Shown here one piece after another: positions 1-41,183 of a stretch of DNA of 41,183 nt; position 1 is the stretch's first letter, and every line of letters begins with the position of its first letter. A program made the translations under genes and the position numbers. The stretch is taken from positions 1-41,183 of the IMG/VR virus record IMGVR_UViG_3300042556_000844. The stretch is one strand, 5' to 3'. The notes below the pieces were generated by a model. That model saw nothing but the letters and a program-made list of their open reading frames with translations. It ran no database searches and was not told where the DNA came from. This stretch comes from a virus.

Positions 1-127
1 GTCGTTGTACTTTCAACTGATGTGGTTGTGCTTGTCTGAACTGGTTCGCTGGTTGTGGTCGTTGATGTGGGAAGGGTTGTCGTAGATGTCGAAGTTGTTG
101 TGGTCGTTGAGGATGTGGTTGTTGAAG
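1..127. repeat. 127-bp exact direct repeat, left copy
   Basis: Bases 1-127 are identical to 39063-39189. Base 128 is t while the matching base 39190 is a, and the copies diverge from there. The repeat lies in the Thr-rich stalk of the PA14 protein gene on the minus strand. An exact overlap of 127 bases at a contig end matches a k-mer length commonly used by short-read assemblers, so this is probably the joint of a circular assembly graph rather than a biological terminal repeat. Confidence 0.85.
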
Positions 128-710
128 TTGTTGTGGTCGTTGAGGATGTGGTTGTTGAAGTTGTTGTTGAAGTTGTCTGCGAAACTGCGCTAGTTGTAAA
201 CGCTTCGTCTGGCACAATCACCCAGCCGTTGCCATCTATTTTCCATGCGAGCATCAAGCAAGTTCCGCCATTGTTTTCGTACATCCATAGTTCTAAAGGC
301 TGGCTACCTGCATCTAGTTCTAGTGAACCCGACATCATCCATGTGCAACCCTGGTCATTCCAGTTACCCCATTCATCTAAACCGATCTTGATTGTGCCAC
401 CGTCATCTGATGCGAGCATAAACTCAATCGTCTGATGCTCAGGGATATCTATGTAGCCGGTCATGTGGACCATGAACAGGTCGCCTGTGCAGTCCTCAAA
501 TAGTTCGCCGTCGTAGTTGCGGTTGATGTTGTTCTCTGTCTCCGAACCGCAGACAGGGTATTCGGATGTGGATTGGGCTGGTGGTATTTCGTCGATTGTG
601 TAGTAGGTGGTTGCTAACCCTGGTGTCGGTTCAGCGTTCGCTGTTTGTGGGAAGAACGAGAACAGGATTGCTGGTAGCGGTATAAGCCACCTAGTTAAAT
701 TGCGACCCAC
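1..710 (-). CDS. PA14-like secreted stalk protein, allele 1 (3' end cut off)
   Basis: This is the N-terminal 236 codons of a secreted protein, cut by the window edge. The start is GTG at 710: a stop lies in frame just upstream and the same GTG is conserved in the second copy at 39739. Residues 1-26 form a signal peptide ending in ANA. Residues of about 28-165 form a PA14-like beta-sandwich domain with paired cysteines and the stretches FMVHMTGYIDIPEH and NDQGC, followed by a Thr/Ser stalk. It differs from the right-hand copy at many residues but keeps its whole architecture. If position 1 joins 39062, the missing C-terminus is that of the right-hand copy. PA14 domains usually bind carbohydrate; that role is inference. 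Confidence 0.75.
   Translation of the reverse strand, partial: MGRNLTRWLIPLPAILFSFFPQTANAEPTPGLATTYYTIDEIPPAQSTSEYPVCGSETENNINRNYDGELFEDCTGDLFMVHMTGYIDIPEHQTIEFMLASDDGGTIKIGLDEWGNWNDQGCTWMMSGSLELDAGSQPLELWMYENNGGTCLMLAWKIDGNGWVIVPDEAFTTSAVSQTTSTTTSTTTSSTTTTTSTTTSSTTTTTSTSTTTLPTSTTTTSEPVQTSTTTSVESTT
94..159. repeat. Two tandem 33-bp units in Thr-stalk gene
   Basis: Two identical 33-bp units lie at 94-126 and 127-159. On the minus strand each encodes an 11-residue Thr/Ser stretch. The other allele, near 39156-39188, has a single unit, so the stalk length differs by one in-frame unit between the two alleles. Slippage or recombination between repeats is the usual cause. Confidence 0.85.
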
Positions 711-712
711 AT

Positions 713-934
713 CTACGGCTCAAAAAATGGTGTTAGTGGTTGTGTGAAATCTTCTGTTGCATCATTATATATAAAACCAATACCTGCATAAGTTTTGCCT
801 GCTGTATCAAAAAATGTTTCCACCCAAGTGCCTTGATAGCGGTCAGGGTTTGTTTCCAAAAATTCTTTTGTAACAACACGAACATCGGTTACGATGTTGT
901 TCTCATCAATTTGTGCAAAATATTGTGCGACCAT
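713..934 (-). CDS. Small fibre-associated protein (73 aa)
   Basis: This short protein starts with the pattern FAQIDENNIV and ends with VETFFDT...TYAGIGFIYND. It is a close paralogue of the 75-aa protein at 1836-2063 and a shorter relative of the 115-aa protein at 39724-40071, whose fuller form resembles small tail-associated proteins seen in many marine and freshwater phages. It follows a glycine-rich adhesin gene by 2 bp and precedes the PA14 gene by 2 bp, with an AAGG ribosome site inside the end of the adhesin gene. A fibre assembly or capping role is inferred only from its constant position after each adhesin gene. Confidence 0.7.
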   Translation of the reverse strand: MVAQYFAQIDENNIVTDVRVVTKEFLETNPDRYQGTWVETFFDTAGKTYAGIGFIYNDATEDFTQPLTPFFEP

Positions 935-936
935 AA

Positions 937-1833
937 TTAAACCTTAAACCTGACATACAATGCGCCCGCAGCACCAGCGCCACCTGTTGTGCTGTTGCCT
1001 GAAACACCGCCGCCGCCTGCACCATAGTTTACACCAGCATTTCCTGGGGTTTGTCCCCCTGATTTTCCAGCAACTCCACCATTTCCTGCTGACCCACCAG
1101 TTGTTACAGCACCACCGCCGCCGCCTGCACCAGCGTAATAAGTTGAACCACCAATAAAACCGCTTATGTCAATACCGTTTCCGCCCGTTCCGCCTGTAGT
1201 TGCGTTTGGCGCATTTCCACCAACACCACCAGCACCACCACCACCACCATTCGCTGCGGTTGTGTTATGACTTCCACCGTTGTTACCAAAAAGACTTTGT
1301 ATAGTTTTGCCACCCATTCCACCACCACTTGCGCCATCCAACCCTGCGCTTAATCCCATACCAGCAGAACCACCACTGTTCCCACCAGAAACACATATCA
1401 AACCAGCAATAGAAGTTTCTAAACCTTTAGTTCCATAAGCGTGTCCACCACCACCTGAAGCACCTGCGCCACCAGCACCACCAGCACCAATATCAACAGC
1501 ATAAGTTCCAGCAGGTATATACATTGTTACTGTATTCGCTGCACTTGTGGCTGCACCCATAACACCGCCACCGCCACCGCCACCGCTTGCGTAATGGTCA
1601 CCTGCTTGAGTAGAGCCAGCAGTTCCTGAACCGCCACCTATAACACAAATATCAAACAAACCTGCTGTAGAAACAACAAGATTAGTGTCGCTCGTAAAAG
1701 TTAGAAGCGTGTATGCCTGCGATGAAACCGTGATAGATGAACTTGTGCCACCTGTCGCCACACCATAAGGAAAAGCCCCAACTATTGTCGGTGTGTTGCT
1801 AGCCGAAACATAACCCATCAACCTTGCAGCCAC
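937..1833 (-). CDS. Glycine-rich tail fibre/adhesin (298 aa)
   Basis: GTG start at 1833 with GAGGAAG about 10 bases upstream. The N-terminus carries the anchor motif MGYVSA, then a strand with YTLLTFTSDTNL, then about 200 residues of GGGGGG-type runs, and the protein ends in LYVRFKV. This matches the glycine-rich domain family of phage adhesins. In related distal adhesins such as S16 gp38 the Gly runs pack as polyglycine-II helices and the loops between them contact the receptor. The loops here differ from those of the paralogues at 2088-2960 and 40083-40967, as expected for a receptor-specificity gene. The receptor is unknown. Confidence 0.8.
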   Translation of the reverse strand: MAARLMGYVSASNTPTIVGAFPYGVATGGTSSSITVSSQAYTLLTFTSDTNLVVSTAGLFDICVIGGGSGTAGSTQAGDHYASGGGGGGGVMGAATSAANTVTMYIPAGTYAVDIGAGGAGGAGASGGGGHAYGTKGLETSIAGLICVSGGNSGGSAGMGLSAGLDGASGGGMGGKTIQSLFGNNGGSHNTTAANGGGGGAGGVGGNAPNATTGGTGGNGIDISGFIGGSTYYAGAGGGGGAVTTGGSAGNGGVAGKSGGQTPGNAGVNYGAGGGGVSGNSTTGGAGAAGALYVRFKV

Positions 1834-1835
1834 GA

Positions 1836-2063
1836 TTAAACTTCTTCCTCAATCACAGGGCTAACAGGCGCAACAAAATCCTCTGACACCTCATCGTAAG
1901 TGAAACCGATACCAGCATAAGTTTTATCCTCAGTATCGAAAAAAGTTTCAACCCAACGACCCGTGTAGCGTTGAGGGTTTGCTTCAAGGAACTCTCGTTG
2001 CACTACAGCGACATGGGTTACTACGTTGTTGTCGTTGATTTGTGCGAAGTATTGTGCTGACAT
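1836..2063 (-). CDS. Small fibre-associated protein (75 aa)
   Basis: Paralogue of the 73-aa protein at 713-934, sharing FAQINDNNVV and WVETFFDT plus TYAGIGFTYD. A strong ribosome site, AGGAGA, lies 7 bases before the ATG. It sits between two glycine-rich adhesin genes, so the order adhesin then small partner occurs twice in a row. The acidic C-terminal tail (VIEEEV) differs from the paralogue. Its function is unknown; it may be a chaperone or a structural cap for the adhesin encoded just upstream. Confidence 0.7.
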   Translation of the reverse strand: MSAQYFAQINDNNVVTHVAVVQREFLEANPQRYTGRWVETFFDTEDKTYAGIGFTYDEVSEDFVAPVSPVIEEEV

Positions 2064-2087
2064 TGTTTATTCTCCTGTGTGATTTAT

Positions 2088-2960
2088 TTAGATTTTGAAT
2101 CTGACATAGACGATGCCAGAACCGCCTGCTTGTGCAGTATTGCCTGCACCACCACCACCGCCACTATTTGCTGTGCCTGCTGTTGCTGCGCCTGCACCGC
2201 TAGCACCTGTGCCACCGCCACCAGAACCACCTGCGCCGCCTGTTGTGCCTTGTCCGCCGCCACCACCTGATTTTACAAGTGTTGAACCAGCGATAAACGC
2301 GCTGACATCATAACCAGCACCACCAGCGCCGCCCGTTGACGTACCAGCATTACCTGCACCGCCAACCGCTGTAAAACCACCACCACCGCCGCCCGCATTA
2401 GAACCACCAGAAGCGCCACCTGCTTGACCTGTAACAACATCAACTGACGCAGCACCACCCGCAACGCTTGCGCCAGTATTTGCAGCAGCACCACCACCTG
2501 AACCACCGACGATACCGACACGGGTTGAACCAGCAGCACTACTACCACCACCGCCACCACCAACAACCGACAAACTTAATGCTGTTGAGCCAATTGAAGA
2601 ACCAAAACCGTTACGACCTACACCGCCACCGCCAGCGCCACCAGCGCCAACTTTAATGGCTGCGTTTGCATTCAAATAAATTGTTGATTGCAAAATGCCA
2701 CCACCACCGCCACCGCCCGCACTATCGCTATCGTTTCTTTGACCGCCACCGCCACCGCCCGCAACTAACAAAACATCAAACAAACCACCTGTGCTAACAG
2801 TCAAATTCGCATCCGAAGTAAAAGTAAGCAGCGTGTAACTCTGACCACCAACAGTTATAGAACTTGAAGTGCCACCAGTAGCCACACCATAACCAGTAGT
2901 AGCAACAATAGTGCTTGTGCTTCCAGCACTAACATAACCAAGTTCACGCCTATTGGGCAT
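2088..2960 (-). CDS. Glycine-rich tail fibre/adhesin (290 aa)
   Basis: The protein has the N-terminal anchor LGYVSAGSTSTIV, a strand YTLLTFTSDANLTV, then LFDVLLVAGGGGGG and repeated Gly runs to the C-terminal strand GIVYVRFKI. It belongs to the same glycine-rich domain family as 937-1833 and shares its N-terminal plan, but the inter-run loops differ. It is the first fibre gene after the two small head/tail accessory genes. It probably lies at the distal tip of a fibre; trimer or monomer state cannot be judged from sequence. Confidence 0.8.
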   Translation of the reverse strand: MPNRRELGYVSAGSTSTIVATTGYGVATGGTSSSITVGGQSYTLLTFTSDANLTVSTGGLFDVLLVAGGGGGGQRNDSDSAGGGGGGGILQSTIYLNANAAIKVGAGGAGGGGVGRNGFGSSIGSTALSLSVVGGGGGGSSAAGSTRVGIVGGSGGGAAANTGASVAGGAASVDVVTGQAGGASGGSNAGGGGGGFTAVGGAGNAGTSTGGAGGAGYDVSAFIAGSTLVKSGGGGGQGTTGGAGGSGGGGTGASGAGAATAGTANSGGGGGAGNTAQAGGSGIVYVRFKI

Positions 2961-2962
2961 GG

Positions 2963-3325
2963 TTAAACCGTAATCTGATTAACGAAACCGTGAATACAAA
3001 TCACATTCGCTGTCGCAGCAAACGCTTTAACCACAAGCGCAGTCGCATTACCTTTAATCAACAAACCAGGAATCACAGTCACCAAACCAGCCTCAGGCTG
3101 AACAGTAACCTCGATATTGCCATCAGGTGCAGTAGCCTCGCCCCACTCAATCGTCAACTTAACCGACGACGCAGAACTGTTTACCGCGTAAATCCAAACC
3201 TCATCAAGAGTCGTAGTTGTAGTCGAACCAGTATGAATCGTTGTGCCAGCAGTAGCAGTAGCAGCAACCTTAATCGCTTTACCGTCTGTGCTACCTGAAA
3301 GAATTTTTTTAGTGAATGTTGCCAT
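2963..3325 (-). CDS. Small virion-associated beta-rich protein (120 aa)
   Basis: The sequence is rich in Thr, Ala and Val with alternating hydrophobic residues, and includes STDGKAIKVAATATAGTTIH near the N-terminus. Similar small beta-sandwich proteins are common next to tail fibre genes in phages of aquatic bacteria, where they are annotated as tail or fibre accessory proteins. It lies 2 bp before the adhesin gene at 2960 and 12 bp after 3338-3835, inside the structural operon. The exact role is unknown; a fibre-attachment or decoration protein is the best guess. Confidence 0.6.
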   Translation of the reverse strand: MATFTKKILSGSTDGKAIKVAATATAGTTIHTGSTTTTTLDEVWIYAVNSSASSVKLTIEWGEATAPDGNIEVTVQPEAGLVTVIPGLLIKGNATALVVKAFAATANVICIHGFVNQITV

Positions 3326-3337
3326 GTCTCTCCTATA

Positions 3338-3835
3338 TTAAGCGAATACCTGTGAACCTATAACCAACTGGTCGCTGTCACCAGCAACACTCGGCGGAAG
3401 AACAGCCCAAGCAGCATCCGTACCGTTAGAAGTTAGCACATAACCCGAAGCACCGATAGCAATACGGGCAACTGTAGGTCCAGAACCCATTGTCAACAAA
3501 TCACCACGAGTGGTCATTGTCGACGCAAACAAGTTCGCCTCATCAGCATCATCAGCCGAGAACACCGGATAGATCGTCGCACCCGAAGCATGAGTTTGCG
3601 CCGTAGTGTCATCCTGCGCACGAGTCAACGTCAACACAGAACCAGAAATAGTCGCCGAACACTTCTCCTCAGAAGCAGTACCAGGACTTATAACAACATA
3701 AAACGGTACACCCGCAGTAGAAGGCCAACCTGTTGTCGCAGCCAAAGTCGCAGACGTGTCACCAGACGCCAAAGCGTTAGTGATCGTCGTCTGTGCTGCC
3801 GCACCTTTATATTGTCTACGTGTTACCGCTGCCAT
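3338..3835 (-). CDS. Probable tail fibre base / tail protein (165 aa)
   Basis: The N-terminal half has the pattern seen in many phage tail-fibre base proteins: an exposed Arg/Lys stretch, then a beta domain around WPSTAGVPFYVVI and an ending in LTLTRAQDDTTAQTHASGA. The C-terminal half contains TRGDLLTMGSGPTVARIAIG and ASGYVLTSNGTDAAW, a motif pair widespread in phage fibre shafts. It lies between the nozzle candidate and the small fibre genes, consistent with the protein that links fibres to the tail. No enzymatic residues are evident. Confidence 0.65.
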   Translation of the reverse strand: MAAVTRRQYKGAAAQTTITNALASGDTSATLAATTGWPSTAGVPFYVVISPGTASEEKCSATISGSVLTLTRAQDDTTAQTHASGATIYPVFSADDADEANLFASTMTTRGDLLTMGSGPTVARIAIGASGYVLTSNGTDAAWAVLPPSVAGDSDQLVIGSQVFA

Positions 3836-3853
3836 TGAACTCCGATCATATCA

Positions 3854-5707
3854 CTACCTTACAGAACGCATCACCACAATAGCAGTACCCTCATGGTCGT
3901 TTTCTTTGTGGGTGTGCGACAACTGCTGTACCTGCATCTGTACGTTCTCGACCACCACAGCAAAAGTTTCGGTGTTTTCCTGGTAGGTGACGACACGGGG
4001 ATTGTCCACCAAATCCCTCAAATAACCCAATTCGATGTCCACATCCTGCCAGTATTCCCGACCTTGAACATTCAGTTTGTGGTGCATCAGTAGAGGCACC
4101 GAGAAAATTTGGGAACGCAAAGGCGCCGCATAAGCCCTAGCCATCCAACGAGTCAAAGTCGGGCCTGTCGTAGCACCCGAAGAACGAGCCAAAGTGACCT
4201 TGATTTCTGCCTCAAAAATCTTGTCCTCTAAACCGTCAAACGTTTCCTCTTTCACGTTCTCGGTTGACAAAGTAGTGAAATCGTGGAAAGCGCCACCGTC
4301 AGAAGCAACCGACAAAGTAACCGAACCAGCCAACGGCAAACATCTCAGATCAAGTTTCGGAATAAACTTCGCGTCAGGAACACCCCAACGATATATACCT
4401 GATCGTAGATAGCCAGACGACACAAGGTTCGTGGCATGTTCCGTATACAACCCTAAACCAGCAATCGTGAATACCGGCTTGTTGTTGAATTCGTGAACAT
4501 CAGGGATAGCACCCTGAGCCGTCACCATCAAATCTGAAGCATACGCAGGTTGGTTCGTGGAAATGAACACCGAAATATCCATACGCCCGATACCTGTTGA
4601 TGTGCTGTCAAAGTTTTTGTAACTGAAATAGATGTATTGTCCGACACCAGCGAACTCGTCAACCGATGAACCGGTAACAATTTTTGGGCCGATCAACAAG
4701 TTGCCGTTGTCGTCAGCCGAACAGAAACGGAACCCGTCACTTAAACCGATAACGACATAGCCGAGATATCCGTGTATCGCTGCGACACGTTCACCCAACG
4801 GCAATTCGCCTGCGACAGTAGGAATATCGAGCGCTGTACCATCGGCTTTAATTGCGGTCTTGTAGATGATTGACTTGTTGCCCGAATACCCTGCACAGTA
4901 AATACTGTTTTGTCCACCAGCAAAACCAACCCAATTAAAGTCGCTGTTCGGATGAGTGAACAACGCTGAAGGATTGTTCGCAGACGAACCAGGTGTCGTG
5001 GTAATGTTCCAAATTTTTCGTTTATCGGTGCCTTGACCTGCGACCATTAAACGGCCTTTAACATACGCCAATTTGCCAGCCTCAATACCTGTGATGTATG
5101 CCGAAGCCGCACTTGTACCGGCGTTTGTTTGATCTATGTCACCGTTCGCATACGAAAAAAATACATTGTACCCGTCAGAAGTAATCGAATACAGGTTGGA
5201 TGCGGCGGTGCTTGTCACCGTTGTGAACGTAGACAAATCAGATGAATAAACAACCGACTGCCCATCTGTCATATAGAGCCGTGAGTCGGCTGTTGCGCAA
5301 TAAAGGTTGCTGTTAGCCGATGAACGTTTCTGTGTCGTGTCAGGCAACAAAGTAAGTTTGCCTTTATCCCAAACATTTACACCTTTGCTTGAATAGAACC
5401 TGTACGATTCGGCGTCAGCCGTATCCGAATACTCTTGACCGGCACCATAATGCCAAGACGATTGCGAACGACGCCACAAACCTTGCGGGTTTAACGCCGA
5501 CTCACCAGGTTCAGTTGACTGGTCAACCGAATCACGAACACGGGCATCATACTGTCTTGTGAACTGCCCCGTTTTCATATCCAACATGTACGGGCGACCG
5601 TTGATCGCTATAGGAAAAACATCTGGTACAAGTTCCGTCGCACCCGTACCCGTGTAGAACGATGATGCGGGGCGGAAAGCGTCGGTGAAACGCGTCAGCG
5701 TAGCCAC
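3854..5707 (-). CDS. Probable tail nozzle / tail tubular protein (617 aa)
   Basis: This large beta-rich protein has repeated segments of about 40-60 residues, for example LYSITSDGYNVFFSYANGDI and YVVIGLSDGFRFCSADDNG, that look like propeller blades. They are flanked by an N-terminal arm with FPIAINGRPYMLDMKTG and a C-terminal domain with MHHKLNVQG. In short-tailed phages a propeller-containing nozzle gene directly follows the connector/adaptor gene, as here (3 bp after 5711-6595). The assignment rests on architecture and order, not on a recognised signature, and a minor tail protein of another morphology remains possible. Confidence 0.55.
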   Translation of the reverse strand: MATLTRFTDAFRPASSFYTGTGATELVPDVFPIAINGRPYMLDMKTGQFTRQYDARVRDSVDQSTEPGESALNPQGLWRRSQSSWHYGAGQEYSDTADAESYRFYSSKGVNVWDKGKLTLLPDTTQKRSSANSNLYCATADSRLYMTDGQSVVYSSDLSTFTTVTSTAASNLYSITSDGYNVFFSYANGDIDQTNAGTSAASAYITGIEAGKLAYVKGRLMVAGQGTDKRKIWNITTTPGSSANNPSALFTHPNSDFNWVGFAGGQNSIYCAGYSGNKSIIYKTAIKADGTALDIPTVAGELPLGERVAAIHGYLGYVVIGLSDGFRFCSADDNGNLLIGPKIVTGSSVDEFAGVGQYIYFSYKNFDSTSTGIGRMDISVFISTNQPAYASDLMVTAQGAIPDVHEFNNKPVFTIAGLGLYTEHATNLVSSGYLRSGIYRWGVPDAKFIPKLDLRCLPLAGSVTLSVASDGGAFHDFTTLSTENVKEETFDGLEDKIFEAEIKVTLARSSGATTGPTLTRWMARAYAAPLRSQIFSVPLLMHHKLNVQGREYWQDVDIELGYLRDLVDNPRVVTYQENTETFAVVVENVQMQVQQLSHTHKENDHEGTAIVVMRSVR

Positions 5708-5710
5708 AGG

Positions 5711-6595
5711 CTACTTCCTGAACTTGATCGGATACTGTGCTTTTAGACGTGCCGCTTCAGCGATGACACGTTCACGGCGTAAACGTTGAATGTTCGCAAC
5801 CGAACCCAACACCGCACCGGCAGGCACCTCATCTGCTCGACGAGTATCGCCTTGTGATTCTGTGAAGTTTCGTTTAATTTCACGACCAGCCATCAAACGC
5901 AACACGACACCCATTTCAACAATGTCGTCACAGGTTGTCGGCAAAAAACAGTTCGTAGTTAAATCCGATGACTCTGCGGTTGCACGAACAAACGGTGCTT
6001 TGTAGCGCACACGGATCGTGCCAGCCATAACAGGTTCATCAAAAACGATAGTGTTCCCTGAAGCAAAATCTGTTGTAGGTAAACCTGTCTGCAAACGCAC
6101 CCCATGAATCACAGGGAAATCGTCAGCCAAATATCGTAAACGAACATCCAACAACTCGATAATTGACCCCGAAGAAGCGATGTTCAACTGGCGGTCAGAA
6201 CCGTTGTATGTCAGATCGGTTGTAACAACACGAAACAAACCGTTCGCTGTAGACGACAAATCATCAAGTTCAGCGTTGACAGCATCAAACATTTGCGCAC
6301 GAGGAAACCGTGGCTGAAGGGTGATTATCGCCCCTGATGTGTGGGATGTCGCCGTCGAGCCGCCGTAACCCCGTTCAACCGTGAGCGTCTTTGACGCCGG
6401 TGTTGCTTCCCAGACATAGAAAAGTTCGGATTCGATTTCAAATACAGAACCAGTACGAAGCCCGCCAAGATCGTAAGAGGCGACAACAGACGTGTCATCG
6501 CCGTCAATGCTTGTCGCCAGTTTGTTGCGTTCTTCAACGACCCCTCCCAACATTTGACGACTAGCCCGATTAAGGACTGTCGCTACTGTCGTCAT
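5711..6595 (-). CDS. Probable head-tail connector / adaptor protein (294 aa)
   Basis: The N-terminus (MTTVATVLNRASRQMLGG) looks helical. It is followed by a beta domain resembling the Ig-like inserts of phage tail proteins (SELFYVWEATPASKTLTVERGYGGS), then a helical C-terminal half with a basic tail. A helical body with an inserted beta domain, encoded just before the propeller protein, fits the adaptor ring (T7 gp11-like) between portal and nozzle. That specific equivalence is inferred from position. The ATG is 1 bp after the stop of the small basic gene upstream. Confidence 0.55.
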   Translation of the reverse strand: MTTVATVLNRASRQMLGGVVEERNKLATSIDGDDTSVVASYDLGGLRTGSVFEIESELFYVWEATPASKTLTVERGYGGSTATSHTSGAIITLQPRFPRAQMFDAVNAELDDLSSTANGLFRVVTTDLTYNGSDRQLNIASSGSIIELLDVRLRYLADDFPVIHGVRLQTGLPTTDFASGNTIVFDEPVMAGTIRVRYKAPFVRATAESSDLTTNCFLPTTCDDIVEMGVVLRLMAGREIKRNFTESQGDTRRADEVPAGAVLGSVANIQRLRRERVIAEAARLKAQYPIKFRK

Positions 6596-6751
6596 CTAGT
6601 AAGTGTAACTCCCGTATCCTGGAAACGAACCTGCTTGTGCTTTCGCTGAAGTTTTCATGGTGCGCTTACCTTTCTTTGCTTTCGGCGCAGGGCGATACTC
6701 TTTTGCAGGTGCGCCTTTGACAGAAGATTTCTTGTTCTTTGGTAAAGGCAT
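6596..6751 (-). CDS. Lys-rich small protein (51 aa)
   Basis: ATG at 6751 overlaps the stop of the upstream gene by one base (TAATG), and the TAG ends one base before the next ATG. The first 35 residues are strongly basic (PKNKKSS, PKAKKGKR) and the end is aromatic/Gly-rich (GSFPGYGSYTY). It is the last of four consecutive very basic small proteins. DNA binding or condensation inside the capsid is a reasonable guess but not demonstrated. The tight coupling at both ends supports it as a real gene. Confidence 0.7.
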   Translation of the reverse strand: MPLPKNKKSSVKGAPAKEYRPAPKAKKGKRTMKTSAKAQAGSFPGYGSYTY

Positions 6752-6864
6752 TACTTCTTCTTTTTCCCGTACTTCATTTTCTTGCCAGTTTTTTTGGCTT
6801 CAGCCTTAGCCATAGCCTTACCTTTAGGGGTGTACGCGAATTCTTTCTTTCCGACTTTTGGCAT
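6751..6864 (-). CDS. Lys-rich small protein (37 aa)
   Basis: MPKVGKKEFAYTPKGKAMA begins a 37-aa protein with Lys at almost every third position, ending in KYGKKKK. Near-identical short proteins of the form PKVGKK-F-YT-GK occur in many aquatic phages within the structural region. The start at 6864 is preferred over a longer in-frame extension because that extension overlaps the upstream gene by more than 100 bp and shows no family resemblance. An AAAAGGA ribosome site lies upstream. Function unknown; probably virion-packaged or nucleic acid-binding. Confidence 0.75.
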   Translation of the reverse strand: MPKVGKKEFAYTPKGKAMAKAEAKKTGKKMKYGKKKK

Positions 6865-6865
6865 A

Positions 6866-7162
6866 TCACTTTTTCCTTTTGTTGCGTGCCGATATTGCTT
6901 TAGCCTTGCTACGTGCATCCGCTTTAGACGAAGCACCCCAAGCCTGCAACGATAATAGCAGGCGTGTAGGTTTACCTTTCTCATCACGTTCAGGCCCAGG
7001 CATGTTTCCCATACGAGCCAAGAAAGACGCTCGACGAGGATTGTCGCCAGACTTAACAGGCGGTTTCAAAGTGCCACCCTTGTATGAGGCACGACCTTTA
7101 GCGTTCAACCCGCCTTTAGGGTTCTTGCCTTCTTTGCGTTGCCATGCCGGTGTTTTAGCCAT
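6866..7162 (-). CDS. DUF6321-type basic structural protein (98 aa)
   Basis: The start MAKTPAWQRKEGKNPKGGL and the block PRRASFLARMGNMPGP followed by DEKGKPTRLLLSLQAWG match a family common in podoviruses and myoviruses of aquatic bacteria, which I recognise as DUF6321. The C-terminus is Lys/Arg/Ala-rich (RSKAKAISARNKRKK). The ATG at 7162 lies 7 bases inside the end of the upstream gene. The family has no established biochemical function; its place among capsid and tail genes suggests a virion component. Confidence 0.75.
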   Translation of the reverse strand: MAKTPAWQRKEGKNPKGGLNAKGRASYKGGTLKPPVKSGDNPRRASFLARMGNMPGPERDEKGKPTRLLLSLQAWGASSKADARSKAKAISARNKRKK

Positions 7163-7310
7163 TGCGTTTAGCCCAAGCGTTATCAACAAGGTTCGGGTAT
7201 GGTCTGCCTGCTGAGGCTGCACGACGTTTAGCGGCAGCCTTCTTTTTTGGTGTCAACGGTTTAGATTTCTTGTTCGGGTTTTTAGTATCCCAAAATGCTT
7301 TCTTTTTCAT
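7155..7310 (-). CDS. Basic small protein (51 aa)
   Basis: ATG at 7310 overlaps the stop of the glycosyltransferase gene (ATGA). The protein begins MKKKAFWDTKNPNKKSKPLT, continues with PKKKAAAKRRAASAGRPYPN and ends LVDNAWAKRNG. The Lys/Arg content is extreme in the first 30 residues, and the C-terminal RPYPNLVDN block recurs in small structural-region proteins of other aquatic phages. It is the first of four adjacent basic small proteins and is too short for many gene callers. Confidence 0.7.
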   Translation of the reverse strand: MKKKAFWDTKNPNKKSKPLTPKKKAAAKRRAASAGRPYPNLVDNAWAKRNG

Positions 7311-8419
7311 GCAACCTCCACGGTATACGATTCGACATAGCCTGACGCCAATACTACATTGACGACGCCTTCAGGTACACGCAATGGAACCCCTTTTTTG
7401 AAGAAGTAACTTTTGCCTGCTATATCGCATTGGACCGTTCGGTTCAATGTGACGTTATGCCAAAGGGTCGCTGTTTCGGGTTCTATTGCCGTCAACATTT
7501 TGCCTACAGGTAGGGTGTCGGCAAGTTTGCGGGCCGCTTTCTCCCATGACCATTCGTGTACTTTTGGCAACATTTTTTTGGCATGATCCAAATAGCGGTG
7601 ATGGTTGTTGTACATTTCTCGCATCGCTTCAGCCAACTCTTTCGGGTCGGATTCATCCCACATGCCGGTATAGATGTTGTATGTTGCGGGGGTTCGCTTG
7701 TATCCCAACACGATTGGTGACAGGTAGGCGAAATCTTTTTGCCCTGTCGAATCGTTGATGATCGTCGGGATACCCATAGCCATAGCCTGCAATGGCATCA
7801 GCCCGAAACCTTCGCCTCTGGTCACAGCGATGAAACAGTCGGCTTGCGCAAAATAGTCTATGGTTTCTTGTTCGGTGAACCATTCCCTGTGCATGAACAC
7901 ATTGTCAGGTAAAACAAGATCGGGTACACCGTACGCCTCAGGGTTCGGTTTCAAATGTAGTTCGGCGTCAAGGTCAGCAAGTTTGAACGCCTCAAACACG
8001 ATATCTAAACCTTTGCGCAACCATTGTGAACCACCAGCATGAAACCTGAACCGTTTGTTTGGTTCCCGTTTGCGTGGCTTCCAAATGTTTTTGTCAACCC
8101 CTAACGGTACGAGATGCACGTTGTCGTGATAGCGGGAGAACAGTTCAACATTATGGTTACAGGGTACGATGATCTGGTCATAGATGTTGCACCAGTCGCT
8201 TTGTTGTTGGTTCAATTCACTTGATTCCCACATCGTGAAACAGGCTCGATGCTGGTTTTTGTAAAAGGTTTTTATCTGGTATGGCTGCATCATGTTCACC
8301 ATCACATCGGCGTGTTCGTCTAGCGTGATATCTGCCGGTACATGTTCCATGAACCCTTTGTACATTGCACCGTACCCGTATCTTGGATGCGGATAACCAA
8401 GCCAAGACTGGTAGTTCAT
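7307..8419 (-). CDS. GT-B glycosyltransferase, family 4-like (370 aa)
   Basis: This retaining-type glycosyltransferase transfers a sugar from a nucleotide-sugar donor. The C-terminal Rossmann half is clear: LVPLGVDKNIWKP (about 103-115), FHAGGSQWLRKGLD (about 126-139) and the donor-site motif AVTRGEGFGLMPLQA (about 198-212), with E203 in the position typical of GT4 enzymes. About 60 residues after the GT fold form an extra C-terminal beta domain. The start at 8419 (ATGA with the upstream stop) is preferred to one 24 bases earlier. It is paired with the GT2 gene upstream and lies among virion genes, so virion or cell-surface glycans are plausible acceptors. Confidence 0.85.
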   Translation of the reverse strand: MNYQSWLGYPHPRYGYGAMYKGFMEHVPADITLDEHADVMVNMMQPYQIKTFYKNQHRACFTMWESSELNQQQSDWCNIYDQIIVPCNHNVELFSRYHDNVHLVPLGVDKNIWKPRKREPNKRFRFHAGGSQWLRKGLDIVFEAFKLADLDAELHLKPNPEAYGVPDLVLPDNVFMHREWFTEQETIDYFAQADCFIAVTRGEGFGLMPLQAMAMGIPTIINDSTGQKDFAYLSPIVLGYKRTPATYNIYTGMWDESDPKELAEAMREMYNNHHRYLDHAKKMLPKVHEWSWEKAARKLADTLPVGKMLTAIEPETATLWHNVTLNRTVQCDIAGKSYFFKKGVPLRVPEGVVNVVLASGYVESYTVEVA

Positions 8420-9120
8420 TGAGATACGCTGACAAAATTCCAATGTGAAGCATCCTGAAATTTGATGCGTGGAACCTCATTACGATCACATAAGGCTTGT
8501 AGATATTCGCTGATTACCTTTTCAAAAAACGGGAACACGTTGTCGCGGTAAACGTGACCTACAGTAATGGTTGGTATTGGCATCACTTTGATTGTTTTCA
8601 ACCCGATGGCTGCCCACGCCAACGGATATCTGGTATCTATTTTTTCTAAACCTATCCGCAAATCCATTGCTGCCCTTCGCCACACCGAAGAAGTAATCAA
8701 AGTGGCGGCAACGATTATCGATTTATCTTTCAATGATGTTATGTAGTCGCGGGTGAACCCTCGGAACCCTGGGTTTGTTTCGCCTGCGTTTGCAGAATAG
8801 TGAAGGATTCTGTCGGTGCCATCAAGCAAAGGCAACAGCGTTTCAATGGTTCCTGGCAACAAAGTGTCGTCATCTCCGATGACCCAAACATATTCTCCTG
8901 TGCCAACCGATAACCCACGGAACACGTTCGGGTCGCCGTCAATGTTTTGATGCCGTTTAGAGTATTGAAGGTTCGGATATTTTGTACAAAAATGTTGTGC
9001 GTATCCGTCGTTGTCGCTGACAATCACTTCGACACCTTCCACAACTTGTGGCATGATGCTCGCTAAACATGCTTCAATGTCTGGTCGCCTGTAGGTTGGA
9101 ATGTAGATTGTTAACCGCAT
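8416..9120 (-). CDS. GT-A glycosyltransferase, family 2-like (234 aa)
   Basis: The start MRLTIYIPTYRRP, the segment EVIVSDNDG (about 31-39) and the metal-binding DDD at 83-85 in VWVIGDDDTLLPG are classic for family 2 inverting glycosyltransferases. No membrane segment is present, so it would act in the cytoplasm. ATG at 9120 overlaps the upstream stop by one base (TGATG); the TTG three bases earlier is less likely. Together with the GT-B enzyme downstream it forms a two-enzyme glycosylation module inside the late operon. The acceptor is not known. Confidence 0.85.
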   Translation of the reverse strand: MRLTIYIPTYRRPDIEACLASIMPQVVEGVEVIVSDNDGYAQHFCTKYPNLQYSKRHQNIDGDPNVFRGLSVGTGEYVWVIGDDDTLLPGTIETLLPLLDGTDRILHYSANAGETNPGFRGFTRDYITSLKDKSIIVAATLITSSVWRRAAMDLRIGLEKIDTRYPLAWAAIGLKTIKVMPIPTITVGHVYRDNVFPFFEKVISEYLQALCDRNEVPRIKFQDASHWNFVSVSQ

Positions 9121-9353
9121 CAATCGGCGATCTTTTCTAGTTTCGCTGAGCCATCAATTTTTGTTGGCTGCCCACCCGTTTTGCGTATCCGTTTATAAGC
9201 ATCCAAATCTTTATCAAGTACACGTTCTTTAGCGTTCAAATCTGCGACATTGTGACGTGTCGGCATCGCCGAACCTGACACACGGACATGGCTGATACGG
9301 CAAGCGAAGCAGCCTTCAACGTCTAGATTCGGATGTGTTTCCCTGTGTTTCAT
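9120..9353 (-). CDS. Small CxxC protein (77 aa)
   Basis: The N-terminus has HRETHPNLDVEGCFACRISHV, a CFAC zinc-knuckle-like motif with nearby His residues. It continues into a charged, Lys-rich C-terminal half. Short proteins beginning HRETHP...GCF-C are frequent in structural operons of actinophages; none has an assigned function that I know. It sits between the repeat-protein pair and the glycosyltransferases, overlapping the latter by one base. Confidence 0.65.
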   Translation of the reverse strand: MKHRETHPNLDVEGCFACRISHVRVSGSAMPTRHNVADLNAKERVLDKDLDAYKRIRKTGGQPTKIDGSAKLEKIAD

Positions 9354-9359
9354 AATCCC

Positions 9360-9644
9360 CTAACTGATATATGCGCCGTAACCTGCCGATGTTAAAGCCG
9401 CAACTTCGGCGGCGTCAACAATGTTATCTGATCCACCCCAATAAACTTTGCTGATCGTAGTGATGTCGTTCGGTTCGTTTTCTGTGAACGTGCCGTCAGT
9501 CAACAAGAACACGTTTCTGCCCCGTGGTTCGTTGTCGAAATGTTTGAACAGGTTGAAAGCCAAACGGACTTCTTCAGATGCGAACTCGTTCGGTGGAATA
9601 CCAAGCGCCACAAAGTCGTCTGTAGGTGGGTTAAAAATACTCAT
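9360..9644 (-). CDS. Small structural protein with duplicated C-terminal module (94 aa)
   Basis: The C-terminal 50 or so residues (VFLLTDGTFTENEPNDITT then SKVYWGGSDNIV and SAGYGAYIS) match the end of the neighbouring 358-aa protein (VYKLVDGTFTEVEQ, SKVYWGGTKNFV, SAGYGSYVT). The N-terminal 40 residues are unrelated. The gene overlaps the upstream one by four bases. The shared module probably docks both proteins to the same virion partner; this is inference from the duplication. Confidence 0.7.
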   Translation of the reverse strand: MSIFNPPTDDFVALGIPPNEFASEEVRLAFNLFKHFDNEPRGRNVFLLTDGTFTENEPNDITTISKVYWGGSDNIVDAAEVAALTSAGYGAYIS

Positions 9645-10717
9645 GTTACGTAACTACCATAGCCTGCTGATACAAGTTCATCTTTTTCTTCTTGGGTTAC
9701 AAAGTTCTTGGTGCCACCCCAATAAACTTTTGACACCTGATCGTATTCGCGTTGTTCAACTTCGGTGAATGTGCCATCAACCAGTTTGTATACGTTCACA
9801 CCAGCGTATTGTGGGTCGGCATAACGGAACAGTCGACCAGGGATACTTGTATCAAACCTGTCGGCTGAACGTATCTCGGTTGTTGACGGTGTACGGAACA
9901 GCAACAGTTTGGTCTGTGTGGCGCTCTGTGTGCCTGTGCCTGTGGCTGTGGCTGTGCGTTGGCAAACACGGGCCGAAACAATGCTGCGGGTACCGATACC
10001 TGAGCCTGTGGCGGTACGAAACCTTGTAGTAAAACTTGTGGTACTGGATGCCCCTGAGCCGTTCCCTGTTGCGCTACGAGGGGCGATATGAAGCGGGGTG
10101 GCATTAGATGACCCCAAACCTGACGCTGACGCTGTACGGGCGCGTGTGACCTCAAACGTGTTCGATGATGTACCTGTGCCTGAAGCAGTAGCGGTACGCA
10201 AAACAAGACGCAAACCTGTAGCAGTCTGAGAACCCGTACCTGAACCTGACGCTGTGAAAGCACGAACAACGTTACGGGTAGCAACAGACGAACCTGTACC
10301 AGAACCCGTAGCGGTACGGGGCGCAATATGCAAACCAGTAGCACCACCAGCAGTAGTACCCTGACCACTAGCAGTAGCGGATCGGGGAACAACACGTTCA
10401 CCTTCAGCGACACTAGAACCAATACCAGACCCCAATGCCGTACGTTTGGCGATAAGCACAATCGCTGTTGATGATGAACCTAACCCTGACGCTGACGCCG
10501 TACGCCCAACTATCCGTAGACCTGACGCCGATTGTGTACCTGTGCCTGCACCTGTGGCGGTACGTGCGGTTACACCACGAAAGAAACCTTGAGTGTTCGC
10601 AAACGGTGACGCAAAATAAATAACTTTGCGTGGCGCATAATTAGGTACCTCGGCAAATTCCCTGAACCCAGGGGTGTCCGTGAACCCGAAAGTAAAATCG
10701 GTGACTCCAGTAGCCAT
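9641..10717 (-). CDS. Ser/Thr/Gly-rich repeat virion protein (358 aa)
   Basis: After about 50 residues the protein contains roughly eleven imperfect repeats of about 20 residues, each of the form R-T/S-A-T-x-S-G-x-G-S/T followed by a short hydrophobic stretch (for example RTATGSGTGSSVA). A C-terminal module of about 60 residues is shared with the 94-aa neighbour. The repeats predict a repetitive beta structure with many surface Ser/Thr. Its position between the capsid and tail genes suggests a fibre, whisker or head decoration. The Ser/Thr content beside two glycosyltransferases makes glycosylation possible. Confidence 0.7.
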   Translation of the reverse strand: MATGVTDFTFGFTDTPGFREFAEVPNYAPRKVIYFASPFANTQGFFRGVTARTATGAGTGTQSASGLRIVGRTASASGLGSSSTAIVLIAKRTALGSGIGSSVAEGERVVPRSATASGQGTTAGGATGLHIAPRTATGSGTGSSVATRNVVRAFTASGSGTGSQTATGLRLVLRTATASGTGTSSNTFEVTRARTASASGLGSSNATPLHIAPRSATGNGSGASSTTSFTTRFRTATGSGIGTRSIVSARVCQRTATATGTGTQSATQTKLLLFRTPSTTEIRSADRFDTSIPGRLFRYADPQYAGVNVYKLVDGTFTEVEQREYDQVSKVYWGGTKNFVTQEEKDELVSAGYGSYVT

Positions 10718-10731
10718 AGGGCTACCTCACC

Positions 10732-11094
10732 CTAATCGAGGCTGAGAGTTAACGCGGTGATCTGAAACGTGTCACCGGCAGTAACAGCCGCAGACGACGA
10801 CAAAGCGCCAGTCCACAAACAGTTACCCGCAGTTGAATTATCCCACAAAGAAAAATGCGAATAAGTTTCCGTAGTGGAAACATTGGTCCATTCGATAGTT
10901 GCCGAAGCAGACATAGAACCACTTGAAGCCGCACTAAACGTAACTTCTTTACGAGTTGTTTCCGTAGCAGCATTGCTTGTACCTGCTTCACCAGGATCAC
11001 CTGTGTGCAGTTTTGTGTAAACGTTGCTAACCGAAAACGATTGTGCGCGGAGAGCATCCAAAAATTTGTTTTCTGCGTAATTAGAAATAGACAT
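10732..11094 (-). CDS. Small virion protein, LHTGDPG family (120 aa)
   Basis: MSISNYAENKFLDAL leads to YTKLHTGDPGEAGTSNAATE and then TWxxx-type beta strands (IEWTNVSTTETYSHFSLWD). This pattern (a short helix, L-H-T-x-D-P-G, then a small beta sandwich ending TFQITALTLSLD) is widespread in phages as a head decoration or tail-fibre-associated protein. It follows the capsid gene across a terminator-like hairpin. Function is assigned by family resemblance only. Confidence 0.65.
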   Translation of the reverse strand: MSISNYAENKFLDALRAQSFSVSNVYTKLHTGDPGEAGTSNAATETTRKEVTFSAASSGSMSASATIEWTNVSTTETYSHFSLWDNSTAGNCLWTGALSSSAAVTAGDTFQITALTLSLD

Positions 11095-11131
11095 TTGTTA
11101 CCTCACACGAAATAATAGCAGAACGAGAAAA

Positions 11132-11160
11132 GGGGTCAGGCAGGGGAAAAGCCTGACCCC
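11132..11160 (-). terminator. Rho-independent terminator after capsid gene
   Basis: A perfect 10-bp stem GGGGTCAGGC / GCCTGACCCC with a 9-base loop is followed, in the minus-strand direction, by TTTTCTCGTTC. It lies 30 bp downstream of the capsid stop. It probably terminates part of the transcripts so that capsid mRNA exceeds downstream tail mRNA. Confidence 0.8.
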
Positions 11161-11189
11161 CCTCTCAACTTACAACTGAACTATATGGT

Positions 11190-12149
11190 TCAGGCGCCGA
11201 GGCTTGAAGCCGACTCGATACGACGAAGCGAAGCCTCGCGGAATCGAGCATAGCCACCGAGCCAGTACCAACCGACAGGTTGGAAACGTGACAACACATC
11301 AACTACTGGACCGCGTACGACACGTGGGAACGCGCCGTTGCCGTCAACGATTGAGTGTGCCTTCGCCAAAGCCTGACGGCCTGCGATGTGTGTGCAGTAA
11401 GCATCAACTGTTCCAGTCGATCCTGAACCGTTTGAGGCGTTCTCAAAGATTTTGGCTCGTGGAGTCTCAATGAAACGGACACCTTCAAAAGCGCCGATTT
11501 CACCGTTGTAGATGCCTGCTGGATCGCTGTACACGTGCGGGTCACGCCACGATGCTACGCCTGTCTCCTTGCGAAGATCGTACGAAACGTCTGGGTGAAT
11601 GTAACCCATGTACATGCCATTGAACGAAACTGCGTTCGCTTTGCGAAGTGCAGCAACAACCTTGCGGATGTCGTTTGCTTCAATGATGTCCGTTGCTTCA
11701 ATTTCGGTGCGAGCAGTTGGGGTTGTTGAACCGCCACCACCGTAGACAACGTTTGTTCCTGCGGACAGTACCTCGCGGATAACACCGTCAACCGAGATAC
11801 CTGCGTTGTAACCAACGAGGTTAGCGGCTGCCGAATCCACATCAAGGAACGATGTGCCACGAAGTTTCGCTGTTGTGTTTACGGCGTTGCCGTATTCTTC
11901 CAACGTTACTTCAACTTGGCTGTCGCCCATAACTACTGGAGTTACGTCTGTGTCCTCAGTAAGTGTCGAAGTCTTTTCAGCGAGATCGTTGAAAATTGTG
12001 AACTTGACCGATGAACCTGGCATTGCTTGTGCGACCGGCATAACGTCTGCGACCGCATCGAACAAAAGTTCGCTACGAAGCGCAAAATACGCAATCCGAT
12101 CAAATGCAACCTGATCTGTAAGAAGGTTGCTTGTTTGTGTTTTTGACAT
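11190..12149 (-). CDS. Major capsid protein, N4-gp56 family (319 aa)
   Basis: The protein shows the N4-gp56 capsid pattern: an N-terminal helical region (VAFDRIAYFALRSELLFD), KFTIFNDLAEKTSTLTEDTD, LEEYGNAVNTTAKLRGTSF, then MGYIHPDVSYDLRKETG and IGAFEGVRFIETPRAKIFE. It self-assembles into the icosahedral shell. Length and gene place (directly after a scaffold-like gene, before small head proteins) agree. The ribosome site AGGAAATAACAGGAA precedes the ATG, and a bulged hairpin lies between the scaffold stop and this site. A terminator follows. No protease gene is nearby and no processing signal is evident. Confidence 0.88.
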   Translation of the reverse strand: MSKTQTSNLLTDQVAFDRIAYFALRSELLFDAVADVMPVAQAMPGSSVKFTIFNDLAEKTSTLTEDTDVTPVVMGDSQVEVTLEEYGNAVNTTAKLRGTSFLDVDSAAANLVGYNAGISVDGVIREVLSAGTNVVYGGGGSTTPTARTEIEATDIIEANDIRKVVAALRKANAVSFNGMYMGYIHPDVSYDLRKETGVASWRDPHVYSDPAGIYNGEIGAFEGVRFIETPRAKIFENASNGSGSTGTVDAYCTHIAGRQALAKAHSIVDGNGAFPRVVRGPVVDVLSRFQPVGWYWLGGYARFREASLRRIESASSLGA

Positions 12150-12167
12150 TTCCTGTTATTTCCTTCT

Positions 12168-12193
12168 CCCGACAGGAACGGGAGTCCTGCGGG
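12168..12193 (-). promoter_or_regulatory. Bulged hairpin before capsid ribosome site
   Basis: CCCG plus CAGGA pairs with TCCTG plus CGGG around a 7-base loop with one bulged base, giving nine base pairs. It fills the gap between the scaffold stop codon and the ribosome site of the capsid gene. It could protect or process the capsid mRNA 5' end or block read-through of ribosomes; nothing in the sequence decides this. Confidence 0.6.
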
Positions 12194-12643
12194 CTAGATG
12201 TTTTCTGCTTCTTGCCTTGCTTGAGCCAAAATCTGCATCACTTCGTCTTGATTTCGAGCCTGATTAAGTTTCGTGTTCCAATCAGCAACAGGTTCGCTTG
12301 TTTCACCCGCACGTTGCGCCTTTGTAAGACGGTTCCACGCATCTGCCTCAGATTTAACTTGGGCGCTTTGCGCTTCTTTGTGGATGAGATTCGCTTCTTC
12401 TGCAGCCAACCGAATTGCTTCGGGTGTGAACTCGCCGTCATAACCTTTGACGAAGTATTTAGACATCGGGGAATCCATTGGAACTCCCGCTTTCATAAAC
12501 GCATACTCGCGTTTAATGGCATCTGCTTCGACAAGTGCTTGCTCTTTTGCTTTCAACTCTTTTTCAAGTTGGCGCATCCGTGCCCGCACAGGGTCTTTCG
12601 GTGCTTCTTCAATCTCGTCATCGAACTCGTTGACGTTTGACAT
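12194..12643 (-). CDS. Capsid scaffolding protein (149 aa)
   Basis: A short acidic N-terminus (NEFDDEIEEAPKDP) is followed by a coiled-coil of about 30 residues (RMRQLEKELKAKEQALVEAD). Next comes FMKAGVPMDSPMSKYFVKGYDG, a block typical of phage scaffolds placed just before N4-like or T7-like capsid genes, and a Gln/Ala/Glu-rich helical end. It would bind the capsid protein and guide procapsid assembly. AGAAGGAG precedes the ATG. A promoter-like sequence lies 115-145 bp upstream. Confidence 0.8.
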   Translation of the reverse strand: MSNVNEFDDEIEEAPKDPVRARMRQLEKELKAKEQALVEADAIKREYAFMKAGVPMDSPMSKYFVKGYDGEFTPEAIRLAAEEANLIHKEAQSAQVKSEADAWNRLTKAQRAGETSEPVADWNTKLNQARNQDEVMQILAQARQEAENI

Positions 12644-12756
12644 GGCTCACTCCTTCTGCCCACGTCACATTGGAGGATCGTGACGGCTGCATAACTCACC
12701 CTTGTTTCACGATAAAGTCGGGGATTCTTTACCGGTGTTCTTTTGGGAACAAACGA

Positions 12757-12787
12757 AGTGTAGCACACCCCTATTCAGGGATGTCAA
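12757..12787 (-). promoter_or_regulatory. Promoter for scaffold and capsid genes
   Basis: On the minus strand TTGACA (12787-12782) and TACACT (12762-12757) are separated by 19 bp, and TGC precedes the -10 box as an extended -10 element (TGTGCTACACT). It lies in the largest gap (152 bp) of the left half of the late operon, directly upstream of the scaffold and capsid genes, which usually need high expression. A small hairpin (TGTTC/GAACA) lies just downstream. Confidence 0.6.
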
Positions 12788-12795
12788 CAATATGG

Positions 12796-13908
12796 TTATT
12801 GTGCTTCGCCGACACCTGTTTCAACGGTTCCAGATGTTGCGCCGGTCGTTCTAGCAAACCCGCCACCACCCTGGAATTCGCCTAAACGCGCACGTTTACG
12901 TTCTTCCAAAGCCTGTGCTGCGGCAACATCGTAACCGAAAGCGGCCCCAACTTTTTGTGCTTCAGTAAGGGCTTCTTCGCCACCCATCTCCTGATATAGA
13001 CCAGCGAGTTCTCCTGCGCGTTCAAAAACTCCTTGAGCCTGCTCAGGTGTGTATCCTCGACTTACAAGTTCTTCAGCCGTCAATGCCCCAAGATTGAAAC
13101 CACCTTGTTCACGGGCACGGGCACCTATACGTGCTGCTTGTACTTGACGATTTAATGCCGTCAATGCCCGTTGAGGGTCAATGAAATAGGCTGCCAAAGC
13201 ATTTTCGCTATTGCCGATTTCGGGATAAAACTGACGCAAAGTGTTCAAAACTGCTGCGTCGGCATCACGAACTTTTACAAAACCGTCATCTATTCGTGCC
13301 TGAAATTCGCTTGGGGAAACATCGCCTTCAATCAACTTCTCAAAATCAGAAGGTTCATCATAGAATGTTTCAGGTAAACGGTTTGCCACCAAAACAGATC
13401 GGTATTGCTGTTCCAAGCCGATATATGTCGCAGGGTCTAGTTCTTGTAGCCCTCTGTTTGCACGGGCTGTATTTGCTTTGAATCGGGTACGGAACTGTTC
13501 GGTGCTTCGAAGGTTAAACAAAATTGCATCAGTATCCACTATGCCTTGCGCAAGCAAACCTCTGATGTTGCCTTCCAATCCTTGCAAACCTGCACGTTGA
13601 AGAAACGCAGAAATTGTGCCGAAAGCGTTTTCTCGGCGTGCTTCAGCAGCGGCGGCAGCGCCGGCTTGCATTGTTGCAAATTCTGCGGCTCTTTGTTCTC
13701 GGTCTAAACGAGCAATGCGTTCAGCCTCGGTTTCGGGTGTTTCTGTAGTGGTAGTATCTGGTGTTGTTGTAACAGGTTGTACTTCTTGAACAGAACCAGG
13801 TGTGCCAGCCGCCTCTAAAAGCGCAGGATCAATTTGACCTAATTGTTCGGGTGTAAGCGGTGCAATGCCAAGATCAAGCAGATCGCCACTAAAACTTATG
13901 TCACTCAT
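12796..13908 (-). CDS. Probable internal virion/ejection protein (370 aa)
   Basis: The N-terminal 70 residues are low-complexity (Thr/Pro/Glu, PVTTTPDTTTTETPETEAE). The rest is Ala/Glu/Arg-rich helix (RLDREQRAAEFATMQAGAAAAAEA and further), then a disordered Gly-rich end. No enzymatic motif is recognised. It is the last of four large genes between portal and scaffold that overlap by 1-4 bases, the location where some podoviruses encode proteins stored in the capsid and ejected with the DNA. The role is inferred from order and composition. Confidence 0.5.
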   Translation of the reverse strand: MSDISFSGDLLDLGIAPLTPEQLGQIDPALLEAAGTPGSVQEVQPVTTTPDTTTTETPETEAERIARLDREQRAAEFATMQAGAAAAAEARRENAFGTISAFLQRAGLQGLEGNIRGLLAQGIVDTDAILFNLRSTEQFRTRFKANTARANRGLQELDPATYIGLEQQYRSVLVANRLPETFYDEPSDFEKLIEGDVSPSEFQARIDDGFVKVRDADAAVLNTLRQFYPEIGNSENALAAYFIDPQRALTALNRQVQAARIGARAREQGGFNLGALTAEELVSRGYTPEQAQGVFERAGELAGLYQEMGGEEALTEAQKVGAAFGYDVAAAQALEERKRARLGEFQGGGGFARTTGATSGTVETGVGEAQ

Positions 13909-15401
13909 TTTCTGTACCCAAACGCTTTCTCCAACTCCATGACCAAATTGGATGCCTGTTGCTTAGCCTCGCTCGTAAACTGCCAGCCATACTTGTCATC
14001 GGATTTCAATTTAGTAATCCAATCAGTTAAAGACATAGGTTTCTCACCCATCAACGCTGAAGCAAATTGTGTAGGGGTACCATTGGCGTCAGTCAAAGCA
14101 ACGTCGTTTGCCGATTTCTCTAAAGTAGAAGCAGCAATCTGCTGATATGGCGAAAAGATTGTTTGCACCGACAAACCACGATCCAACAAATCGGCAAAAG
14201 GCTGATATGAAACTTTTGCCAAATCACGCAAATTGGTGCGCAACATATCTTCCGTCATAACGGTTCCGGTTGTAGGTTCGGGTTGACCAGCCAAAATACG
14301 TGCAACTTGTTCGTCGTCAGCCCTTACACCGTAAGAACGATAAATGGCTTTGATGCGGGCGGCATCATCTCCACCCAATGCGGTTTTGGCTGCAATCGGG
14401 GAAGTCAAGTCAGGGGATACTGCGCCACGTTTGAAAGCGGCACGATACACGAGGCGACCAAGTTCTATGTCGCTCGCACCGTTACGTGCAGCAGTACCAG
14501 CAATTTCTTCCAACGTTGCTTGGTCGAATTGGATTTCCCCGTACTGTGTTCGGATACGGTCAATGTTTGTTTGAATGTCAACCTTTTTGTTGCCGGCAGT
14601 TTTAAGATCAAACTGTTGTTGTTTAGTGCTTGTATTTAGACCGTAAGGTGTTTTCTTTAATTCTTGAATGAATTGGGCTTTGCCTTGTTCTGACGAGAAC
14701 CAATCTTGTTCTACTGCTTTGCGTAAAAGTTCAGGTACGCCTTCAAATTCTGGTCCAAGAAGGTACGCATACTCGCCTGCTTGTTCAGCGACAAGCGCTT
14801 CCCAATTTGACGGCTTTATTGATTTGCCAGCCTTTAATTGTTCACGTACCTTTTTGCGATTCTCTGGGGTGTCAGTTAAATTTGCTGCAACCAAAGCGGC
14901 ATCTACATCGCTTTTTGTAATCTTTTTTCCAGGCTTACCAGCAGAAGTCCCAGTTGGCGGCGGAGGTGGGGTAGGTTCTTCAGTTGCTTTAATTGGTGTG
15001 AAACCGATTCTTTGTGCCGCATCCGTTGTCGGTGTTACTGCGGCCGTGGCAGGAGATACAACTGTAGCCCCATATTTTTTTTGAAGTTCTAATTCTTTTT
15101 TAATAATACGGGTTTGTGGCCCAACAAGGGCAGTATATGTTTTTGCTTTTTCTGCAAGTTGTGCTGTAATTGTTTGTTTTTCGGCGCTCAATGTTCTTTG
15201 TAGGTTGATTAAATTGTCTCGCGCTTCAGAGAACATTGGAACACCGACCAAGCCAGTTGATTTGTTTCTCAACTTATAGTTCGGGTCATCTGGCAATGGC
15301 GTATAACTATTGCCCGTTAATGTTTTTTCAATGGTTTTTAATTGCGCATCAATCTCAGAGATACGAGAGTCTCCACTAACCAAATCATAATCTTTAGCCA
15401 T
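13905..15401 (-). CDS. Probable internal virion/ejection protein (498 aa)
   Basis: An N-terminal helical region of about 110 residues with heptad-like spacing (RISEIDAQLKTIEKTL, LINLQRTLSAEKQTITAQLAEKA) leads to a Pro-rich linker (TEEPTPPPPPTGTS) near residue 145. A long Lys/Ala-rich helical part follows. No catalytic motif is recognised. Overlaps with both neighbours (ATGA-type) suggest a fixed ratio with them. It is grouped with the other large proteins of this block as a candidate ejection protein; a portal-associated core protein is an alternative. Confidence 0.5.
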   Translation of the reverse strand: MAKDYDLVSGDSRISEIDAQLKTIEKTLTGNSYTPLPDDPNYKLRNKSTGLVGVPMFSEARDNLINLQRTLSAEKQTITAQLAEKAKTYTALVGPQTRIIKKELELQKKYGATVVSPATAAVTPTTDAAQRIGFTPIKATEEPTPPPPPTGTSAGKPGKKITKSDVDAALVAANLTDTPENRKKVREQLKAGKSIKPSNWEALVAEQAGEYAYLLGPEFEGVPELLRKAVEQDWFSSEQGKAQFIQELKKTPYGLNTSTKQQQFDLKTAGNKKVDIQTNIDRIRTQYGEIQFDQATLEEIAGTAARNGASDIELGRLVYRAAFKRGAVSPDLTSPIAAKTALGGDDAARIKAIYRSYGVRADDEQVARILAGQPEPTTGTVMTEDMLRTNLRDLAKVSYQPFADLLDRGLSVQTIFSPYQQIAASTLEKSANDVALTDANGTPTQFASALMGEKPMSLTDWITKLKSDDKYGWQFTSEAKQQASNLVMELEKAFGYRK

Positions 15402-16183
15402 TACGAACCCCCAAACGCACGTTCAACGAGATCAGCCAAAGTACGGAAGCCCTCTAGTTTTACTTCATCTTCACGACCACGACCAACAGCCTGTTGTGTC
15501 AATGTGGACAATGCTGGTGCTTGTTCTGCGCCGTAAGGTGCTTGACGTTCGCGGGATTGCACAAATTGAACAGCGTCACGTATTTCTTGAGGTGTCATTG
15601 TGCGCCCTAATTGTCGAAATGATTCTTCACGCAACACAGAAGTGATGTCTTCTTTTGCGGTAACACGGACAGTACGACCCGTGGCGGCTTGACCACCAGG
15701 GTATTCTTGTGTCAAATAAGCAAGGCCGATATCTTCGGTTACGCCATAACGATTCAACGCCAGTAAGTATTGCGCTGTGGCGTTAAGGTCTTTGCCGTCA
15801 AAAGTTGAGGTAGATGGTTTGCCGCCGTCATAAAGCCCTCGATCAGCAATGGTGTTTAAGAAAGCCAAACGTTCGCCTCGCCCTTTGTTTGCCAAAAATC
15901 TGTAAGCCTCACCGGTAATGTTTGAAGGATCATAAGGTTGCCGTTTGATGACACCGTTGCCGTCAACAAGCCCAGGGCCTTTATAGAAAACTTTGTTTCC
16001 TTTTTGAACGAAATACTGTTGTCCGTAATAATCTTGTGTTCCGACAAGAGCAAGCGAACCTTGCGTAACGGGGCGTTCGGTAAACTGAAAATCTGGTCCA
16101 AGAGAATACTTGGATTGTTGACTCGTGACGCCAGGCATCGGTTCAATATCAACGCCCAAAGTGTCTGTTTCGTTCATGCTCAT
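15401..16183 (-). CDS. Probable internal virion protein (260 aa)
   Basis: No family recognised. The middle has small beta patches (YYGQQYFVQKGNKVFYKGPG) and a helical part with LNATAQYLLALNRYG and TPQEIRDAVQFVQSRERQ. This resembles the short helical linker domains found in large phage virion proteins. It overlaps the 1533-aa gene by four bases upstream and the 498-aa gene by one base downstream. A role with those two proteins in the capsid core is likely but unproven. Confidence 0.45.
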   Translation of the reverse strand: MSMNETDTLGVDIEPMPGVTSQQSKYSLGPDFQFTERPVTQGSLALVGTQDYYGQQYFVQKGNKVFYKGPGLVDGNGVIKRQPYDPSNITGEAYRFLANKGRGERLAFLNTIADRGLYDGGKPSTSTFDGKDLNATAQYLLALNRYGVTEDIGLAYLTQEYPGGQAATGRTVRVTAKEDITSVLREESFRQLGRTMTPQEIRDAVQFVQSRERQAPYGAEQAPALSTLTQQAVGRGREDEVKLEGFRTLADLVERAFGGS

Positions 16184-19100
16184 AATTCGTCAACCTCAGA
16201 TGATAGTTCACGATCCCACACACGTTGGAAGTCTGGTTCAACTTCTGACAATGCGGTACCGATATTAAATAACCATTGACGCAAATCTGCTGCTGATTTT
16301 GCTGTAGCAAAACCCCCAGGCTTGCCCCCCGATTTTACATAAGAATCAACTGCTTTGGTGCGATACTCCAAGTATTCTCGTACCGCTTGAGCGATGGGGT
16401 TATCTGCAAGCCGTGTATCGTTCACGGCCCGACCCATTTCTTCAACGTTTCGTTCAAATTCGCCCAAAGTGAATATGGCTTTTGCGGGGAAACCAGGGTA
16501 TTGTTCGTGGATTTTTTGACGTTGACGAGACAACCATGATTTAACTTCAGCATTTGGATATTTGCCAGCCTGTTTTTTCAGGTCACTATAAATCGAATTA
16601 CCTATCTTGTATTGGGCAAGATCAATCATTTCGTCAGCGCTTAATCGTTTGCGTTGACCCAACCGTATTTGACGTTCCCACACAGAGAACGAAAAGTCAT
16701 CTCCACCTGTAGCAAAATAGGCGGCAACGTTTTTGTACGCAGACATGACATCTTTGTTTTTGCGTTCCCAATCACCGAACTGATCTGATGCCTGAACGCC
16801 TGGTTGAACCGATTGTGTTTTGGATGAAATGTATAGAAGCGCGTCATCTCCGTGACGGTTTAAGAATTCTTTTACTGCCGTGTCGTAGTTTTCTTGTTGC
16901 AAAACTTGGAACTCTTTAACCAAAAATGACGCGTAAACATCACCTTGATCGGTTTTGATGATTGCTTCAGGATTTCCTACTGTCGGTCCTGCAAACTGCG
17001 ACAAAGCCCGTAAGCCGGTGAGTACGCGGGCGCGCCATTTTGAGTCTTGTAGCAAACGTTCTTTTTCGGCTGGGTCATTCAGTTCGTATTCGCCTGATGC
17101 GGACATTGCTCGAACTGTTTCACCGTAAGTATTTGCGTAAATGGATTGCAGTTTTCCTTCGTTGTCTCGTAACGCAGAATACATTTTGCTTGCCCATCCA
17201 GGGACTAAAGCGCCTGGTTCTTTTCTTCCATACGGGAGAAGTACGCTGATGATCGAATCTGTTGATGGTGTGTCTGGGATTATTTCTGATGCAGCCATCT
17301 GTACAACAGGGCCGACAGCAGGGATGACTTGCAAACCCATCGATAAGCCTTTGACGTTTGCTTGCAATGGGGCATTTACGCCTGTCAATAGTTTCGTAAA
17401 TTCCCCCGAAAACGGCAAGTTGAACGTATTTGCCCCTGTGATTGGGTCTTTATAGAAGAATCCTTGACCATCGTTGTCGGGATCAAAATTGGTCGCACCG
17501 TTATATATCAGTTGTGCGCGACGAATTGTACGTGGGTCTTCAACAGCAAACTTTGCATAACTTGACAAAATTTCACGCCACGCGGCACCGAAAGGAATGA
17601 TGATTCTCATTATGTCTTCAAGGTTGTTGCGTTCTGATGCGTTGAACAATGTTTCTTTTGTTGATTGAAGTGCCCTGATTTGGGAATAGTCCTCTAATTG
17701 TTTGACTGTTCCTGTTCCGTTCGCTGAATTTAATTTTGCAACAAGTTCGTCGTATTGTTTTTTGCCACCAAATAATTGTTCTGGATTCATTTCGAGTCGT
17801 TCGGCGCGACCAGGAATTGAACGCAACAAATCTCGTGCTTCGTCTCGACTCAAAAGGTCGGCGTTCTTGTTGAATTGTTCATAAAAGAATTGACGAAAAA
17901 CAGGTGAGCGTTCATACTTTGCGCTCTTTCTCCCATAAAAACCAAAGAAACCATCGACAGCACGATTTAATGCTTTGTTTGCTTGTAATGCTTTTTCGCT
18001 AATTTCTTTTGTTTTTGGAACACCAACAGTTTGCGCAAATTTAACCCAATCAGGCAACGTATTTACTGGTGAGTTGTACAAACCTGTTATGTATCCCTGT
18101 AGTTCTTTTTTGCCTTCGGCAGAATCCCATACATCAAAGTTGGAAAGACGTCGAGCAGTCCAAGAATTAGGTCCGTTTACCGAGGTGACTACGGCGAGGA
18201 TTGGTTCATCGCCATCCATTCCCATTCGGACTATTGACCCAACACCTTGCCTCAATGAACCATCAAAAAAATCTGCGTCAACTAAATTGTTTGGGTTGAT
18301 TGTTTCTGACGCTGTAAGTGGCATCCTTCGGTGAGCAATAGCAAATCGCAACGTGTCATCTCCACCTGTCAATGCTTGAATACGTGGGTTGCCTAAACGG
18401 TTGACCCATGCCGCCAAAACGTCGTCATTGACTCCACCTTGAGCGATGCGAACAATGTGATGCCGACCTGTCGTGACATCAACGGTGTCTAATCCGCCTT
18501 CAAGATAACGGCGCAATTTGTCCAATGCGGCTACTGCTTTGGGGTCATTGTTGTTTCTGAACCAAGCAACCATTTCATCTTGTGGGATGCCTTTGGCTAC
18601 CGCGTTGTTGATTTGATCTTGTGAAAGCCGACGCAATTCGTCGTATACACCTTCTAGGTATTGTTCTTTGTTGCCTATCTTGTTGACCGTGATAAAGGCA
18701 CCGTTTCGGATACCGCGTTCATAAAGTTTCTTGGGGTCGTCAAGGTTGCGACGGATTCCGAACTCCAATGCTTCTTGGAATTTGCTTGCGTATTCATCAA
18801 AGTTTTGGGCTGTGTCAATAAAACCTTCATCCATTTGACCGACACCACCACGCATAAAACCTTCGGGTAGAGTTTTGTTTAGAACAGTCATTATGTAACG
18901 AAATGGATGATTAAAGAAACCGTCTCGACCTACGGCTGCCATGCGAATTTGTGCGTCAAACATGTTACGCATCACATAGCCACCGGTCATCAATGTCAAT
19001 GGTTTCCAAATTTCGTTTTGTAAATAATCGCTGAGCGCTGTGACTGCGCCTGGTTCGCCTGCTCGTCTAGCAACATTTCTACGCACGAAAGGATTGCTTG

Positions 19101-20781
19101 TCAAACGGCGTACTGAACGGATGTCGGGCAATACTTGTATTTTGTCTGCCAACTCAACCAAAGAACCTGGGCCTGCAAGAACTAGATTTCTTATGTTGTT
19201 TGGATTGATGTCGTCACCGACAACCAAGTTGCCAGAATCGTTAAGAGCGCCAATTAAACCAAAATCGTCTGGGCTTCCACTTTCGTTGATAAGATATGTT
19301 TTTATGTCGTCACGCAAAACGGCAACACGCTCAAATAAAGTTTTGGCGATTTCGTCTGCGGCTTCTTTTTCCAACCCCAAAACGCCTTTTGTCAAATCGT
19401 CGACAACAACTCTCTTAACCGTTGTTTCAAACAGGGTGTTTATCGCCCCTGAACCAGCAGCAGTTGGGTCAGCAAATACTCGCATGACTTCGTTCATAAA
19501 GTCCTTGCCTTCGCCCTGTGTTAAATCTAAGCCAATAGTTTTTAGATAATTACCGTAAGAGTTGACTGCTTTAATGCTGTCTTCTGCGCTACCTGAACGA
19601 ATTACGTGGTCAGGTATTGTTGTCAAAAGTTTGCTGTTGCGCCAAGTGTTGTAGCCAGGTAGACGTTCACGGGTTTTCACTAATTCACGTATATCTTCAG
19701 GGAACAAACCCGACAGTTGGGCATCCATGCGGTTTGTTTGTTCGCCGATGATTGCCAAAACTTCGTTACGGTTTGTTGTTTGTGCTAAACGATTGGCTGT
19801 AGCAACATCTATTTTACCTTTGAATACGTTGCTAAAAATATCGTACGCATCGTCACGCTCTACAACTGTGTCAATGAGTCGTTGTGCTTTGCCGTTTGTT
19901 TCAAAGTATTCTCGAAACTTTGATCCGTTCCATGCGATTGTTTCTGCATCCGACAAACCTGCTGCCGCTAGTTCGCCTTGTCGTGCGACTTTGGCAAACG
20001 CAGAAATTTCTTCGGCAGTTTTCAAACCTGGAATTGTTGCGCCGGCTGTTCGTACACCCTTCAATGCTTTGCCTGCGACAAGTGTTGGGTCGGCAAAAAC
20101 ATTTACGGCACCATCAATGAACCCTGAAAGAATTGAGTAAGGTTTAGTGCCTGGGGCAAATACAACGTCTGCTGCGCCACGGCCCAGAGTCCAAGCATTG
20201 CCATTTATTGTTCCTCGTACGCGACGGGCACGTTCGGCTTGTTTTTCTAAAGCGGTTCCACCCAAAAAGAAGCCTTCACCTGCGGTAATTGGTTGACCTG
20301 TGTTCGGGTCAATTTCTCCTTTAGATGCGGCAATCATTGTTCCTAAGGATGTTGATTTGAAAAATCCATCAAAGCCTTCAGGGTTATCTGGGTTCAATGC
20401 TTGTGATGCAACATTTTGTGCTAGTTCTGGCGCAAGGTTAAGGGTTGCAAACGTGTAGCGTGCGGCTGATTTTAGTGGATCGTAAACATTACGTTCAACC
20501 CAATTTTTGCTTTGAGGTTTGTTCGGTTCAAGACGCACATTGAGTTGTTTGCCTGATTGTGTTGAAGCCGCATTTACAAGTTGATCTGATGCGTTTGCTT
20601 TTGCTAAAGCAAGAATTTCCCCTGGTTTCATCCACGGGTTCGCTCGATAAATGTCGCCGATTCGTTTTGCTAAATCAGGGGTTGCCTGATTTGCGTACTG
20701 TTGACGGTTGTTTGTTTCTGTCTGTATCTGTGACAGTATTCGTTGTTCGTCAACCTTTTCGGGGAAACCACCGTATGACAT
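16180..20781 (-). CDS. Giant virion protein, probable ejected core protein (1533 aa)
   Basis: This is the longest gene of the window, over 11% of its length. It is mostly helical, with a hydrophobic segment near residues 165-240 (EGFFLGGTALEK; ILSGFIDGAVNVFADPTLVAG) and a conserved-looking patch near residue 1100 (NNLEDIMRIIIPFGAAWREI) that also appears in giant virion proteins of other podoviruses. No peptidase, transglycosylase or polymerase motif could be found by eye. Size, helical content and place directly after the portal block fit the internal proteins that form a channel across the cell envelope. A tape measure is less likely because no tail tube or assembly chaperones are present. 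Confidence 0.55.
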   Translation of the reverse strand: MSYGGFPEKVDEQRILSQIQTETNNRQQYANQATPDLAKRIGDIYRANPWMKPGEILALAKANASDQLVNAASTQSGKQLNVRLEPNKPQSKNWVERNVYDPLKSAARYTFATLNLAPELAQNVASQALNPDNPEGFDGFFKSTSLGTMIAASKGEIDPNTGQPITAGEGFFLGGTALEKQAERARRVRGTINGNAWTLGRGAADVVFAPGTKPYSILSGFIDGAVNVFADPTLVAGKALKGVRTAGATIPGLKTAEEISAFAKVARQGELAAAGLSDAETIAWNGSKFREYFETNGKAQRLIDTVVERDDAYDIFSNVFKGKIDVATANRLAQTTNRNEVLAIIGEQTNRMDAQLSGLFPEDIRELVKTRERLPGYNTWRNSKLLTTIPDHVIRSGSAEDSIKAVNSYGNYLKTIGLDLTQGEGKDFMNEVMRVFADPTAAGSGAINTLFETTVKRVVVDDLTKGVLGLEKEAADEIAKTLFERVAVLRDDIKTYLINESGSPDDFGLIGALNDSGNLVVGDDINPNNIRNLVLAGPGSLVELADKIQVLPDIRSVRRLTSNPFVRRNVARRAGEPGAVTALSDYLQNEIWKPLTLMTGGYVMRNMFDAQIRMAAVGRDGFFNHPFRYIMTVLNKTLPEGFMRGGVGQMDEGFIDTAQNFDEYASKFQEALEFGIRRNLDDPKKLYERGIRNGAFITVNKIGNKEQYLEGVYDELRRLSQDQINNAVAKGIPQDEMVAWFRNNNDPKAVAALDKLRRYLEGGLDTVDVTTGRHHIVRIAQGGVNDDVLAAWVNRLGNPRIQALTGGDDTLRFAIAHRRMPLTASETINPNNLVDADFFDGSLRQGVGSIVRMGMDGDEPILAVVTSVNGPNSWTARRLSNFDVWDSAEGKKELQGYITGLYNSPVNTLPDWVKFAQTVGVPKTKEISEKALQANKALNRAVDGFFGFYGRKSAKYERSPVFRQFFYEQFNKNADLLSRDEARDLLRSIPGRAERLEMNPEQLFGGKKQYDELVAKLNSANGTGTVKQLEDYSQIRALQSTKETLFNASERNNLEDIMRIIIPFGAAWREILSSYAKFAVEDPRTIRRAQLIYNGATNFDPDNDGQGFFYKDPITGANTFNLPFSGEFTKLLTGVNAPLQANVKGLSMGLQVIPAVGPVVQMAASEIIPDTPSTDSIISVLLPYGRKEPGALVPGWASKMYSALRDNEGKLQSIYANTYGETVRAMSASGEYELNDPAEKERLLQDSKWRARVLTGLRALSQFAGPTVGNPEAIIKTDQGDVYASFLVKEFQVLQQENYDTAVKEFLNRHGDDALLYISSKTQSVQPGVQASDQFGDWERKNKDVMSAYKNVAAYFATGGDDFSFSVWERQIRLGQRKRLSADEMIDLAQYKIGNSIYSDLKKQAGKYPNAEVKSWLSRQRQKIHEQYPGFPAKAIFTLGEFERNVEEMGRAVNDTRLADNPIAQAVREYLEYRTKAVDSYVKSGGKPGGFATAKSAADLRQWLFNIGTALSEVEPDFQRVWDRELSSEVDEL

Positions 20782-21131
20782 CAGTATCCTTCACGGATAA
20801 ACGAGTCCAACAAGTCGGCAAGGTCATCATTAGGGAACACTTGATAAATTGCTTTTAGTTCTTCGATAACATTGTCTCCACCTGGCGCCATCATTGGGAT
20901 GCCTGCCGCCATTGGGCCTGGGCCTTCACCGAATGGTGCGCCTGCCGTAATCGGTTCAGCAGGTCTTGTAGTTGGCGCTGTTAAAGAACCTGGTGTTGCT
21001 GGCTGTGCGCGTCGTGCTTGTTGTTGTGCGCGTTGTTCAGTTGGCGATTTGCCTGTCGGAACTGCCTGTACGCGACGTTCTTGTGCAGTCGCTTCACCGT
21101 ATGTTTGACCTTTGAATTGTGGCTGAACCAT
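20781..21131 (-). CDS. Pro/Gln-rich small protein (116 aa)
   Basis: The first 90 residues are disordered (Gln, Arg, Ala, Pro and Thr; RAQQQARRAQPATPGSLTAP). The last 25 form an amphipathic helix (NVIEELKAIYQVFPNDDLADLLDSFIREGY) that looks like a docking peptide. It lies directly after the portal gene, whose own C-terminus is similarly Pro/Ala-rich, and overlaps the giant gene by one base. It may bridge portal and internal proteins. No homologous family recognised. Confidence 0.55.
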   Translation of the reverse strand: MVQPQFKGQTYGEATAQERRVQAVPTGKSPTEQRAQQQARRAQPATPGSLTAPTTRPAEPITAGAPFGEGPGPMAAGIPMMAPGGDNVIEELKAIYQVFPNDDLADLLDSFIREGY

Positions 21132-22886
21132 TTAACCCCCCAACTGTGCAAGTAGTTCTTCCAATGGTGGTGGCCCTGCTGGGGCTGCTACTGGTGCTTC
21201 TGCACCCATTCCTGGTAACGCTAAACCTGGCATTGTTTCTGGTGAGCCTGCTGGCATTGCTTGTGCTTGTCGATCTTGTGCGCGTTGCTGTGTGCGTCGA
21301 ACCGCTTCATAAAGCGGCACGTCTTGTTCCAACACGAGTTTGGTGAGATAGGCAAGATCGTCTGGTTGGTATGGGCCTGCTGGGTTCGCTGCTTGTTGTT
21401 GGATGGATGAGAGTAGTGCGTCTTCTACGCCTTCTGCGATGATGCGATCATGTTCAAAGTCTGGGTCGGAAATCAATGGGTCGGCTTCTCGTGCTGATTC
21501 TTTTGACATTAAACCTGTGCCGAGGCGTTGTCCTAATGCGACGATCAGGTTGTTTACGTCTGATCCTGCTGCCGAGTATGAAACATAGTGGAAGTCTGTT
21601 TGCCAAACTTTGTTCGGTGTATACGATTCTTGTCCGACCGATGATCGTGACGGGATAAAGAACGTTTTTGTTTGTTCGCCCCAATAGGCTTTTTCTAAAG
21701 CGATAGCAATTTTGTCTTCGTGAAGCAGGGAGTTCGCAAAAACTTCTTGGGCCTCTTGGACACGGTAATCAACGGTTGCTGACAGAACTGTTTCGCCTCG
21801 ACGACCGGTACGGATGTTTGTTGCCGATTCGCCACCGAACTCTGCTGGGATAGCACCCTCAAGTCGTTCCTGTCGTTCAAGTCTGTCCAATGCTGTGTCG
21901 GTTTTGTAGCCTGGGTTTAGTTGCAACTGTTGAATGTCGCCACCTTTGACGACACCGAGTACACCGTTTTTGCCGTCAGCCATCTGGAGTATTTCAGGGT
22001 TCTCACCTGGTCGTGCGATCAGGTATTCTTCGGGGAAAATTCCGCGCTCGATAGCGATCTCTGTTAACGCCTGTAGGCGAGCGCGAGTGTAGTACATGCC
22101 GAGGATGCCATCAAATTGTCCTCGTTGTTTATCTAAAGTGATTCGTTTCGGTACGACAGCGAGTGGCATACCTGTACGGTTCGGGATGCCTTCCAACATG
22201 ATTGCTTCTAATCCTGCGCGTTCGGATTGTGAAAGCGCCGGATTATCTTCGGCACCTAGTACGACGAGTTGTAGTGATTCGTCTGAAACATATTCGAGCA
22301 TTGTGTAGCGTGAATCGGAGTCAACTCTGCCGAAACGCAACTGGTTGCCTACAGCATCACCGTAGTTTCGTAGCAGAAAGTTTGCTGTTACCCGTGACGT
22401 GAAAATACAGTTTTCTGGCACTACATCATCTTCGTCTGTTGGTGCGGCGAAGGTGTCTAACGGGTTGCGTACAACCCATTTTGGTGTGAGAGTACCGAAA
22501 TCTGGTTTAAGGAAAACAGGGCTAGACGAGTAGGCGAGTAGGTGTCGGGCGCGGCGACGTAGTTTCATTTGCATACGGTTGTCATCCCAGAAACCGAGCA
22601 ACGCTTTTTTGCGCATACGAGCATATTTTTTGGATAGTTCGCTACCTTCACGTACAGGTGGGAAGAACGGTGATGGCATTGTGCTTGATACACGCATCGA
22701 CATCTGATCCAAACCTTGTACAAGGAGGTTTGCTACGTTTGTTTTGGCGTTGCGGTCCAGTTCGTTTAACGGTACAACGACGTCACCGTTCGCTAGATCG
22801 CGGACACGCCGCATCTGTTCATGGACAGGGCCGAGTGCAAGTCGGCGCTGATGATAGAGTTCTACGATTTCGTCTAAAGAGCGCAT
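21132..22886 (-). CDS. Portal protein (584 aa)
   Basis: The portal forms the twelve-subunit ring at the capsid vertex. Supporting features are length, place directly after the large terminase and the sequence plan: an N-terminal helical part (LDEIVELYHQRRLALGPVHEQM), a beta-rich wing with PKWVVRNPLDTFAAPTDEDDVVPENCIF, a helical stem (YTRARLQALTEIAIERGIFP), and a long region with VLSATVDYRVQEAQEVFANSL. The C-terminal 60 residues are Pro/Ala-rich and probably disordered. No clear ribosome site precedes the ATG; the 25-bp gap after the terminase stop is AT-rich. Confidence 0.8.
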   Translation of the reverse strand: MRSLDEIVELYHQRRLALGPVHEQMRRVRDLANGDVVVPLNELDRNAKTNVANLLVQGLDQMSMRVSSTMPSPFFPPVREGSELSKKYARMRKKALLGFWDDNRMQMKLRRRARHLLAYSSSPVFLKPDFGTLTPKWVVRNPLDTFAAPTDEDDVVPENCIFTSRVTANFLLRNYGDAVGNQLRFGRVDSDSRYTMLEYVSDESLQLVVLGAEDNPALSQSERAGLEAIMLEGIPNRTGMPLAVVPKRITLDKQRGQFDGILGMYYTRARLQALTEIAIERGIFPEEYLIARPGENPEILQMADGKNGVLGVVKGGDIQQLQLNPGYKTDTALDRLERQERLEGAIPAEFGGESATNIRTGRRGETVLSATVDYRVQEAQEVFANSLLHEDKIAIALEKAYWGEQTKTFFIPSRSSVGQESYTPNKVWQTDFHYVSYSAAGSDVNNLIVALGQRLGTGLMSKESAREADPLISDPDFEHDRIIAEGVEDALLSSIQQQAANPAGPYQPDDLAYLTKLVLEQDVPLYEAVRRTQQRAQDRQAQAMPAGSPETMPGLALPGMGAEAPVAAPAGPPPLEELLAQLGG

Positions 22887-22911
22887 GTTATATGCGTGTC
22901 ACAATATCATA

Positions 22912-24888
22912 TTAAATCCAAGATGGTCGCCATAGGCGTGGCGGCGCCTTAACAGGACCTAAAGAAGGCATGTGTAACTCAGCGAACCAATGCGCCATCA
23001 CAAGGTCGGTGCCGTTCTTTTTGTTACGTGTCCAAGATGTCATCTCCTCGATGAACGCCAACGTTTTCCAGTTTTCGCGCATAGTCGGCAACCTAACCTG
23101 ACCGTTACGCCACAACGGCGGCAATAGGGCTTCAACACCCAGGTTTTCATCCAGTTTGTTCCGCGAAGTAGTGTGGGCTACTACCATCACACTATGGAGA
23201 GCCTGCCACTTCCTGACGAAATCGTGAGCCAACAAGAACCGTTGCGCAGCGTTAACCTCAACAACCCAATGAGAGATCGGATACCCCATCTCGAACGACC
23301 TGTTTTGCCATGTCTCCATTACGCCGCCGTACTCGCGGCTGCCGGTATCAAACCCTAAAAGTTCTTCGGCTGTTAAACGGGTTCGTTCAACATCAATCAA
23401 ATATCTGAGATTGGTTTCAGGTTGATACAGCCACCATTGGATCGCCCAAAAGTTTGTTGGTGACGGGTCAACTGTCGCTATAGAAATTATTGGCGGTTCA
23501 AGATTGCTTGGGATATACCCTGGGCGTCTATCGTTGTCGATGCACCCTGGATATAGCACCCCGTCAGGACCCATGCCACCTGTGGCCCACACTCGTTCAA
23601 TGAGATATTGTCCGACAGCCAAATCTTGTTGCTGATATATGACCTCAAATTTTGCTGGCGTCGAATGTTTCAGGTAAGACAAATCTTTCCAAGACAAACG
23701 ATACGGGTCAAGCAACGGGCCGACAGGCCACGGTGGTGCCGTAGTTTTTTTGCTTTCTCTACCTGTGTCCAATTCTTCGTAATAGGCTTTATACACAAAG
23801 TGGGTGTATTTAGATTTCTTTTCTGGTTCAATCTCGTCACTAATATCGGTGACATCTGAACCGTCATAGGCGTCAGGGTCTTCTTCGTAAGTGATCTTTG
23901 ACAGACAATGCGCATAAAGGTCGCCTGGTCCTAGCCGCTGCCCGATGACAGCAAGCAAACCACCTGGATCAACACGGGCTTCGGCGACAGTATCCCATCG
24001 TTCCAACAGTTTGTCGCGGGCAACAGACTCTTTGGCGTTCTCAGGTGTAGCCACGTCATCAAACAATGCTAGGTCGGCACGATGACCGATGAACTCTGAG
24101 TCGATACCGTACGAAGAAACGGTTGGTTCCTTGTTATCCAAACCCGATAAGTCTTCTTGTTCAACGATGAATTCTTCTGCACGCCACAAAGCACCAGACG
24201 ACGAAGGTTTGAACCTGCCATAGTCGATAGACAAACACGCTTCGGCTGGGATTGCTAAACCTTTCTCAATCAAAATAGGGTCAGGATGCAACGGGAAAGG
24301 GCGTTCCAAAGTTTCACGGATACGACGCGAATACATTTTTGCCAACGTCTGTGTAGCCGAACCGATAAGCACACGAATCTTGCGGTTTTTAACAATCATC
24401 CACACAGCAAAATCGTGAAACAGCGTCGACTTACCGGCACCAGGTGGACAGTTAATAACAATGAACTCTTTGTCAGGTGAACCTAACATTTTGACGATCT
24501 TGTATGCGGCATCAACCTGCCATGCTGAAGGAACACGACCCAAATATCGTTTCCTGAAATAATCAAAATCCTCTAAACCGCGTTGCGCTTCAGGCGATAA
24601 CCTGTCAAACGGGATAACAGGTGGCAGATCGGCGACATCCATAGACGCCTTCCAAGCATCAGCCTGAACACCACCCTGCTTTTTGCGTACTTGACCTATC
24701 TCAACTTCAGCCAAAGCAATCTCAGATTTTGCTTTACGCCGTTTAGCCTCCCACTTCGATGCCGTGTTCACATGGATACCGGCTATACCTGCCGCATCCT
24801 GTATTGACATACCTGAAGCACGTGACTGCCAATAGCGTGCCACATCTTGTGGCGGTATCTGGCGCCTCCCCGAACGGCCTGCTGGCAT
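22912..24888 (-). CDS. terL: Terminase large subunit with N-terminal HTH (658 aa)
   Basis: This motor and nuclease cuts concatemeric DNA and pumps it into the procapsid. The ATPase shows Walker A CPPGAGKS at 147-154, Walker B LALFDD at 273-278 and the coupling segment VIGQRLGPGD near 314-323. The nuclease half begins with TVDPS (D474) and contains WVVEVNAAQRFLL and DLVMAHWFAE. Unusually, residues of about 10-55 form a helix-turn-helix (MSIQDAAGIAGIHVNTASKWEAKRR) ahead of a charged linker. No separate small terminase gene is evident, so this domain may recognise the packaging site. Confidence 0.92.
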   Translation of the reverse strand: MPAGRSGRRQIPPQDVARYWQSRASGMSIQDAAGIAGIHVNTASKWEAKRRKAKSEIALAEVEIGQVRKKQGGVQADAWKASMDVADLPPVIPFDRLSPEAQRGLEDFDYFRKRYLGRVPSAWQVDAAYKIVKMLGSPDKEFIVINCPPGAGKSTLFHDFAVWMIVKNRKIRVLIGSATQTLAKMYSRRIRETLERPFPLHPDPILIEKGLAIPAEACLSIDYGRFKPSSSGALWRAEEFIVEQEDLSGLDNKEPTVSSYGIDSEFIGHRADLALFDDVATPENAKESVARDKLLERWDTVAEARVDPGGLLAVIGQRLGPGDLYAHCLSKITYEEDPDAYDGSDVTDISDEIEPEKKSKYTHFVYKAYYEELDTGRESKKTTAPPWPVGPLLDPYRLSWKDLSYLKHSTPAKFEVIYQQQDLAVGQYLIERVWATGGMGPDGVLYPGCIDNDRRPGYIPSNLEPPIISIATVDPSPTNFWAIQWWLYQPETNLRYLIDVERTRLTAEELLGFDTGSREYGGVMETWQNRSFEMGYPISHWVVEVNAAQRFLLAHDFVRKWQALHSVMVVAHTTSRNKLDENLGVEALLPPLWRNGQVRLPTMRENWKTLAFIEEMTSWTRNKKNGTDLVMAHWFAELHMPSLGPVKAPPRLWRPSWI

Positions 24889-24890
24889 TG

Positions 24891-25634
24891 TTAACTTACG
24901 TCTGGATTAAGTCGTGAAGATTTCTTTTTAGGTGTTAATCCCTTAATTTTGTTACGCACACTTTGTGTTCTCATAGAAGAACCAGCCAACCGTGTTTGAC
25001 GAGCGACTTCTGCTCTCAACAAATCTTCGGTTGGATATTTGTTAACCGGAATTTCTGCAAACACTTTTGCTGACGTAGTTGTTTTAGTTGCAACAGGCGG
25101 ATCAAATTTAATAACCGGTCTAACCCTATCTGCTGACTGAGTGAACTTTGGCAATTTTGCCGGTTTAGAAAATTTAGGTAAATCACTAGTTGCTTTCGTT
25201 GCTTTAACAACATAGATAGAACCTTGACTGCCAGCATATTGTTGATTTACGCCGACGTTTGATGCTCTCATTTGTGGCGGAACGTCTGTTCTCATAAAAG
25301 AAACAGTAGGAATACCTGTTTCTACATCTGAACGAGAAATACGAGGGTCGATACTTTTAAGACCAGGAACAGGTGAACCATGCAAACCAACAGTTTTACC
25401 TTTAAGTGTGTTGGCTAAACGCTGAGGTAAACCAGTTGCACGCAACCCCACAGCGGCTGCGGTTACACCAGCAGCACCAGCAACGCCCAACATCAAAGTT
25501 TCGTTAACTTTATCGCGTTCGCCGCCACCAGTATCGATCTGGGTTTCGTTACTGCTACCAGATTGAACGGTGCCACGGTTACCACCTAACCAAGCACTAA
25601 CATCTTTACCTTTGGGTTTATTGCGCGGAGCCAT
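24891..25634 (-). CDS. Unknown protein, possible ADP-ribosyltransferase-like fold (247 aa)
   Basis: First gene of the leftward operon, in the position usually held by the small terminase. The N-terminal 45 residues are polar and Gly-rich. A hydrophobic segment (TLMLGVAGAAGVTAAAVGL, about 47-65) is followed by VGLHGSPVPGLKSIDPR, a pattern resembling the H-G motif that starts ADP-ribosyltransferase-like domains, and later SQGSIYVVKA. The C-terminal part is Lys/Pro-rich. The third element of the expected H-Y-E triad is not obvious, so the enzyme call is weak. A DNA-binding packaging protein or a virion-carried effector are alternatives. Confidence 0.5.
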   Translation of the reverse strand: MAPRNKPKGKDVSAWLGGNRGTVQSGSSNETQIDTGGGERDKVNETLMLGVAGAAGVTAAAVGLRATGLPQRLANTLKGKTVGLHGSPVPGLKSIDPRISRSDVETGIPTVSFMRTDVPPQMRASNVGVNQQYAGSQGSIYVVKATKATSDLPKFSKPAKLPKFTQSADRVRPVIKFDPPVATKTTTSAKVFAEIPVNKYPTEDLLRAEVARQTRLAGSSMRTQSVRNKIKGLTPKKKSSRLNPDVS

Positions 25635-25656
25635 ATACGTATGTTACACTAACACC

Positions 25657-25744
25657 TGTTGGCGGGTACCCTAGACCATCCCTTGTTGGTTGGGGAAAGA
25701 GTCAGAGTCACCCGCCAACATAATTTCTCAAACAGTTGCAACAA
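25657..25744 (-). promoter_or_regulatory. Probable late promoter with 11-bp inverted repeat
   Basis: Arms TGTTGGCGGGT (25657-25667) and ACCCGCCAACA (25710-25720) form a perfect 11-bp inverted repeat around 42 bases. On the minus strand TTGTTG (25744-25739) and TATGTT (25722-25717) with a 16-bp spacer form a promoter-like pair whose -10 box touches the outer arm. The site lies 23 bp before the first leftward gene. It could be an operator, an RNA hairpin or part of a packaging site. Confidence 0.45.
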
Positions 25745-26154
25745 ACAAAACCATCTGCTACCATCACACCACTAAACCACGGCTGTACACCTATTGCAAG
25801 GTGCGGGGCATTAACACCAGGAAACTGGGGTAGATGATCCTGTAACGGGATCAAGCAGCGTGAACAACGTACAAGTTCAAACAAGGTGTCGGCTAAAACA
25901 ATGGCTAACGGCTACCAACTCAAAAGAGTAAAACGTGGGGGGAAGTACCTGTCGCACATACGTTTGACCTAGCGCACTCGCATACGCTCGCTTGCTCGCA
26001 GCGACCAAAAGCACCCTCGACGCACATGCCTCTTTTTTTGCCGTTTTTTCTGACCACAAAAATGAACACACAAAGAAACACCTATACATATACATAGGGG
26101 CGGACGCCTCGGCAGACCCCCCGTCAGGCGTCACGGTGCGTGGTGGCTTGGCTG
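25745..26154. other. Non-coding control region between divergent operons
   Basis: This stretch of about 400 bases has no convincing gene. It holds small hairpins (CCAG-GAAA-CTGG at 25817-25828; GATCC/GGATC at 25836-25852), three CTCGC repeats (25977, 25987, 25995), two T-rich runs near 26031-26050, and an inverted repeat GACGCCT/AGGCGTC at 26103-26132. Such a mix fits a regulatory region and perhaps an origin or packaging site; nothing specific can be assigned. Confidence 0.5.
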
Positions 26155-26170
26155 CCGAACGTTTGTTCGG
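26155..26170. promoter_or_regulatory. SOS (LexA) box 1
   Basis: CCGAACGTTTGTTCGG is a perfect 6-bp palindrome with a 4-base centre, matching the CGAAC-N4-GTTCG core of Gram-positive and actinobacterial LexA boxes (the centre deviates from RNRY at one base). It lies upstream of the early operon and 33 bp, about three helical turns, from box 2. Confidence 0.65.
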
Positions 26171-26188
26171 GGTTCTGTGCTAATGCTA

Positions 26189-26202
26189 CGAACATGTGTT
26201 CG
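26189..26202. promoter_or_regulatory. SOS (LexA) box 2
   Basis: CGAACATGTGTTCG fits the consensus CGAACRNRYGTTCG at every position. With box 1 it forms a tandem pair on the same face of the helix, so two LexA dimers could bind side by side. The pair lies about 150-200 bp before the early genes, with a TAGCAT -10-like sequence between the boxes on the minus strand, so either direction could be controlled. Confidence 0.7.
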
Positions 26203-26260
26203 GTTCGAAACAGGTGGGGGGCAAACGGGTGTTCGTACCGGTAAGTTTCTGTAAGGTTCG

Positions 26261-26291
26261 CCTAACACTTTTGATCTGATCGTTTGTTAGG
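26261..26291. promoter_or_regulatory. Inverted repeat, possible operator
   Basis: CCTAACA (26261-26267) and TGTTAGG (26285-26291) form an inverted repeat around GATCTGATC. A related GGCTTAACA follows at 26294-26302. The repeats lie between the SOS boxes and the early promoter and may bind a regulator. No regulator protein can be linked to them. Confidence 0.4.
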
Positions 26292-26331
26292 TTGGCTTAA
26301 CATTGCTGTGACGGATGCCATGCCGCGAAAC

Positions 26332-26360
26332 TTGCTTCAAGGTTTCTGATCGGTTACGAT
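26332..26360 (+). promoter_or_regulatory. Early promoter
   Basis: TTGCTT (26332-26337) and TACGAT (26355-26360) are separated by exactly 17 bp, a good sigma-70/SigA-type match. Transcription would start near 26367. The leader then carries a perfect 6-bp hairpin, GGTTCT/AGAACC (26371-26389), and the ribosome site AGAAAGGG before the first early gene. Confidence 0.65.
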
Positions 26361-26409
26361 CTTTCTAGTTGGTTCTTATGGTGAGAACCCAATAGAGAAA
26401 GGGTTGGTT

Positions 26410-26787
26410 ATGTTGAAAGATATTGACATGAATTTGATTAACGAACAGCGTTTCAGTTTGTTGGATCAAATCGAAAATTGCGCAAAACCTAATTTGGTTG
26501 CGTTAAATGAATTGGTTGATGGTTGGAGTGTTTGGCAAACAGGTGGAATGTGTTGTGTGTTGGGTTTCAGTTTTGCCGATGATTCCGAACATGAAGACGG
26601 TCATTGTTTGATGGTTTCGCCCGAGAATAATTTGGGTGCAACTGTTGAAGAGAATCAAAACTGTGTTTGGCTTGTTGGTCACTATGGTGGCTCATCGGGC
26701 AACACTAGTGAATGCTTGTCGTTTGATTCTTTTGATGATGCCGTCAAAGAGGTTGAGCGCATTTTGTTTGAGGAAGGGGTGTTGTGA
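26410..26787 (+). CDS. Early protein of unknown function (125 aa)
   Basis: First gene of the rightward operon. The start ATG at 26410 is six bases after AGAAAGGG; the TTG at 26404 touches the ribosome site and is less likely. The protein is acidic, with two aromatic-rich blocks (DGWSVWQTGGMCCVLGFSF and CVWLVGHYGGSSGN), likely a small globular alpha/beta fold ending in a helix. Four cysteines are not spaced like a zinc site. No family recognised. A role in host takeover is suggested only by its position. Confidence 0.7.
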   Translation: MLKDIDMNLINEQRFSLLDQIENCAKPNLVALNELVDGWSVWQTGGMCCVLGFSFADDSEHEDGHCLMVSPENNLGATVEENQNCVWLVGHYGGSSGNTSECLSFDSFDDAVKEVERILFEEGVL

Positions 26788-27005
26788 TGTTCAAGGTTGT
26801 TGAAGGTTTTGGCGACTTTTCAGATTTTTCGAATTGTTGGGGCTGTGATTTGGTCAGAACATTCGGGGATCATTCCGAGGCTGTCAAGTTTGCCGAGGAT
26901 CATTACAGCAAACAGATCAAGTTAAAGGGCGATGAATGGCAGTCTTTTTTCACGCTTGTTCTTGATCTTCAAGAATTCAATTCATTCAAATATCGCCTTG
27001 TCTGA
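26787..27005 (+). CDS. Early protein of unknown function (72 aa)
   Basis: ATG at 26787 overlaps the upstream TGA by one base, with AGGAAGGGG eight bases before. The protein is rich in Phe and Asp (FGDFSDFSNCW) and ends in LQEFNSFKYRLV. No recognised domain. The first copy of the structured RNA element begins 8 bases after its stop codon. Confidence 0.65.
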   Translation: MFKVVEGFGDFSDFSNCWGCDLVRTFGDHSEAVKFAEDHYSKQIKLKGDEWQSFFTLVLDLQEFNSFKYRLV

Positions 27006-27012
27006 GGTGATC

Positions 27013-27067
27013 GCCTAGCCCCTCGGGGGTAGCCCGTCATAGGGCGACTAGGCACAAGGCGAAAGCC
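27013..27067 (+). ncRNA. Structured RNA element, copy A (three-way junction plus GNRA hairpin)
   Basis: P1 GCCTAG/CTAGGC (27013-27018 with 27048-27053) encloses P2 CCCC-TCG-GGGG (27019-27029) and P3 GCCC-GTCATA-GGGC (27032-27045). Four bases (ACAA) lead to P4 GGC-GAAA-GCC (27058-27067). An A-rich tail (AACAAAACCAACA) then runs to the ribosome site of 27100. Copy B at 27423 has the same fold with compensatory changes in P1, P2 and P3. It lies in the untranslated gap before an early gene and is probably a cis-acting leader. Confidence 0.75.
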
Positions 27068-27099
27068 GAAAAACAAAACCAACAGAGAAAGGGCAAGAA

Positions 27100-27399
27100 A
27101 TGGAAACGAAGAAAGCATGCAAGGTTAGTGAGTCTTATCGGGTGGCGTTACGCTGCAAATATCTAGGACCAACCGATCATCGGGGTTCTAGAATTTCGAT
27201 TCAACGCTACGAGAGCAACACTCACGGGAAAGACCCGAACCGATTGATTATCTCATGGGATTACGCTCTGAACATCGGCGAGAATTACGCCGAGGCAGTT
27301 CGGCAGTATGTTGAAAAAGCAAATTGGGGGGGTCAATGGGTCACTAGCACGATCACCGATGGCGCTGTGGCTGTCTGCATTGACGCTGTTACCGAATGA
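27100..27399 (+). CDS. Early protein of unknown function (99 aa)
   Basis: ATG follows GAGAAAGGG by seven bases. The protein is compact with alternating strand and helix predictions (YRVALRCKYLGPTDHRGSRI; NRLIISWDYALNIGENYAEA) and ends in AVCIDAVTE. A similar layout occurs in small phage proteins of unknown role; no family is recognised. It is flanked on both sides by the structured RNA, so the gene-plus-RNA arrangement may be a unit. Confidence 0.7.
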   Translation: METKKACKVSESYRVALRCKYLGPTDHRGSRISIQRYESNTHGKDPNRLIISWDYALNIGENYAEAVRQYVEKANWGGQWVTSTITDGAVAVCIDAVTE

Positions 27400-27422
27400 T
27401 TATTCGTTAAGATAGTTATATC

Positions 27423-27476
27423 TCCTAGCGCCTCGGGCGTGGCTTTTCGATAAGCACTAGGAACAAGGCGAAAGCC
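27423..27476 (+). ncRNA. Structured RNA element, copy B
   Basis: P1 TCCTAG/CTAGGA (27423-27428 with 27457-27462), P2 CGCC-TCG-GGCG (27429-27439), P3 GCTT-TTCGAT-AAGC (27442-27455), the linker ACAA, and P4 GGC-GAAA-GCC (27467-27476). Compared with copy A, paired bases change together (G-C to U-A in P1, C-G to G-C in P2, two C-G to U-A in P3), while the P2 loop, linker, GNRA hairpin and the tail AACAAAACCAACA stay constant. This supports a selected RNA fold. Confidence 0.75.
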
Positions 27477-27511
27477 GAAGAACAAAACCAACAAAAAGAA
27501 AAGGGGCAATT

Positions 27512-27709
27512 ATGAAAGAATTCCTAAAAAGCATTGAGGGCGTGAGCCTTGCGATGTTGAAAATGTGCGATGAGTGGCAAAAGTTAGATGAGCAAAGCAA
27601 TGAGCGAGTGCAGAAACTAGATCAATGGGCTGAGGCTTTTAATCTTTCGCTTGATGAAATCCCGTTCGTGCTGTTCTCTGTCGTTGATGAATTGTCAAGG
27701 GGGAAATGA
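27512..27709 (+). CDS. Early protein of unknown function (65 aa)
   Basis: ATG follows AAAAGGGG by about six bases, downstream of RNA copy B. The protein is almost wholly helical and charged (EGVSLAMLKMCDEWQKLDEQS, then ERVQKLDQWAEAFN), suggesting a short coiled-coil or helical bundle. It overlaps the next gene by four bases (ATGA). No family recognised. Confidence 0.65.
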   Translation: MKEFLKSIEGVSLAMLKMCDEWQKLDEQSNERVQKLDQWAEAFNLSLDEIPFVLFSVVDELSRGK

Positions 27710-27939
27710 TGGAACAGCAAAAGAAACTAGATTATGCACTAGCCGAACTAGATCGGAATCTAATCGAATGGGGCATTGATAACTATTTGGGGTATCGTAC
27801 GCCCGAGGTTCTTAGACTCTCGGTATCGGGGGCGACCCATCTAGTCGAATTGGTGAACACTCTTAACGCCGAGATCGTGCGACTGAATGCGATCGTAGGC
27901 GAATTGTCGTTAGAACTTGAGAAAGCAAAGGGGGAATAA
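27706..27939 (+). CDS. Early coiled-coil protein (77 aa)
   Basis: ATG at 27706 (a second ATG follows directly). Two helices are likely, KLDYALAELDRNLIEWGID and a C-terminal heptad region (LVELVNTLNAEIVRLNAIV then ELSLELEKA) able to form a coiled coil. It overlaps the upstream gene by four bases and the next by one. No catalytic residues or known family. Confidence 0.65.
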   Translation: MMEQQKKLDYALAELDRNLIEWGIDNYLGYRTPEVLRLSVSGATHLVELVNTLNAEIVRLNAIVGELSLELEKAKGE

Positions 27940-28283
27940 TGAGAGAGTTTTATCGAAATCCGTTTTGGGTTTATACTGGTGGGGGCATTTGGCTTTATAT
28001 GCGCAGATGCTCCGTTGGGGCTGTTTGTATCAGTTCGTTTGATGATCGTGGGCGATCATGTGACGGGTTCGTGCAGGTCACTTACACGCCTTTAGATTTG
28101 TCCCCTAAAGAGTATTTTTCCCATTCGTGGGGGCAAGATGGTGACACCTTTGAAACTTTTGAAGATGTTGACGGCAAAACGATGTTCAATGTTCGCCACG
28201 CTGCAAAACATTGTTCAAAGGTTTTGCCTGATGGCGTCAAGTTGTCAGGGTCAACCTTTTTTTATCCTGAAAGGGGGGTGTGA
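27939..28283 (+). CDS. Early protein of unknown function (114 aa)
   Basis: The start ATG overlaps the upstream stop (TAATG). The protein is aromatic and beta-rich (FWVYTGGGIWLYMRRCSVGAV; FVQVTYTPLDLSPKEYFSHSW), with four Cys and three His that do not form an obvious zinc motif. A small globular inhibitor-like fold is possible, but no family is recognised. Confidence 0.65.
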   Translation: MREFYRNPFWVYTGGGIWLYMRRCSVGAVCISSFDDRGRSCDGFVQVTYTPLDLSPKEYFSHSWGQDGDTFETFEDVDGKTMFNVRHAAKHCSKVLPDGVKLSGSTFFYPERGV

Positions 28284-28477
28284 TGTTATTCGATGACAAT
28301 TTTGCAGGGTTGGCTATGTTCGCCCTAATGGGGTTGATGTTCGCCTCTTACAAATTGGGCGAACTCATGGCAGAGTATCGGCACGAGTTGGAGGCAACTC
28401 GCCGACGCCACGCCACGATGAAACGCAAGACGAATGAATGGTACCTACAAGAAATCAACAACAGAAAGGAAAACTAG
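28283..28477 (+). CDS. Early single-span membrane protein (64 aa)
   Basis: ATG at 28283 overlaps the previous stop by one base; GTG at 28280 is possible but too close to the ribosome site AAGGGGGG. Residues of about 6-25 (NFAGLAMFALMGLMFASYKLG) form one membrane helix, followed by a charged, helical cytoplasmic tail rich in Arg and Lys. Small membrane proteins in early operons often act in exclusion of other phages; here that is speculation. Confidence 0.65.
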   Translation: MLFDDNFAGLAMFALMGLMFASYKLGELMAEYRHELEATRRRHATMKRKTNEWYLQEINNRKEN

Positions 28478-28650
28478 TGACAATTAGCAACAAGATCACG
28501 GTTAAATTCGATACAAACAGGAAATTAACCCTTGACGAGTTAAAAGGATTGCTTGATGCAATCGCAGCGCAGGTCAGCGATCCTGCCGATCATACGGGCA
28601 AAAGGAAACGGGCTTCTTTTTCTACCCTAAAAGTAGAGGTGACGGGATGA
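28477..28650 (+). CDS. Early small protein (57 aa)
   Basis: GTG at 28477 overlaps the TAG of the previous gene (TAGTG) and follows AGAAAGGAAA. A longer in-frame extension upstream is rejected because it only rereads the previous gene. The sequence (ITVKFDTNRKLTLDELKGLLD then AAQVSDPADHTGKRKR and STLKVEVTG) suggests strand, helix, basic loop, strand. No family recognised. Confidence 0.65.
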   Translation: MTISNKITVKFDTNRKLTLDELKGLLDAIAAQVSDPADHTGKRKRASFSTLKVEVTG

Positions 28651-29168
28651 ACGAACAACTACCTATCACGCCGTACAACGGCACGGGCGGCTATGCCGGC
28701 ACCGATACGAGTCGTGACCGTGCAGAACTTGAGGCTGTAAACGGTGCGCTTGCAGAGCGTCAACAAAGAATCTTAGACACGCTAGAGGCGCATGGTTCTG
28801 CTGGTGCTACCTGGAATGAGATCGGGCGACAACTGTATCTACATCACGGGCAGGTTTCGGGGGCTTTATCGAACCTGCATAACGGTGGTCATGTTTTCAT
28901 GCTGAAAGAACGACGCAACCGAAGTCACCCGTATGTGCATGCAAAGTTCCGTGACAGGTGGCGCGAAGATGAACGCCACGATGCGCCACGCCAAACCCGT
29001 GCAGGTGATCGCAAACGGTTAGCAGATGATCTGCTCGCCCTATGTCGTGAGGGCGTGGAACGGTACCATGCGAACGAGGATGACGCATGGCAAGCGTTTA
29101 CGCAGAACTCTTTAGAGTTCATGGATATGTTGGTCAAGGCTATTGATCGCCTTGACGGGAGAAAGTGA
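28647..29168 (+). CDS. Winged-helix DNA-binding protein (173 aa)
   Basis: The opening ITPYNGTGGYAGTDTSRDR is a signature start found on many phage proteins with a winged helix. The fold follows at about residues 38-90 (QQRILDTLEAHGSAGATWNEI, then LYLHHGQVSGALSNL as recognition helix and NGGHVFMLKERR as wing). The C-terminal 80 residues are helical and charged (DAWQAFTQNSLEFMDMLVKA). It may regulate phage or host transcription; its operator is unknown. It overlaps both neighbours by four bases. Confidence 0.75.
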   Translation: MNEQLPITPYNGTGGYAGTDTSRDRAELEAVNGALAERQQRILDTLEAHGSAGATWNEIGRQLYLHHGQVSGALSNLHNGGHVFMLKERRNRSHPYVHAKFRDRWREDERHDAPRQTRAGDRKRLADDLLALCREGVERYHANEDDAWQAFTQNSLEFMDMLVKAIDRLDGRK

Positions 29169-29461
29169 CAGGGCTGCTAGCCCTTGTTGTTCGTAGCCAT
29201 CGCAAGTTTAGGAAACCCCAAGCGAGAATGGTTTGGGTTGTGCGTCGAACTGACGGCAAATTTTGGGCTGGCGAATACAAGTGGCAAGGGCGCACCTTTA
29301 CCGATCATATCCCTTTCATCTACCTTTATGGCACGAGATCGGCTTGCATGGCTGGTGCTGAGCGTTGTGGATTTGCCAACGTTGAAGCAGTTGAGGTAGA
29401 GTTATCTAGGTTTGCGAAGCGACCAATGAAAAGGCGAGTCCACCATACTCGTCGTCGCTGA
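29165..29461 (+). CDS. Early basic protein of unknown function (98 aa)
   Basis: GTG start overlapping the upstream stop (GTGA). The central block VWVVRRTDGKFWAGEYKWQG and FTDHIPFIYLYGTRSACMAG suggests a small beta sheet plus helix. The C-terminus is strongly basic (RFAKRPMKRRVHHTRRR), suggesting nucleic acid binding. It is the last early gene and is followed by a terminator hairpin. Confidence 0.65.
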   Translation: MTGLLALVVRSHRKFRKPQARMVWVVRRTDGKFWAGEYKWQGRTFTDHIPFIYLYGTRSACMAGAERCGFANVEAVEVELSRFAKRPMKRRVHHTRRR

Positions 29462-29475
29462 GTGATCGAGGAGTA

Positions 29476-29511
29476 CCCCACTCTCGTATTTCCCTTTCTC
29501 CGAGGGTGGGG
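29476..29511. terminator. Terminator between convergent operons
   Basis: CCCCACTCTCG pairs with CGAGGGTGGGG over 11 positions (one G-T wobble) around 14 bases, followed in the plus direction by GAAAC-TT-GTTTC and a T-rich run ending in TTTTT. It lies between the last early gene and the end of the leftward block, and probably ends early transcription. Confidence 0.7.
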
Positions 29512-29524
29512 GAAACTTGTTTCG

Positions 29525-29671
29525 TTAATTTGTTTTTGAGGTCGGGATCATTTCAACCGGTTTGGTTGAATGTTTTTTGGGGTTGTTGCAAACTGGCGGG
29601 CTGCTTGGCTTGACGTATAAAACTATTTTGATGTCGCATTGTGGGCATCGATAGTTTTGTTTTCTGCTCAT
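29525..29671 (-). CDS. Small zinc-ribbon-like protein (48 aa)
   Basis: ATG at 29671 overlaps the methyltransferase stop (ATGA). MSRKQNYRCPQCDIKIVLYV contains a CPQC knuckle, and SSPPVCNN supplies a third cysteine with a following His, resembling half a zinc ribbon. It is the last gene of the leftward block. The longer in-frame ORF upstream only overlaps the methyltransferase and is not used. Function unknown. Confidence 0.6.
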   Translation of the reverse strand: MSRKQNYRCPQCDIKIVLYVKPSSPPVCNNPKKHSTKPVEMIPTSKTN

Positions 29672-31191
29672 ATTTTGAGTAAATGTTTCCCGATCCATTG
29701 CGCTACGGGTGAGGCGACTCCGTTGCCGCATTGTTTGTATCGGTGTGTGTCGGCTTGTTCTGTGCCGTCTGCTTTCCATCGGGTATGGTCATCTGGCCAT
29801 CCCATTAACCGTTCACATTCCAACGGTGTGAGTCGACGTACTGCCATCGTTGGTTCGGCGATGAACATTTGAGCGTGATGTGATTGGGGTGATGGTTGTA
29901 ATGCCGATAATGAATTGGAATGATTTAATTCGGTTGCCGAGAAATTCCCTGCTTTAGCATCTTCACGAATTGAATAAGCAACTGCTTGCGCACCTGTTTG
30001 GTCAATTGTGTATGCAGGTGAATGTTCGTCGCCTACACCTAAACCGTTCTGATGTTTCTCTATGTCACGCCCATCTTGGATAGGTATGGCTACGGCGTGA
30101 CCTGATCCTTCTTTGCGTAAAGTTGGCCACGCTTTCTCGGATGGTTGAGCATCTAATCCTTGCGTATGGCTAAAACCTATGACCGGCACATTGTTGCCCC
30201 CTGTTCCCATTCGTTGTTTCAACGTTTGTACGGGTGGTTCGTATATTCGAACATCGTCAACCCGTGTGCCGTCAATTAGCATCAGTTCTTCAACTATTGC
30301 TAGTCCACCTTGATTCAATGATGGATCAGGTCGCCAAGTATCTAAAGTTCGGGCTTGGTCAACTTTGTTGACACCACTATCTGGATTTGATGATTTCATA
30401 CTGTTGGATGAAAGTGCATCAAAGTGATAGGCAACAGGTTCTACTACACATTTGTTTTCGTTCACATACTGGCTGCTAATCATCTTGGCATCCGAAGTAT
30501 TTAGTGAACCAACTATGTCTGATCCGAGGATGCCACCATCTGTTCCAATGCTCGTTGGAGTCTTGCTGGCAGCACTTTTCCTCGCCGGTTTGCCCTTCGC
30601 AAGATGCCCTGGCAGGCTTTCGGCGACAGGTAGTAGCGGGTTTGGACATCGTTCGGCGAGGACAGGATCGAAGATAGCGACGACGAACACGCGCCTTCGT
30701 CGTTGGGGTACTCCGAAGTATTGCGCATCCAGGACTGCCCATTCAATGACCATCGCCCCTGCTTCAGCCATTTCGTCGAGGATGATCCCGAAGTCAGCGC
30801 CTCGGTTGGAGTTGAGTGCGCCGACAACGTTTTCCCAAATAGAGATTCTTGGATATTGTCCATTAGTTTCCTTTCGTAGTTCTTTGATGATGCGTATACC
30901 TTCGTGAAATAATCCTGATCGTTCGCCTTCTAACCCGCTGCGTTTACCTGCAACCGACAGGTCTTGGCATGGTGATCCCCACGCAACGACATCTATGACG
31001 GGTGCTTTGCTGAGGATGTGTTTGCCTGTAAGGGTTGATACATCTTCCCATTTCGGCACATGAGGCCAATGCTTGTTTAGGATTGTGTTGGCGTGCTTAT
31101 CCCATTCGCATTGGAACACGGTTTCCATACCTGCTCGTTCCAAACCCATGTCGAAACCGCCGACACCGCTAAATAAACTTAAAACTTTCAT
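29668..31191 (-). CDS. DNA cytosine-C5 methyltransferase (507 aa)
   Basis: It transfers a methyl group from S-adenosylmethionine to C5 of cytosine. Motif I is VLSLFSGVGGFDMG (3-16), motif IV WGSPCQDLS with catalytic C75, motif VI ENV (120-122), motif VIII QRRRRVFVVA (163-172), and near the end LTPLECERLMGWPDD and QCGNGVASPVA. About 280 residues separate motif VIII from the C-terminal motifs, longer than usual, so the target-recognition region is large. The start at 31191 follows AAGGGGAAAC; a longer frame would overlap the upstream gene. No restriction enzyme is nearby, so it likely protects phage DNA. Confidence 0.93.
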   Translation of the reverse strand: MKVLSLFSGVGGFDMGLERAGMETVFQCEWDKHANTILNKHWPHVPKWEDVSTLTGKHILSKAPVIDVVAWGSPCQDLSVAGKRSGLEGERSGLFHEGIRIIKELRKETNGQYPRISIWENVVGALNSNRGADFGIILDEMAEAGAMVIEWAVLDAQYFGVPQRRRRVFVVAIFDPVLAERCPNPLLPVAESLPGHLAKGKPARKSAASKTPTSIGTDGGILGSDIVGSLNTSDAKMISSQYVNENKCVVEPVAYHFDALSSNSMKSSNPDSGVNKVDQARTLDTWRPDPSLNQGGLAIVEELMLIDGTRVDDVRIYEPPVQTLKQRMGTGGNNVPVIGFSHTQGLDAQPSEKAWPTLRKEGSGHAVAIPIQDGRDIEKHQNGLGVGDEHSPAYTIDQTGAQAVAYSIREDAKAGNFSATELNHSNSLSALQPSPQSHHAQMFIAEPTMAVRRLTPLECERLMGWPDDHTRWKADGTEQADTHRYKQCGNGVASPVAQWIGKHLLKI

Positions 31192-31211
31192 GTTTCCCCT
31201 TCGTGGTTTGG

Positions 31212-31472
31212 TTAGAACGGTTCTTCTGGTGGCAAAGGTTTTGTTGGTGCTGGTTTTGATGCCGGTTTTGTTTTGCTGACGTTCGTGGTGCCTGCCGGTG
31301 CGATTGACCATAGTTCTGCGTCATCAAACTTGGCGACCCGTTTGCTGAGAATCACAGTTTTTGTGTCGCCTGCTTTGGTGGTGACTTCGACTTCCATATC
31401 TGGTTCGCCTGCGAACTCTTTGATGCGTACGCCCCATGAGTCGTCTTTAAGTTTATAGAATGATGCTGACAT
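31212..31472 (-). CDS. Hypothetical protein (86 aa)
   Basis: The start follows AAAGGGGGAACATTC. The first 60 residues look like a small beta domain (YKLKDDSWGVRIKEFAG, then MEVEVTTKAGDTKTVILSKRVAK), and the end is a disordered Lys/Pro tail (TKPASKPAPTKPLPPEEPF) like those on single-stranded DNA-binding or partner-docking proteins. Small proteins of this type appear in actinophage recombination regions. No assigned function. Confidence 0.6.
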   Translation of the reverse strand: MSASFYKLKDDSWGVRIKEFAGEPDMEVEVTTKAGDTKTVILSKRVAKFDDAELWSIAPAGTTNVSKTKPASKPAPTKPLPPEEPF

Positions 31473-31519
31473 GAATGTTCCCCCTTTGAGGTAGTTTTGT
31501 AGTGGATTAGATATTCGGA

Positions 31520-31756
31520 TCAGAGTTCCGTACCCTGAGCCATTGCTATTCTCATTCGTTCAACCATCTGTTTGTAGGTTGATAGTTCTCGGTTGATGTC
31601 AATGGATGCTTGAACTGCTATGTTCAATTGCGATACCAGTTTTTCGTTTTCTTGTTTTAGTTCGTCACGTTCTTCACGTAAACGATCTAAACTGTTTTGC
31701 AGGTCGTTGCAACGTGCATCCCACATCGCTAGTTCTGACACCTGTGCATCGGTCAT
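31520..31756 (-). CDS. Coiled-coil protein (78 aa)
   Basis: Nearly the whole length is a heptad-patterned helix (NSLDRLREERDELKQENEKL, then NREL and YKQMVERMRIAMAQ). It overlaps the WhiB gene by four bases (ATGA). It could dimerise or act as an adaptor; no family recognised. Confidence 0.6.
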   Translation of the reverse strand: MTDAQVSELAMWDARCNDLQNSLDRLREERDELKQENEKLVSQLNIAVQASIDINRELSTYKQMVERMRIAMAQGTEL

Positions 31757-32037
31757 AACCCCATCCTAGTCTTATATTTGCGGCTGTGTAATAGTCTCCG
31801 GCGTTCAGCGGCTGACTTGCCACCCCAAACACCGTACATGATTTCGTTATCGAGTGCGAACCTTAGACATCGTTCCCGTACAGGGCAGTCTGCACAAAAC
31901 TTTTTTGCTGTGCTAACAAGGCGGCTTTCACCGATCTCAGGGAACCATGATATGCCGTCGCTGGTGTGGCATTTGGCGTTGTCCATCCAATCTGTTTCTT
32001 TGTCAACTAGTTGGAATGATGCGAGTATTTCCCCCAT
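31753..32037 (-). CDS. WhiB-family iron-sulfur regulator (94 aa)
   Basis: WhiB proteins hold a 4Fe-4S cluster and bind the host sigma factor; they occur in actinobacteria and their phages. The four ligand cysteines are C23, C48, C51 and C57 (FCADCPVRERC), followed by the G-V-W-G-G turn (69-73) and a basic tail (AAERRRLLHSRKYKT). The ATG at 32037 follows GGGGAAAG; a start 57 bases earlier lacks a ribosome site and overlaps the lysozyme gene. Known phage WhiB proteins (mycobacteriophage TM4) alter host septation and superinfection; the role here is not established. Confidence 0.9.
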   Translation of the reverse strand: MGEILASFQLVDKETDWMDNAKCHTSDGISWFPEIGESRLVSTAKKFCADCPVRERCLRFALDNEIMYGVWGGKSAAERRRLLHSRKYKTRMGL

Positions 32038-32041
32038 TGCT

Positions 32042-32557
32042 TCACTTTCCCCAGGGTCGGAAGCCGTTTCCGCTGGTTTTTTGGGCGTAGTCATAGATTG
32101 TTTTGGCGGCTTTAAGGTTTGTTAACGGATCGAATAAGTCTTTACAGTAGTTGATTATCCCCAATGTTTGCAAGTATCCGTTCGGATACCAGCGTGTAGG
32201 TAGGCACCATGATCGGTCGTTGATTTGGGCTAAACCTATGTCGGTTGACCCGTCGGCGTTCAGGGTGGTGTTGTGGGCTTGGGTTAGGCACCTTGATTCT
32301 CGATAAAGGATGTAATCCAGTTGAGGTAACTGGTCTAGTTCCCAGCCTGCTTCAAGGGCTACATCCCACCATTGTGGGCATAGGGCTTTAGGTTTGGCTA
32401 CCGCTACAGGGTCGCGCCAGACGCGCTGTATTGCGTTCTGAGCGACCAAAACAGGGGGTGGGCTGTTAGGTACAGGGGTCTGTTCAGCGAGGCTTGTAAC
32501 CCCACCTACAGTCAGGGTGACTGTGAGAACGGCGAACAGCCGTGAGAGTGCATCCAT
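32042..32557 (-). CDS. Secreted lysozyme/transglycosylase-like protein (171 aa)
   Basis: An N-terminal signal peptide (residues 1-25) precedes a lysozyme-like domain: catalytic E87 in YILYRESRC, GLAQIN at 108-113 and a C-terminal YDYAQ helix with FRPWG. This is the pattern of soluble lytic transglycosylase/goose-type lysozyme folds that cut peptidoglycan glycan strands. Four cysteines (60, 90, 118, 138) may form disulfides after export. AGGAGA precedes the ATG. It lies among recombination genes, away from the holins and M15 peptidase, so it may act in a signal-driven lysis step or in cell-wall remodelling. Confidence 0.85.
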   Translation of the reverse strand: MDALSRLFAVLTVTLTVGGVTSLAEQTPVPNSPPPVLVAQNAIQRVWRDPVAVAKPKALCPQWWDVALEAGWELDQLPQLDYILYRESRCLTQAHNTTLNADGSTDIGLAQINDRSWCLPTRWYPNGYLQTLGIINYCKDLFDPLTNLKAAKTIYDYAQKTSGNGFRPWGK

Positions 32558-32592
32558 TAGATTCTCCTACCTTAGTTGATTGGTTGTAAGTC

Positions 32593-33048
32593 TTATTTTA
32601 TAAGGGCTATAAGTTCTGCGAACTCGTTGAGTGTCATCAACACTATCCCGTCAGAGTTACCTTCGGGCATGGCGATCATTGCGAAAGGTCTGATGTCACC
32701 CAACGCTTTAGAAGCATCCGATTGCGTTTTCGCCGCACGAAACCTGGTTTCGATAGGGCCGACTTGCGCACCGGCTTTAACTTCAACGCGAAAAAAACCG
32801 GACCAATGTTCTTCATGCCGAGAACCTGCGTTACCTGTCGCAGATAAACCCAGTTTGCGTCGGGCATGTCGGGCTTTAGCATCACCTTTAGTTCGATTCC
32901 TTTTCCCCCGAGCCGCAGGATCGTTACATCCACGTACCCGTCGCTTACCGTCACGAGATGGGCGACCGAGCAACCCGAACTTCGGACATTCAGGTAGGTT
33001 GCATTTCTCACGGTTGCCTTGACATTCCCCTTTGCGTTCATCGGTCAT
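32593..33048 (-). CDS. Putative nuclease, VRR-NUC/resolvase-like (151 aa)
   Basis: The N-terminal 45 residues have four cysteines (CQGNREKCNLPEC and later GC), suggesting a zinc site and a basic linker. The C-terminal part has FFRVEVKAGAQVGPI and RFRAAKTQSDASKALGD, then FAMIAMP, matching the PDDEXK-like core E-V-K with a following Gln/Ser block. Such nucleases accompany exonuclease and annealing genes in actinophages. It overlaps the annealing-protein gene by four bases. Confidence 0.65.
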   Translation of the reverse strand: MTDERKGECQGNREKCNLPECPKFGLLGRPSRDGKRRVRGCNDPAARGKRNRTKGDAKARHARRKLGLSATGNAGSRHEEHWSGFFRVEVKAGAQVGPIETRFRAAKTQSDASKALGDIRPFAMIAMPEGNSDGIVLMTLNEFAELIALIK

Positions 33049-33893
33049 TGAGGGTCAAGGGTTTCGATGAGTTCCCAAACTTCACCTTTGGTCATCTCGT
33101 TCAGATCGTTCAACGGATGCTTCACCGAACCGACAGCCAACTCTAGTTTGGCTTCAGGTGTGTCGAAACCTTTAGAGTTCATTAACGCTTTCAGTTTCGC
33201 CAACTGTGTACCACCCACCTTGCTGTCAGGGTTTGATGGTTTCACGTTCGGGTTATGTACCGGTTCTACGGGTGTTGCTTTGAACGTTTCAACTATCGCC
33301 TTTTCTGCTTCAGCGTTGGTTAAAGGTTTCGGTTGTTCTTTCATTGACTTGAAAGCGTCACGCAACTTCGCCATGTCCGCTTCTTTTAATCCGATCAACA
33401 GTACGCCTGCCTGTTTTGCTACCTCGTTCGGGTCAAGGTTCGCTTCTTTGCAGGCTGCTTTGAATCGGTCAATGTTTTCTTGGCTGACAACACCGGCAGG
33501 TTTAGGTGCCGTGGCAGGGTGTTCTTCCCATTCGGACTTGGACCAGAGTGAGAGACAGATACCGAACCGCATAGATGCGTTGCGTAGGAAGTCGCCTACA
33601 AGTTCTTTGTCTAGATCAGGTTTGTCCGAGCGCACCGAACCGACACCCAACATGGTTTTGCCGAGGATAGTTAGATGCCCCCACATGGTTGCCATGCCGT
33701 TCGTTTCGGTGATCGCTGGTCTGCCGTTCACGAACTCGACAGGCGACCAGTTCCACATCGGATCAATGTCAATCAGGATGCGGTTGATTTCTGCGTGACC
33801 TACGAAGTCGAGCGTGATGCCGCCTCGTGGCAGTTTGCCGACGATAGACGGATCAGGTACACCGTACGTGCTGAGTATTTCTTTTAGTTCCAT
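33045..33893 (-). CDS. Rad52/ERF-like single-strand annealing protein (282 aa)
   Basis: The N-terminal domain (about 20-125) has GGITLDFVGHAEINRIL, WNWSPVEFVNG and MWGHLTILGKTMLGVGSV, then LVGDFLRNASMRFGICLSLW. This is the layout of Rad52/Sak-type or ERF-type annealing proteins that pair resected strands. The C-terminal part is linker-rich (HNPNVKPSNPDSKVGG) and ends in a helical DELNEM-like tail. Its position 2 bp after an exonuclease gene and before a nuclease completes a lambda-Red-like set. The exact family among the annealing proteins is uncertain. Confidence 0.75.
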   Translation of the reverse strand: MELKEILSTYGVPDPSIVGKLPRGGITLDFVGHAEINRILIDIDPMWNWSPVEFVNGRPAITETNGMATMWGHLTILGKTMLGVGSVRSDKPDLDKELVGDFLRNASMRFGICLSLWSKSEWEEHPATAPKPAGVVSQENIDRFKAACKEANLDPNEVAKQAGVLLIGLKEADMAKLRDAFKSMKEQPKPLTNAEAEKAIVETFKATPVEPVHNPNVKPSNPDSKVGGTQLAKLKALMNSKGFDTPEAKLELAVGSVKHPLNDLNEMTKGEVWELIETLDPQ

Positions 33894-33895
33894 TG

Positions 33896-34855
33896 CTATT
33901 CTCCTTTCGTTGCCACACGTAACGTGCGGATGGTTGTTGTTTTCTTAAACTTCTCTACTAACGCTGGGTGTTCTTGTTCGAGTTTCTTTTGATCCAACGA
34001 TGTGCGTTCAGATGTTTTCCAAGTCAAAGCCAAAGTGCCGTTCAATGTGGCGTACTCGGCTTCACCCATCAGGCCGCATAGTTCTGCTTTGATTCTATCT
34101 TCGGTTGCTTCCAGTTCTTTCATCTGTTGTTTAACTTGTTTCAACGCAACGATTTGTTGTTTCATACTGGAAGGCAGTTCGACTGTGGTGTTGACACCTT
34201 GCGGATATTGGGTTGAGATGTGCCGGTATGCGTACTCTGCGCCGTCAGGCAACATCCCTAAATCTATGGCTGCCAAAAACTTTCGGCAAGCGTCAATGTG
34301 TTTCTGTTTCTCATCTGATGAAACCTTTTGTACATGGTGGTGCAGTTCAAGGTCTGAGTCAAAGATCGCCCAATCAATAGAAAAAACGTTTGCGCAGATC
34401 GCCTGCTGTATACCTTGCCAATACCAGTAGTCGGGTAGTTTCCCATCCCAACGTTTCCTTGTGGTCTTAACTTCGATGACTTGGCGTTGGTCGGGTTCAT
34501 CCATGCTTAACGCATCAAGTGTTGACATCAGGCGAACACCATCTTCTTCGTAGCAGTACAACACGTCTGGTGTGTACAAAACTTTGTTCAGTCTGTCTGC
34601 CGCCCATTTGATGAGTGTCGGTTCAAGCCGGTTGCCTCGGTCCATTGCCGAGTTCGGTGCCTCAGGTTGCGGTGGTTCAGGTGCCAACAGTTCTGTTGCC
34701 AGGTCTGCCGCAGTTTTGAACGGGTGCGCACCGTGAACTACAGCCGCTACCGATGCTGTGATTTGTGGTTCACCTGATTCGTTTTTCCATCGTGCCGCCA
34801 ACCAGTCGGCTGTGCCATGTTCAGGTTTAATTCTTGTGTACCAGTTCTTATTCAT
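33896..34855 (-). CDS. YqaJ-type viral exonuclease (319 aa)
   Basis: It degrades the 5' strand of DNA ends to expose single strands. Motifs fit lambda exonuclease/YqaJ: TADWLAARW near 15-23, GNRLEP at 74-79, D114 in STLDAL, the E-V-K catalytic pair at 128-130 (IEVKTTRKRWDG), and the Gln helix WYWQGIQQAIC. The C-terminal helical part contains a coiled coil (MKQQIVALKQVKQQMKELEA). The ribosome site AAAGGGGAACAA precedes the ATG. Works with the annealing protein downstream in recombination and probably concatemer formation. Confidence 0.88.
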   Translation of the reverse strand: MNKNWYTRIKPEHGTADWLAARWKNESGEPQITASVAAVVHGAHPFKTAADLATELLAPEPPQPEAPNSAMDRGNRLEPTLIKWAADRLNKVLYTPDVLYCYEEDGVRLMSTLDALSMDEPDQRQVIEVKTTRKRWDGKLPDYWYWQGIQQAICANVFSIDWAIFDSDLELHHHVQKVSSDEKQKHIDACRKFLAAIDLGMLPDGAEYAYRHISTQYPQGVNTTVELPSSMKQQIVALKQVKQQMKELEATEDRIKAELCGLMGEAEYATLNGTLALTWKTSERTSLDQKKLEQEHPALVEKFKKTTTIRTLRVATKGE

Positions 34856-34880
34856 TTGTTCCCCTTTGTGTTTGGTTTAG

Positions 34881-35183
34881 TTACAGCATACGGTGGGGGT
34901 GTTGCAAAGTCAAATCAATTTTTGCTTGATCCAAAACTTTCACGTTCTGCACCATAGACACAGGGATATGTGTCACCATCCCTATAGTTTTAAGGTTCGG
35001 TACCTCGTCAGGCATATATGAACCGGTGATCGAAATGTACCCTGGCAAACATTCAGGCCACAAGAACCCTACCGACACAACATGGCAGGCTTCAGGTTTG
35101 TAGGTTTCTATCTCGATCCAACCGTTATCGGAATCGTATGCGTCTATCCAATGAACGGACACAAGTGACCACGGGCAGGACAT
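34881..35183 (-). CDS. Hypothetical small beta protein (100 aa)
   Basis: It begins SCPWSLVSVHWIDAYDSDNGW and continues with CHVVSVGFLWPECLPGYISITGSYMP, ending MVQNVKVLD. This pattern (WIDA, SVG-L, YISI, P..MV..V) belongs to a family of about 90-residue phage proteins seen near recombination and replication genes; no function is established. The ATG overlaps the 55-aa gene upstream by one base. Confidence 0.65.
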   Translation of the reverse strand: MSCPWSLVSVHWIDAYDSDNGWIEIETYKPEACHVVSVGFLWPECLPGYISITGSYMPDEVPNLKTIGMVTHIPVSMVQNVKVLDQAKIDLTLQHPHRML

Positions 35184-35350
35184 CAGTTTTCCTTTGGGAG
35201 ATATTCGTAACTGGCGTGGGACATGGACATGATGCGACCTTCACGGGTTATCGCAACCCAAGTCGGGGCGTCAGGGTCACAGACACATGACGATACTTTC
35301 GTTTCATCATGCTCGATGATGGCGTCACAATGTTGGCAGCAAAGTCTCAT
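35183..35350 (-). CDS. Small zinc-finger-like protein (55 aa)
   Basis: MRLCCQHCDAIIEHDETKV and SSCVCDPDAP carry two CxxC/CxC pairs suited to bind one zinc, followed by TWVAITREGRIMSMSHASYE. ATG at 35350 overlaps the phosphoesterase stop (ATGA), and the TGA overlaps the next ATG (TGATG), so it fills the gap exactly. Many callers would miss it for its size. Function unknown. Confidence 0.65.
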   Translation of the reverse strand: MRLCCQHCDAIIEHDETKVSSCVCDPDAPTWVAITREGRIMSMSHASYEYLPKEN

Positions 35351-36339
35351 AACCAGCACACATATTCTGACGTTACACGCCCTTTGATCGGGTCAACGAA
35401 ATGCAGGCGTTGGCTGGGTTTGCCGACCGCTGCGATGAACGTGCGGGCATACTCGTTGTGGGATTCAGGTGAACCTGTTACGAACACTCGACCACCGTTC
35501 GCCATCGTGAGTGCGGTAGGTGTATGAAAATGCCCCATGTAACAGTCATGGAATGGTTCTACGACACCTGTGGACCATGCCGAAACTTTGCGCAGAATAG
35601 AACCGAACGCACCTATTTCGTCACCGTGAACCAACAGAACGTTGTAGTTGCCGATAGCAAAAATTTGGTACCAGTCATCAGACATCTGCCATTTAACATG
35701 TTTGATGTCGGCACAGTTGTTTGATGCGATCTGGTATGCCATACGGTCAATGTTGTCACCGGCTGGCATGTCACCTTTTTTGCCTAGTCTGCCATGATTA
35801 CCGAACTCGCACACCACTTTGACTGATTCAAAGTTTGTGGCAAGGGTACGGATAGCAGACTCAATGATGCGCACCACGGCAAACATCTGTTCGTATAGAT
35901 GCGCACCGATCTCGAACTGTTGGCCTGGGAATATGCCTACGCCTTCCACCATGTCGCCACCCAACATGACAACACATTCTTTGACGGGGTGGTGGGCGCG
36001 TTGTATTTCGGTGAGTTGAATAACTTTGCGGATCATTTCCTCGATGCGGGCTGTCAACACGTTGATGTCGTATGAGACTGTTTGTTTGCCTGCCTGCCAG
36101 TCGGTGAGATGTACGAGCGCAACCTCGGGTTTGATTTTGCGTTTATCTTTCACCGGTGGGATAACTGTTGGGCGTGGTGTCGCCAACAAAGATAACCGTG
36201 CCGCTTCGTAGACGGCTTCAATCAGGTCGGATGTTTTAAGTTTTGCTTTCGCTTCGGCACGTTGACTTTGTAACAAGGCTTTGCGTAAATCTATGACCTG
36301 TTGTTCCAAAAACATTTGGTCTTTGAGTTTCATTTCCAT
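35347..36339 (-). CDS. Calcineurin-like metallophosphoesterase (330 aa)
   Basis: The metal-binding motifs of this superfamily appear in order: D80 in HLTDWQAG (a change from the usual D-x-H), GGDMVEG with D129, GNHGR with N181/H182, H238 in LLVHGDE, and GHFH at 269-272. An N-terminal helix of about 45 residues (coiled coil) precedes it. Relatives include SbcD/Mre11-type nucleases and phage phosphoesterases near recombination genes. The substrate is not determined. AAGGAGATC precedes the ATG. Confidence 0.85.
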   Translation of the reverse strand: MEMKLKDQMFLEQQVIDLRKALLQSQRAEAKAKLKTSDLIEAVYEAARLSLLATPRPTVIPPVKDKRKIKPEVALVHLTDWQAGKQTVSYDINVLTARIEEMIRKVIQLTEIQRAHHPVKECVVMLGGDMVEGVGIFPGQQFEIGAHLYEQMFAVVRIIESAIRTLATNFESVKVVCEFGNHGRLGKKGDMPAGDNIDRMAYQIASNNCADIKHVKWQMSDDWYQIFAIGNYNVLLVHGDEIGAFGSILRKVSAWSTGVVEPFHDCYMGHFHTPTALTMANGGRVFVTGSPESHNEYARTFIAAVGKPSQRLHFVDPIKGRVTSEYVCWL

Positions 36340-36569
36340 GATCTCCTTAACGCAGTTAACGCCGAGGTAGATGCGACATATCCGCGTTTAGTTAACGTGC
36401 GTTGTATCGCACCTGCGCTAATCGTCGAATCTTTCAACGCTTGCACCAAGTCTTTGTATTCTTCGGCTTTCATTTCTTTTTTCAGCCGAGTAAGAATTGT
36501 GCGGTCTGCTTTGCCGCTACGGACTTCTTCCAAGAATTTGCCCACTATTTTGCCGCCATGTTTAGGCAT
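36330..36569 (-). CDS. Small helical DNA-binding-like protein (79 aa)
   Basis: The sequence (GKIVGKFLEEVRSGKADRTI; EEYKDLVQALKDSTISAGAIQRTLTKRG) is wholly helical, and the stretch STISAGAIQRTLTKRGYVAS resembles a helix-turn-helix. It is basic overall. It overlaps both neighbours (10 and 25 bp). A small regulator or architectural protein is plausible; no family is recognised. Confidence 0.6.
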   Translation of the reverse strand: MPKHGGKIVGKFLEEVRSGKADRTILTRLKKEMKAEEYKDLVQALKDSTISAGAIQRTLTKRGYVASTSALTALRRSWK

Positions 36570-36838
36570 GTCAAATAGCCTAAAGCATCCACGAGGCTGT
36601 CGTGGTGGATGGTGTCGCGTTCAAGGTTGGTGCGTAACCGTGCAAGTTTGACTGCGACCATGAACATGATCGCTTCGGATACCTCTAGGTTGATGCCGGT
36701 GAGCGCATAGTAGATGTCGGCGACTTTACGGTAATCGTCTGCTGGATGACCGTAATCGTTTTGTCTTGGGCCGTTAACAAGTTTGTGTGCCTCTAAAAGG
36801 ATTTCACTTCCTGCTGTTGCCTTTGGTTTTGTTGACAT
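36545..36838 (-). CDS. DUF6378-type protein (97 aa)
   Basis: LVNGPRQNDYGHPADDYRKVADIYYALTG and SEAIMFMVAVKLARLRTNLERDTIHHDSLVDALGYL match the pattern R-x-x-x-Y-G-x-P...D-x-x-x-x-x-A..D-S-L-V-D-x-x-G-Y of the DUF6378 family found in many phages. Its resemblance to MazG-like helical bundles suggests a nucleotide-handling role, but no activity is known. GAGGGG precedes the ATG, within the overlapping 56-aa gene. Confidence 0.75.
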   Translation of the reverse strand: MSTKPKATAGSEILLEAHKLVNGPRQNDYGHPADDYRKVADIYYALTGINLEVSEAIMFMVAVKLARLRTNLERDTIHHDSLVDALGYLTCLNMAAK

Positions 36839-36974
36839 GTTTCATCCCCTCGATAATGGTATCTATTTTTTTTATGAGATTCCAAAGATCGTCTTGTTCG
36901 CTGACCCCTGGGTAAACCTTACTTAGGTACTTCCTTATTGCCTTCAACTCTATCTTTGTCAATTCCAAGTTCAT
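36804..36974 (-). CDS. Overlapping small helical protein (56 aa)
   Basis: MNLELTKIELKAIRKYLSKV continues to SEQDDLWNLIKKIDTIIEG and a Lys-rich end. The ATG follows GGAGGG by ten bases. Its first half overlaps the 3' end of the membrane-protein gene and its last 35 bases overlap the DUF6378 gene, each in another frame. The ELT..EL..I..YL pattern with a closing amphipathic helix is common in small phage proteins. It fills an 80-bp gap that would otherwise be empty. Confidence 0.6.
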   Translation of the reverse strand: MNLELTKIELKAIRKYLSKVYPGVSEQDDLWNLIKKIDTIIEGMKHVNKTKGNSRK

Positions 36975-37206
36975 TGTCAAGTATCCCTCCGGTTGCGTGA
37001 GAGATTAGGTGGTCTGTTACCCGTCTGTCAACTTTGTCCACTTTGGTTTCTACGCGACCTATGCCTTTGTGCATGATGCGTAGGACAGCCATCACGTTGT
37101 CGTGATCTTCTCGGTTTTCTTTACGGAATACGGTTATGACGGTGACGATAATTCCGCCGACTGCTGTAACTACAGCCGACAGTATTAGCGCCCAACCCGC
37201 ATCCAT
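36919..37206 (-). CDS. DUF2746-like membrane protein (95 aa)
   Basis: One membrane helix (residues of about 4-26, GWALILSAVVTAVGGIIVTVI), then a charged coiled-coil-like tail (RIMHKGIGRVETKVDKVDRRV and DHLISH). The arrangement of one span, a KEN-type charged break and a short heptad resembles DUF2746 proteins of actinophage lysis cassettes. The ATG at 37206 is 1 bp after the M15 stop; the TTG at 37230 would overlap it. It may assist holin function or anchor to the membrane. Confidence 0.65.
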   Translation of the reverse strand: MDAGWALILSAVVTAVGGIIVTVITVFRKENREDHDNVMAVLRIMHKGIGRVETKVDKVDRRVTDHLISHATGGILDNELGIDKDRVEGNKEVPK

Positions 37207-37207
37207 A

Positions 37208-37762
37208 TCATACGGCTTTCTGCGAATCAACCCACGCCTGCACAGCAGGGGTCGGGTTATCTCCGGTTACTAGCCGTATATGCCACGGTTCGCTCGGTAC
37301 CACTTCCCATGAGAAACCGAAATCTTTGACGTTTGCGATCAGCCAATTCAAACGCTTCGGTTCACCAGCAGAATGAACGTCAATAGCGATACCGAGGTTG
37401 TGGTTTGATTTGCCTGGGGTGGCAAGCATCGCCATACCTTTTCGCAGATACCAAGTTTTACCTTCAAACGTTTTAGTTGAGGTACCGGGGATCGGATCGG
37501 TGCGGTAGCGTTGCAAGAAAGCGGCTTTCTGTGACTCGTAAGAACGGTACAGGTCGCCTGCGCTGGTCGGTTTGAGAACAAGTCCATCCAATGTGGCTTT
37601 CGTGACCATTGCGTTCCATGCGTCAGCGGCCCGCCAATGCAGTTTGCCGCCACCTTTGATTGGGCGTAGCAGGTTCTCAGGTAGTTTTCCTGGCTCGACA
37701 CCTTTCAGGTCGGCTGGCATGACGATGGGAACGATGTAGTCCCACGCAACTTTTTTTGGCAT
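37208..37762 (-). CDS. M15-family peptidase (endolysin) (184 aa)
   Basis: A zinc D-Ala-D-Ala carboxypeptidase/L-Ala-D-Glu peptidase-type domain: metal ligands H121 and D128 in SNHNLGIAIDVH, catalytic E158 and ligand H161 in SEPWHIR, with YESQKAAFLQRYR upstream. The first 60 residues contain DLKGVEPGKLPENLL, a recurring start in phage endolysins. No signal peptide, so it needs the holins. It follows them directly (1 bp overlap). It cuts the peptide stems of peptidoglycan at lysis. Confidence 0.9.
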   Translation of the reverse strand: MPKKVAWDYIVPIVMPADLKGVEPGKLPENLLRPIKGGGKLHWRAADAWNAMVTKATLDGLVLKPTSAGDLYRSYESQKAAFLQRYRTDPIPGTSTKTFEGKTWYLRKGMAMLATPGKSNHNLGIAIDVHSAGEPKRLNWLIANVKDFGFSWEVVPSEPWHIRLVTGDNPTPAVQAWVDSQKAV

Positions 37763-38007
37763 TACTTCTTCTTAGTTTTGGTGCCGAACGCTGCCGAGAT
37801 TTCTTCTGATGTGAGTTCGCCGTCAACTGATGCGGCTGCAAGTTTCTGTACAACACCGAACAGGGCTGTGAGTCCAGCAACACCAGCAGATTTAACTACG
37901 TCGACACCGAGGATTGCGCCACCGGTGATGATAGGTAGGGCTGATGCGATGAACAGCGATACAAGTCTTTGTGCGAGGTCAAGGGTTTTAGCAATCATGG
38001 AGTTCAT
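37762..38007 (-). CDS. Holin-like protein (81 aa)
   Basis: The ATG at 38007 follows AAAGGACCC and overlaps the stop of the 55-aa gene (ATGA). A longer frame upstream just rereads that gene and is not used. Two hydrophobic segments (LVSLFIASALPIITGGAILGV and SAGVAGLTALFGVVQKLAAA) precede an acidic turn and a Lys tail (AAFGTKTKKK), the usual plan of a class II holin. It makes holes in the membrane for the M15 enzyme encoded next. Confidence 0.75.
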   Translation of the reverse strand: MNSMIAKTLDLAQRLVSLFIASALPIITGGAILGVDVVKSAGVAGLTALFGVVQKLAAASVDGELTSEEISAAFGTKTKKK

Positions 38008-38171
38008 TCTGGGTCCTTTTGTGTTAGGGATATCAGCGAGTGTAGCACTATGCCAATACCTGTTAAGAGTAACGCCTGTCTTAAGGTAGGACCTGACAAG
38101 GTAATTAAAACCATGCCCGTACCCACCCAAGTCCAAGTGTTATCCCTCACGTAGTTGATGATGTGTTTCAT
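38004..38171 (-). CDS. Small two-span membrane protein, holin/antiholin candidate (55 aa)
   Basis: MKHIINYVRDNTWTWVGTGM is followed by two hydrophobic stretches (VGTGMVLITLSGPTL and ALLLTGIGIVLHSLISL) and a short charged end. ATG at 38171 overlaps the PA14 stop (TAATG) and the TGA overlaps the next start, an exact fit. With the 81-aa protein it may form a holin/antiholin pair that times lysis. It is short and easily missed by automated calling. Confidence 0.7.
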   Translation of the reverse strand: MKHIINYVRDNTWTWVGTGMVLITLSGPTLRQALLLTGIGIVLHSLISLTQKDPE

Positions 38172-39739
38172 TATCGTCTAATCCTAGTAGGTGGGATTGC
38201 GGCGATGAGCGCACCTACAGCGACGAGGGTTCGGCGTTCACCGACGGGGATGTTTGAGCCTGTCGGTACATAGTTCTCGAATTGTGAACTGAAGATGTCA
38301 ATAGTTTTTTCGAACGCTTCTTTGATTTTTGTTGGGGCTTCTTGGATGGCTTCGGTGAAGGCTTCTAGTTGGGTGTCGGATAGTTCTTCTACGACGATTT
38401 GTTCAAAGAGTTCTTCAGCCTGAGTTTCGGTGATGGCGGCTAGGACTTCGGGGCTTGACGCTATCTCGGTGGCTTGGTCTGAGGTGATGTCTGCGGCTAG
38501 GACTTGGGTGATGGCTTCAACAATCTGTTCAGGTGCGGCTTCACTCAAGGTTTCTAGGATTTGTTCTACTTGTTTGTCGGTGACGGGTTCATCTTCGATG
38601 ACTTCTTCCAATACTTCCGCTACTTGTTCGTCTGTTACAAGTTCGGGTAGGGTTATGGGTGATGAATCCTGTACTTCTAATAGTGTTGTTTCTGATATAT
38701 ATACCGACGGCTCTTGCAGTTCTATTGGCTGTTCTATTTCGTCAAGAACAGGCCCATCTTCGTAGTCGGGAAAAAATGTCTCAAGAATGGTTGTCTCAAC
38801 AGGCACAACAGGTTCTTCTACAGGACCGTCAGGATCGGTTATAAATGTTTCCGGTTCGGTTATGTCAGGTAAAATCACTTTGTCTGGTTCGGTTATAAAT
38901 GTTTCTGGTGCTGTGGTTTCGGGTAAGACAACTATGGTTTCGGGTACGGGTATGGTGGTTATCGGTTGAGTCTCGATGGTGGGATTAGTAGTGGTGGTTT
39001 GCGGGGGAGTGTAGGGTGCTTGCGTTGTTGTCGGGGCTGGTTGAGTTGTTGTGGTCGTGGTTGTCGTTGTACTTTCAACTGATGTGGTTGTGCTTGTCTG
39101 AACTGGTTCGCTGGTTGTGGTCGTTGATGTGGGAAGGGTTGTCGTAGATGTCGAAGTTGTTGTGGTCGTTGAGGATGTGGTTGTTGAAGATGTTGTTGAA
39201 GTTGTCTGCGAAACTCCGTTAGTAGTGAACGCGGAGTCTGGGACTATCGCCCAGCCTTCATCATCAATCTTCCAAGCGAGCATCAGGCAGGATGCACCGC
39301 CGTTCTCATACATAAACAACTGAAGCGGCAAACTCCCAGCGTCAAGTTCTAGTTCGTCCGACATACTCCACGAACAACCCTGGTCATTCCAAACACCGAA
39401 TGTGTTGCCGTCAATAGTTATCTCACCACCATCATCGTGAGCGAGCATGAACTCAATCGTGTCGTGTTCAGGGATGTCTATGTACCCTGTCATGTGGACC
39501 ATGAACAGGTCGCCTGTGCAGTTCTCGTACGGTTCGCCGTCATAGGAACGGTTGATGTTGTTCTCTGTCTCCGAACCGCAAACAGGGTATTCGGTGGTGG
39601 ATTGAACTGGTGGTATTTCGTCAATTGTGTAGTAGGTGGTTGCTAACCCTGGTGTTGGTTCAGCGTTCGCTTGTTGTGGGAATACTGCGAACAGGATTGC
39701 TGGTAGCGGTATAAGCCACCTAGTTAAATTGCGACCCAC
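38171..39739 (-). CDS. Secreted PA14/Thr-stalk membrane-anchored protein, allele 2 (522 aa)
   Basis: GTG start as in allele 1; the TTG 21 bases upstream is not needed. Order of parts: signal peptide (1-26), PA14-like domain (about 28-165), Thr/Ser stalk (about 170-250), a Pro/Glu region with repeated PETFIT-PD units, an acidic helical region with repeats of the type EEV..EPVTDKQVEQIL, and a C-terminal anchor (RTLVAVGALIAAI) plus a basic tail (PPTRIRR). The plan is that of a surface protein of Gram-positive cells rather than a virion protein. It leads the lysis genes by a one-base overlap. Function unknown; surface exclusion or envelope attachment during lysis are possibilities. Confidence 0.75.
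   Translation of the reverse strand: MGRNLTRWLIPLPAILFAVFPQQANAEPTPGLATTYYTIDEIPPVQSTTEYPVCGSETENNINRSYDGEPYENCTGDLFMVHMTGYIDIPEHDTIEFMLAHDDGGEITIDGNTFGVWNDQGCSWSMSDELELDAGSLPLQLFMYENGGASCLMLAWKIDDEGWAIVPDSAFTTNGVSQTTSTTSSTTTSSTTTTTSTSTTTLPTSTTTTSEPVQTSTTTSVESTTTTTTTTTQPAPTTTQAPYTPPQTTTTNPTIETQPITTIPVPETIVVLPETTAPETFITEPDKVILPDITEPETFITDPDGPVEEPVVPVETTILETFFPDYEDGPVLDEIEQPIELQEPSVYISETTLLEVQDSSPITLPELVTDEQVAEVLEEVIEDEPVTDKQVEQILETLSEAAPEQIVEAITQVLAADITSDQATEIASSPEVLAAITETQAEELFEQIVVEELSDTQLEAFTEAIQEAPTKIKEAFEKTIDIFSSQFENYVPTGSNIPVGERRTLVAVGALIAAIPPTRIRR
39063..39189. repeat. 127-bp exact direct repeat, right copy
   Basis: Identical to bases 1-127 and located within the Thr-stalk of the PA14 gene. 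Downstream of it (toward 41183) the sequence is a diverged version of the start of the window. Joining 39062 to base 1 through this repeat gives a closed sequence of 39,062 bp with a continuous reading frame. Confidence 0.85.
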
Positions 39740-40071
39740 TCTAATTCTTCTTCGTTCCAAAAGTATTGTTCACCGTCTGTTGGCATTGGTGTTGGCGGTT
39801 GCCAATCATGGTTCTCGTCAAGTGTCCACGATGGGTACGGTTGTGGTGCTACGAACACATCGGCAATCGGGTCATAGTCGTACCCTGCGCCTGCGTACTG
39901 TTTGCGCATCGAGTTTGTGTACGAAGTTTGTTTCCACATTGTATGCCCGAAGGTTTGTGTCAGGAACGCTACACCTGATTCTTCTTCGTTTGTTGGGTCG
40001 ATTGCGTTGTTGGCTACAACTAATACTTCTAATACTTTGTTGTTGCCGTCAAGTTTTGCGAAATGTGCCAT
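39724..40071 (-). CDS. Tail fibre-associated protein (115 aa)
   Basis: MAHFAKLDGNNKVLEVLVV, FLTQTFGHTMWKQTSYTNS and RKQYAGAGYDYDPIADVF, then PYPSWTLDENHDWQPPTPMP and TDGEQYFWNEEELEW, match a small protein family that accompanies fibres in cyanophages and other aquatic phages. The 73-75-aa proteins at the left end are shortened relatives that lack the Trp/Pro-rich C-terminal third. AGGAGAC precedes the ATG. The gene overlaps the PA14 gene start by 16 bp. Confidence 0.8.
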   Translation of the reverse strand: MAHFAKLDGNNKVLEVLVVANNAIDPTNEEESGVAFLTQTFGHTMWKQTSYTNSMRKQYAGAGYDYDPIADVFVAPQPYPSWTLDENHDWQPPTPMPTDGEQYFWNEEELEWVAI

Positions 40072-40082
40072 AAGTTTGTCTC

Positions 40083-40967
40083 CTAGAATGTTATTGTTCC
40101 GCTACCCGTGAACGAGTAGATTCTGTATCCGCCCGATGTTGTTACTGTGGGGGAACCTGTTGTGGCTTGGGCTAGAGCGTATGAGTCTGGGTATCTGAGG
40201 ATAACAATTCCGCTACCGCCTGCTATTGATGTGCCGCTACCGCCACCGCCACCTGTATTAGCCGTTCCTGCAACGCCACCAGCACCGCCACCGCCAGTTC
40301 CACCTGCGCCTTGAGTGCCACCGTTGCCGCCGCCACCACCGCCACGAGTAACCGCACTACCAGTAATGGAACTAGATAATCCGTTACCACCTGCGGCACT
40401 CACCAAACTTGTTGCGGTGCCACCAACTGCGCCAGCACCACCACCGCCACCACCTGAACCATCAGATGAAAAGAATCCGTTACCACCTGCATAACCTTGT
40501 GTTGGGCTTGCGGCTGCGCCACCTGTGCCAACGCTTCCACTTCTTCCTACACCGCCACCACCTGAACCACCTGAAAGACCATTTACTAGACCTGCGCTTT
40601 GTTCATTACCGCCACCACCGCCACCAGTTGAAGTGATGGTAGAAAAAACAGAATCACTACCATTGTTTCCTTGACTGCTTCCGCTTACGCCTGCACCACC
40701 AGCACCAACGGTTACGGTGTAAGTAACATTCGGGGAAATAGGTGCTTTTGTTTCTGCGCTTCCACCGCCACCTGTGGTTTCGCCAACAACCGAGTTGCGA
40801 TAACCGCCTGCACCACCGCCACCACCACGATTAACGCCACCAGAACCGCCGCCCGCAACAACTAAGTATTCAACCGTAGGAGTAACACCCGAAGTCGTAG
40901 CAGAAATTACTACCTGCGAAGAAACATAACCCAAAGAACGACGAGAACGGTCAGAGAAAGCAGACAT
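40083..40967 (-). CDS. Glycine-rich tail fibre/adhesin (294 aa)
   Basis: Shares the N-terminal SLGYVSS anchor with the left-end adhesins, then EYLVVAGGGSGGV and long Gly runs (GGGGGG with variable loops), and closes with GGSGIVILRYPDS and GGYRIYSFTGSGTITF. The capping strand YRIYSFTGSG is C-terminal here, while its counterpart (YTLLTFTSD) is N-terminal in the adhesins at 937 and 2088. It is probably a receptor-binding tip protein of the second fibre allele. Confidence 0.8.
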   Translation of the reverse strand: MSAFSDRSRRSLGYVSSQVVISATTSGVTPTVEYLVVAGGGSGGVNRGGGGGAGGYRNSVVGETTGGGGSAETKAPISPNVTYTVTVGAGGAGVSGSSQGNNGSDSVFSTITSTGGGGGGNEQSAGLVNGLSGGSGGGGVGRSGSVGTGGAAASPTQGYAGGNGFFSSDGSGGGGGGAGAVGGTATSLVSAAGGNGLSSSITGSAVTRGGGGGGNGGTQGAGGTGGGGAGGVAGTANTGGGGGSGTSIAGGSGIVILRYPDSYALAQATTGSPTVTTSGGYRIYSFTGSGTITF

Positions 40968-41183
40968 CAGAAAGTAATCGTTCCCGAACCAGTAAAACTG
41001 TAGATTCGATATCCGCCCGAAGTTGTCACAGTAGGTGAACCTGTAGTAGATGCTGTTGGTCTGGAGTCTGCTGTTCGCAAAATAACAATCCCTGAACCGC
41101 CAGCAGCACCGTTTGCTGACCCACCACTACCGCCACCGCCACCACCAAGATTTGCTGTGCCTGCCGTAGGTGTTTGACCAGCG
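40967..41183 (-). CDS. Glycine-rich adhesin, C-terminal part (cut by window end)
   Basis: Reading from the right edge, 71 codons give AGQTPTAGTANLGGGGGGG, GGSGIVILRTADS and the closing GGYRIYSFTGSGTITF, then TGA overlapping the next ATG (TGATG). The last 23 residues are nearly identical to those of the adhesin at 40083-40967, so it is a neighbouring paralogue. Its 5' end lies outside the window. Confidence 0.75.
   Translation of the reverse strand, partial: AGQTPTAGTANLGGGGGGSGGSANGAAGGSGIVILRTADSRPTASTTGSPTVTTSGGYRIYSFTGSGTITF

Follow-up and report, generated by a model that had tools for sequence, protein, structure and literature searches.

What is the RNA that occupies the only real gaps in the early operon of this virus, and what does it do there? 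The window analysed here is a virus record of 41,183 bases whose large terminase is closest to those of Streptomyces phages (26% identity), which makes an actinobacterial host plausible. Genes of the plus-strand early operon (26404-29461) abut or overlap except at two gaps, 27006-27099 and 27400-27511, and each of these sole intercistronic gaps holds one copy of the same structured element (27013-27067 and 27423-27476, Table 1). Upstream of the operon, at 26150-26305, lie repeated inverted repeats of the GTTCG type (CCGAACGTTTGTTCGG, CGAACATGTGTTCG) together with a pair of TTAGGTTNGCNTAACA-like repeats, which are possible repressor operators. On the minus strand, 29668-31311 encodes a protein of 547 aa that combines a C5-cytosine methyltransferase domain with a C-terminal part common to phage DNA methyltransferase and primase families.

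A covarying fold in two early gaps

An initial annotation had described one fold in both gaps, with changes in P1, P2 and P3 that compensate each other between the copies. Both copies lie where it placed them, and they do covary. In each, the fold is followed by an ACAA linker, a GGC-GAAA-GCC hairpin and the A/C-rich tail AACAAAACCAACA. The annotation had recognised no known class, and indeed no Rfam family matches the elements. An Rfam scan of the window region returned nothing at gathering score, and the candidates at E<=10, FourU (20 bits) and SAM-VI (15 bits), were dismissed as chance matches far under their cut-offs. ARAGORN called no tRNA in the window.

Table 1. Features of the two early-operon gaps, in window coordinates
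Feature	Position	Strand	Remarks
Upstream gene stop codon	27003..27005	+	ends gene 26784-27005; 7 nt ahead of element 1
tRNA-like element 1	27013..27054	+	sequence reading; covariation
Element 1 P1, acceptor-like	27013-27018/27048-27053	+	
Element 1 P2, D-arm-like	27019-27029	+	CCC-CTCGG-GGG
Element 1 P3, T-arm-like hairpin	27032-27045	+	GCCC-GTCATA-GGGC, loop GTCATA, link GA
Element 1 R73-C74 equivalent	27054..27055	+	AC, discriminator A at 27054
Element 1 P4 hairpin	27058..27067	+	GGC-GAAA-GCC
A/C-rich unpaired tail after element 1	27072..27084	+	AACAAAACCAACA; identical tail in L001, L002
Ribosome-binding site	27088..27093	+	AAAGGG, for gene 27100-27399; read directly
Downstream gene 1	27100..27399	+	99 aa, phrog_3199; start codon 27100
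tRNA-like element 2	27423..27463	+	sequence reading; covariation
Element 2 P1	27423-27428/27457-27462	+	
Element 2 P2	27429-27439	+	CGC-CTCGG-GCG
Element 2 P3, T-arm	27442-27455	+	GCTT-TTCGAT-AAGC, loop TTCGAT, link A
Element 2 R73-C74 equivalent	27463..27464	+	AC, discriminator A at 27463
Element 2 P4 hairpin	27467..27476	+	GGC-GAAA-GCC
A/C-rich unpaired tail after element 2	27481..27493	+	AACAAAACCAACA; sequence reading
Ribosome-binding site	27500..27506	+	AAAGGGG, for gene 27512-27709; read directly
Downstream gene 2	27512..27709	+	65 aa, no clear family; start codon 27512

Single-sequence folding of the two copies gave z-scores of -2.2 and 0.0, and the minimum-energy structure of copy 1 differs from the proposed one. 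Because such folding is unconvincing alone, the evidence for the fold is comparative. A motif scan of viral contigs located relatives ahead of a ribosome site and start codon, and 12 of these, chosen by sequence motif rather than by structure, were used for a covariation test. In this set 97.8% of cells were paired (77.3% when shuffled), nine pairs had changed on both sides, and the covariation score was 0.51 compared to 0.12, a value that none of 500 shuffles reached, in agreement with the earlier claim of selection on RNA structure. With 45 aligned elements, both sides had changed in 12 of 13 pairs and the score was 0.725 (0.154 shuffled).

Anatomy and reach of the family

Judged from its sequence, the element is a minimal tRNA mimic with an acceptor-like P1, a reduced D-arm and a T-arm, but without an anticodon arm. 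This likeness had escaped the initial annotation, whose P3 reads as the tRNA T-arm and in many relatives is GGTTCAAGCCC or a near variant. Compared with the tRNA family RF00005, the elements have a T-arm with the T-loop TTCRANN and a D-loop/T-loop contact but no anticodon arm, P1 and the T-arm being only 9-17 nt apart. Two classes can be distinguished. Class B, found in Streptomyces and mycobacterial phages and in some contigs, is 41 nt long, with a 5-bp P1, an 11-nt GG-containing D region, a 6-bp T-stem, a 7-nt T-loop (TTCRANN) and no linker. Class A, which includes both window copies, has a 6-bp P1, a 3-bp P2 whose 5-nt loop ends in G (90/90), a T-stem of 3-5 bp, a linker of 1-2 nt and a T-loop one base shorter than that of class B, either TTCRAT or GTCRTA. 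The T-loop of window copy 2 fits the canonical form and that of copy 1 is a non-canonical variant. A shared position, the constant distance and R-C dinucleotide described below, and the co-occurrence of both classes in one genome (L014), rather than sequence, suggest that the classes are homologous.

Across 169 distinct matches, the sum of T-stem, link and P1 is 11 or 12 in 159, more often 11, and this ruler is kept constant while P1 varies from 5 to 8, the T-stem from 3 to 6 and the link from 0 to 2. P1 is followed by R73-C74 in 139/139 elements (four with a 7-bp P1 counted), a feature that the search did not demand; C occupies position 75 in 5/139. Position -1, before P1, is T in 0/160, so discriminator A73 stays unpaired. 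A hairpin usually begins 2-4 nt past C74, with a sequence unrelated between elements. The P2 loop, ACAA linker and GNRA hairpin had been described as unchanging, which holds between the two window copies but not across the family, where all three vary: relatives have an R-C-N linker, and their final hairpins include TGC-GAAA-GCA, TCAGAC-AACA-GTCTGA and GGC-AAAA-GCC. By this comparison, the GNRA hairpin is one solution among many.

Since the search descriptor demands pairing in P1 and the T-arm, their pairing in its hits is circular, and we relied instead on the motif-selected set, on R-C and on pairs that were not demanded. Among 247 distinct elements, the D-stem pair D2-D8 is paired in 98.4% (50.7% shuffled), and D9 pairs with T-loop 7, the final base of that loop, in 98.8% (69.6%). 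D10 pairs with T-loop 6 in 98.0% (94.8%), and the middle P2 pair of class A in 98.9% (66.8%); covariation is strong in class A as well as class B. As read from these sequences, the D-loop/T-loop pairs are elbow contacts like those of tRNA.

Relatives with the same pairing, whose absence the initial annotation had named as grounds for doubting the fold, were found in viral contigs, in phages and with a covariance model. This model, built from the 12 motif-selected members, recovered extra copies in the same contigs, including four in L020 and two types in L014. In total we collected 698 elements (396 distinct), spread over 220 loci in Streptomyces phages, mycobacteriophages and uncultured viral contigs. 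A BLAST search of annotated phages with one member led to unannotated gaps of Streptomyces phages, most of which hold an element; Caliburn has ten and Amela nine, all of them within the leftward early operon, and the late genes have none. When the search was broadened, 149 records matched, among them the mycobacteriophages Papyrus (13 elements), Oaker (8) and Predator (7). Joe, phiScoe45 and Katalie carry eight each. The highest copy number per genome is 13-15, and single copies exist.

The family is large and apparently undescribed: it carries no annotation in the phage records that were read (Caliburn, Amela, Joe, Papyrus and Predator among them), and no description was found among the open-access papers searched. 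It has been overlooked by Rfam and by tRNA finders, with no tRNA called at elements in the window, Caliburn, Amela, Oaker, Papyrus or 29 viral loci. Background for the descriptor was two matches in 0.88 Mb of bacterial loci, and those bacterial-genome matches to the exact pattern that were inspected, among the matches listed, looked like chance or coding sequence. A narrow Streptomyces-type pattern occurred in 0/297 actinomycete genomes, giving no sign that the elements originated from host genes, although it is too narrow to exclude prophages. Elements are absent from phiC31, Immanuel3 and the cluster M phage PegLeg. One descriptor match each in phiC31 and Immanuel3 was implausible, and of two in PegLeg one overlaps an annotated tRNA and the other lies within coding sequence; matches in Arthrobacter phage Martha fall within a coding gene and were put down to chance. 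The early intercistronic gaps of Immanuel3, phiC31 and PegLeg contain other, simpler hairpins.

Other repeats are known ahead of small non-structural mycobacteriophage genes. In cluster K these are SAS, a 13-bp sequence, and ESAS, for which the authors report no pairing support (PMC3203893); in cluster M they are CR3 and CR4, with stem-loops (PMC7953290). SAS (GGGATAGGAGCCC, 3-7 bp before the start) is absent between both window elements and their start codons, and the cluster M repeats differ from the mimic in that PegLeg has none by our scan.

Placement between genes and exchange with hammerhead ribozymes

The elements are tightly placed. Among 647, 89% begin no more than 60 nt past the upstream stop, the commonest distance being 6-9 nt. 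In 83%, a start codon with a ribosome site follows at 20-70 nt. Elements that combine the two make up 77%, compared to 6% of random positions. The distance from element to start has quartiles of 36, 44 and 48, and at loci with more than one element all share the same orientation (614/614). The usual order is element, hairpin of varying sequence, ribosome-binding site and start codon.

In R4 (NC_019414.1), a phage of the same subfamily as Caliburn and Amela, the early operon has no tRNA mimic and instead contains nine type-II hammerhead ribozymes (41776-49461, minus strand), all nine above the Rfam gathering score and on the early-operon strand. Conversely, Rfam found no hammerhead in the window, Caliburn or Amela. 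Four homologous downstream genes (an OCR-like anti-restriction gene, gp76, gp74 and an acetyltransferase) are preceded by a hammerhead in R4 and by a mimic in Caliburn or Amela. The prophage-like record G344 (IMGVR_UViG_2894994769_000001, 8332-11889, minus strand) contains an operon in which four mimics accompany a single hammerhead, and one short gene there is flanked by a mimic and the hammerhead. The R4 array lacks annotation, and several annotated ORF starts span a ribozyme and are probably wrong; recognising elements and ribozymes explains such probably mis-called gene starts.

Hammerhead arrays in phages and prophages have been proposed to split long transcripts into single-gene mRNAs, and self-cleavage was seen in native polycistronic RNAs that carry them (Perreault 2011, PMC3088659). 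The mimics resemble these arrays in that multiple copies in one orientation lie between small phage genes, in the same operon and in some cases before the same genes. Unlike a hammerhead, which is self-cutting, the mimic is not known to contain a ribozyme core, and its cleavage would depend on an enzyme of the host. What two interchangeable devices have in common is, most simply, cleavage between genes, and the exchange indicates that the element is most likely an intercistronic mRNA cleavage site.

Proposed cleavage and its alternatives

We propose that the mimic is cut between early genes by host tRNA-maturation enzymes, as a precursor tRNA would be, to give single-gene mRNAs, and we assign this reading a probability of about 0.62. 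Within the polycistronic early mRNA, the acceptor-like stem, reduced D-arm and T-arm would form a tRNA elbow that the host enzymes take for a precursor tRNA, so that the message is cut at that point. For RNase P the cut would fall 5' of P1, with the T-loop as measuring point and R73-C74 being read; RNase Z may also cut, 3' of the discriminator. The resulting single-gene mRNAs would have a 5' end blocked by the element or by the following P4 hairpin. In sister phages, self-cleaving hammerheads would do the same job.

RNase P is the best candidate on these sequence features. A distance of 12 bp from the T-loop to the 5' end has been proposed as its measure, its RNA contacts the T-loop and pairs through GGU with R73-C74-C75, and hairpins of acceptor and T-arm suffice as good substrates (PMC11143913). 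The model substrate AT1 (acceptor stem, T-stem and T-loop; PMC11143913) shares with the elements the architecture of ~12 bp and the R73-C74 tail, whereas the elements are natural, lie inside mRNA, keep a D-arm remnant and have an incomplete CCA. RNase P recognises a tRNA elbow that lies a set distance away from an R-C tail, and we infer that this enzyme cuts the mimic, which would add new minimal natural substrates to its repertoire. Contact with the tail would be only partial, since position 75 is rarely C, and both the preference of the ruler for 11 and the T-loop of window copy 1 count against RNase P. Against cleavage itself, a cut so soon after the stop would expose the 3' end of the upstream message, and the tight spacing to the start codon is not needed by a pure cutting site.

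That spacing, and the start codon that usually follows, would suit the strongest rival, a cis-tRNA translation enhancer in which the fold stays uncut ahead of the ribosome-binding site, where it binds ribosomes and boosts translation of the next gene. There is experimental precedent: in-vitro translation rose 2- to 6.3-fold when tRNA-like elements were grafted ahead of a Shine-Dalgarno site (PMC9142559). However, an enhancer would leave unexplained why hammerheads take the same places in front of homologous genes, and it does not require R73-C74 to be invariant, the ruler to be constant or the element to sit just past the stop; we regard it as unlikely. Effects of these kinds may also combine, as a cut can leave the 5' end blocked and the ribosome site open.

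Less likely again is a stabiliser, in which the compact fold and the hairpin after it block an exonuclease or 5' end and shield the following message, or the preceding 3' end, without being cut. Early messages often require protection, but a simple hairpin would suffice for it, leaving the tRNA-specific features unexplained, and protection within a continuous message matters only with a cut nearby, which leads back to cleavage. Of the three roles listed by the initial annotation (translation leader, stabiliser and decoy), the first two thus survive as rivals to cleavage or as its consequences; cleavage, favoured by the hammerhead exchange, was missing from its list.

A ligand-binding riboswitch or other cis-regulator that merely resembles tRNA seems very improbable. 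The yjdF riboswitch governs translation through a fold that resembles tRNA, and like cis-tRNA leaders it places a D-loop/T-loop elbow upstream of the ribosome-binding site (PMC9142559), but it has a four-way junction, an anticodon-like arm and a ligand, whereas the elements have no anticodon arm and occur in many copies per operon. Neither yjdF nor any other Rfam cis-regulator matched the elements at gathering score. Copies in one genome precede unrelated genes, which argues against a gene-specific riboswitch; there is no conserved core like a ligand pocket besides the tRNA elbow bases; and inspection found no conserved alternative pairing with the ribosome site. A Shine-Dalgarno sequestration switch by a TCGCC/GGCGA alternative pairing in window copy 1 was rejected, as relatives do not keep it. 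Just as improbable is a decoy that titrates a host tRNA-binding factor or tRNA-targeting defence, which the many copies and elbow mimicry would fit, since elements without an anticodon arm would be invisible to anticodon nucleases, strict one-per-gap placement is needless for a sponge and some genomes have a single copy.

Cleavage at tRNA or tRNA-like folds has parallels: mitochondrial polycistronic transcripts are punctuated by tRNAs that RNase P and RNase Z excise, and the mascRNA of MALAT1 is a tRNA-like fold that serves as a cutting signal for tRNA-maturation enzymes. In both, folds between messages act as cutting signals, as we propose here, but the elements belong to bacterial viruses, are ~41 nt long without an anticodon arm, are not real tRNAs, and their cutting is predicted from sequence. 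Each component is familiar, be it RNase P recognition, organellar tRNA punctuation or the hammerhead array; we found no earlier report of a mini-tRNA family dedicated to punctuation in bacterial viruses. We lean, a little less firmly than towards cleavage of the mimic, towards the broader proposal that phages of actinobacteria independently use two RNA-cutting devices that can replace each other, mini-tRNAs cut by a host enzyme and hammerheads that cut themselves, to punctuate early genes, the mini-tRNA being an RNA family that is so far undescribed, numbers hundreds of examples and would be the first reported dedicated tRNA punctuation in bacterial viruses of which we found any record. If the elements are cut as proposed, tRNA punctuation extends to bacterial viruses, and phage hammerhead arrays, whose purpose the 2011 work did not settle, gain a concrete role. 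The mimic could also offer a compact mRNA-splitting part for actinobacterial engineering.

Further features lie in these phages and contigs. Caliburn gaps near 1640, 2660, 3420, 4500 and 7050 contain a repeated GTGTGYTACCTTCGC-like sequence, in some cases just upstream of an element, that looks like a phage promoter. In Papyrus, an unannotated gap (17062-17521, plus strand) encodes a GOLLD RNA (Rfam 190 bits). In the 6261 region of contig L142 (minus strand), what follows the GNRA hairpin (CAATCCCTGCGGCGGGTACAA) duplicates the 3' half of another element type, seen in the 10154 region of L117, which suggests recombination between elements.
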